In this document: in pieces, positions 1 through 35,894 of the stretch | Layout of the letters: each line of letters opens with the position of its first letter | How positions within the stretch are numbered: position 1 is the stretch's first letter | Origin: an uncultured Bacteroidota bacterium | Lineage (GTDB): Bacteria > Bacteroidota > Bacteroidia > Chitinophagales > Saprospiraceae | Reading direction: 5' to 3' | DNA length: 35,894 bases | NCBI GenBank assembly: GCA_903836265.1 | Contig: CAILQK010000016.1 | Span: forward strand, 1 to 35,894 | Position numbers and translations under genes: made by a program | The notes under the pieces: generated by a model | What the model was told of the DNA's origin: nothing | Databases searched by the model: none | Seen by the model: the letters and a program-made list of their open reading frames with translations, nothing else

Positions 1-1581
1 GGTACCGTCTGAAGTCAGTGTCTGACCTTCAAACTCGTAGGTTTCACCATGACAAATACGCTCCTGAAGCGTCCTTCTGATATCCGGGATTACAGTCAGT
101 TTGAGAATAACCAGAGAATCACAACCGTACGAAGAGATCAGGTCAATCAGGTAAATACCCGGAGCGTCGTAATCCACACCTCCCAGACTGTACAGTTCGC
201 CCTGGCATATTTCAACACTTACACTGGTTTGTGTAACCGGCCTGACATCAAGGTGAAGGGTTACCAGTGAATCACAGCCATAAGTATCCTCGAACTGGAA
301 TTGATAGTCGCCGCTCTGCGACAGCACTACTCCGCCGTAAAAAAACAGCTCACCCTGGCAAATTGTAACGCTCTCTTCAGTGACTGAAGGCTGCCTGACG
401 GTCAGGATAAGGGTTACCGTTGCTTCACATCCGTACTGGGTGCTGTAAATAAAGGAATAAACACCCGTCTGGCTGAATATTTGCCCGTAGAGCTCATAGT
501 TCTCACCCTCGCAGATCACCGCTGTGACGGTGTCGCTGTTGGCTGGATAATAACTGAGGTTCAGTACAATCGTGGAATCGCAGCCGTTTTCTGCGGTATA
601 AACGGATGTATAGACACCGGGGTCGGTGATATCTGCACCCTCAAAGAAAAAAGATTCCCCCGGACATATATTTACGTCGAACAGGGTATTCAATTCAGGC
701 AATACGCTCAGATTCAGAACAATGACAGAGTCGCAGCCTCCGGCAGCCTGAAGCGAGTCCGTGTATATTCCTTCTGCAGTGAGTAACTGTCCGTTGAAAT
801 CGTAGGCTTCACCCGGACAAACAGTGGCGGAAATATTCGTTTCCAGGTAGTCACCAACCTGGAGTGTCAGAGTAATGATGGAGTCGCAACCACTGGTGGT
901 CTGATATACATAACTGCCCGACTGAGTCAGGGTGTCTCCTCTGAAGATGTATGAATATCCGGTACACACCCCGGCGAACAGATTCACAGATACGGGTGGG
1001 AGTACCTGAAGTTGCAGGGTTACGACAGAATCGCAGCCACCGGCAGCGATCAGAGAATCAATGTAAACTCCGGTCTGCGTGAGCAGTTCCCCGCCAAACA
1101 GGTAGGAGCCGCCACTGCAAATACGCTCATTCAGCTGAATATCAAAATAGTCAACAACCTGAAGATCAAGAATAATCAGGGAATCGCAACCATTTTCGGC
1201 GGTCAGCGTGGCGCCATAAGTACCGGTTGTTGTCAATGTACTGCCGTGAAAAAAATAGGACGACCCGCTACAGATACCGGCGTTCACGAAGGTCTGGTAA
1301 ACGGGCAGTACCGAAAGTGACAGTGTAATAATGGAGTCGCAACCGTGAGAACTGGTCAGCACCACAGAGTAAACTCCCGGATCGGCCAGCCGGGAACCAT
1401 AAAAATCATAATACCCGCCTGCACAGATTGACGCACTGACAGAATCGCCGTAGAGCGGAAAAACACTGAGCAGAAGCGTGACTGTCGAGTCGGAGCCGTC
1501 AGAAGCCACATAGGTAGCGGTGTAGGTACCCGGCTGATTCAGCGTGTCCCCGTTGAAAACATAGAACTCGTCGGCGCAGAT
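1..1581 (-). repeat. Degenerate ~153-bp coding repeats (10 full, 1 cut)
   Basis: The Gly-Cys-Asp-Ser codons recur on the minus strand near 1336, 1183, 1028, 881, 728, 573, 424, 270 and 115, a spacing of 147-155 bp. The first copy (near 1440-1581) has G-S-D-S instead of G-C-D-S, and the copy near 424 has G-C-E-A. The DNA is diverged although the protein pattern is kept, so the duplications are old and under selection for the fold. Confidence 0.85.
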
Positions 1582-1755
1582 ATTGGCCACAAGGGAAGAA
1601 TCTCCCGGCAATAACCCGGTTCCGGTAGCGAAAAGCGGGCAGGAGCAAAGAAACAGAAGAACCGGGAAAATGAATTTTTTGAGCCGCGAACTGCTGTTGT
1701 GTTCCGGCAGATTGGAAATCGGACTATGAGGCGGAGAAAAAACGGATGAAAACAT
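1..1755 (-). CDS. Repeat-rich secreted surface protein, 3' end outside window
   Basis: An open minus-strand frame of 585 codons runs from ATG at 1755 to the window edge without a stop, so the C-terminus is missing. After a long N-terminal stretch comes a Lys-Lys plus hydrophobic segment (about residues 26-42, KKFIFPVLLFLCSCPLFA) that looks like a signal peptide. The rest is ten complete and one cut repeat of about 51 residues. Each starts I/V-C-x-G-x-x-Y/F-x-F-x-G, continues with G-x-Y and closes with G-C-D-S followed by an alternating hydrophobic strand (L-x-L-x-V). Such arrays are common in large Bacteroidota surface proteins exported by T9SS. A C-terminal sorting domain would lie outside the window. 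The role is probably adhesion or a surface layer; this is inference. There is no other in-frame ATG before the hydrophobic segment. The leader is AT-rich with no Shine-Dalgarno, and I found no clear promoter. Confidence 0.85.
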   Translation of the reverse strand, partial: MFSSVFSPPHSPISNLPEHNSSSRLKKFIFPVLLFLCSCPLFATGTGLLPGDSSLVANICADEFYVFNGDTLNQPGTYTATYVASDGSDSTVTLLLSVFPLYGDSVSASICAGGYYDFYGSRLADPGVYSVVLTSSHGCDSIITLSLSVLPVYQTFVNAGICSGSSYFFHGSTLTTTGTYGATLTAENGCDSLIILDLQVVDYFDIQLNERICSGGSYLFGGELLTQTGVYIDSLIAAGGCDSVVTLQLQVLPPVSVNLFAGVCTGYSYIFRGDTLTQSGSYVYQTTSGCDSIITLTLQVGDYLETNISATVCPGEAYDFNGQLLTAEGIYTDSLQAAGGCDSVIVLNLSVLPELNTLFDVNICPGESFFFEGADITDPGVYTSVYTAENGCDSTIVLNLSYYPANSDTVTAVICEGENYELYGQIFSQTGVYSFIYSTQYGCEATVTLILTVRQPSVTEESVTICQGELFFYGGVVLSQSGDYQFQFEDTYGCDSLVTLHLDVRPVTQTSVSVEICQGELYSLGGVDYDAPGIYLIDLISSYGCDSLVILKLTVIPDIRRTLQERICHGETYEFEGQTLTSDGT

Positions 1756-1788
1756 GAAATTAAAATTTAAATCGGTGAAGGAATGTAT

Positions 1789-1835
1789 TAAAAGAAAAAG
1801 CCTTGCAGGGATCCACCAGGGGATACACTGCAAGG
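1789..1835 (-). terminator. Rho-independent terminator after the kinase operon
   Basis: On the minus strand CCTTGCAG (1835-1828) pairs with CTGCAAGG (1808-1801) across a 19-nt loop. A T-rich tract (complement of 1789-1800) follows. It lies about 120 nt after the histidine kinase stop and before the repeat protein, so it separates those transcripts. The rest of the 1756-1955 gap is AT-rich without other structure that I can name. Confidence 0.65.
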
Positions 1836-1955
1836 CGGGTTGACTGTCGGCCTGTTGCAGGTTGGAAAGTCATAAATCAATGTGGAATAGCAACGCAAAT
1901 ATGCATCCACCTGAAGCGGAAAGGCATTAAATATCAATTAAAAGATAATTAAAAT

Positions 1956-3326
1956 TTATTTTGTTGGAAAGATGACCCTGAAGTCGCTCCCCTGACCCAC
2001 TACAGAATGAATTTCTATGGTTCCACCATGCAACTCGACAATTCTGTGACTCAACGACAGGCCAATACCGTGGCCTTGCGTATGCGCGCGTGCATTTCCG
2101 GCCCTGTAGAAAGGCATAAATATCTTTTTCAAATCTTCTCCGGGAATACCAATTCCTTTGTCTTCAAAAGATATTTCAATGGACCTGAGTTTCGCTATAA
2201 AGGTGATTTTGACCGATTTGTCATCCGAAAACTTGCAGGCATTATCCATCAGATTAAGAAAGGCCGTTTTAAGCAGCATTTCATCCCCTTTGATCTGAAG
2301 CTGGGATTCTTCATCCGGCATAGAGCCATACTCTATCTGAAAGTGGTAACCCGGACGGCTTTTGCCGAGTTCCTGCTGGGCTGCAAACAGTACTTCATCT
2401 GCTCTCACCGGCCTGAACTGGTCGCGCTGTCTGTCAATATTGAATTGCGCCAGATTCAGCAACCCGTTGGTGAGACTGACCAGCGCTCTTGCATCCTCCA
2501 GCAAAGAATTGAGGGCTTTTTCGTATTCCTCAGGCGAACGCCGCTGGGCGAGCAACAGCTGCAACTGGCTCGAAATGGCGTTCAACGGGGTACGGAGTTC
2601 ATGGGAGGCGCTGCTCACAAACTGCCGCTGTATATTGAATGCCGATTCAATACGCTCAAGCATTTTGTTGAAATTAATTGCCAGCTGGGCAATCTCGTCC
2701 TGTTTGTTACCCTCGTCAATTCGCCTGCTCAGATTACCTGCACTGATACCGGACACTTCTGCATTCATTCTGGCCAGTGGAGCGAGCACCAGCCTCGAAA
2801 AAACCACACCGAAAAGTACTGTACTGAGCAATCCCACAAACAGGCCTGTCCACAAAACACGGGCAAGATTGCTCAGCTTGCTGTTTCCGTACCTGTCGTA
2901 GGCAGAGGCGATTACCACGAATTGACTGCTGCCGGCTGAATAAGTTATACCAACAAACTCACTACCGTTTTTACTGTATTCAACCTTTTCTCTTCTTCTT
3001 ATCTCGTTAATCAGACTGTCCGAGTAACCGATCGTAAAATCATCCGGACTTGAATACACTATCCTGTTCAATTCATTGAATACCAGAACTTTTTCCTGAA
3101 ACATTGCGTGTATGGAATTTCTGTCAATTATCCGCAACAATTTGTTGTCAACCTCCTGGACAGATACGAAAAGACGTGCTGTAGTGATAGCACGACTCTC
3201 CAGACGCGAGTAGAACTCTTCTCTCCTGTACTCTGCAGACAGATAGTATATGGAGGCAGAGAATACAATCAGAATAGTGGCTACGATAATTGAAAATCGC
3301 AGTGTAAGTTTGGTACGTATATTCAT
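1956..3326 (-). CDS. Membrane sensor histidine kinase
   Basis: A 456-residue inner-membrane sensor kinase. TM1 is about residues 10-30, followed by a periplasmic sensor of about 120 residues, TM2 at about 155-178 and a HAMP linker to about 228. The HisKA domain has its phospho-acceptor in SHELRTP (H242). The HATPase domain shows N-box DNACKF (N362), G1 DKGIGIP (389-395) and G2 GHGIGLSL (418-425), so all catalytic motifs are intact. The ATG at 3326 lies 10 nt after the OmpR-type regulator stop, so the two are a cognate pair in one operon. The architecture is that of CusS/HprS-like kinases with a periplasmic sensor, but the signal cannot be read from the sequence. A terminator follows downstream. 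Confidence 0.93.
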   Translation of the reverse strand: MNIRTKLTLRFSIIVATILIVFSASIYYLSAEYRREEFYSRLESRAITTARLFVSVQEVDNKLLRIIDRNSIHAMFQEKVLVFNELNRIVYSSPDDFTIGYSDSLINEIRRREKVEYSKNGSEFVGITYSAGSSQFVVIASAYDRYGNSKLSNLARVLWTGLFVGLLSTVLFGVVFSRLVLAPLARMNAEVSGISAGNLSRRIDEGNKQDEIAQLAINFNKMLERIESAFNIQRQFVSSASHELRTPLNAISSQLQLLLAQRRSPEEYEKALNSLLEDARALVSLTNGLLNLAQFNIDRQRDQFRPVRADEVLFAAQQELGKSRPGYHFQIEYGSMPDEESQLQIKGDEMLLKTAFLNLMDNACKFSDDKSVKITFIAKLRSIEISFEDKGIGIPGEDLKKIFMPFYRAGNARAHTQGHGIGLSLSHRIVELHGGTIEIHSVVGQGSDFRVIFPTK

Positions 3327-3336
3327 TACACCGGGC

Positions 3337-4026
3337 TCAGGGATGTTTTATGAAGTAGCCCATTCCCTGTTTGGTATGGATCAGTTTCGGTTCAAAGTTC
3401 TTGTCAATTTTCCTGCGCAGGAAATTGATATAAACGTCAACCACATTGGTACCGGTATCGAAATTTACATCCCATACCTCCTCGACAATCTCATATCTGG
3501 AAGCTACTTTTCCCGATTTTTTCATCAAAAACTCCAGCAATGCGAACTCCTTGGCAGTCAGTGAAATCAGCGTACTTCCTCTCCTGACTGTTTTGAATGC
3601 CAGGTTCACTTCGAGGTCAGCTACCCGCAATATACCATCCTGAGATGGCATGGCCTCTTCCCTGGAGCGTCGGAGCAGCAGCCTCATTCTGGCCATCAAC
3701 TCCCGAAAATCGAATGGTTTGACGATGTAGTCGTCAGCTCCTGCGTCAAATCCGTTCAGCTTTTGGTCTATCCCGCCGAGAGCTGTTACCAGTATCACCG
3801 GCACCTGGGGCTTCTGGTTTTTGATCTCCCGACACACCTCATATCCACTTATATACGGCAGATTCAGATCGAGCAGTACCAGATCGTATTTTTCTGAAAG
3901 TGCCAAATGGCGGGCTACTGCTCCGTCTGGAGCAATATCAGCGCCGAAATTGTTCTCTTCCAGCCACTTTTTGAATGACTCGGCCGCCTTGGGCTCGTCT
4001 TCAACGATGAGTACTCTTTCTGTCAT
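3337..4026 (-). CDS. OmpR/PhoB-family response regulator
   Basis: 229 residues. The N-terminal receiver has the acidic pair near the start (ED at 9-10), phospho-acceptor D53 in LVLLDLNLP and conserved K103 in IVKPFDF. The C-terminal winged-helix DNA-binding domain (about 130-229) includes the typical SLTAKEFALLEFL segment and a YINFLRRKID recognition-helix region, and ends in GMGYFIKHP. It should bind DNA when phosphorylated by the kinase encoded just downstream. Its ATG (4026) lies 3 nt after the stop of the AAA+ regulator, so the three genes are co-transcribed. It is not PorX, which has a PglZ-type effector domain. Confidence 0.93.
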   Translation of the reverse strand: MTERVLIVEDEPKAAESFKKWLEENNFGADIAPDGAVARHLALSEKYDLVLLDLNLPYISGYEVCREIKNQKPQVPVILVTALGGIDQKLNGFDAGADDYIVKPFDFRELMARMRLLLRRSREEAMPSQDGILRVADLEVNLAFKTVRRGSTLISLTAKEFALLEFLMKKSGKVASRYEIVEEVWDVNFDTGTNVVDVYINFLRRKIDKNFEPKLIHTKQGMGYFIKHP

Positions 4027-4029
4027 ACG

Positions 4030-5199
4030 CTAACCGTTTGGATAAACATACCGGCGAACTTCCTCTCCACTTACTGTCTGGTCACACAGGATGAACAATC
4101 GCTCAATGACATTGGCAAGTTCGCGTATGTTGCCGGTCCAGTTGTGATCCTGAAGGGCTCTGACGGCATCCGGCAGGAAATTTTTGGGCTGATGCCCGTA
4201 ATCGTCGGCTATTCTCCGGTTGAAATGTTCGAGCAACAGGGGAATGTCGTCGCGACGCTCGTTCAGTGAAGGCACTTTCACCACTATTACTGCAAGCCTG
4301 TGGTACAAGTCTTCCCGAAAACGACCGGCTGCAATTTCCTCCCTGAGGTCCTTGTTGGTGGCTGCCAGCACCCGCACATCCACTTTTATTTCCTTGTTGT
4401 CGCCCACACGGGTAATCTTGCTTTCCTGCAGGGCACGCAGTACCTTGGCCTGTGCATCGAGGCTCATATCGCCTATTTCATCGAGAAAAAGGGTGCCTCC
4501 TGTGGCTGACTCAAACTTGCCCGCCTTGTCGGCAATAGCACCTGTAAACGACCCCTTTTTATGCCCAAAAAGCTCACTTTCAATGAGCTCTGAAGGAATT
4601 GCTGCACAGTTCACTTCTACTAATGGCCCGTCAACGCGATTGCTTTTTTCGTGTATCCACCGGGCTACCAGTTCTTTGCCTGTACCATTTTGTCCGGTAA
4701 TCAGCACACGACTGTCGGTGGGAGCCACGCGCTCAAGCATCCGCTTGATCTCAAGGATTGGCGAGCTCTCCCCTATCATATTGACTCCCTTGCTGGCTTT
4801 TACCTGCTTCCGGAGTACTTGCGTGGTATTCACCAGTTCACTTCGGTCAAGCGCATTCCGCACAGTAATGAGCATCCTGTTCAGATCAGGCGGTTTGGAA
4901 ATAAAATCAAAAGCACCCTTCTTTACAGCCTCCACAGCCGTATCAATAGTGCCGTGACCGCTCACCATAATAACAGGCGTTTCCGGCGACAGAATCTGCA
5001 GGCGCTCAAGTGCCTCGATTCCATCCATCTTGGGCATCTTGATATCCGTGATGACTACATCGTATTTCTCCTTTTGTACTTTGGCAACACATTCGAGACC
5101 ATCCACAGCCTCGTCCACCTCATACCCTTCAAACTCGAGGATATCGCGCAGGGTCCTGCGAATGGGGGTTTCATCGTCAACTATCAGTATTTTAGCCAT
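4030..5199 (-). CDS. Sigma-54-type AAA+ response regulator lacking a DNA-binding domain
   Basis: 389 residues. The receiver (1-120) has phospho-acceptor D52 in ITDIKMPKMDG and K102. The central AAA+ domain (about 142-370) has Walker A GQNGTGKE (169-176), the sigma-54 contact loop GSFTGA (216-221, S instead of the commoner A) and Walker B GGTLFLDEIGD (234-244). The protein ends about 20 residues after the NIRELANVIER helix, where NtrC-type proteins continue into a Fis-type helix-turn-helix. It should therefore be able to remodel sigma-54 polymerase but not bind an enhancer itself, unless a partner recruits it. The short length looks genuine: a clean TAG stop at 4030 is followed 4 nt later by the next gene's ATG. 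It is the first gene of a three-gene operon with a strong promoter. Confidence 0.9.
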   Translation of the reverse strand: MAKILIVDDETPIRRTLRDILEFEGYEVDEAVDGLECVAKVQKEKYDVVITDIKMPKMDGIEALERLQILSPETPVIMVSGHGTIDTAVEAVKKGAFDFISKPPDLNRMLITVRNALDRSELVNTTQVLRKQVKASKGVNMIGESSPILEIKRMLERVAPTDSRVLITGQNGTGKELVARWIHEKSNRVDGPLVEVNCAAIPSELIESELFGHKKGSFTGAIADKAGKFESATGGTLFLDEIGDMSLDAQAKVLRALQESKITRVGDNKEIKVDVRVLAATNKDLREEIAAGRFREDLYHRLAVIVVKVPSLNERRDDIPLLLEHFNRRIADDYGHQPKNFLPDAVRALQDHNWTGNIRELANVIERLFILCDQTVSGEEVRRYVYPNG

Positions 5200-5226
5200 T
5201 GGCGTGTTTTTCTTTTTGTCGGACTA

Positions 5227-5257
5227 CAAAGGTAATCCATGCCGGCACTGTTTCAAA
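5227..5257 (-). promoter_or_regulatory. Bacteroidota-type promoter for the signalling operon
   Basis: On the minus strand TTTG (5257-5254), a 19-bp spacer and TACCTTTG (5234-5227) match the Bacteroidota sigma-A promoter (TTTG, 19-21, TAnnTTTG). The predicted start is near 5220, about 20 nt before the ATG at 5199. Confidence 0.7.
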
Positions 5258-5334
5258 CCTCCTGATACGATTGTTTTAAACAAATAACCGGAAATACTCT
5301 GCTTTAACATAATTCATGATTATTATATATGAAC

Positions 5335-5368
5335 ATGGGCCGCCCCGGCTCAATCCGGAACGGCCCAT
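5335..5368 (-). terminator. Stem-loop downstream of porV
   Basis: ATGGGCCG (5335-5342) pairs with CGGCCCAT (5361-5368). An inner CCGG/CCGG stem is separated by a 2-nt mismatch, around a 6-nt loop. It lies 27 nt after the porV stop. There is no clear U-tract, so it may be a 3'-end stabiliser rather than an intrinsic terminator. Confidence 0.5.
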
Positions 5369-5394
5369 ATTGATTATGATTTCTTTCAGAATGC

Positions 5395-6627
5395 TTATTC
5401 TTCGCCCTCAAATGCCTCAAAATCGAAAATAAGAGAGAAACGCAGGGTGTTGTCAAGCGGATTCCGCTGGTTGCTCGTAGGCACCAGATAGGAGAAGTTG
5501 AGTCCGAAGATATTGTATTTTACTCCAAGACCCACACTGAAATATTTTCGGTTTCCTTTGGAATAGTGCTCGTGGAAATATCCCATACGTACTGCAAACT
5601 GGTCGTCATACCAGTACTCGGCACCGGCACCAACGGTAATTTCCTTGAGTTCCTCGCTGAAACCTCCGGGAGCATCTCCGAATGACCGGAACACTCCGCG
5701 AACCGGTGACAGTTGCTTGTAATCGGGGAAACCATCTCCGTCATCATCAATTTCCGGGCGCGGAGTGGGCACAAGCAGTTTGTTGAAATCGGTAGTAAGG
5801 GTGATGGAGTTGTAATCGTCGAGACCAATTTTCAGTGCCGTACCCACACCGAGATTGGTGGGTATGTAGTCGCGGTTTACCGAATTGGTGTAGGTAATTT
5901 TGGAGCCCAGATTGCTGACTGCAGCACCGAAAGTGAAGTCGGATTTGTAGCGATTTATCTTGACCGGCTTGCGATACGTCATCGAGAAATCTGCAGCACC
6001 GGCAACCCCGGGACGAATTTCGTTTCCTTCGACAATCCGGCCCGTTGCCAGGTTGGAATAGATGAACTTGGCTCCGACTGCCGCAGACAGGTTGTCAGAC
6101 AACTTGCGCGCATATCCGGCACTGAATTCAAACTCATTGGGGCGTCCCTGTCCGAGCGATTCACCCTGTTCGTTGGTAAACTCAATATCGCCGAGCGAAA
6201 AGTAGCGCAGACTGGCACCGACGGCCTGACGGTCGTCGAGTCTGTAGTAACCTGAAAGATACGCAAGATATACGTCATTCAGACCCAGATTGCGCATCCA
6301 CGGTGTATAGGTTGCCGAGATTGACACATTCTTCGTGGCAAAGGCGAGCTTGGAAGGGTTATAGTGCATACCGTTGGGATCAGCAGAAGTTGCGATACCA
6401 ACATCGCCCATGGCACCACCGCGCGCGTCAGGCACAATGCGGAGGAAAGGAACAGCAGACGTTACAGCATTGGCACAACGCTCCCCTGTCGGGCTGGTCT
6501 GACCTGTTATGGGGTCGAAAGAGTAACCCTGCCCGTCCTGGCAACGGGCGAAAACCTGGGCTTCAGTATGTCCGGCGGACAAAACAAACGGCATCATCAA
6601 TAACAGCCGTACGATCAGTTTCTTCAT
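5395..6627 (-). CDS. porV: T9SS outer-membrane shuttle protein PorV (LptO family)
   Basis: 410 residues: a signal peptide (MKKLIVRLLLMMPFVLSAG, cut near AEAQ), then the family hallmark FLRIVPDARGGAMGDVG followed by a FadL-like 14-strand beta-barrel with many alternating aromatic strands. The last strand ends in SLIFDFEAFEGEE. In Porphyromonas and Flavobacterium PorV binds the C-terminal domain of cargo leaving the Sov translocon and carries it to the PorU sortase. A DDDGDGFPD acidic loop near residues 304-312 may bind calcium. It lies 137 nt downstream of porU on the same strand, the usual porU-porV order. TATTTTTG at 6758-6751 could give a weak internal promoter, but I see no -33 element. 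Confidence 0.95.
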   Translation of the reverse strand: MKKLIVRLLLMMPFVLSAGHTEAQVFARCQDGQGYSFDPITGQTSPTGERCANAVTSAVPFLRIVPDARGGAMGDVGIATSADPNGMHYNPSKLAFATKNVSISATYTPWMRNLGLNDVYLAYLSGYYRLDDRQAVGASLRYFSLGDIEFTNEQGESLGQGRPNEFEFSAGYARKLSDNLSAAVGAKFIYSNLATGRIVEGNEIRPGVAGAADFSMTYRKPVKINRYKSDFTFGAAVSNLGSKITYTNSVNRDYIPTNLGVGTALKIGLDDYNSITLTTDFNKLLVPTPRPEIDDDGDGFPDYKQLSPVRGVFRSFGDAPGGFSEELKEITVGAGAEYWYDDQFAVRMGYFHEHYSKGNRKYFSVGLGVKYNIFGLNFSYLVPTSNQRNPLDNTLRFSLIFDFEAFEGEE

Positions 6628-6764
6628 TTTTCAGTATTATTTTACTGTTAGCTGGTGATTACTCCATTTTTCTGGAGTGAAAGGATGCCCGCACTGCATC
6701 CAATACCATGCCATGACGCACTTCAGATGTAACTGGTTGTCCGGAACAGACAAAAATATATTCA

Positions 6765-9700
6765 TTATTTCAGAATAACCAGTTTTTCGAACTCGCTTTC
6801 AGCCGTAGTCTGATTACCTGAAGTATCCGTACCGCGGATTTTCACCCTGTAAAGGTAAACTCCCCTGGCCAGTTGGTCTCCATAATCATCCCTGCCGTCC
6901 CATTGTATATCGGCAACCCGATACCCGTCGGTATTTGCAACTGTCTGCTGTATGGTTTTGACCAGCCTTCCCGCAACAGAAAATATACTGATCTGCACGT
7001 CCAGCATTTGTCCGGCAAGCGTATGTTCAAACTGGAACCACGTATTGGTTGTAAATGGATTCGGATAGTTGAGTACATGGCCGAGTGCCACATCTCCGGC
7101 CTCCGCCACGACAAATTCAACATAGCCTTCTCCCGAATTGTTGGCTATATCCCAGCCCTTTACCGCCAGGGTATGCCTGCCGGGAGCCAGATTGTTCAGC
7201 GGATAAACAGCCTGTCCCCTGCGCGAATCATCGGGAGCACTCTGGTAAAACTCGTTCAGAACGATGGTTTCAAGCACGTTGCCATCCAGTACGGCTGTCA
7301 GGTCGTGCCCGAGACTGGTGCCTGTTACATTCATTCCGTAATCGTCTGAACATTTTACCAGCACTTTCGGCGAGCTGTCGGTTACCCCTCCCGTTACAAA
7401 GGCGTCTGTATTCAGAAATGCCTGTACCAGCGGCGGCCGGTTATCCTTGATGACTCCGGCATTACCGCCAATAATAACGGTTTCATCGGCACCTGCAGCA
7501 TCGAGGGGTGTACCATCTTCGGCGTAATAGCTTATTTTACCAAAGCCATAATTATAGTTGATATCCTTGGGTATTACGAAACTTATGGTGAATTCTCCGT
7601 TTTTCACCGTGGCAATTCCTCTGAAAATCACGCTCCGCTGTACCGTGAACTCTTTCCTGTAGCTTCCCTGATCCTGTGCCAGTGTCTGGAGATTCTGTTT
7701 TTTATCGAAAAGGGTAACGTACACACGCCCGTTGAAGTCGCTGAGCCGGTTGCCGTCAGGGTCAGTAACCATACCCTCCAGTGTTATCGGCATGAGGGCC
7801 TTCAGTGTATCTGCCGGACCATTCGGGCCGCTTATCCTGGTAGTGGCAATCCGGTTTTCAGGTATGGCCAGTGTCATGGCAGGATCGCCCAGCAGGGTGA
7901 AGCGCCGGGCATTCTGAATGTCGGAGGTCAGTTTGTTCTTGGAGTCTTTCAGTATGCGCCCGATTGTGCGGTACTGTCCGTTGATTTTCTCATAGATAAT
8001 GCTCTGTACAGCATCCGTGAGATCCTCGTTGCCGTTGATATAAACGGATCTGACCGTGGTAAAGAGTGCAATGGCTCCGGAATTGACCCGAAGGAGCGCC
8101 TGCTCTCCTCCGGTCAGAGTGGTGTAGTCGTCGTATCCGCCAAACGTGCAGGTAGCGGTAATGATGAGCGGATATCGGTTCCTGTTGTCCCAGCTGGCTA
8201 TGTCATTGTTATCCAGCACGCGCTCCTGCGACCACCCGCGCGGCCCCCCGTGACCAATGTAATGAGTAATCAGGTTACCCTTGAAAATATTGGAATTGAT
8301 GGCAGCCTTGGCATCCGGGAATCGCTGCCCGGCAGAGGTAGCCACCTGCTGGTAGGCATCGAAATAAACTTTCTCATTGTTAAAGAACTTGACCGCGCTG
8401 GTATTGTCGGTAGCCAGCTTGTCTGCCTGATTGATGTGTGCGTTCCCGTCTTCATCATCGGCAATAAACAGTACCCTCAACCTCCAGTCGCCCAGAAGAG
8501 CAGGATCCTGATCGTATGCAATTATCTTGTCGGTCAGTGCGTCCGCCTCTTCAGCGTTTCGCGCAACCAGCCTCCCCACCGATATATCCAGTGAGCCGGT
8601 GAGTGCCCCACCCTCTTCCGGACTGAGCAGTGCAAAAAAGTCGTCGGAGGGAAACGCATTGATGGGACTGAAAGACTCTGCTGTTTCAAACACGGGAATA
8701 TAGTCGTTGTTCCCGTCGCCGTTTGAGTTGTTCTTCGGATCGAAAGAACCATCGCCAAACAGCAGCATGTACTGAAACTTGTCGGGATCGCGCTCCAGCA
8801 GCATGCGCGCGAAATCGCGTATTGCAACAGGATCCTTCCCGCCCGACGAAAACTCGTTGAAAAGATCCAGTACATTCACTGCAGCTGCCGACAAGCCGCT
8901 GAAGTCTCTTCTGTGCGCGGCAAGGCGCTCGGCAGCTTTCTCTGTTTCCGGGTGATAAAGTATAACCATATCCAGTCCGCGCAAACCATGCAAATTCTGG
9001 TTGGCAATTTTCCCCGCTGAAAATTCGGGCTTCGGAAAAGATGCCCCGGCATTCCAGGCCACAAAACTGCGGAGAACTCCCTGTGTGGCAGCTCCAAAAG
9101 TGGCCAGATTGCCAGCCAGGGTGAACAGTTGCTTTTTGGGGGTCTGCGGAGCTGTGATATCCCATATGGTCAGATCAGCGCCCGCATTGGATATACGGAA
9201 CTGTGTGGCCGGCCGGCCGAGCGTTTTGACATCCCTGAACTCCAGTATATTGCCGCTCATCGCAAGTTTGCGACGTACGTTCAGCTCAATGTAGTCGAGC
9301 CAGCCCTCACTGGAACTGCCCACTTCAGGGTAGTTCACTACCACCTGCAACGGACTGCCAGCGGGCAGGAACGAACCTGTGACAACAGCGTTGGCAGCAA
9401 ATGGGCCATCGTTGTTGTCAGTATCAACACCTGCAATGGACTTGCTGAAAGTGGAACCCGACACCTGAAAACGCACGCTCTGGCTTACATTGCTGCGGCC
9501 GGCGAACTCCCCGCGCATGCGCGCAATACTGTCGGTAACAATATCCGGGAAGTCAAACGTGTAGGTCTTTGTGCGGCTCTGATAGAAATAGTCGCCGAAC
9601 CAGCGTTTACCCGACCCCTGCGAGGATGAATTGTAGTTAAGCAGGTTGGTCTTCTCTTCCTCCAGCCGGACGAAATCATCGAACTGATCGGTAGTGAAAG

Positions 9701-10607
9701 TGGCATCTGTTTCGGCCTGTTCTGAAATTCTGAGTCCGGATCCCTCACCCGTTTTCAGGAAATACCAGGCGCGTTCATCGTACAGATTGACCCGGCTGGT
9801 CAGCACCGGATCAGCAGCCGACGGCCTGTAAATCCATGGTCGTGGTCCGACCGCGTAAAACAGTATATAATCACCTGTATTGAATTTTCCATCGCTCTCA
9901 CCCACCACCAGTATCGCATTTTCCAGCAGATCGTCGGGACGGGCATCCACGTTTTTTTCGGGCAGCATAAAGCCGCCATTGCCATAGATACGTATCGTCC
10001 GCGGATCAATATTGTCAAGATCGGTTACCCCAAGCTCGTTTTTGATGTAGCTGTAGTCGAGCTTGTAGATCCCGGAGTTCTCCACACCAAACTTGTACAC
10101 ATTTCCGCTGCTCAGCACGGATGTCTCGGTGAACCCGCGCGTGGTGGCCGGAGCCTGAGCTGCCACCGGAGTGACACTGACAATAACAGTGAAGGAGACC
10201 AGCCGCTCGTACGTGTTGCCTGTTTTGCGAAAGGGCAGCATGTTGATACGGCCAAAGTACTGCCGGCGCTCCTGTTCTGTGGAAGTACTGACTGTCGCCC
10301 CGGGGCCAACAAGTGCCAGGTCGGGGTTATTCCCGGGTCTGAATACCTCCCAGTCAGCCTCCTGCAGCGATGCGGATATTTCAGACTGCCCGTCAAGCGC
10401 GAACCGCGCAGTGAACAGGGGCAGTGTCATCGCATCATTTCCATAGGTACAATCCTCAAATTTCCAGACGTCAACGGCGTTGCCATCCGGCGTTATCCAC
10501 TGACGGGGGGTATCGCTCCACTTCAAGCTCCGCTGAATGGTCAGGGTGCTCTGGGCCGAAACGGCAGAAGCACAAAGCAGTGACAGGATGAAAAGACTGT
10601 GTCTCAT
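6765..10607 (-). CDS. porU: T9SS sortase PorU (gingipain-like C25 peptidase)
   Basis: 1280 residues, somewhat longer than the Porphyromonas protein (about 1158). A signal peptide (MRHSLFILSLLCASAVSAQS) is followed by beta-rich N-terminal domains. The C25 peptidase domain (about 545-915) has catalytic H786 in YIGHGGP and C820 in TATCTFGGYDD, a spacing like that of PorU elsewhere. Ig-like domains follow, and then a T9SS C-terminal domain (about 1180-1280) beginning LNYPNPF and ending in a FlgD-like GVYLYRVKI strand and KLVILK. PorU cleaves the sorting domain from cargo and transfers cargo to anionic lipopolysaccharide on the cell surface. Upstream is a good promoter and downstream is porV. Confidence 0.96.
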   Translation of the reverse strand: MRHSLFILSLLCASAVSAQSTLTIQRSLKWSDTPRQWITPDGNAVDVWKFEDCTYGNDAMTLPLFTARFALDGQSEISASLQEADWEVFRPGNNPDLALVGPGATVSTSTEQERRQYFGRINMLPFRKTGNTYERLVSFTVIVSVTPVAAQAPATTRGFTETSVLSSGNVYKFGVENSGIYKLDYSYIKNELGVTDLDNIDPRTIRIYGNGGFMLPEKNVDARPDDLLENAILVVGESDGKFNTGDYILFYAVGPRPWIYRPSAADPVLTSRVNLYDERAWYFLKTGEGSGLRISEQAETDATFTTDQFDDFVRLEEEKTNLLNYNSSSQGSGKRWFGDYFYQSRTKTYTFDFPDIVTDSIARMRGEFAGRSNVSQSVRFQVSGSTFSKSIAGVDTDNNDGPFAANAVVTGSFLPAGSPLQVVVNYPEVGSSSEGWLDYIELNVRRKLAMSGNILEFRDVKTLGRPATQFRISNAGADLTIWDITAPQTPKKQLFTLAGNLATFGAATQGVLRSFVAWNAGASFPKPEFSAGKIANQNLHGLRGLDMVILYHPETEKAAERLAAHRRDFSGLSAAAVNVLDLFNEFSSGGKDPVAIRDFARMLLERDPDKFQYMLLFGDGSFDPKNNSNGDGNNDYIPVFETAESFSPINAFPSDDFFALLSPEEGGALTGSLDISVGRLVARNAEEADALTDKIIAYDQDPALLGDWRLRVLFIADDEDGNAHINQADKLATDNTSAVKFFNNEKVYFDAYQQVATSAGQRFPDAKAAINSNIFKGNLITHYIGHGGPRGWSQERVLDNNDIASWDNRNRYPLIITATCTFGGYDDYTTLTGGEQALLRVNSGAIALFTTVRSVYINGNEDLTDAVQSIIYEKINGQYRTIGRILKDSKNKLTSDIQNARRFTLLGDPAMTLAIPENRIATTRISGPNGPADTLKALMPITLEGMVTDPDGNRLSDFNGRVYVTLFDKKQNLQTLAQDQGSYRKEFTVQRSVIFRGIATVKNGEFTISFVIPKDINYNYGFGKISYYAEDGTPLDAAGADETVIIGGNAGVIKDNRPPLVQAFLNTDAFVTGGVTDSSPKVLVKCSDDYGMNVTGTSLGHDLTAVLDGNVLETIVLNEFYQSAPDDSRRGQAVYPLNNLAPGRHTLAVKGWDIANNSGEGYVEFVVAEAGDVALGHVLNYPNPFTTNTWFQFEHTLAGQMLDVQISIFSVAGRLVKTIQQTVANTDGYRVADIQWDGRDDYGDQLARGVYLYRVKIRGTDTSGNQTTAESEFEKLVILK

Positions 10608-10676
10608 GGTTAACCGAAAATCAGTAATTAAGGGAAAAAGAAAGGATTACAAAAAAAGAATGGTGTAATTCAGGCG

Positions 10677-10705
10677 CAAGTTACTGAATTATGGTTGCCA
10701 GTCAA
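10677..10705 (-). promoter_or_regulatory. Probable porU promoter
   Basis: On the minus strand TTG (10705-10703), a 19-bp spacer and TAACTTG (10683-10677) fit the Bacteroidota pattern with a one-base-short -7 box. The predicted start is near 10668, giving a leader of about 60 nt to the ATG at 10607. It suggests porU-porV is transcribed independently of the M28 gene upstream. Confidence 0.5.
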
Positions 10706-10773
10706 TAGCAGGAATTGTACATTTTGCCAGATTTTACGGTACGGCGACAAAACTGCGGGAACGGCTGCCTCGC

Positions 10774-10790
10774 ACCATACCGAATATGGT
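10774..10790 (-). other. Small stem-loop at the M28 stop codon
   Basis: ACCATA (10774-10779) and TATGGT (10785-10790) form a 6-bp stem with a 5-nt loop that begins at the stop codon. There is no U-tract. It may act as a weak 3'-end structure. Confidence 0.3.
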
Positions 10791-12214
10791 TACCTCATGT
10801 ATCTGTCCATCAGATAAACGATACCCGCAATGGTGGCTGCCCCGAGTTCCAGTTCACGCCTGTGTACCTTGTCGAAGGTATCATCGGCCGTGTGATGGAA
10901 GTCGAAATATCTCTGCGAGTCGGGTGAATAGCCACTCAGCACAGCATGCGTGGGTCGGAGCGGACTGACATCGGCACCCGATCCACCCTTGTTTATCCGG
11001 ATACCATAGCTCTCGAAAACAGTCTCCCAGCCCCTGATCTGCTGAAATTTGTCATCAAATGCGGGATCTGCAGATTCAAACGTGAGAGCCCTCGGAGTGA
11101 ACCCGCCTGCATCGCTTTCAATAGCGAATACGTGCGTCTCTCCTTTCCGGATTGCCTCCCTTGCATACTCCTTTCCTCCCCTCAGCCCGTTTTCCTCATT
11201 CATAAATGCCACAAAACGAATGGTGTTGCGCGGTTTGTATCCGATTCGCTGCAATAACCGGAGAGCATCCATGCACTGAACGATACCGGCACCATCGTCG
11301 TGGGCACCGTGACCCACATCCCAGCTGTCGAGATGGCCGCCCATGGTAATGAACCTTCCGGGATACTCGCTTCCCCTTATCTCTCCGATGACGTTGTATG
11401 AGGGCGCATCGGGCAGCGTCTGACAACTCATTCTGACAGATACTTCGGGTTTTATCTGCTCTTTTATGGCTGCCGAGAGCGTCTCCGCAGCTTTCGTACT
11501 GATGGCAGCTGCGGGTATGCGCGTGTACGCGGAGTCATAAATTACCGAGCCTGTATGCGGAAAATCGTCAATTTTCAGGTTCATGCTACGCACAAGTACT
11601 GCCACGGCACCGTATTTCGCCGCGCGTGATGCGCCTGTTACACGCTGGTCAACACAGCCGCCATAAGCCTCAAAGGTTCGGATTTTGGTGGGATCCATCG
11701 GACGGTTGTAAAACACTATTTTGCCCCGGAGACCCTTTTCTCCGAGCGAATCCAGCGCCTCCCAGCTCCTGACCTCCACTACTTCGGCACGGATACCACC
11801 GGCGGGTGTAGCCACCGAGCCACCGAGTGCAAGCGCCTGTAATACCGCCGGTTTTGTTCCCTTCAGGTACAGCCTGACTTCCTCGGACGCCCCGCGCTCC
11901 CAGTGTGGTACCATACACGGCTGAAGCCATACAGAATCAAGTTGCATCGTGTCCAGAACACTTTTGGTCCATGTTACGGCTTTCTCTGCATTTTTACTGC
12001 CACTCAGACGATGCCCAACATCAAGGCAAAGCCGCTCCAGCCACGAATAACAGCGGCCATTCACCAGGGCTTCATCGTATATACTGTCAATAGCAATGGC
12101 GTCTTTTTTCAAGTCCGCAGACTGACCGGCTACGGGGCTTAGTGTACAAATGTGAATAAGCACTGCTGCAATAACACCAGCCAAAAGGCGATCTGAAACA
12201 GAAAAGTTGGTCAT
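10790..12214 (-). CDS. Secreted M28-family zinc aminopeptidase/carboxypeptidase
   Basis: 474 residues from ATG at 12214. A TTG two codons upstream (12220) would add only Met-Thr and is less likely. The signal peptide ends near SPVAGQ. The chain has the shape of M28 enzymes with an inserted PA-like domain (about 120-280). The M28 metal site is complete: H294 in GGHLDSWD, bridging D306 in GAHDDGAG, catalytic/ligand pair E340-E341 in NEENG, D368 in ESDAG and H441 in FHHTADD. The closest characterised group is plasma glutamate carboxypeptidase-like M28B. It should cleave peptides in the periplasm or outside the cell. It ends in LMDRYMR with no T9SS sorting domain, so it is probably not a T9SS cargo. 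The S9 peptidase gene is divergent. Confidence 0.9.
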   Translation of the reverse strand: MTNFSVSDRLLAGVIAAVLIHICTLSPVAGQSADLKKDAIAIDSIYDEALVNGRCYSWLERLCLDVGHRLSGSKNAEKAVTWTKSVLDTMQLDSVWLQPCMVPHWERGASEEVRLYLKGTKPAVLQALALGGSVATPAGGIRAEVVEVRSWEALDSLGEKGLRGKIVFYNRPMDPTKIRTFEAYGGCVDQRVTGASRAAKYGAVAVLVRSMNLKIDDFPHTGSVIYDSAYTRIPAAAISTKAAETLSAAIKEQIKPEVSVRMSCQTLPDAPSYNVIGEIRGSEYPGRFITMGGHLDSWDVGHGAHDDGAGIVQCMDALRLLQRIGYKPRNTIRFVAFMNEENGLRGGKEYAREAIRKGETHVFAIESDAGGFTPRALTFESADPAFDDKFQQIRGWETVFESYGIRINKGGSGADVSPLRPTHAVLSGYSPDSQRYFDFHHTADDTFDKVHRRELELGAATIAGIVYLMDRYMR

Positions 12215-12392
12215 TGTCAAGAAATGAAATTTAATTTTGAAAGCCGAAAATCATTCGCAAAAATGAAAAATTTTATTCCATTTTTTGGTTTTTTGTTGTA
12301 AAATTGTTCCTTCGTTTGCAGCGGTTTCAATGCAGTTCAGTCATGCAGGAAATAGCATCTGAAATATTTTTTCAGTTTTTTCAGGAGTGTTC

Positions 12393-12425
12393 TTGTATAA
12401 ACTACACAAAGTGCCCTTACCTTTG
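12393..12425 (+). promoter_or_regulatory. Promoter of the candidate small RNA/leader
   Basis: TTG (12393-12395), a 22-bp spacer and TACCTTTG (12418-12425), an exact TAnnTTTG box, identical to the -7 box before the signalling operon. The predicted start is near 12432. Confidence 0.5.
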
Positions 12426-12431
12426 TGACCA

Positions 12432-12518
12432 CAAGAGAGAAAGCAATCGCTTAAAGATAATTTGGTTTTATTTGGTTAGGGCTGAGGTAGTGCTGTGGTG
12501 GCACTGCCTCATTTTTTT
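12432..12518 (+). ncRNA. Candidate small RNA or attenuated leader
   Basis: The segment between the promoter at 12393-12425 and the terminator at 12484-12518 would give a transcript of about 85 nt. It has a small 5' hairpin (AAGC-AATC-GCTT, 12441-12452), a U/G-rich single-stranded middle and the terminator stem. No conserved RNA family was recognised: I see no SRP, 6S or tmRNA signature. It could be a free small RNA, or the terminated leader of the S9 peptidase gene that starts 57 nt after the terminator. Confidence 0.4.
12484..12518 (+). terminator. Strong intrinsic terminator upstream of the S9 peptidase
   Basis: GAGGTAGTGC (12484-12493) pairs with GCACTGCCTC (12501-12510) with one G-U wobble, around a 7-nt loop. 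A run of seven T follows (12512-12518). No plus-strand gene lies upstream in the window gap, so it must end a transcript that starts inside the intergenic region. Confidence 0.75.
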
Positions 12519-12539
12519 ATTATTACAGTTTCAGAATTA

Positions 12540-12547
12540 TACTTTTG
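12540..12547 (+). promoter_or_regulatory. Probable -7 box of the S9 peptidase gene
   Basis: TACTTTTG fits TAnnTTTG exactly and lies 27 nt before the ATG at 12575. The -33 region is a T-run that belongs to the preceding terminator, so it is poorly defined. Confidence 0.5.
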
Positions 12548-12574
12548 CCGAATTATTGAACTGAAACCATCTCC

Positions 12575-14722
12575 ATGAAAAGAACGTTCCTGCTGTTCCT
12601 GCTGTTCTCCCCCCTCTGGTCTTATTCCCAGCAACTCATCAGCATGGCTGATGCCATCTCGAAAGGGCGCACATCGCTGGCTCCCGCTTCTCTGCGTCAG
12701 CTGCAGTGGATTCCCGACTCCGACAAATTTTCTCACGTTACAGCCGACAAGATCGCAATTTTTTCGGCACGCGATATGAAATCCGACACACTGGAACTGC
12801 TTCCGGCAATCAATGAAAAGCTGGTTGCGCAGGGCGCCCGCAAACTCGACCGGATTCCAGCCATCACCTGGATCTCCCGGGACAAATTCTGGTTCCAGCA
12901 TGAATCGGTGATTTACTCATGGGATATCGTGGAAAACAACCTGAAACGCCTGAACTGGTTCCCGCAAAACGTCTCCGGTACAGATATCCACGACAAGTCC
13001 TTTTTCACCGCCTACCTGAAAGACAACGGTCTGTGGGTGAGTATCGGAGGAAAAGAACTCGGAGTGGCAAAAAGCGAAGAAGACGGTATTGTTTACGGCC
13101 AGTCGGTTCACCGCGACGAATTCGGCATATCAAAAGGTACTTTCTGGAGTGCTTCAGGCCGGTATCTCGCTTTCTATCGCATGGATGAGCGCATGGTAAC
13201 GAAGTATCCTGTTTACATTCTCGACTCAATGCCCGCCCGGGTGAATGAAATAAGATATCCTTTCGCTGGCGCAAAAAGTCACCATGTTACTGTCGGAATT
13301 TACGATACACAAAGCGGACAGAAATGGTACCTCAACACGCTGCCGGAAGGTGGCGACCCGGAACAGTACCTCACCAATATCGCCTGGACGCCCGACGACC
13401 GGTTCGTCATGATCGCTGTGGTAAACAGGGCACAGAATCTGATGAAACTCAACCTCTACGATGCCTCTTCGGGCGCTTTTGTACGTACGCTCTTCGAGGA
13501 ATCCTCCGACAAGTGGGTAGAGCCCGAGAAACCGGCCGTTTTCATACCGGGCAACAACAGTCAGTTCATCTGGCAGAGCGAGCGGGATGGCTATAATCAC
13601 CTGTATCTGTGCGACCTGTCGGGCAAAGTAATCCGACAGTTATCCCGCGGATCCGCTCCTGTGACGGCTTTCTTTGGATTTGACGTAAAAGGTGACAAAT
13701 GTTTCTTCCAGATGGCCGATTCTACCGGACTGGACAGGTTTGTCTGTTCCTCGGAAATCAGGAATGGCAAAATGTCGGTGCTGAACCCGGAGCCGGGAAC
13801 GCACAACGGACTGGTGAGCAGCGACGGCGAATGGGTCCTCGATGTGTATTCCGACCTCGACACCCCCAGAGATGTGTATCTTTCAAAGTGGAATGACTCC
13901 CGGAAAAAAACTGGTGTCTTCTCGGCTGAAAATCCGCTTGCTACCTTAAAAATCGGGAAAACAAGTATTGTCTCCATTCTTTCACCGGGCGGATTCCGGC
14001 TCAATGCCAGGATTATTCTTCCTCCCGATATGGACCCGGCGGTCAAATACCCCGCTATTATATATGTCTATAACGGGCCCCATGTACAGATGGTCACCAA
14101 CTCGTGGCTCGGAGGCGGCGAACTCTGGATGCACCACATGGCGCAAAACGGCTATATCGTATTTGCACTGGACGGGAGAGGCTCTGCCAACAGGGGTTTC
14201 GCCTTTGAAAGTGCTGTACACCGACGCCTCGCCGACGGAGAAATGGAAGACCAGCTGGCCGGTGTAAACTACCTCAAATCGCTTGGTTATGTAGATCCTG
14301 CAAGAATTGGCGTATATGGCTGGAGCTATGGAGGTTTCATGACTGCATCTCTCATGACACGCCCTGAGGCAAAGGGGGTTTTCCGCTGCGGTGTGGCAGG
14401 TGGCCCCGTGCTGGACTGGCGGATGTATGAAATCATGTACACCGAACGCTACATGGATACTCCCGCCGAAAACCCGGAAGGATACCAGAAAAACAGCCTT
14501 TTCAACTATATCGAAAACCTGAACGCTCCGCTTCTGATGATTCACGGATCCTCAGACAATGTGGTTCTGTGGCAACATTCCCTGCGCTACATACGCGAGT
14601 GTGTACGCAGGAACAAACAAATCAGTTATTTCGTGTATCCGGAACACCTGCATAACGTGACAGGCAAAGACAGGGTGCACCTTTTTGAACAGATTGAGCA
14701 GTTCTTCAGATCTAATCTCTGA
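12575..14722 (+). CDS. Secreted S9 (dipeptidyl peptidase IV-type) serine peptidase
   Basis: 715 residues, typical DPP IV length. A signal peptide (MKRTFLLFLLFSPLWSYSQ) precedes the beta-propeller DPPIV_N domain (about 60-450) and an alpha/beta-hydrolase domain (about 480-715). The triad is S584 in GWSYGG, D661 in GSSDNVV and H693 in PEHLHNV. The DERM-type N-terminal loop segment YRMDERMV is present. It removes dipeptides, usually Xaa-Pro, from peptides in the periplasm or at the surface. There is no T9SS sorting domain; it ends in EQFFRSNL. The start is fixed by the signal peptide and the -7 box 27 nt upstream. It is divergent from the M28 gene, so the two exopeptidases may share peptide-scavenging work. 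Confidence 0.93.
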   Translation: MKRTFLLFLLFSPLWSYSQQLISMADAISKGRTSLAPASLRQLQWIPDSDKFSHVTADKIAIFSARDMKSDTLELLPAINEKLVAQGARKLDRIPAITWISRDKFWFQHESVIYSWDIVENNLKRLNWFPQNVSGTDIHDKSFFTAYLKDNGLWVSIGGKELGVAKSEEDGIVYGQSVHRDEFGISKGTFWSASGRYLAFYRMDERMVTKYPVYILDSMPARVNEIRYPFAGAKSHHVTVGIYDTQSGQKWYLNTLPEGGDPEQYLTNIAWTPDDRFVMIAVVNRAQNLMKLNLYDASSGAFVRTLFEESSDKWVEPEKPAVFIPGNNSQFIWQSERDGYNHLYLCDLSGKVIRQLSRGSAPVTAFFGFDVKGDKCFFQMADSTGLDRFVCSSEIRNGKMSVLNPEPGTHNGLVSSDGEWVLDVYSDLDTPRDVYLSKWNDSRKKTGVFSAENPLATLKIGKTSIVSILSPGGFRLNARIILPPDMDPAVKYPAIIYVYNGPHVQMVTNSWLGGGELWMHHMAQNGYIVFALDGRGSANRGFAFESAVHRRLADGEMEDQLAGVNYLKSLGYVDPARIGVYGWSYGGFMTASLMTRPEAKGVFRCGVAGGPVLDWRMYEIMYTERYMDTPAENPEGYQKNSLFNYIENLNAPLLMIHGSSDNVVLWQHSLRYIRECVRRNKQISYFVYPEHLHNVTGKDRVHLFEQIEQFFRSNL

Positions 14723-14747
14723 GAGAAACAGCATGTGACTCTTTCAG

Positions 14748-14787
14748 AAAAGGGTTGCCGGAGATTTGTCTCCGGCAACCCTTTTTT
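14748..14787. terminator. Bidirectional intrinsic terminator
   Basis: A 17-bp perfect stem (14748-14764 with 14769-14785), GC-rich in the middle, has a 4-nt TTTG loop, an A-tract on the left and a T-tract on the right. It lies between the convergent S9 peptidase (stop 14722) and the modular cargo gene (stop 14806), and should stop both. Confidence 0.9.
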
Positions 14788-14805
14788 CAGATTATGTAGT
14801 GGAAG

Positions 14806-17106
14806 TCACAAAATTGTCAGCTTTCTGGTAATAATCCTGTTGGCCGATCGAATCTTGACAGTATAAATCCCCGCAGACAAACCACCCAGCGAGAGGTTCG
14901 CCACGTTGCCTTCAACAGGCTGGTTCATTACCGGACGGCCCGAGGGATCCAGTATTTCCACCTGCGCTTCCTGTACATCGCCGAGCAGCAATGTGGCAGA
15001 AATAGTGGCTGGATTGGGCAAAATCAGGATATCTTCGCCCGCAGCATCCCCGGATGCAGTTGTACCAACAAGCTTGATCCAGACGGTATCCTGCTCGAGG
15101 GGCACGGTAATATCTTTCGGATTACCCTTGTTATCAATAGCCTTTATGCCATTAACGGGTACCATGAAGGGTATGACGCGATCTCCGGAGCGCCCCGCCA
15201 CATCAATGATGATGATGAAATCGGCACGGAAGGTTATCTCGGCAATGGCGCCATATCCGTTGGCGTCCAGTCCGTTCTTTCGGGTAACGCCCAGATCGAG
15301 CTGTGAACGGCTGTGATTGTCGCGCGAGAGCCACAGAATGTGGTTTGGAGAACCAAAATAATCGCTTTTGTAGTCGGCTGCCGGGTTGTGACCGACAAAT
15401 TCGGGGTAATGCATTGCAAAGGCAAGTCCGTAAACACCCAGTGCCGGACGGGTCGGGCTGCCGAGCAGTACTTTGCCTTTTATCTCGACAGGAGCAGGCA
15501 CACCTGAATTGACCAGAACTGTATCACTGTCAAATACAACCCTGAGCTGGGGGGCAGTAGCAAGTTGTGCAACAGGCATCGTGTCAAGTGGCACATAATG
15601 CTGACTGATTACATCCACATCATACTCGTTCACAGTCCCGTTTCCGTTGCAGTCGAGGTGCTTGTAGTTAACGACATCAGCTATCGATTCGGTCCAGTTG
15701 GGAGCGAACTGCATCGTCCAGGTCGTATTGGCATCCGGCCTGGGCGATCCTGAAGCATAGTGCCCAACACCGATCGGAAGCAGGTCACAGGCATTCGCCT
15801 TGCCGTCCTTGTTGGTATCCCCCGGACGAACATAATCGGCATTGTCCGGCACGTCGGAAGATGTCATGTGGGATGCATCTGTAATCAGAAGCTGAACTAC
15901 TGACGAGACGCACCCTGACGAAGTCCAGGCAGTAAGATTGGTACGATAAACTCCGCCAGCCGGGTACGGATGATATATGGTATCCCAGCCGGTACCTTCC
16001 CACAGTTGTCCGCCATCACCAAAATCTATCTGGGCAAATGTGTAGGCATTCGAAGAATGATTGATGAAACGCGCTATGTACCCTTCATCGGGCGATCCTT
16101 CTGTAATTTGTACATCCATGTGAGCCGAACAGGGTACATTCTGCTCACCACATGTACCGGCTCTCCAGTTGGATACGCCGGCAGCAATAGCTTCACACTC
16201 ATTGCCGTATGTCACTCCGTTGCAGCCACAAACAGGGACATACAATGCTGACTGACTCGGACAGAGCGCCGAAGCATCTGCCATGACAGGGTTTTCGCAG
16301 CCAGGTTCGGCTACCGTGAGTTCCCTGCACTGTGAAGACGCGCAGGTGAAAGACCCGCTCGCATTGGAAATAACATACTGGGCACAGACCTGATAGGTTC
16401 CGTAGCCAGGTAAAGGAGCACTGAACGATTCGTTCTGCGAAAGTACATTGCTGCTTTTGCTGCTGTACCAAAGCACGGACTGTACCGGATCGACCGCCTG
16501 GTCAGCAGGCGACAGCCTGCCATACAGCTGTGTCCCTACAGCGGTGACCTGGATATTGTACCCGCATCCGTTCGTAACCTGGGCACTCACCTGAATGGTT
16601 TCGCAATATACTGCCGAACAGCCGAAATTATCCGAAACCGTCAGACAGACCTCGTATTCACCCTGCGACGGAAAGCCGTGCGACACCTGGTGGCCGGAAG
16701 CCTTGGAGCCATCTCCGAAATCCCAGTGACAAATTTGCGAATCCACATCATACAGATTGGCACTGAATGTGAATTTCAGCGGATTGTCGCCATCGCCAAA
16801 GTAGCCATAGTGAGCCGTACAGGGAAGCGTGTCGGAAACACAAACGAGAGAAACCGGAATGGCATTTCCCGGCGCACAACCGGGCGGTACGGGCGCAGCT
16901 GATGTGGTGAATGAGAATGTCTGTCCCCCCGACAGATTGTCGGCGCCGAAATAGGCCCTGTAAATGGACCCGTCGTCGAGGTCAATGATCCTGGCACCAC
17001 AGCCCGGGGTCACACTCGCCACCCAACCCACGCGATCGCATTGCGCCTGCAACACACTGGTGGCAGCGATGAGGAGCAGGAAGGCAAATGAGGCTTTTTT
17101 GAACAT
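14806..17106 (-). CDS. T9SS cargo: PKD, Kazal and dockerin-like modules
   Basis: 766 residues. The signal peptide ends near VLQAQ. PKD domain 1 is about 95-175 (HWDFGDGS at 127-134). A Kazal-type inhibitor domain (about 270-319) has six cysteines (270, 282, 293, 295, 304, 319) and the signature PVCGCNGVTYGNECEA. A second PKD-like domain is about 325-408 (IDFGDGG). Next is a dockerin-like pair of calcium loops, GDTNKDGKANACD (429-441) and DCNGNGTVNEYD (485-496). A beta-sandwich (about 518-640) recalls cohesin/carbohydrate-binding folds. The end is a T9SS sorting domain (about 690-766, ILPNPA to GIYTVKI and RKLTIL). PorU/PorV encoded 7 kb away would attach it to the surface. Its target is unknown; the Kazal module suggests inhibition of serine peptidases, which is inference. 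Confidence 0.85.
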   Translation of the reverse strand: MFKKASFAFLLLIAATSVLQAQCDRVGWVASVTPGCGARIIDLDDGSIYRAYFGADNLSGGQTFSFTTSAAPVPPGCAPGNAIPVSLVCVSDTLPCTAHYGYFGDGDNPLKFTFSANLYDVDSQICHWDFGDGSKASGHQVSHGFPSQGEYEVCLTVSDNFGCSAVYCETIQVSAQVTNGCGYNIQVTAVGTQLYGRLSPADQAVDPVQSVLWYSSKSSNVLSQNESFSAPLPGYGTYQVCAQYVISNASGSFTCASSQCRELTVAEPGCENPVMADASALCPSQSALYVPVCGCNGVTYGNECEAIAAGVSNWRAGTCGEQNVPCSAHMDVQITEGSPDEGYIARFINHSSNAYTFAQIDFGDGGQLWEGTGWDTIYHPYPAGGVYRTNLTAWTSSGCVSSVVQLLITDASHMTSSDVPDNADYVRPGDTNKDGKANACDLLPIGVGHYASGSPRPDANTTWTMQFAPNWTESIADVVNYKHLDCNGNGTVNEYDVDVISQHYVPLDTMPVAQLATAPQLRVVFDSDTVLVNSGVPAPVEIKGKVLLGSPTRPALGVYGLAFAMHYPEFVGHNPAADYKSDYFGSPNHILWLSRDNHSRSQLDLGVTRKNGLDANGYGAIAEITFRADFIIIIDVAGRSGDRVIPFMVPVNGIKAIDNKGNPKDITVPLEQDTVWIKLVGTTASGDAAGEDILILPNPATISATLLLGDVQEAQVEILDPSGRPVMNQPVEGNVANLSLGGLSAGIYTVKIRSANRIITRKLTIL

Positions 17107-17276
17107 ATCTCAACCATTTAACGCAACAGAATGCAATTTGGTTCGCACCTGTACGATTAACATTACAAAGATGAGGAACAGGAATCCGTCAATAAAATAC
17201 ATTTTTGCCGACTTGCCGCACTTTTTTATTATAAAAATATAAACTATTTAATTGATTTTCAGTTAAATAAACTGCC

Positions 17277-18698
17277 ATGATTAGTGAAAAAATAACTACA
17301 CTGCTCTCCTCATTTTCCCGTGTCGAACTCAATCGTTTCCGCAGGTATATTCAGTCACCCTACCTGAACGACCAGCCGGACGCACTGCCGTTATTTGATA
17401 TTCTTTGCCGTCAGATGAAAAAGGGTGAAAATCCGGAGCCGATACGAAAGGTTGCTGTATGGGAACAGCTGTACCCCGGACGGCCATTCAACAGCGCGCA
17501 TCTGCGGCGACTGACCTCGGATCTTACCCAGCTCGCCATGCGGTTTATAGCTGCCGAATCGGAACGGGATGAGCCGCTGAATGAAGCGATTCGCATACAA
17601 AAATCACTCGGAAAACCCGAATATGCCAAACACCTGGCTGGTATTGAACGGCAAATTGCCAAATACAGCGAAGAAAACCCCCAACTGTCACCCGGGTCGC
17701 TGCTCATTCAGTTCCAGTCCAAAGACATTTCATTTGGCCGGAACTCCAGGGGGTCCGGCTCTTCGGGATATATCAGCAGTCTGACCGCTGCCGATTTCGC
17801 GCTCGACTGCTTCTATATCGTACAGAAAATGCGGTATTTCGTAGCCTGGCTTCAGTACAAGGGCAGCAGGGCCACGGAAGAGCAGATTACCCTGATGGAA
17901 GGCTTCCGCCGTACAGCAGCCGGGCCGCGGTTCGACAACGTACCACTCATCCGACTGTTTTGCCTGGTCTCCGACTGTTTTTCGGAACCCGGCAATGAAC
18001 GCCATTTTACCGAACTGCTGGAGCAACTGGATCAGTCCACACCGGAAGTTGCCCCGGAGAATCTCAGGGAATTTTATCAGATGGCACAAAATTATTGTGC
18101 ACTCAAAATCAATCAGGGACGCACCGATTATTATCTGGTGTATTTCAATCTCCAGAAAAAGATAACGGATCTCAGGCTTTTGCTGGAAGACGATATCCTG
18201 CCTGAAACGCTTTTCAAAAACATGATTACTATCGGTCTCAACGTCGGAGAGTTCGAGTGGACCGAGAACTTTATCAACGAATACTATCCGTACCTGCCCG
18301 TATCCATCCGGGAAAATGCCCGTACATTCAATCTGGCAAACCTGTATTTTCACCAGAAAAAATACGGGCAGGTAATAGAACTGCTGCGGAATGTTGAGTA
18401 CAGCGACCTGGTGTATGCGCTGGGGTCCAAACTGATCCTCCTCAAAACATACTGCGAATCGGGCGAACAAATGGCCCTCGACTCGCTGACCGACAGTTTC
18501 AGGGTGTACGTACGCCGCAACAGGGATATGTCGAAGGGGCTCAAAAAAGAGTACCTGAATTTTCTCAACTTCCTGTCACGGATACCGAATGCGCGCCTGA
18601 CAGGTACACTGCAGGAGCTGCACAGGAAAGTATCGGAGTCACAGCACGTGATATCCAAAAAGTGGCTGCTCGAAATTATCAGTGGCGGTATGAGGTAA
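17277..18698 (+). CDS. Conserved Bacteroidota protein of unknown function
   Basis: 473 residues, not recognised as a named family. There is no signal peptide or membrane segment, so it is probably cytoplasmic. It is strongly helical with many charged and aromatic residues and is possibly a TPR-like helical repeat solenoid (for example around 300-440, where short helices alternate). The N-terminus LLSSFSRVELNRFRRYIQS is a motif I associate with uncharacterised proteins of this phylum. The ATG at 17277 follows a very AT-rich 170-bp gap. TACATTTT (17198-17205) could be a -7 box but no -33 is clear. It is convergent with the acyl-CoA dehydrogenase, with only 5 nt between the stops and no terminator. 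Confidence 0.75.
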   Translation: MISEKITTLLSSFSRVELNRFRRYIQSPYLNDQPDALPLFDILCRQMKKGENPEPIRKVAVWEQLYPGRPFNSAHLRRLTSDLTQLAMRFIAAESERDEPLNEAIRIQKSLGKPEYAKHLAGIERQIAKYSEENPQLSPGSLLIQFQSKDISFGRNSRGSGSSGYISSLTAADFALDCFYIVQKMRYFVAWLQYKGSRATEEQITLMEGFRRTAAGPRFDNVPLIRLFCLVSDCFSEPGNERHFTELLEQLDQSTPEVAPENLREFYQMAQNYCALKINQGRTDYYLVYFNLQKKITDLRLLLEDDILPETLFKNMITIGLNVGEFEWTENFINEYYPYLPVSIRENARTFNLANLYFHQKKYGQVIELLRNVEYSDLVYALGSKLILLKTYCESGEQMALDSLTDSFRVYVRRNRDMSKGLKKEYLNFLNFLSRIPNARLTGTLQELHRKVSESQHVISKKWLLEIISGGMR

Positions 18699-18703
18699 TT
18701 TGC

Positions 18704-19858
18704 TTACTTCACGTACAGTTCGCCGTTCAGGATGTTACGGGAAATAACAATTTTCTGTATTTCCGAAGTACCCTCGTATATCTGCGTGATTTTGGCATCG
18801 CGCATGAGGCGTTCAACGTGGTATTCTTTCACAAAACCGTATCCGCCGTGTATCTGTACCGCTTCCACCGTATGGCGCATGGCCACATCCGATGCATACA
18901 GTTTGGCCATTGCAGCAGCCTGATCGAAATTCATGTGCTGATCTTTCATCCAGGCCGATCGGTAAACCATCAGGCGCGCAGCCTCTGTTTCGGTAGCCAT
19001 GTCTGCCAGTTTGAAAGCAATGGCCTGATGCTGGGCAATCGGCTTGCCGAAAGCGCTGCGCTCCTGCGCGTATGCGACCGACAGTTCGTAGGCGCCCGCA
19101 GCGATTCCCAGTGCCTGTGAGGCAATTCCGATACGACCACCTGAAAGAGTCATCATGGCAAATTTGAAACCGAACCCGTCATCTCCGATCCGGTTCTCCT
19201 TGGGCACTTTCACATCGTTGTACATAATAGATGTGGTGTCGGAAGAGCGGATACCAAGTTTGTCTTCCTTGCCGCCGATAGTGACACCGGCCCAGTCAGA
19301 TTCCACAATGAGGCAGTTGATGCCACGGTGTTTCAGCTCCGGATTCGTTTGCGCTATAACGAGATGTACCTTTGACGTGGCACCGTTGGTAATCCAGTTT
19401 TTGGTTCCGTTCAGAATATAGTGATCGCCCATGTCAACTGCCGTGGTGCGCTGACTGGTGGCGTCGCTGCCAGCTTCTGGTTCGGAGAGACAGAAAGAGC
19501 CGATCCACTCGCCGGAGGAGAGTTTGGGGAGGTATTTTCTCTTCTGCTCTTCGGAACCAAACTTTTCTATGCCCCAGCATACCAGAGAATTGTTTACAGA
19601 CATAATAACCGAGCAGGAGCTGTCCACTTTGGAAATTTCTTCCATGGCCAGCACGTAGGAAAGGGTGTCCATGCCACCGCCTCCATACTCGGGAGAGGTC
19701 ATCATGCCCAGAAATCCGAGCTCCGCCATCTTTCTGACTTGCTCGGTGGGATAAAGCGCTTTGGAGTCTCGTTCAATGACTCCGGGTTTCAACTCATTTT
19801 GTGCGAAATCGCGTGCAGCCTGTTGTACTGCGAGATGTTCTTCGGTCAGGAGAAACAT
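18704..19858 (-). CDS. Acyl-CoA dehydrogenase (short-chain/butyryl type)
   Basis: 384 residues, standard family length, soluble FAD enzyme. It shows FAD/substrate motif CLSEPEAGSDA (about 123-133), WITNGA (about 155-160), the QHQAI region and catalytic base E362 in QIYEGTSEIQ, the position typical of short-chain and butyryl-CoA dehydrogenases. It oxidises acyl-CoA to trans-2-enoyl-CoA and passes electrons to electron-transfer flavoprotein in fatty or amino acid breakdown. The ATG at 19858 is preceded by a very good promoter that overlaps that of the divergent TonB receptor. The exact chain length preference cannot be read from the sequence. Confidence 0.93.
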   Translation of the reverse strand: MFLLTEEHLAVQQAARDFAQNELKPGVIERDSKALYPTEQVRKMAELGFLGMMTSPEYGGGGMDTLSYVLAMEEISKVDSSCSVIMSVNNSLVCWGIEKFGSEEQKRKYLPKLSSGEWIGSFCLSEPEAGSDATSQRTTAVDMGDHYILNGTKNWITNGATSKVHLVIAQTNPELKHRGINCLIVESDWAGVTIGGKEDKLGIRSSDTTSIMYNDVKVPKENRIGDDGFGFKFAMMTLSGGRIGIASQALGIAAGAYELSVAYAQERSAFGKPIAQHQAIAFKLADMATETEAARLMVYRSAWMKDQHMNFDQAAAMAKLYASDVAMRHTVEAVQIHGGYGFVKEYHVERLMRDAKITQIYEGTSEIQKIVISRNILNGELYVK

Positions 19859-19918
19859 AATCTGGATTGATTTGATGGTCCCGGTTGCACCGGGTTGGTG
19901 TGAATAGTAAAGGCGTCA

Positions 19919-19948
19919 CAAATGTAAATCAATATCTTTGCCCCTCAA
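19919..19948 (-). promoter_or_regulatory. Acyl-CoA dehydrogenase promoter
   Basis: On the minus strand TTG (19948-19946), 19 bp and TACATTTG (19926-19919). The predicted start is near 19912, about 50 nt before the ATG. Its spacer contains the -7 box of the divergent TonB receptor gene. Confidence 0.65.
19933..19940 (+). promoter_or_regulatory. -7 box of the TonB receptor gene
   Basis: TATCTTTG fits TAnnTTTG exactly and ends 17 nt before the ATG at 19958, implying a leader of about 10 nt. No good -33 element is seen at the usual distance, so activity may be weak or activator-dependent. Confidence 0.5.
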
Positions 19949-19957
19949 TTCATTCGC

Positions 19958-22489
19958 ATGCGTTTTTTCGCCTTTCTTATTTTGCTGCTCAATCTGGAGC
20001 AGGCATCGGCACAGCAAACGGCCACTGTCTTCGGGCGTATCACCGATGCCTCCGACGGACAGCCCATTGAATTTGTGAGCATTTACATCAAGGGGGGTGG
20101 CAAAGGGGTGGCATCCGATGAAAACGGCAAGTTCGCCATTCAGGTGCCGGCCGGTCAGCGCCTGACGCTCGGATTCAGAAGAGTAGCTTTCAGGGAAGCA
20201 AGCGCGGATGTGCTTCCTCTGCAGCCCAATGCACGTTTTGCCCTTGATATTTCCATGGCGCCCAACGAATCGAACCTGGAGGTCGTAATCAGCGAAAGAA
20301 GGATTGACGGCGGGGGTATGCTCAAGGAAAAAAACCTGGCAGAGCTCAAACTGCTGCCTACCACCACAGGAAACCTGGAGGCCGTACTGCCGCATATCGC
20401 ACTCGGAACCAACACAGGAAGCGGGGGAGAACTCAGCTCCCAGTACCAGGTCAGGGGTGGCAATTACGACGAAAACCTCGTTTATGTGAACGATTTCGAG
20501 ATTTACCGCCCGCAACTCATCCGCGCCGGTCAACAGGAAGGCCTGACTTTCCCCAATATTGATCTGATGCGCGATCTGTCGTTCTCCAGCGGCGGCTTTC
20601 AGGCACGTTATGGCGATAAAATGTCGTCGGTACTGGATGTAAAATACAAAAGACCCGACACGCTGCGCGCGAGCGCGAGCGCGAGCCTGCTGGGTGGCTC
20701 CGCTCACCTAGAAGGCAGCTGGAAACCCTCAACCGCCGGTTACCGCGCATTCAGATATCTCGTGGGCGCCCGTTACAAAACAACCAGAACCCTGCTCGGC
20801 AGTCTCGACGTGGAGGGAGAATATGTTCCCAACTTCACCGATGTACAAACTTATCTGACCTACGATATCAACCGCGACTGGCAAATAGGCGCCATCGGAA
20901 ACCTGAACCGTTCAACCTATGGCTACAAGCCGCAAAGCCTGGCGCGTGCCTTCGGTCTGGTTGACTACGCCCTGCAACTTCGCACAGCATTTGAAGGCCA
21001 GGAAGTGGATGATTTCACGCAGGCGATGGGAGGCCTCTCCCTTACTTACCTGCCCGACAGAGAGAAGAACCCGCTTTACCACAAGATTCTGACCTCTGTG
21101 TGGAGAAGTCAGGAAAACGAACGTTTCGATATTCTCGGATACTACATCCTGGGCGAACTCGAGGAAAACCTCGGCTCGGAAGGTTTCGGAGAAATCACCA
21201 ATGTGCTCGGTACAGGCACTCAACACACCTGGGTGCGAAACTACCTCACCGCCGATGTACGAAATATGGAATATAAAGGGGGTATCGAACTTCAGAAAGA
21301 TGATGAAGGTATCAGCCTGACACGGAGTCATTTCCTGCAGTGGTCGGCCAGGTGGCAGAATGAAAGTATCAACGACAGGATTAACGAGTGGGAACGACTT
21401 GACTCTGCGCTGTATTCACTGCCCTACGATACCCTTGCACTGCACGTCCGCAAAGTGCTTAAAACCACAAACAATCTTCAGAGCGACAGATTTTCAGCCT
21501 CGTTCCAGGACACCTGGACGTGGCGGCGCGACGGCGTGCGCGAACTGCAGATCATCGCCGGGGTACGCGGACAGTACTGGACACTCAACAGCGACTGGTT
21601 CGTAACCCCCCGCGCCCAGATGCTCTACAAACCGCTGAATACCAGCAGGGATATTTCATACCGACTGGCCGGCGGCCTGTTCTACCAGCCGGCTTTCTAT
21701 CGTGAAATGCGCCGCCTGAACGGTACCGTAAACACCGATCTGGCAGCCCAGAAATCGGCGCATGCGGTAGGCGGACTCACCTGGGACTTTCTCTGGGGCA
21801 GGAAGAGACCCGTTAAAATGCGCCTCATCGCAGAAGCCTACTACAAGAAAATGTGGGATCTGGTTTCATTTGATATTGACAACGTGCGAATCCGCTACTC
21901 GGGAGCCAACGATTCAAAAGGTTATGCCACAGGTATAGATCTTCGCCTGAACGGTGAGTTTGTGGAAGGCGCCGAAAGCTGGGTCAACCTTTCGTTCCTG
22001 CGCACGCGCGAGTCGCTCGACGGCGTGCAGCACCGCGCACGAAACGTGGGTGAACTGGAGGGATTTGACGTGAAGGATGTGCCGCGGCCTACCGACAGGC
22101 TTTTCACCTTTTCCACCTTTTTTCAGGACTATCTCAGAAATAACAAAAATGTGCGCATGCACCTCAATCTGACGGTAGGCAGCGGACTGCCTTTCGGCGT
22201 AGTGGACAACAATATCATTTTCCGCAATCCGTACCGGTTTGCTCCCTATCACCGGGTGGACATCGGTTTCGGATTCCAGCTCTGGAAGGATACCTGGCGT
22301 AAAAAACATCCGCGCCATTTCCTTCGTTTTACCCGCGACACCTGGGCAAGCCTGGAGGTATTCAACCTGATGAAAGTCGCCAATGAAGCATCCAACACCT
22401 GGATCAAAACGATCGAAAATACCCAGTACGCCATACCTAACTACCTTACCGGACGAAGACTGAATATCAGAATCCGAATGGAATTTTAA
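19958..22489 (+). CDS. TonB-dependent outer-membrane receptor
   Basis: 843 residues. The signal peptide ends near ASAQQ. A carboxypeptidase-regulatory-like beta domain (about 22-105, VFGRITDASDGQPIEFVSI) is followed by the plug domain (about 120-240, with YQVRGGNYDENLVYVNDFEIY and GGFQARYGDKMSSVLDV) and a 22-strand-type barrel to the C-terminus, which ends in an aromatic residue (RIRMEF). It imports an unknown ligand with TonB energy. No SusD-like lipoprotein gene adjoins it, so it is not a classical Sus-type glycan pair. It probably starts an operon with the PaaG-like gene 9 nt downstream. A (GCGCGA)-like run near 20665-20685 codes Ala-Ser repeats. Confidence 0.9.
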   Translation: MRFFAFLILLLNLEQASAQQTATVFGRITDASDGQPIEFVSIYIKGGGKGVASDENGKFAIQVPAGQRLTLGFRRVAFREASADVLPLQPNARFALDISMAPNESNLEVVISERRIDGGGMLKEKNLAELKLLPTTTGNLEAVLPHIALGTNTGSGGELSSQYQVRGGNYDENLVYVNDFEIYRPQLIRAGQQEGLTFPNIDLMRDLSFSSGGFQARYGDKMSSVLDVKYKRPDTLRASASASLLGGSAHLEGSWKPSTAGYRAFRYLVGARYKTTRTLLGSLDVEGEYVPNFTDVQTYLTYDINRDWQIGAIGNLNRSTYGYKPQSLARAFGLVDYALQLRTAFEGQEVDDFTQAMGGLSLTYLPDREKNPLYHKILTSVWRSQENERFDILGYYILGELEENLGSEGFGEITNVLGTGTQHTWVRNYLTADVRNMEYKGGIELQKDDEGISLTRSHFLQWSARWQNESINDRINEWERLDSALYSLPYDTLALHVRKVLKTTNNLQSDRFSASFQDTWTWRRDGVRELQIIAGVRGQYWTLNSDWFVTPRAQMLYKPLNTSRDISYRLAGGLFYQPAFYREMRRLNGTVNTDLAAQKSAHAVGGLTWDFLWGRKRPVKMRLIAEAYYKKMWDLVSFDIDNVRIRYSGANDSKGYATGIDLRLNGEFVEGAESWVNLSFLRTRESLDGVQHRARNVGELEGFDVKDVPRPTDRLFTFSTFFQDYLRNNKNVRMHLNLTVGSGLPFGVVDNNIIFRNPYRFAPYHRVDIGFGFQLWKDTWRKKHPRHFLRFTRDTWASLEVFNLMKVANEASNTWIKTIENTQYAIPNYLTGRRLNIRIRMEF

Positions 22490-22498
22490 CCAGATACC

Positions 22499-23275
22499 AT
22501 GCAATATATCACTTTTTCAGCAGATAACGCCGTTGCACGCATCACCTTCAACCGCCCGCAGGTGTTCAACTCCATGCATCACGATATGCGCATGGAGATA
22601 CTGGAGGCACTCAGAACCTGCCAGGAAGATGCCGGCATCAGGGCTGTGCTGATTACCGGCACAGGAAAAGCCTTTTGCGCAGGCGAAGACCTGCAGGAGG
22701 TAACCGACCCGAACGGTCCGTCCCTGAACGAGATCATTTCTACCGGGTACAATCCCATTGTTTCCAGTATCCGGAATCTTGACAAACCTGTAGTGGCAGC
22801 TGTAAATGGTGTGGCAGCCGGCGCCGGCGCCAATATCGCACTCGCCTGCGACATTGTGGTGGCTGCAGCATCTGCCAGTTTTACCCAGGCTTTTTCCAAA
22901 ATTGGCCTCATCCCCGACTCGGGAGGCACCTGGACGCTCCCGCGACTCGTGGGTTTCCAGCGCGCTTCTGCACTGATGATGCTGTCGGATAAAGTGAGTG
23001 CTGCCGATGCAGCCACAATGGGTATGATCTGGAAGGTGTTTCCTGATGAAACATTTGAGGCTGACAGCATGAAAATGGCTGAAACGCTCGCGCAGATGCC
23101 CACGCGCGGACTGGCGCTCACAAAAAAAGCGCTGAACCACACTTTTTCCACCGACTTTGAGGGACAACTGGTACTGGAAGATCAGTTGCAGGGACTTGCC
23201 GGCGAAACACACGACTATAAAGAAGGTGTAGCTGCATTCCTCGAGAAACGGAAACCTGTTTTCAGGGGAGAGTAA
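22499..23275 (+). CDS. paaG: Enoyl-CoA hydratase/isomerase, PaaG-like
   Basis: 258 residues of the crotonase superfamily. AFCAGEDL (58-65) and NGVAAGAGANIAL (103-115) form the CoA site and oxyanion hole. LIPDSGGTW (137-145) carries D140, which aligns with the catalytic Asp of PaaG (1,2-epoxyphenylacetyl-CoA isomerase), as does the C-terminal LAGETHDYKEGVAAFLEKRKP. The similarity to PaaG along the whole chain as I remember it is high, but no other phenylacetate genes are in the window, so a general role in beta-oxidation is possible. The ATG is 9 nt after the TonB receptor stop. The divergent-side acyl-CoA dehydrogenase would supply enoyl-CoA. Confidence 0.85.
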   Translation: MQYITFSADNAVARITFNRPQVFNSMHHDMRMEILEALRTCQEDAGIRAVLITGTGKAFCAGEDLQEVTDPNGPSLNEIISTGYNPIVSSIRNLDKPVVAAVNGVAAGAGANIALACDIVVAAASASFTQAFSKIGLIPDSGGTWTLPRLVGFQRASALMMLSDKVSAADAATMGMIWKVFPDETFEADSMKMAETLAQMPTRGLALTKKALNHTFSTDFEGQLVLEDQLQGLAGETHDYKEGVAAFLEKRKPVFRGE

Positions 23276-23321
23276 CCAGCAAATTTCCGATTTTTTTAAT
23301 CACTGAAAGCAGATATCTGTT

Positions 23322-24134
23322 TTGCTGCCCGAAATTTTTCCCAGCCCCGAAAGCCGTCCCGGCGACCGCAGAAAAGCGGCTGCCCTGCTTCTGCTGCTTT
23401 TTTTTACAGCCCTGTTCGTGAGCGAGCGATTCCGATTCTGGGTGGGTTCACTCCTTACCTACCCCGTTCACTACAGGGAGTACAATGAATTTGGCATCAG
23501 AATCCCCGGTTCTTACTCGGTGCATGGTATTGATGTGAGCCGGTGGCAAAGCCGTGTTGACTGGGCACGGGTTAAAAAAATGAAAGTAGGAGATGTAAAA
23601 GTCAGCTTTGTCTTCATAAAAGCAACTGAAGGAACCTGGATAAAGGATCCCAATTTCGAATTCAACTGGGAAAATGCGCGCAAACAGGGTATTACGAGGG
23701 GCGCTTATCACTTTTTTCTGCCGAATGTAAATCCCAAAGATCAGGCAGCCCTGTTTTTCAAACACGTAAGACTGAGATCAGGCGACCTTCCTCCGGTCGT
23801 TGACGTGGAGGAACCCCGGGGAATGTCGGTAAATCAGGTGCGACAATACACCAAAAAGTTCCTGGAACTGCTGGAAAACAACTACAGGGTAAAACCCATT
23901 CTTTACACCAACAGGGATTTTTACAAACGCTATTTTCAGGGAAGAGAGGAATTCAGTGAGTATATCCGCTGGATAGCGCACTACCACGTGGCCAGTCTGG
24001 AAATGCCCGGAGACGAAGCGTGGCATTTCTGGCAGCATTCAGACAGGGGAAATATCAATGGTATCAACGAGAAGGTGGATTTCAACGTATTCAATGGGGA
24101 TAGCCTGGCGTTGAGAAAGTTATGTGTACCCTGA
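23322..24134 (+). CDS. Membrane-anchored GH25 lysozyme-type muramidase
   Basis: 270 residues starting with TTG at 23322. The frame opens only six codons upstream (stop at 23304-23306) and the next ATG lies far inside the fold, so TTG is needed to include the N-terminal membrane anchor (about 18-35, KAAALLLLLFFTALFV). The GH25 domain runs from about residue 65 to the end, with HGIDVSRWQ (D71), FIKATEGTW (E103), RGAYHFF and the catalytic DVEEP (161-165, D161 and E163). It should cleave peptidoglycan glycan strands from the periplasmic side of the inner membrane. It lies 46 nt after the PaaG-like gene. Confidence 0.88.
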   Translation: MLPEIFPSPESRPGDRRKAAALLLLLFFTALFVSERFRFWVGSLLTYPVHYREYNEFGIRIPGSYSVHGIDVSRWQSRVDWARVKKMKVGDVKVSFVFIKATEGTWIKDPNFEFNWENARKQGITRGAYHFFLPNVNPKDQAALFFKHVRLRSGDLPPVVDVEEPRGMSVNQVRQYTKKFLELLENNYRVKPILYTNRDFYKRYFQGREEFSEYIRWIAHYHVASLEMPGDEAWHFWQHSDRGNINGINEKVDFNVFNGDSLALRKLCVP

Positions 24135-24186
24135 TATAAAGTATCAAATACCAGTCGCCCGCACGAACCGGGAAAATATCCGAAAA

Positions 24187-24216
24187 GCAGCTTCTGGCAG
24201 TAATTGCAGGCTTTTT
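24187..24216 (+). terminator. Weak terminator-like structure after the lysozyme gene
   Basis: AGC and CTG pair with CAG and GCT around a loop, with a 2-nt bulge, followed by a run of T near 24212-24217. It is weak, and the following TACCTTTA (24219-24226) could be the -7 box for the decarboxylase gene, 28 nt before its ATG. Confidence 0.3.
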
Positions 24217-24254
24217 TCTACCTTTACGCCCGCATCAATCAATTTTATTCTGAA

Positions 24255-24917
24255 ATGTCCTTTCGCCTACACCGCGAGGGCCACCTTATGCTGGCCATAT
24301 TCGCCCTGCTGCTCTCTCTGCTGAATTTCGCTGTTTACCAATACCTGCCTGTCGTATTTTGGCCGACTCTGGTGCTTTCTGCCGTATTTTATGGCATTAT
24401 CGTTCAATTTTTCCGCAACCCTGTACGGGTTATCCCCGTCACTGACAACGGCCTCGTGTACGCTCCCGCAGACGGGCGCGTATGCGTGATTGAAGAAGTA
24501 ACCGAAACCGAATACTTCAACGACAGGCGTCTGCAGGTATCTATTTTTATGTCGCCATTCAACGTACATGTGAACCGCAACCCTGTAAGCGGAATCGTCA
24601 GGTACTTCAAATACCACCCGGGCAAATATCTGGTTGCCTGGCATCCCAAGAGCAGCACAGAAAACGAACGCACCACCGTTGTCTATGACCTCGGTGGTGC
24701 GCAGATACTGATGCGCCAGATAGCGGGCGCACTGGCCAAACGAATTAAATGGTACGTCAGTGAAGGCCAGCAGGTGGAACAGGGCGCTGAAATGGGCTTC
24801 ATCAAATTCGGTTCCCGGGTAGATCTCTACCTGCCCCTCAACACCCACGTGGAAGTGCTCATGGACGAACAGGTAAAGGGAAACAAGACGGTGATTGCCC
24901 GCCTGGAACAAGCCTAG
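24255..24917 (+). CDS. psd: Phosphatidylserine decarboxylase proenzyme (short form)
   Basis: 220 residues from ATG at 24255; an in-frame TTG at 24204 exists but would overlap the likely promoter. N-terminal hydrophobic segments (about 13-50) anchor it in the inner membrane. Core motifs include APADGRV, FMSPFNVHVNRNP and KYLVAWHPKSSTENER. The self-cleavage site is FGSRVD, with S187 expected to become the pyruvoyl group. It makes phosphatidylethanolamine from phosphatidylserine. The length and the GS-R site fit the short archaeal/Bacteroidota type. Its TAG stop overlaps the TAG stop of the convergent DsrE-like gene in one CTAG palindrome. Confidence 0.94.
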   Translation: MSFRLHREGHLMLAIFALLLSLLNFAVYQYLPVVFWPTLVLSAVFYGIIVQFFRNPVRVIPVTDNGLVYAPADGRVCVIEEVTETEYFNDRRLQVSIFMSPFNVHVNRNPVSGIVRYFKYHPGKYLVAWHPKSSTENERTTVVYDLGGAQILMRQIAGALAKRIKWYVSEGQQVEQGAEMGFIKFGSRVDLYLPLNTHVEVLMDEQVKGNKTVIARLEQA

Positions 24918-25336
24918 AAACCTGCCTTGATGTAGGCCCAGTTGTCTTTCTGCTTCAGAATGATTTCTACCAGTCCGGCAGGAACGGTACGGATATCATC
25001 AACCAGATCCTCTTTTTTGATTTTGCGCTCGCGCAGGGTATTCTCGCAGGCAACAAAATCTATGCCTTTGGCGGCCAGTTCACTGATGCCGGCCGACTGT
25101 TTTGTCACGGCCGATTGCAGGAAAGATATGCCATTGTTGTGGCACACCACCTCTGCCCGTACATTGGGAGCCGCCGTCAGCAGGTTGTTTAACTGCTTCA
25201 CTAATGCCTTGTGAACCAGCGTGTCGCTGGAGGTGAGCTGAAAAACTACTTTCAGTTTCTCTTCGGTCATCACCTGGGAAGAAGCGCTGAATGAGATGAA
25301 CAGTCCAAGCAGGATAAAAAGGTGTCGCATATTCAT
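24914..25336 (-). CDS. Exported DsrE/DsrF-like sulfur-carrier family protein
   Basis: 140 residues. A signal peptide (MRHLFILLGLFISFSASSQ) directs it out of the cytoplasm; most DsrE proteins are cytoplasmic. The DsrE-like alpha/beta fold follows, with KVVFQLTSSD as first strand, AEVVCHNNGISFL (C65) and a conserved-type cysteine in GIDFVACENTLRERKI (C97), the position where DsrE-family proteins carry sulfur. The last gene of the nine-gene sulfur operon, it overlaps the preceding small membrane-protein gene by ATGA, suggesting coupled translation. A second ATG two codons later (25330) is an equally good start. Role as periplasmic persulfide carrier is inference. Confidence 0.82.
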   Translation of the reverse strand: MNMRHLFILLGLFISFSASSQVMTEEKLKVVFQLTSSDTLVHKALVKQLNNLLTAAPNVRAEVVCHNNGISFLQSAVTKQSAGISELAAKGIDFVACENTLRERKIKKEDLVDDIRTVPAGLVEIILKQKDNWAYIKAGF

Positions 25337-25578
25337 GGTGTTTTAATTTTTTTGAAAATTTCAACGGCGATAAGCCTCAACAGGAGCAGCCATGGCGTTC
25401 CGTGCAGGAACAAGTCGAACCAGTCGAGCGGTTGCATCCCTACAGCACCACCAGCCACCCAGCGTAACTTTCCGAGTATATGAGGCTCGGGAGTGAATGG
25501 TGCCAGTCCCATCGTAGCACAGGCTATGGTGATGGTCCCCCAGTCGTTCAGTATTCTTTTTACCGGATTAACGGACAT
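25333..25578 (-). CDS. Small integral membrane protein of the sulfur operon
   Basis: 81 residues from ATG at 25578. A GTG at 25614 would add 12 residues but would overlap the SoxB-like gene's end. Two hydrophobic segments (about 12-28 and 57-75) flank a conserved-looking middle, LAPFTPEPHILGKLRWVAGG and MQPLDWFDLFLHGTPWLLLL. I know similar short proteins beside DsrE and SoxB-like genes in Bacteroidota, sometimes labelled RND transporter without good reason; no function is established. Its TGA overlaps the ATG of the DsrE-like gene (25336-25333). It might anchor or receive the exported DsrE-like protein. Confidence 0.75.
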   Translation of the reverse strand: MSVNPVKRILNDWGTITIACATMGLAPFTPEPHILGKLRWVAGGAVGMQPLDWFDLFLHGTPWLLLLRLIAVEIFKKIKTP

Positions 25579-25591
25579 GATATGATGAGCT

Positions 25592-27301
25592 TTATCTGAA
25601 TTGATAGGGAACACCGGTTACCTGCGTGAGCAGGGTCGCAGGTGCATCAAGTGCTTTGGCATGACCCTGTGGAACCGGATTAACCGGAGAATGGGCTGCA
25701 AGATATTCCTTCATCATCTGGTGAAGCGTATAATTCTGGGTCACTCCGTCAGTCACCTTCGGAATTCTGCAAAGCATGGTAGGTGGATCGCCGTCGCGTT
25801 CGCAGGCCGCCAGAGAATAAATACGCGATGGCTCGAGGGGGTTTCCCCCCACAAGTACGCTTTTTACTCTTTGACCCGGCTCTCCGAATGCATTAAATGT
25901 CACTTCCATACCCTTGAACTTGACAAGCCAGCCGCCGAAACGTTTGGATGCATCTTTGGCAAAGACATTGTTCAACTCCTTTTCCAGCCATTTCACAATT
26001 TCTTCCCCGCTCGCCCTGGCCGTTCTGATATTTGAATCAACCGGCAACATGTCATAAAGGTACGACTCTGTGATCGGAATATTGCCGGTATGATCAGGTG
26101 TACTGCGTGGCGGACAGAACCTGAAACCATTTGAAAGCACTATTTCTTGTCCCGTTTTCCAGGCCAGCGCATCAAGAATCATGGTATCAATGGTGTTTTC
26201 AACCACAAAATATCTGTACAATGGAGTTTTACTGTAACCAATTACCCGTTCAATATCGGGCTTGAAAGGCGCCTCCAGCTCCTTGATCATGGCTGAAATT
26301 TCCCTGTCGGGCTTGACAGCAGTAGAACTTACTTCCAGCAGCTCGTACCGCTCTCCGATGATTTTGCCATTCTCCACGGTCAGATCAAGTCGGCCGATAA
26401 AAGAACCGAATGCTCCCGGCTCAACCACTTTGGCGTACCTGCACTGTATGGGTTCGCGCACGCGCTCGTGCGTATCTCCTCCAAATATGTAATTAACACC
26501 TTCACATTCGGGCATATTGGCCAGTGCAATCTGCTGCGACAGGCCCAGGTGCGACAGGATGATGATAAAATCACACTGTTCCTGCTCCTTCAGCACACCA
26601 ACATAATATTTCAGATTTTCTTCCGGCTTTGTATAGATAATCCCTTTGGAATAGTTGGGCGACTGCCTCAATGGTACCAACGGGTCGGTATATCCCAGGA
26701 ATCCGATCTTGACGCCCAGTCTGGACCATACCTGATACGGCTGGAATACCAGCTCCCCTTTCTTCCCGTCGCCGGCATCGTGGTACATATTGGCACAAAC
26801 TTTGGGTGCCTGCAATCCACCCAGGAGTTTCTGCATATTCTCCTTGTAGTAAACAACTTCCCAGTTTCCGGGGGTGTAGAGGTCGTATCCCAGACTATCG
26901 AGTATGGGAACCATAGCCTTGCCGGTAGTTTTGATAGACAATTCACTACCCTGAAACATATCGCCGGTATCAACAATATATGTATTCGGATTTTCTTTCC
27001 TTATTTTTCTGAAAAGAGAGGCAATGTATGCATATCCGGCTGTTTTTCTGAAAACGGCCTGGTTATTTTCCCAGAAAAGTTCATCATGAGGGTGTATCTG
27101 GCAGTGAACGTCGGTGGTTTGGAGTAACGTGAGAACGCCTTTGTCAGGCGAACCGGACACTCCCCCGACCGCATACTCGTCTGTATTGTCTGGATCTACC
27201 TGTTTGCTGTCCGAGGCGTTGAGGGCAATAGGAGCAACACCTGCGCCCAGGCCTGCCAGCAGGCTGTTTCGCAGGAACTTTCGCCTGTTTGAATTTTTCA
27301 T
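25592..27301 (-). CDS. Tat-exported SoxB-like metallophosphoesterase/5'-nucleotidase
   Basis: 569 residues, the usual SoxB length. The N-terminus has a twin-arginine signal (NRRKFLRN then a hydrophobic stretch). The metallophosphoesterase domain (about 55-320) carries metal ligands D64 and H66 in TTDVHCQIHP, D114 in VDTGDMFQGS, N146 in GNWEVVY, H251 in ILSHLG and H278 in GGDTHE. The 5'-nucleotidase C-terminal domain (about 345-540) follows. GNWE and the whole-chain pattern resemble SoxB, which hydrolyses cysteine S-sulfonate on SoxYZ to release sulfate with two Mn ions. A nucleotidase role is the main alternative; the operon favours sulfur. The ATG is 27 nt after the cytochrome stop. Confidence 0.8.
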   Translation of the reverse strand: MKNSNRRKFLRNSLLAGLGAGVAPIALNASDSKQVDPDNTDEYAVGGVSGSPDKGVLTLLQTTDVHCQIHPHDELFWENNQAVFRKTAGYAYIASLFRKIRKENPNTYIVDTGDMFQGSELSIKTTGKAMVPILDSLGYDLYTPGNWEVVYYKENMQKLLGGLQAPKVCANMYHDAGDGKKGELVFQPYQVWSRLGVKIGFLGYTDPLVPLRQSPNYSKGIIYTKPEENLKYYVGVLKEQEQCDFIIILSHLGLSQQIALANMPECEGVNYIFGGDTHERVREPIQCRYAKVVEPGAFGSFIGRLDLTVENGKIIGERYELLEVSSTAVKPDREISAMIKELEAPFKPDIERVIGYSKTPLYRYFVVENTIDTMILDALAWKTGQEIVLSNGFRFCPPRSTPDHTGNIPITESYLYDMLPVDSNIRTARASGEEIVKWLEKELNNVFAKDASKRFGGWLVKFKGMEVTFNAFGEPGQRVKSVLVGGNPLEPSRIYSLAACERDGDPPTMLCRIPKVTDGVTQNYTLHQMMKEYLAAHSPVNPVPQGHAKALDAPATLLTQVTGVPYQFR

Positions 27302-27328
27302 GGAAAATAAGTTGAAGTTTCTGGAGTG

Positions 27329-28471
27329 CTATTTCTTCTTGTAGAATGCTGCAACAGGCTTGAATGGCCCGTATTTGTGTTGCGCTTCAGGAAATGAATC
27401 CCGGTAAGGCCCGAACGGATGATCGTAAGGCTTTTTACTGATATCGGGCCAGTCTGTAGCCAGAAACGGATGCTCCGGTCTTGGCTGTGAGTTGATAAAC
27501 GCTGCTACATCCCAGGCTTCCTCATCGGTAAGTTGAGGATTATCGAAGGTAGCACCGAACGGCATATTGGCTTTTACATAACCAGCCAGTCGCGACAGCC
27601 TGAACAGACCAGCACCCTGGTTGTAGCTTTTGTCGCCCCAAAGCGGCGGATATGCCCGCGCTCCGTCGGGAGGTATGGGCAACCCCTGTCCGTCTGAACC
27701 GTGACAAGACGCACATTTGCCCACATACACTTCCCGACCAAGCTCCGGACTCGCCGGACGATCCAGCAAAGGAACCTCCACCAGCCCCGTTCCCCGGGGT
27801 TTGGCATCTTTGGGCACTCCAGTCCCAAGCCACTGCATGTAGGTAACAATAGCCCTCATCTCCCGGCTGGTGCTGTCGAGCGGCTGTCCATTCAGACTGC
27901 GCTGGAAGCAGTCATTAATGCGCTTCGGAATTGTTTCGAGCGAACCGGAACGGGCCCTCTGCTGCGGATAGGTACTGGCCACCGCGAAGTAGTTGTTTCC
28001 GAACGGACGGCTGCCCGCGTCGAGGTGGCAGCTCTGACAATTGAGTCCGTTGATGGCGTTAGGCCTGACCAGCCCCGAGGGACCGAAATAGTCCTGCGTG
28101 TGGGCAATCAGATCCCGGCCATAGGCGATAAGGTCAGCTTCACTGTCGGTCTCTGCCAGTGAAATATCCGGGGCTTTCCATATTTTTTCGGGACTGTACG
28201 AGGGCCAGACCGATTCACGGGCAGACCTGATCACCCTGTTACGTTCACTCAGCAACTGACTGACGGTCGCAATTGACACCACTACCAACAGTAAAATCCC
28301 GAACCAAAGGCTTTTCCGTAACCAGTTCAGTTGTAAAATCTGGCGCTTCAGCAACTCGTTTGATCTCAGAACAGCTGTATAACCGTCCAGATTACTGTTC
28401 ATGACGATCAGGCCAGCTACAATACCGGCAAGAGCCAGCCAGACAACCGGGTAAACATAGAGGGAATCCAT
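27329..28471 (-). CDS. tsdA: Membrane-anchored dihaem cytochrome c, TsdA-like thiosulfate dehydrogenase
   Basis: 380 residues. Two N-terminal membrane helices (about 5-25 and 54-73) anchor it, with the haem domains on the periplasmic side. Haem 1 site is CQSCH (145-149), followed by the TsdA hallmark RINDCFQRSLNGQPL in which C188 is the expected axial cysteine ligand. Haem 2 site is CASCH (253-257) with M303 in ANMPFG as probable ligand. TsdA joins two thiosulfates into tetrathionate, or runs the reverse. Known TsdA proteins are usually soluble and shorter, so the two-helix anchor suggests direct coupling to the membrane electron chain. The C-terminal tail after 330 is extended and lysine-rich. 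It starts 5 nt after the rhodanese stop. Confidence 0.82.
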   Translation of the reverse strand: MDSLYVYPVVWLALAGIVAGLIVMNSNLDGYTAVLRSNELLKRQILQLNWLRKSLWFGILLLVVVSIATVSQLLSERNRVIRSARESVWPSYSPEKIWKAPDISLAETDSEADLIAYGRDLIAHTQDYFGPSGLVRPNAINGLNCQSCHLDAGSRPFGNNYFAVASTYPQQRARSGSLETIPKRINDCFQRSLNGQPLDSTSREMRAIVTYMQWLGTGVPKDAKPRGTGLVEVPLLDRPASPELGREVYVGKCASCHGSDGQGLPIPPDGARAYPPLWGDKSYNQGAGLFRLSRLAGYVKANMPFGATFDNPQLTDEEAWDVAAFINSQPRPEHPFLATDWPDISKKPYDHPFGPYRDSFPEAQHKYGPFKPVAAFYKKK

Positions 28472-28476
28472 AATTC

Positions 28477-28866
28477 CTACTGAACGGTCTTTTTGCCCCT
28501 GGACTTCCAGTCGTTCATGCCACCCGAATAGTCATAGACTTTGGAAAAACCCATTTTACTCATTTTGGCAGCGGCCTGCGGACTGCGACCGCCGGCGGCG
28601 CAGTAAACAACTACCGGTTTGCTCTTGTCGAGCCGGGCGATCTGCGCGTCAAAATCCTGCGAATAGAAATTGATGGCACGGGCACCCTGGATCATACCTG
28701 TTCGGTTGATTTCCTCCGGGGTACGAAGATCAATCAGTTGTACAGTGGCATCTTTTTTGAGCATGGCCTCTGTCTGATCGGCTGTCAGGGTTGATTGTGC
28801 ATTGCCGGTACAGGCAGTACCGCTCAGAAGAATGAGCGAAAAAATGGAAAAAATCAGTTTTTTCAT
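28477..28866 (-). CDS. Exported single-domain rhodanese
   Basis: 129 residues. A signal peptide with a possible lipobox-like cysteine (LLSGTACTG, C19; the match is weak) is followed by one rhodanese domain (about 28-125) with LIDLRTPEE and the active-site loop YCAAGGRS, C89. It should accept a sulfane sulfur as persulfide in the periplasm. It lies between the YeeE/YedE pair and the cytochrome in the sulfur operon. A small palindrome (TCAGGG/CCCTGA, 28883-28899) precedes it, without clear function. Confidence 0.9.
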   Translation of the reverse strand: MKKLIFSIFSLILLSGTACTGNAQSTLTADQTEAMLKKDATVQLIDLRTPEEINRTGMIQGARAINFYSQDFDAQIARLDKSKPVVVYCAAGGRSPQAAAKMSKMGFSKVYDYSGGMNDWKSRGKKTVQ

Positions 28867-28931
28867 GATTATGTGTCATTTTTCAGGGGAGGGCCCTGAT
28901 TGATTGAAATATTCGTCGGTCTGCAGAGTTT

Positions 28932-29441
28932 TCAGTGTGGCAGCTTTTCTCTGAAATATCCATACACCCAGGTACCCGCCAGTGCGCTCATGAAGGTAAT
29001 CAGTATGACCAGTCCACCTGTACCAACCTGGGCAAAAATGGGGCCCGGACAGGCGCCTGTGAGAGCCCAGCCAAAACCGAATAGCAGCCCGCCGTAAATT
29101 TGTCCGCGACTGAAACTCTTGGACTGGAATGTTACGGGTTCCCCGTATATGGTTTTTATTCTGAGCCTTTTTACCAGTGCGACTGATATCATACCAATGA
29201 TCACAGCCGTACCAATGATACCATACATGTGGAACGACTGGAAACGGAACATTTCCTGGATGCGGTACCACGACACGATTTCAGCCTTTACCAGTACAAT
29301 TCCGAACAGGATACCCACCACTGAATACTTGAAATTATACCACCATGGGTGTGAGAGTTCTGACTCGTTCACGCACATGGTATCCACAGAACGAATTTCA
29401 TGGTCAGAGGGGCGAAACCGGGGAGTCAGCTTTTCAGACAT
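28932..29441 (-). CDS. YeeE/YedE (DUF6691-type) sulfur transport half-protein, second copy
   Basis: 169 residues from ATG at 29441. The open frame extends 48 codons upstream to 29585 into the preceding YeeE gene, but that part is a shadow. An N-terminal cytoplasmic stretch of about 35 residues precedes four membrane helices (about 38-55, 70-92, 114-130, 138-160). The conserved FGWALTGACPGP carries C131, the type of cysteine that handles thiosulfate or sulfane sulfur in YeeE/TsuA. It starts 14 nt after the first half, and together the two make one YeeE-sized transporter. Confidence 0.85.
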   Translation of the reverse strand: MSEKLTPRFRPSDHEIRSVDTMCVNESELSHPWWYNFKYSVVGILFGIVLVKAEIVSWYRIQEMFRFQSFHMYGIIGTAVIIGMISVALVKRLRIKTIYGEPVTFQSKSFSRGQIYGGLLFGFGWALTGACPGPIFAQVGTGGLVILITFMSALAGTWVYGYFREKLPH

Positions 29442-29455
29442 ACGACAGTTCTTTT

Positions 29456-30016
29456 TCAGAGTGAAAGAATGAAGGGGAGCATAAGGTGGGTCATGGCAAA
29501 GCCACCCGCCATAAAAGCAATTGTTGCGATCAGCGATGGCCACTGCAGGTTCGAGAGTCCCATGATGGAATGTCCGCTGGTACAACCACCGGCATAACGG
29601 GTTCCGAAACCAACCAGAAATCCGCCGATGACAATCATGATAAATCCGCGGAGTGTCAGAATGCTGTCGAAACTGAATAAATCAGTCGGAAGCAGACCCT
29701 GAGGCTGCCCCACCCCATAAGCAGCCAGATCATTTACCAGCTCGGGATGTACCTGAACCGGATCGCCGGCGTGAAGAAATGAAGCTGCAATTATACCGCC
29801 CGCCAGAATACCTCCGATAAAGAAAAAGTTCCATATTTCCTTTTTCCAGTCGTACCTGAAAAAACTGATATTGGCCGGGAAGCACGCAGCACAGATATGG
29901 CGAAGATTGGATGAAACACCGAAGTGCTTGTTTCCCAGAATCAGCAAAGTTGGTACCAGCAGACCGATGATAGTACCGGCAACCCACCAGGGCCAGGGTT
30001 TTGACAGAAGTTCCAT
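29456..30016 (-). CDS. YeeE/YedE sulfur transport half-protein, first copy
   Basis: 186 residues with about five membrane helices. It shows a CAAC pair (C42, C45) in SSNLRHICAACFP and the family signature YAGGCTSGHSIMGL with C145 and H149. YeeE/TsuA-type proteins import thiosulfate or related sulfur through a relay of cysteines. The gene starts 38 nt after the dioxygenase-rhodanese fusion and is directly followed by the second half-protein. Confidence 0.88.
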   Translation of the reverse strand: MELLSKPWPWWVAGTIIGLLVPTLLILGNKHFGVSSNLRHICAACFPANISFFRYDWKKEIWNFFFIGGILAGGIIAASFLHAGDPVQVHPELVNDLAAYGVGQPQGLLPTDLFSFDSILTLRGFIMIVIGGFLVGFGTRYAGGCTSGHSIMGLSNLQWPSLIATIAFMAGGFAMTHLMLPFILSL

Positions 30017-30054
30017 TGTTCGTTTCAGAAATAATGGTTAAATAATCCCAATGA

Positions 30055-31473
30055 TTACAGTAACGTCGTTGGACAAACGTAATTGGTCAGTTCAAACCTG
30101 CCTGAGTCCTTCAGGCCCTTGAACCCCTCCCTGACATCTATGAGGTTATCGTACCCGCGTGCGCGCAGGATACTTGCAAATATCATGGAGCGATAGCCAC
30201 CTGCACAATGGATATATACAGTCTTGTCACGTGGTATTTCCAGCATGGATTCGTTCACGCTGTCCAGCGGTGCATTGGTGGCATTGACGAAGTGCTCGCT
30301 GAGGTATTCACTGGTCTTGCGCACGTCAAATACGCTCGTATCAGACTGATTTTCAATTATTTCAGCCAGTTCAGCCACGGAAACCCGCTGAATCTGGTCT
30401 GTCTCCATTCCTGCTGCTTTCCAGGCTTCAATTCCGCCATCGAGGTAACCGAGGCAGTAGTCGTAACCGACCCGGGCAAGCCTGGTGACGGTTTCCTGCT
30501 CGCGACCCGGATCGGTTACCAGCAGGATTTCCTGCTTCAGATCCGGAACAAGTGCACCGACCCACGGAGCAAAACTGCCGTCAATACCAATGTTGATGGA
30601 GTTGGGAACGAACCCTTTCGAGAAGGCTTCTGCGTTTCTGGTATCCAGGATGAGGGCACCGGTTTCGTTGGCTGCAGCCTCGAAAGCACGTGGAGACAAT
30701 GCTTTTGTACCTCTCTCCAGCACGGTATCAATACTGTCGTAGCCGTGCTTGTTCAGGGCCACGTTCAGCGGGAAATAGGCAGGGGGTGGCATCAGACCAT
30801 TCGTTACTTCTTTGACAAACTCCTCTTTGGTCATGTCGGCACGGAGTGCATAGTTGACAGCTTTCTGGTGGCCCAGCGAGTCGTATGTTTCCTTCGACAT
30901 ATTTTTTCCGCAGGCAGATCCTGCTCCGTGGGCAGGATACACCGTCACATCATCGGGGAGTGTCATTACCTTGTTCCGGAGTGAGTCGAACAGATATCCT
31001 GCCAGCTGCTCCTGTGTAAGGCTGGCAGCCTTTTGTGCCAGATCCGGACGGCCAACATCTCCTATAAAAAGTGTATCACCCGAAAAGAGGGCTTTTTCGC
31101 TGCCACTTTCATCAAGCAAAAGATAGCAGGTGCTTTCCATTGTGTGGCCAGGGGTGTGCAGCACCCTGAATGTCAGCTTGCCTACTTTGAACTCCTCGCC
31201 GTCTTTGGCAATATACGCATCAAACGATGGGGTGGCAAGTGGTCCATAGACAATTGGTGCCCCTGTTTTTTTGCTCAGATCAAGGTGACCGCTCACAAAA
31301 TCAGCGTGAAAGTGTGTTTCAAATACGTATTTGATACGGGCCCCATCCCGGGAAGCCCTCTCCAGATACGCATTCACTTCGCGGAGCGGATCAATTACCA
31401 CTGCCTCACCTTCGCTTTCGATATAGTAAGCGCCCTGAGCAAGGCAACCGGTGTAAATTTGTTCAAGTTTCAT
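30055..31473 (-). CDS. Persulfide dioxygenase fused to two rhodanese domains
   Basis: 472 residues from ATG at 31473; a TTG three codons upstream is less likely. The metallo-beta-lactamase domain (about 1-235) has THFHADFVSGH (H54, H56, D58), HTPGHT (H110), SGDTLFIGDVGRPDL (D133) and YPAHG (H182). H54, H110 and D133 match the single-iron site of ETHE1-type persulfide dioxygenases. Rhodanese 1 (about 255-355) has lost its cysteine (VTDPGREQ). Rhodanese 2 (about 365-465) keeps it in YIHCAGGYRS (C423). There is no signal peptide, so it is cytoplasmic. It oxidises glutathione-type persulfide to sulfite. The order in the operon, next to TauE, fits sulfite export. Confidence 0.92.
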   Translation of the reverse strand: MKLEQIYTGCLAQGAYYIESEGEAVVIDPLREVNAYLERASRDGARIKYVFETHFHADFVSGHLDLSKKTGAPIVYGPLATPSFDAYIAKDGEEFKVGKLTFRVLHTPGHTMESTCYLLLDESGSEKALFSGDTLFIGDVGRPDLAQKAASLTQEQLAGYLFDSLRNKVMTLPDDVTVYPAHGAGSACGKNMSKETYDSLGHQKAVNYALRADMTKEEFVKEVTNGLMPPPAYFPLNVALNKHGYDSIDTVLERGTKALSPRAFEAAANETGALILDTRNAEAFSKGFVPNSINIGIDGSFAPWVGALVPDLKQEILLVTDPGREQETVTRLARVGYDYCLGYLDGGIEAWKAAGMETDQIQRVSVAELAEIIENQSDTSVFDVRKTSEYLSEHFVNATNAPLDSVNESMLEIPRDKTVYIHCAGGYRSMIFASILRARGYDNLIDVREGFKGLKDSGRFELTNYVCPTTLL

Positions 31474-31522
31474 GTGTGACAAAGGTTTTGTTTCAAGTGA
31501 CTACCTCCCGGTAGCTGTCAGT

Positions 31523-32323
31523 TTATTTCATCAGGAATTCTTTGGCAATAATATAAGCTCCCATTACCAGGACAAACCATCCGAATCCCTTCTTCAGTTT
31601 GCTTCCGTCAACGAGCCGACTGAGCCAATTTCCCACAAATATACCTGAAATTGCGAGCAATGTTACCTCTCCCAAAAATAACCAGTCTATGGAATGATGC
31701 CCCAGATCACCTGTAAACCCAAACAGTGATTTGGCGGCAATGATCAGAAGGGATGTACCTATTGCCTGTTTCATGGGAAGTTTGCTGAAAAGAACCAGCG
31801 CGGGAATAATCAGGAATCCGCCGCCTGCACCCACCAGGCCGGTCAGTACGCCGACCAGTATGCCCTCGATAAATATCATCGGAATATTATATGAACGCGG
31901 TCCGGATTCATCCTGTTCAGTACTGCCTTCCTTGTCCCGGATCATGGAATAAGAAGCAAACAGCATCAGGATGGCAAAGAGACCCATAAGCAGGGCAGGT
32001 TTCGTCAGGATGAAACTGCCCCGGGAAAAAACAGTGGCCGGTATGGCAGGTACTATCCAGGCTCTCGTGGCATACACAGCTGCAATAGATGGTATTCCGA
32101 AAACAATCGCTGTTTTTATATCTACCAGTCCGTCGCGATACTTGGACCATACACCAGCCAGACTGGTTGCACCTACAATAAACAGTGAATAGGCTGTTGC
32201 CAGTACAGGATCTACTCCGAAGAGATAGACCAGCACAGGAACAGTCAGAATGCTCCCCCCTCCGCCAATAAGGCCAAGGGATATCCCTATAAGTACAGAA
32301 GCTAGAAAACCTGATATCATCAT
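31523..32323 (-). CDS. TauE/SafE-family sulfite/anion exporter
   Basis: 266 residues with about eight membrane helices in two inverted halves, each beginning with the family's glycine-rich turn: LGLIGGGGSILTVP (about 17-30) and LTGLVGAGGGFLIIP (about 161-175). TauE/SafE proteins export sulfite, sulfoacetate or related anions. As first gene of the sulfur operon, placed before persulfide dioxygenase, it probably removes sulfite made in the cytoplasm. Two adjacent ATGs (32323, 32320) are possible starts. A weak -7 box and a Crp/Fnr-like palindrome lie upstream. Confidence 0.9.
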   Translation of the reverse strand: MMISGFLASVLIGISLGLIGGGGSILTVPVLVYLFGVDPVLATAYSLFIVGATSLAGVWSKYRDGLVDIKTAIVFGIPSIAAVYATRAWIVPAIPATVFSRGSFILTKPALLMGLFAILMLFASYSMIRDKEGSTEQDESGPRSYNIPMIFIEGILVGVLTGLVGAGGGFLIIPALVLFSKLPMKQAIGTSLLIIAAKSLFGFTGDLGHHSIDWLFLGEVTLLAISGIFVGNWLSRLVDGSKLKKGFGWFVLVMGAYIIAKEFLMK

Positions 32324-32353
32324 GCGAGAACTGCTGTCATGCAGTTATTGATA

Positions 32354-32361
32354 CAAAGATG
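32354..32361 (-). promoter_or_regulatory. Possible -7 box of the sulfur operon
   Basis: CATCTTTG on the minus strand differs from TAnnTTTG in one base and lies about 30 nt before the ATG at 32323. No -33 element is present at the normal distance, as expected for an activator-dependent promoter. Confidence 0.35.
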
Positions 32362-32383
32362 GCCCTGCAACTGTAAGGATATA

Positions 32384-32401
32384 TGTGATGAATGTTACAC
32401 A
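32384..32401 (-). promoter_or_regulatory. Crp/Fnr-like operator upstream of the sulfur operon
   Basis: TGTGATGAATGTTACACA has the dyad TGTG-N10-CACA with a central AT, and an alternative register with a GTTAC half-site. Its centre is about 45 bp upstream of the start predicted from the -7 box, the usual position for class II activation by Crp/Fnr proteins. No Crp/Fnr gene is in the window. Confidence 0.4.
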
Positions 32402-32437
32402 ACGCGGCAATGTATATTTATCACAAATCATTATGAG

Positions 32438-32475
32438 CAAGCGGCGCATCCGATTGTCCTCAGATGCGCCGCTTG
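32438..32475 (-). terminator. Long GC-rich stem-loop after moxR
   Basis: A 13-bp perfect stem (CAAGCGGCGCATC, 32438-32450, with 32463-32475) has a 12-nt loop and lies 20 nt after the MoxR stop. The sequence after it on the minus strand is not T-rich, so termination may be imperfect or the stem may protect the 3' end. Confidence 0.6.
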
Positions 32476-32495
32476 ATGTTACCCGGTCGTTGTAA

Positions 32496-33461
32496 TCACA
32501 ACAGTGCCTCAACGATATTTTCTTCCGTTACACCCTCTGCCTCGGCCTTGTAGTTGCGCACGATGCGGTGCCGGAGTACAAGACTGGCGATAGCCTGAAC
32601 ATCCTCTATATCGGGAGAATATTTTCCTCTCAAAGCAGCATAGCACTTGGCGCCCAGTGCCAGATACTGGCTCGCGCGCGGACCTGCACCCCAGGCAAGG
32701 TAATTATTTGCCTCTTTGGTGGCCCGCTGGGTGCCCGGACGGGTTTTTGCAACCAGACCTACTGCATATTCCAGTACGTTGTCGCTTACAGGAATCTTGC
32801 GGATCAGTTTCTGGAACTCAAGAATATCCGCAGCAGTCAATATGTGTTTCAACTGCACATCGCGGGATGTGGTGGTATTTTTCACCACCTCAACCTCCTG
32901 CTCGTATGTAGGATAGGTGAGCGGAATATTGAACATGAAACGGTCAAGCTGGGCCTCGGGAAGCGGATAGGTACCTTCCTGCTCGATCGGGTTCTGGGTT
33001 GCCAGCACAAAAAATGGAGATGGAAGCAGGTGACGCTGTCCACCCACGGTTACCACACGCTCCTGCATGGCCTCCAGCAGTGCCGCCTGTGTCTTGGGTG
33101 GCGTACGGTTGATCTCGTCCGCCAGGACGATGTTGGCGAAAATCGGTCCGCGGATGAAACGAAACTGACGACTTTCATCGAGTATCTCGGAGCCTGAAAT
33201 GTCAGAAGGCATCAGATCCGGCGTAAACTGTATGCGCTTGAAATCAAGATCAAGCACCTCCGAAATGGTACTCACCAGCAGGGTTTTGGCCAAACCGGGT
33301 ACACCCACCAGCAGGGCATGACCATTCGAAAACAACGAAATAATAACCGCGCGGACTACATCGTCCTGACCAACGATCACTTTTCCTATTTCTGATGAAA
33401 GGTCTTTGTACGCTTTCGCAAGCGCGTCAACACTTTCTACATCGGATTTTTGTTGTGACAT
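32496..33461 (-). CDS. MoxR-family AAA+ ATPase
   Basis: 321 residues from ATG at 33461. An upstream extension in frame (to 33512) covers the promoter and is unlikely. The MoxR AAA_3 core shows Walker A GVPGLAKT (53-60), Walker B IVLADEINR (111-119), sensor 1 ATQNPIEQEGTYPLPEAQLDRF (154 onwards) and a C-terminal lid. MoxR ATPases act as chaperones that activate metal or von Willebrand-factor proteins. The usual DUF58 and VWA partners do not follow it here: a stem-loop and the sulfur operon do. It has its own promoter. Confidence 0.93.
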   Translation of the reverse strand: MSQQKSDVESVDALAKAYKDLSSEIGKVIVGQDDVVRAVIISLFSNGHALLVGVPGLAKTLLVSTISEVLDLDFKRIQFTPDLMPSDISGSEILDESRQFRFIRGPIFANIVLADEINRTPPKTQAALLEAMQERVVTVGGQRHLLPSPFFVLATQNPIEQEGTYPLPEAQLDRFMFNIPLTYPTYEQEVEVVKNTTTSRDVQLKHILTAADILEFQKLIRKIPVSDNVLEYAVGLVAKTRPGTQRATKEANNYLAWGAGPRASQYLALGAKCYAALRGKYSPDIEDVQAIASLVLRHRIVRNYKAEAEGVTEENIVEALL

Positions 33462-33528
33462 ATTCTTTATGCAATTTAACAAGCAGACACCATAACGGTT
33501 TGACTGCCTCAATGTTCATTCAGGGGTG

Positions 33529-33561
33529 CAAATGTACATGATGATTGATGTGTTTTTTCAA
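33529..33561 (-). promoter_or_regulatory. moxR promoter
   Basis: On the minus strand TTG (33561-33559), 22 bp and TACATTTG (33536-33529). The -7 box is identical to that of the acyl-CoA dehydrogenase. The predicted start is near 33522, about 60 nt before the ATG at 33461. Confidence 0.5.
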
Positions 33562-33563
33562 TT

Positions 33564-34796
33564 TTATGATTTGAATAACCCGGCCGGCCTGAAGGTTTCC
33601 CCGAACCGGACAAGATTTTCCGGTGCCGGGCGGTTATTCCAAACAGCATGAACAGCCAGCGCAGCGCCAAGGGCTGTTGCCTGCCCCGCCTCCGCCCTGA
33701 TGATTTCCATTTCAGGAAGTTTTTCAGACAATCCATTCATATACAGTTTATTACGTGAAAATCCACCGTCAACATACAGCTTTTTCACACCACTGTTGCC
33801 GAGGGCCAGTCTGACAGATGTAGCCTGCTTTTCCACCAGATTGCCCATAAACAACACATATTCCGACCACGGCGCCCCTGACTCCGATCCCAGCAGTTGT
33901 TCCACAGAAATACTGTGTCTTTCTGCGATGTCATTAACCGCCTGCCCGTGCTCATATCCGCCGAAATAGCGTGCAGCTTTTACGGGTTTGCCCCCGGGAG
34001 TCAGGTAACACAGGCAATCAGCTGTCAGTTCTGATGCTGTCAGTGGCTCCGGATTAAACGGGTTGAGAGTAATACACCAGGTTCCGGTGGAGAGCAACAT
34101 AAATGGCTCCTCAACAGTCGAAAAATAAGGTATCAGCGCCGCTGAACTGTCGTGCAAACCCGTCAGCCTTCCAGACCCGGATGTGACCGGTGGAAACAGG
34201 GCGTCTAACCCCTCTTTTCTTGCCCACTCGTGATAATCTCCCGCTACAAAGTCCCAAAGCATGGTGTGGCAGCCAATGCTGGTCATTTCATTGGCCAACT
34301 TTCCCCCCAGCAGCATGGCCACCCATTGCGGCAAATGCAAAGAATGCTTTATTTTTTTGAATATCAATGGTTTATGATATTTCAACCAGTACAACTGCAG
34401 GCCCGAGTTGAGGTGCCCCATCACTGGAGAGGCCGTCTCGAGCGCAATCCGGTTGGCAGGTCCGTACTGTTCCATGAAATGATCCAGTAATGCCTCCGGG
34501 TATGGTTTCAGGTAATTGTACAGAGGAGTCACCGGATGCAGGTCCTCATCGAGATGAACAAAACTGGCCCCGTACGCAGTACAATGTACAGCCTGAAATG
34601 ACATTTTCCGGGATATACTGTCTCTCGTTTCCAGTATCCATTGTTTCAGCGAATGGAGATCCTCGCACGGATATCCGTCGTCGTCTGTGGTTTCCGGAAG
34701 TCTGGCCGACTGTTCATGCACCATCTCATAGCGCTCATTGAACACGATGGCTTTTTTGTTGGTCTTTCCAATGTCGAAAATGAGACAGTGATTCAT
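33564..34796 (-). CDS. FGGY-family carbohydrate kinase, probably L-rhamnulokinase
   Basis: 410 residues. The N-terminal ATPase motif is DIGKTNKK (8-15), and catalytic base D216 is in GLHDSSAA, a form typical of rhamnulokinases. The phosphate loop is LLSTGTWCITL (about 235-245), and VDGGFSRN (342-349) with AGQATALGAAL completes the FGGY C-terminal domain. It phosphorylates a ketose, by context L-rhamnulose, in the cytoplasm. It follows the rhaI-like gene by a single base (TGACATG), so the two are translated together. FGGY substrate ranges are hard to read from the sequence; xylulose or fuculose are less likely. Confidence 0.85.
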   Translation of the reverse strand: MNHCLIFDIGKTNKKAIVFNERYEMVHEQSARLPETTDDDGYPCEDLHSLKQWILETRDSISRKMSFQAVHCTAYGASFVHLDEDLHPVTPLYNYLKPYPEALLDHFMEQYGPANRIALETASPVMGHLNSGLQLYWLKYHKPLIFKKIKHSLHLPQWVAMLLGGKLANEMTSIGCHTMLWDFVAGDYHEWARKEGLDALFPPVTSGSGRLTGLHDSSAALIPYFSTVEEPFMLLSTGTWCITLNPFNPEPLTASELTADCLCYLTPGGKPVKAARYFGGYEHGQAVNDIAERHSISVEQLLGSESGAPWSEYVLFMGNLVEKQATSVRLALGNSGVKKLYVDGGFSRNKLYMNGLSEKLPEMEIIRAEAGQATALGAALAVHAVWNNRPAPENLVRFGETFRPAGLFKS

Positions 34797-34797
34797 G

Positions 34798-35894
34798 TCA
34801 GAGTCCGGTTGCTACAGAGCGTCCCCGTTTTTCTATCTGCTTCTCCCTGATTTTCATCGCCCTGAATACGGCAATTGGATTCAGAGCTCCGCCAGCCTGT
34901 CTGGCGGCTTCAGCCACCAGCGGCCGCACATCGAGGCTAAAGGCTTCACGCAGTATTTCCTCGGCAACAACTACGTCGTTCTCTCCCTGCGCCACGTGTA
35001 ATGCCGACCTGTCAACCAGCAACGCCCTGGCATAGGTACACAGGATATTCTGTACACTCTGCAGAATATCTTCCATTGGATCCTTGACATTATGACTGGC
35101 GTCTATCATCCAGGCCAGCGGAGGATTTGTCACCGCGGGATCTTCCATTGCATCCACCAACTCATTGAATATCAGAAAGAACTGAAATGGTCTCGTACTA
35201 CCTGTTGTCAGGTCGTCGTCGCCGTACATGGAGCCGTTGAAATGAAAACCACCCAGGCGCCCAAAGTGCATGAGCCGCGCCACGATCTGCTCTATGTTGG
35301 TATTGGGCAGGTGGTGACCCAGATCCACCAGTACCTGCGCCTGTTTGCCCAGATGCTGACACAGGGACAGGGAGGTGCCCCAGTCGGGTATAACCATCGA
35401 GTAAAAATTCGGCTCATAGGGCTTGTACTCAATAAGCATTGTCCAGTCCGGCGGCATTTCACGGTAAATATCGGTCAGAGCATCAGCGGTGCGTTGCCAG
35501 GAGCGGCGGAAGTGCTGCTGCCCCGGAAAGCTGGATCCGTCGGCCAGCCAGACGGTGAGTACCTTTGCGCCGAGTGCTTCCCCGTGACGGATGCACTCAA
35601 TGTTGTGCTCCACTGCCTGACGTCGCGTGCCCGCGTCAGTGTGCGCGAGGGAGCCAAATTTGTATGAATAGGTCTGACCTGCCTGATCCTGAAAAGTATT
35701 GGAATTGACCGAATCAATTGCAAGCTCATGCTCTTTCAATAACTGTTTCAGGGCAAGCGGATCACGGGGGATATCCCAGGGTATATGCAGTGAGATAGAA
35801 TTGGACGACCTGTTGAGGGCATGCAGAAGGCCCACATCCTCAATTTTCTCTTCCAGATTGCGTGGTTCACCGCCAATCGGGAACCGCCCGAAAC
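34798..35894 (-). CDS. rhaI: L-rhamnose isomerase (RhaI type), 5' end outside window
   Basis: The frame stays open to the window edge. The GTG at 35835 is internal, because FGRFPIGGEPRNLEEKIED upstream matches the family. About 364 residues are present out of an expected 420-430. It is a TIM barrel with SLHIPWD, TVWLADGSSFPGQ, the metal-binding acid in IEYKPYEPNFYS, DLGHHLPNTNIEQIV and GGFHFNGSMYGDDDL. It converts L-rhamnose to L-rhamnulose using a divalent metal and is of the Pseudomonas stutzeri type rather than E. coli RhaA. The substrate may be broader, since RhaI enzymes act on several aldoses. Confidence 0.88.
   Translation of the reverse strand, partial: FGRFPIGGEPRNLEEKIEDVGLLHALNRSSNSISLHIPWDIPRDPLALKQLLKEHELAIDSVNSNTFQDQAGQTYSYKFGSLAHTDAGTRRQAVEHNIECIRHGEALGAKVLTVWLADGSSFPGQQHFRRSWQRTADALTDIYREMPPDWTMLIEYKPYEPNFYSMVIPDWGTSLSLCQHLGKQAQVLVDLGHHLPNTNIEQIVARLMHFGRLGGFHFNGSMYGDDDLTTGSTRPFQFFLIFNELVDAMEDPAVTNPPLAWMIDASHNVKDPMEDILQSVQNILCTYARALLVDRSALHVAQGENDVVVAEEILREAFSLDVRPLVAEAARQAGGALNPIAVFRAMKIREKQIEKRGRSVATGL

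Follow-up and report, generated by a model that had tools for sequence, protein, structure and literature searches.

A thiosulfate oxidation route without SoxYZ is already known from one deep-sea Erythrobacter. In E. flavus 21-3, TsdA makes tetrathionate, SoxB acts on the tetrathionate and a sulfur dioxygenase follows; the route is supported by knock-outs in a genome without a Sox complex, and the tsdA-soxB pair was also reported from Bacteroidetes (PMC7608252). Hydrolysis by SoxB has been reported for trithionate, a small molecule (PMC5336275), which makes it plausible that SoxB-like enzymes act on free polythionates. For sulfur import, a third study proposes that PmpA and PmpB form a heterodimer equivalent to YeeE (PMC11582611). 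The related literature among the matches listed comprised the E. flavus line, work on YeeE and SoxT, and metagenome surveys. None of the matches listed, which lie mostly outside subscription papers and preprints, described the Bacteroidota cluster presented below or an exported DsrE with TsdA.

Here we describe a gene cluster that probably encodes a SoxYZ-free, two-compartment thiosulfate oxidation pathway of the TsdA-SoxB-sulfur dioxygenase type. What may be new are a SoxB-like enzyme that is both distinct and widespread and a protein that might replace the carrier.

A nine-gene cluster for probable sulfur oxidation, import and export

The window (the whole stretch of 35,894 nucleotides that was analysed, from an uncultured Saprospiraceae bacterium) carries nine open reading frames between positions 24914 and 32323, all on the minus strand (Table 1). 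Coordinates and Pfam matches bear out the compact layout described in the first-pass annotation. The gaps from tauE to the small membrane protein gene measure 49, 38, 14, 65, 5, 27 and 13 nt, and this last gene overlaps dsrE by 4 nt (ATGA). Likely starts were revised to 31473 for PDO, to 29441 for PmpB and to 25578 for the small protein, which thereby shortens from 93 to 81 aa. The gene order is not due to chance, because the nine genes recur in identical order in a Saprospiraceae relative of 90% identity and a further locus keeps all nine in the window order plus one extra gene. Promoter-like sites (8 versus 8.2 in shuffles) and terminator-like sites (10 versus 7.9 +/- 3.3) showed no excess.

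Table 1. Genes of the cluster, in cluster order, with positions in the window
Gene	Product	Coordinates	Strand	Evidence
tauE	TauE/SafE-family exporter, 266 aa, presumed sulfite export	31523..32323	-	PF01925, 156 bits, 1.6e-45
PDO-rhodanese	Persulfide/sulfur dioxygenase, metallo-beta-lactamase and two rhodanese domains	30055..31473	-	Pfam, conserved residues
pmpA	PmpA-type half YeeE (C-terminal half), 186 aa	29456..30016	-	PF04143 profile positions 258-309
pmpB	PmpB-type half YeeE (N-terminal half, DUF6691), 169 aa	28932..29441	-	PF20398; PF04143 positions 10-104
rhodanese	Exported, possibly lipoprotein, single-domain rhodanese; signal by eye	28477..28866	-	PF00581, 74.5 bits, 1e-20
tsdA	TsdA-like diheme cytochrome c, N-terminal membrane anchor (by eye)	27329..28471	-	SoxA/TsdA and cytochrome c Pfam; PDB 4wqc
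soxB-like	SoxB-like dimetal hydrolase, twin-arginine start RRKFL (by eye)	25592..27301	-	Metallophos and 5_nucleotid_C; TIGR04486, 250 bits
small membrane protein	Conserved small membrane protein, 81 aa	25333..25578	-	ORF cluster of 9 including the window
dsrE	Exported DsrE-like protein, 140 aa, signal by eye	24914..25336	-	PF02635, 1.7e-7; PDB 1l1s

Comparison across Bacteroidota, which the first-pass annotation had proposed, further revealed that the cluster is common in the phylum and also resides on plasmids (Runella slithyformis, R. rosea and Pontibacter akesuensis). From 561 confirmed matches the best 80 were taken as named loci, which biases them to close relatives. Among the 37 of these best 80 that have 9 kb or more of sequence on each side, TsdA is present in 31, PmpA in 27, PmpB in 25, PDO in 23, DsrE in 23, the rhodanese in 21 and TauE in 15. 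None of these seven partner families accompanies soxB-like in 13 of the best 80 loci, some of which are short contigs. The genes soxB-like and tsdA can also lie apart: they are 79 kb from each other in one genome (G111) and on different contigs in two others (G076 and G194).

We infer each reaction, its direction and location and the order of the steps as follows. TsdA would sit on the periplasmic side of the inner membrane, to which it is anchored, and there convert two thiosulfates to tetrathionate and pass the electrons on. The SoxB-like protein would release the terminal sulfone of tetrathionate, or of a thiosulfonate derived from it, as sulfate, leaving sulfane sulfur for the exported DsrE and rhodanese to hold or relay. 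PmpA and PmpB would jointly form one YeeE-type importer, the PDO-rhodanese would oxidise the imported sulfur with O2 to sulfite in the cytoplasm, and TauE would carry the sulfite out of the cell. Import by YeeE, oxidation by PDO and export by TauE, as initially annotated, would be the natural reading of this gene content.

Conserved residues are consistent with these roles. PDO retains His57, His59, Asp61, His113 and Cys426 in every one of the 44-45 relatives aligned at these positions; Cys426 lies in the second rhodanese domain, whereas by eye the first has no conserved Cys and the protein no signal peptide. The two short proteins PmpA and PmpB cover the two YeeE halves, each with a conserved Cys: PmpA has the GGCTSGH cysteine (Cys145, 41/41) and a second invariant Cys42 (42/42), and PmpB the GACPGP cysteine (Cys131, 37/37). 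Cys89 of the exported rhodanese is conserved in 98% of 51 sequences. The small membrane protein had no Pfam or NCBIfam match; it carries the motif PEPHxxGK...DWFD...HG and was matched by tblastn at 15 of the 80 named loci.

The best PDB match of the TsdA-like cytochrome is thiosulfate dehydrogenase (4wqc, 1.3e-43). It has the TsdA class features, namely two CxxCH haem sites (CQSCH 145-149 and CASCH 253-257) and a Cys at the haem-1 ligand position (Cys188), all invariant, together with Asn302-Met303 at haem 2; these haem Cys, His, Asn and Met residues show 100% conservation among the 57-60 rows aligned at each position. The Asn-Met pair, present in all 60 aligned rows, resembles that of the Campylobacter jejuni TsdA, which reduces tetrathionate (PMC5146829), so the window enzyme may favour either thiosulfate oxidation to tetrathionate or the reverse. 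Both directions could operate in TsdA. The cluster might accordingly be for tetrathionate use, with TsdA acting as a reductase whose thiosulfate goes to PmpAB and the cytosol, and with the SoxB-like protein trimming polythionates. We consider this unlikely, as an O2-using PDO and a sulfite exporter would fit oxidation better and, in the same study, an Asn to Lys change did not yield a thiosulfate oxidiser, so that the haem-2 Asn alone does not set the direction (PMC5146829).

The SoxB-like hydrolase in genomes without Sox carriers

The first-pass annotation had named, as evidence against the pathway, a nucleotidase identity of the hydrolase together with genes that are not co-transcribed. The closest PDB sequence is SoxB (2wdc, 1.4e-28), and the leading nucleotidase match is weaker (3ivd, 8.4e-21); on TIGR04486, the protein scores 250.4 bits, below the NCBI curated SoxB cut-off of 550. 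The His of the nucleotidase GNHE motif is catalytic. It is absent from the window protein, which reads GNWE with a Trp (Trp147) invariant in 14 and in 53 sequences. Fourteen canonical SoxB proteins have GHWE or SHWE at this site and four nucleotidases GNHE or GNHD, two of the four (L024 and L029) having been assigned by that motif itself. In the tree, the protein forms its own clade, grouped with SoxB-like proteins and away from the four nucleotidases. The AF2 model (pLDDT 84.4) has a predicted fold close to SoxB (TMq 0.77-0.79) and almost as close to nucleotidases (up to 0.75). Fold likeness could not decide; the GNWE motif, the tree and the gene context led us to reject a nucleotidase.

The same evidence bears on a highly improbable reading, in which PmpAB, PDO, TauE and the rhodanese would form a sulfane-sulfur detoxification island beside a periplasmic 5'-nucleotidase-like phosphatase unrelated to sulfur. 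The poor separation of the folds would suit it, as would the frequency of PmpA without the SoxB-like clade. PmpA occurs in 122 of 296 genomes, an even draw from one phylum in which relatives are not independent, and is far commoner than the clade. This also weighs against the proposed pathway, since the importer, PDO and TauE may together serve sulfane sulfur in general. Against the detoxification reading stand the motif and the clade, and the neighbours of the hydrolase gene: among the best 80 of 561 loci, soxB-like lies directly beside tsdA in 38 and beside dsrE in 26, and it shares its strand with tsdA in 59/59 and with dsrE in 41/41.

A sequence feature further sets the window protein apart. 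It lacks an insert of about 43 residues between the DxH and GD motifs, the spacing being 46 residues in the window protein, 46-48 in 22/22 SoxB-like proteins and 88-90 in 14/14 canonical SoxB. All 14 insert-bearing proteins examined are accompanied by SoxY; for the 22 insert-less ones, the search for SoxY covered the whole genome in 10 cases and the fetched stretch alone in 12.

The SoxB-like clade is present in 14 of the 296 genomes, including that of the window (94.6% complete); the SoxB-clade, SoxY, TsdA, DsrE and PmpA counts share genome handles and presumably refer to the same draw, of which the genomes without a match were listed in part. In profile searches, SoxY over the cut-off was found in 0/14 clade genomes (34/296 in the whole sample), SoxZ in 0/14 (5/5 control genomes) and SoxA in 0/14 (4/5 control genomes). 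SoxA matches below the cut-off, seen in 10/14 clade genomes, were discarded because all 10 fall within TsdA matches. PF00174, the broader family covering SoxC, was not found in the window genome. Hence, the complete soxXAYZB that was to be looked for elsewhere in the genome did not turn up, and the original claim of a two-compartment pathway without SoxYZ or SoxXA is supported for SoxY, SoxZ and SoxA, the three that the search covered. As in E. flavus, tsdA, soxB-family and sdo genes occur together with no SoxY, SoxZ or SoxA over the cut-off, in a search that covered these three Sox proteins.

TsdA is present in 11/14 clade genomes versus 23/282 others (Fisher p 2.6e-9, uncorrected for kinship). 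A twelfth clade genome, counted as lacking TsdA in this table, contains the end of a TsdA gene product. Two others (G269 and G103) gave no TsdA, absences that are not proof because at most 6 candidates were scored per genome.

An exported DsrE protein and the carrier question

The exported DsrE-like protein has one Cys (Cys97) invariant in 42/42 sequences. Its predicted model (pLDDT 90.9) adopts the DsrE fold rather than a SoxY or SoxZ fold, the closest solved fold being MTH1491 (PDB 1l1s). The first-pass annotation held that such a protein, or the exported rhodanese, must replace SoxYZ. This is not supported as stated: the published E. flavus pathway involves no Sox complex and is proposed to work without a carrier (PMC7608252). 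It is possible, if on balance doubtful, that DsrE stands in for SoxYZ, with TsdA and DsrE doing the work of SoxAX and SoxYZ. Tetrathionate would react with Cys97 to give DsrE-S-S-SO3, the SoxB-like enzyme would hydrolyse sulfate off this protein-bound thiosulfonate, and the persulfide sulfur would pass to the rhodanese and on to PmpAB. More tentatively still, Bacteroidota may have evolved a second Sox-like chemistry in which TsdA tetrathionate, a single-Cys DsrE thiosulfonate and hydrolysis by an insert-less SoxB replace SoxAX and SoxYZ. The exported rhodanese is a weaker candidate carrier than DsrE.

Chemical precedents point both ways. The Metallosphaera DsrE3A takes up thiosulfonate from tetrathionate (PMC4175335); this protein has two reactive cysteines, and the window DsrE matches its Sulfolobus relative 3mc3 only distantly (16% identity). 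Another study reports that tetrathionate can load SoxYZ and that isolated Thermus SoxB does not turn over its substrates, both of which suit a carrier, whereas the activity of SoxB on free trithionate does not (PMC5336275).

Gene neighbourhoods are similarly divided. Exported DsrE is present in 10/14 clade genomes and lies beside soxB-like or tsdA in 9; in the tenth (G292), it is 224 kb from soxB-like. In the remaining four (G190, G111, G076 and G194), no DsrE was found beside either gene. An obligate co-located carrier is therefore ruled out, 5/14 genomes having no DsrE beside soxB-like or tsdA. Other PF02635 proteins, which may or may not be exported, are encoded elsewhere in those four genomes. 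TsdA is also present in 17 of the 20 genomes with DsrE, and 10 genomes hold TsdA and DsrE without a SoxB-clade member. In the 8 of these whose regions were fetched, dsrE and tsdA are neighbours or have one gene between them (by tblastn rather than ORF calling at L135) and no SoxB was found in the 19-kb region. DsrE thus pairs with tsdA without SoxB, and its main partner may be TsdA. That it belongs to tsdA alone is doubtful, however, because the two clade genomes in which TsdA was not found encode an exported, diverged DsrE immediately upstream of soxB-like (that of G103 scores below the Pfam cut-off).

Significance and comparison with described systems

The SoxB-like clade allows testing how a SoxB-family enzyme works without SoxYZ, and it can be studied in many genomes, in named hosts that are in culture and on plasmids. 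The missing insert provides a sequence marker that, across the 36 SoxB and SoxB-like proteins compared, accompanies the absence of SoxY, and DsrE is a concrete candidate carrier. The findings suggest that Bacteroidota of fresh water and soil, for example, may be oxidisers of thiosulfate or tetrathionate that surveys counting soxYZ or high-scoring soxB would overlook.

Like canonical Sox systems (SoxXAYZB(CD)), the window encodes a Tat-type SoxB-family hydrolase with a Trp at the nucleotidase His position and a Cys-ligated cytochrome of the SoxA/TsdA type. Unlike them, it has no SoxY, SoxZ or SoxA over the cut-off, and its hydrolase falls below the SoxB equivalog cut-off and lacks the insert. 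The importer genes resemble the PmpA/PmpB and SoxT1/SoxT2 proteins of PMC11582611, as two short YeeE halves, each with the expected Cys and a proposed role in sulfur import. PmpA and PmpB are, however, stated there to be about 130 aa, shorter than the window proteins, whose PmpA also has the extra Cys42, and the SoxT importers are full-length and placed with sox genes (PMC11582611). The DsrE3A/TusA system of Metallosphaera cuprina shares with the window a DsrE fold and a Cys potentially taking thiosulfate from tetrathionate; DsrE3A has a TusA partner and is presumably cytoplasmic (PMC4175335), whereas the window DsrE is exported, MTH1491-like and has a single invariant Cys. From E. flavus 21-3, the window differs in phylum and in a SoxB-like protein that forms its own clade and is likened to E. 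flavus SoxB at the level of family. Its cluster holds PmpAB, TauE, the exported rhodanese and the exported DsrE, which may set it further apart from the E. flavus cluster. Both systems share a clustered TsdA, SoxB-family hydrolase and metallo-beta-lactamase-rhodanese sulfur dioxygenase (SdoA/B in E. flavus) and the lack of a Sox complex (PMC7608252, PMC9426585).

Gene cluster and its conservation in Bacteroidota

Nine ORFs lie on the minus strand of the window from 32323 down to 24914 (table), with intergenic gaps of 49, 38, 14, 65, 5, 27 and 13 nt and a final ATGA overlap of 4 nt. ORFs, families and coordinates confirm the compact same-strand cluster described in the first-pass annotation; membrane anchors and signal peptides were called by eye. 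On the tauE side lies a same-strand gene for a MoxR-type ATPase, whose end is 172 nt upstream of tauE; on the other side, the end of dsrE shares 4 nt with a convergent phosphatidylserine decarboxylase gene. Contig C16, which makes up the window, belongs to a 4.33-Mb genome (462 contigs, 94.6% completeness) that carries a second PmpA-type gene elsewhere (YeeE C-half, 66% identical). The PorV-family protein and C25 peptidase, also in the window, are likely type IX secretion parts.

Coordinates and assignments of the cluster genes and of other features discussed in the text
Feature	Location	Strand	Basis
Gene 1, TauE exporter		-	family search
Gene 2, metallo-beta-lactamase with two rhodanese stretches, persulfide dioxygenase (PDO) type		-	family search
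Gene 3, YeeE transporter C-half (PmpA)		-	family search
Gene 4, YeeE transporter N-half (PmpB)		-	family search
Gene 5, rhodanese, exported		-	family search; export by eye
Gene 6, diheme cytochrome, SoxA/TsdA type		-	family search
Gene 7, SoxB-like hydrolase		-	family search
Gene 8, small membrane protein, no family matched	25333-25578	-	family search
Gene 9, DsrE, exported		-	family search; export by eye
PorV-family protein adjoining C25 (gingipain-family) peptidase, 1280 aa	window 5395-10607
Second PmpA-type gene	G000:C33:8943-9491
Cytochrome c gene (338 aa, PF00034)	L142:7735-8751
Diverged exported DsrE, soxB-like, TlpA-like thioredoxin gene	L143:8510-10678		thioredoxin by eye
Diverged exported DsrE, soxB-like, TlpA-like thioredoxin gene	L144:9442-11528		thioredoxin by eye

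A contig scan gave at least 561 confirmed relatives, the best 80 of which, kept as loci, come from Saprospiraceae, Flavobacterium, Chitinophagaceae, Emticicia, Raineya and others. The closest SoxB-like sequence among the matches listed belongs to a Saprospiraceae MAG (90% identity). Counting a gene anywhere in the locus, the 37 of these 80 that have 9 kb or more of flank on each side contain TsdA (31), PmpA (27), PmpB (25), PDO (23), DsrE (23), rhodanese (21), an OprD-like porin (21), a Crp-type regulator (17) and TauE (15). Among the best 80, soxB-like adjoins tsdA in 38 and dsrE in 26, and 13 have none of seven partner families. The small membrane protein, with conserved PEPHxxGK, DWFD and HG motifs, has tblastn matches in 15 of these 80.

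In a 296-genome Bacteroidota sample, TsdA occurs in 11 of 14 genomes with the SoxB-like clade versus 23 of 282 others (p 2.6e-9, relatedness ignored); among the three misses, G068 does show the end of a TsdA. The soxB-like gene is far from tsdA or on a separate contig in genomes G111, G076 and G194. At locus L142, from a genome with soxB-like far from tsdA, another cytochrome c gene lies directly upstream of soxB-like and may encode an alternative electron-transfer partner. The OprD-like outer-membrane porin, a frequent extra gene (L034, L070, L084, L121 and others) missing from the window cluster, takes its name from a Runella plasmid annotation (Pfam gave no family for one representative) and may let thiosulfate or tetrathionate in across the outer membrane.

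Runella slithyformis, Runella rosea and Pontibacter akesuensis carry plasmid-borne copies of the cluster. A Hymenobacter plasmid has nearly the same gene set, but its SoxB-like protein is from a further, non-window clade. The plasmid-borne sulfur oxidation clusters in these three genera (L121, L122, L125, L130) point to horizontal spread. A Novosphingobium plasmid combines a further-clade SoxB-like gene with YeeE halves, TauE, an MBL hydrolase and DsrE; its annotation table has no c-type cytochrome.

Sox components and the SoxB-like hydrolase

No SoxY, SoxZ or SoxA above curated cut-offs was found in the window genome, nor was the sulfite-oxidase family PF00174 (the broader family of SoxC), which 3 of the 14 clade genomes do contain. 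The SoxY model scored above cut-off in 34 of the 296 genomes (32 in family f17, 2 in f15) and in none of the 14 with the SoxB-like clade (at least 44% identity, window genome included). SoxZ was found in 0/14 clade genomes versus 5/5 controls and SoxA above cut-off in 0/14 versus 4/5; weaker SoxA matches in 10 of the 14 all fall within a TsdA gene. Rhodobacter SoxY and SoxZ, searched by tblastn against 101 loci (the best 80 included), matched a single locus, the full Sox cluster of Indioceanicola. Gene families and these searches support the proposed two-compartment oxidation without SoxYZ or SoxA.

The best solved relative of the hydrolase by sequence is Thermus SoxB (1.4e-28), with nucleotidases next (8.4e-21 and weaker), and it scores 250 bits against the SoxB equivalog model, below the cut-off of 550. 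An alignment of 40 proteins gave GNHE/GNHD in four of four nucleotidases (L024 and L029 assigned by this motif, the others by annotation), GHWE/SHWE in 14/14 SoxB accompanied by SoxY, GNWE in 15/15 of the window clade and [GAV]HW[ED] in 7/7 of the further clade. In a tree whose root is unsure because nucleotidase branches are long, all four groups are set apart from the rest by a branch supported at 97/95 or better. The DxH-to-GD spacing is 88-90 residues in all 14 SoxY-accompanied SoxB (company established by SoxY model for 12, annotation for L126 and tblastn for L128), 46-48 in all 22 SoxB-like proteins (SoxY absence covering the genome for 10 and the fetched stretch for 12) and 39-61 in the four nucleotidases. 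The longer spacing reflects an insert, whose clean match to SoxY company is of interest; our guess is that this insert has a role in SoxYZ binding. The structure predicted for the hydrolase (pLDDT 84.4) has TMq of 0.77-0.79 to SoxB versus up to 0.75 to the best nucleotidases, a margin so small that the fold does not decide between them.

Exported DsrE as a candidate carrier

The DsrE protein has a predicted DsrE fold, with MTH1491 nearest; Cys97 is invariant in aligned relatives (42/42) and Cys65 is kept in 57%. An exported DsrE occurs in 10 of the 14 clade genomes. In nine of them it adjoins soxB-like or tsdA or is at most about 2 kb off; in G292 it is 224 kb away. No DsrE lies beside either gene in G190, G111, G076 and G194, which have DsrE-family proteins, identified by family match, elsewhere. 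In G269 and G103, where the 296-genome search found no TsdA, a diverged exported DsrE that keeps the cysteine (below the Pfam cut-off in G103) is directly upstream of soxB-like. At loci L143 and L144, from genomes in which TsdA was looked for and not found, such a gene lies directly 5' of soxB-like, and a TlpA-like thioredoxin gene follows.

Across the sample, 20 of 296 genomes have DsrE-like genes, 17 with TsdA and 8 with the SoxB-like clade. Ten genomes have TsdA and DsrE without the SoxB-like clade, and eight 19-kb regions from them (L132-L139) were inspected. DsrE adjoins tsdA or sits one gene off in all eight, and SoxB of either type was not found within them; Bacteroidota TsdA may have exported DsrE as a general partner. 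In L134 and L138, tsdA and dsrE are separated by an uncharacterised gene of about 230 aa whose start is twin-arginine-like; L135 has a similar gene in this place on the opposite strand.

Metallosphaera DsrE is reported to take up thiosulfonate from tetrathionate (PMC4175335) and SoxYZ to be loaded by tetrathionate in vitro (PMC5336275), so a carrier charged by the TsdA product is chemically reasonable. The latter source describes isolated Thermus SoxB as not turning over its substrates, though it also mentions SoxB activity on free trithionate. The first-pass annotation had an exported DsrE or rhodanese replacing SoxYZ. Exported DsrE stands as a possible carrier of this kind, of interest since the idea is testable, but it is not universal and published precedent needs no replacement. 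As a whole interpretation, carrier included, SoxYZ-free two-compartment oxidation is partly supported.

Direction of TsdA and known pathways

Haem-binding and ligand residues are invariant in aligned TsdA relatives. Haem 2 of the window protein is Asn-Met, as in C. jejuni TsdA, described as a tetrathionate reductase in vivo, and unlike the Lys-Met of Allochromatium TsdA (PMC5146829). Exchanging Asn for Lys reportedly did not turn the C. jejuni enzyme into a thiosulfate oxidiser (PMC5146829). The O2-using PDO and TauE would speak for the oxidative direction.

The pathway logic is not new, given the following precedents. PmpA and PmpB are described as short YeeE proteins aligning to the two YeeE halves, with a heterodimer proposed (PMC11582611). 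In a sediment survey, soxB is reported as the sole sox gene of 21 MAGs, and 8 of these also have tsdA (PMC12345210). Erythrobacter flavus 21-3 is a thiosulfate oxidiser whose genome is described as lacking the Sox complex, SQR, FCSD and reverse Dsr, and sulfur globules almost ceased to form when tsdA or soxB was deleted (PMC7608252); the tsdA mutant still formed sulfur when tetrathionate was added (PMC9426585). There sdoB is reported to act on zero-valent sulfur. In the route proposed by the authors, TsdA yields tetrathionate, SoxB sulfate and sulfur, and Sdo sulfite; the same source reports the tsdA and soxB combination from Bacteroidetes too (PMC7608252). Like E. flavus 21-3, the window genome combines tsdA, soxB-family and predicted sulfur dioxygenase genes, with no SoxY, SoxZ or SoxA above cut-off.
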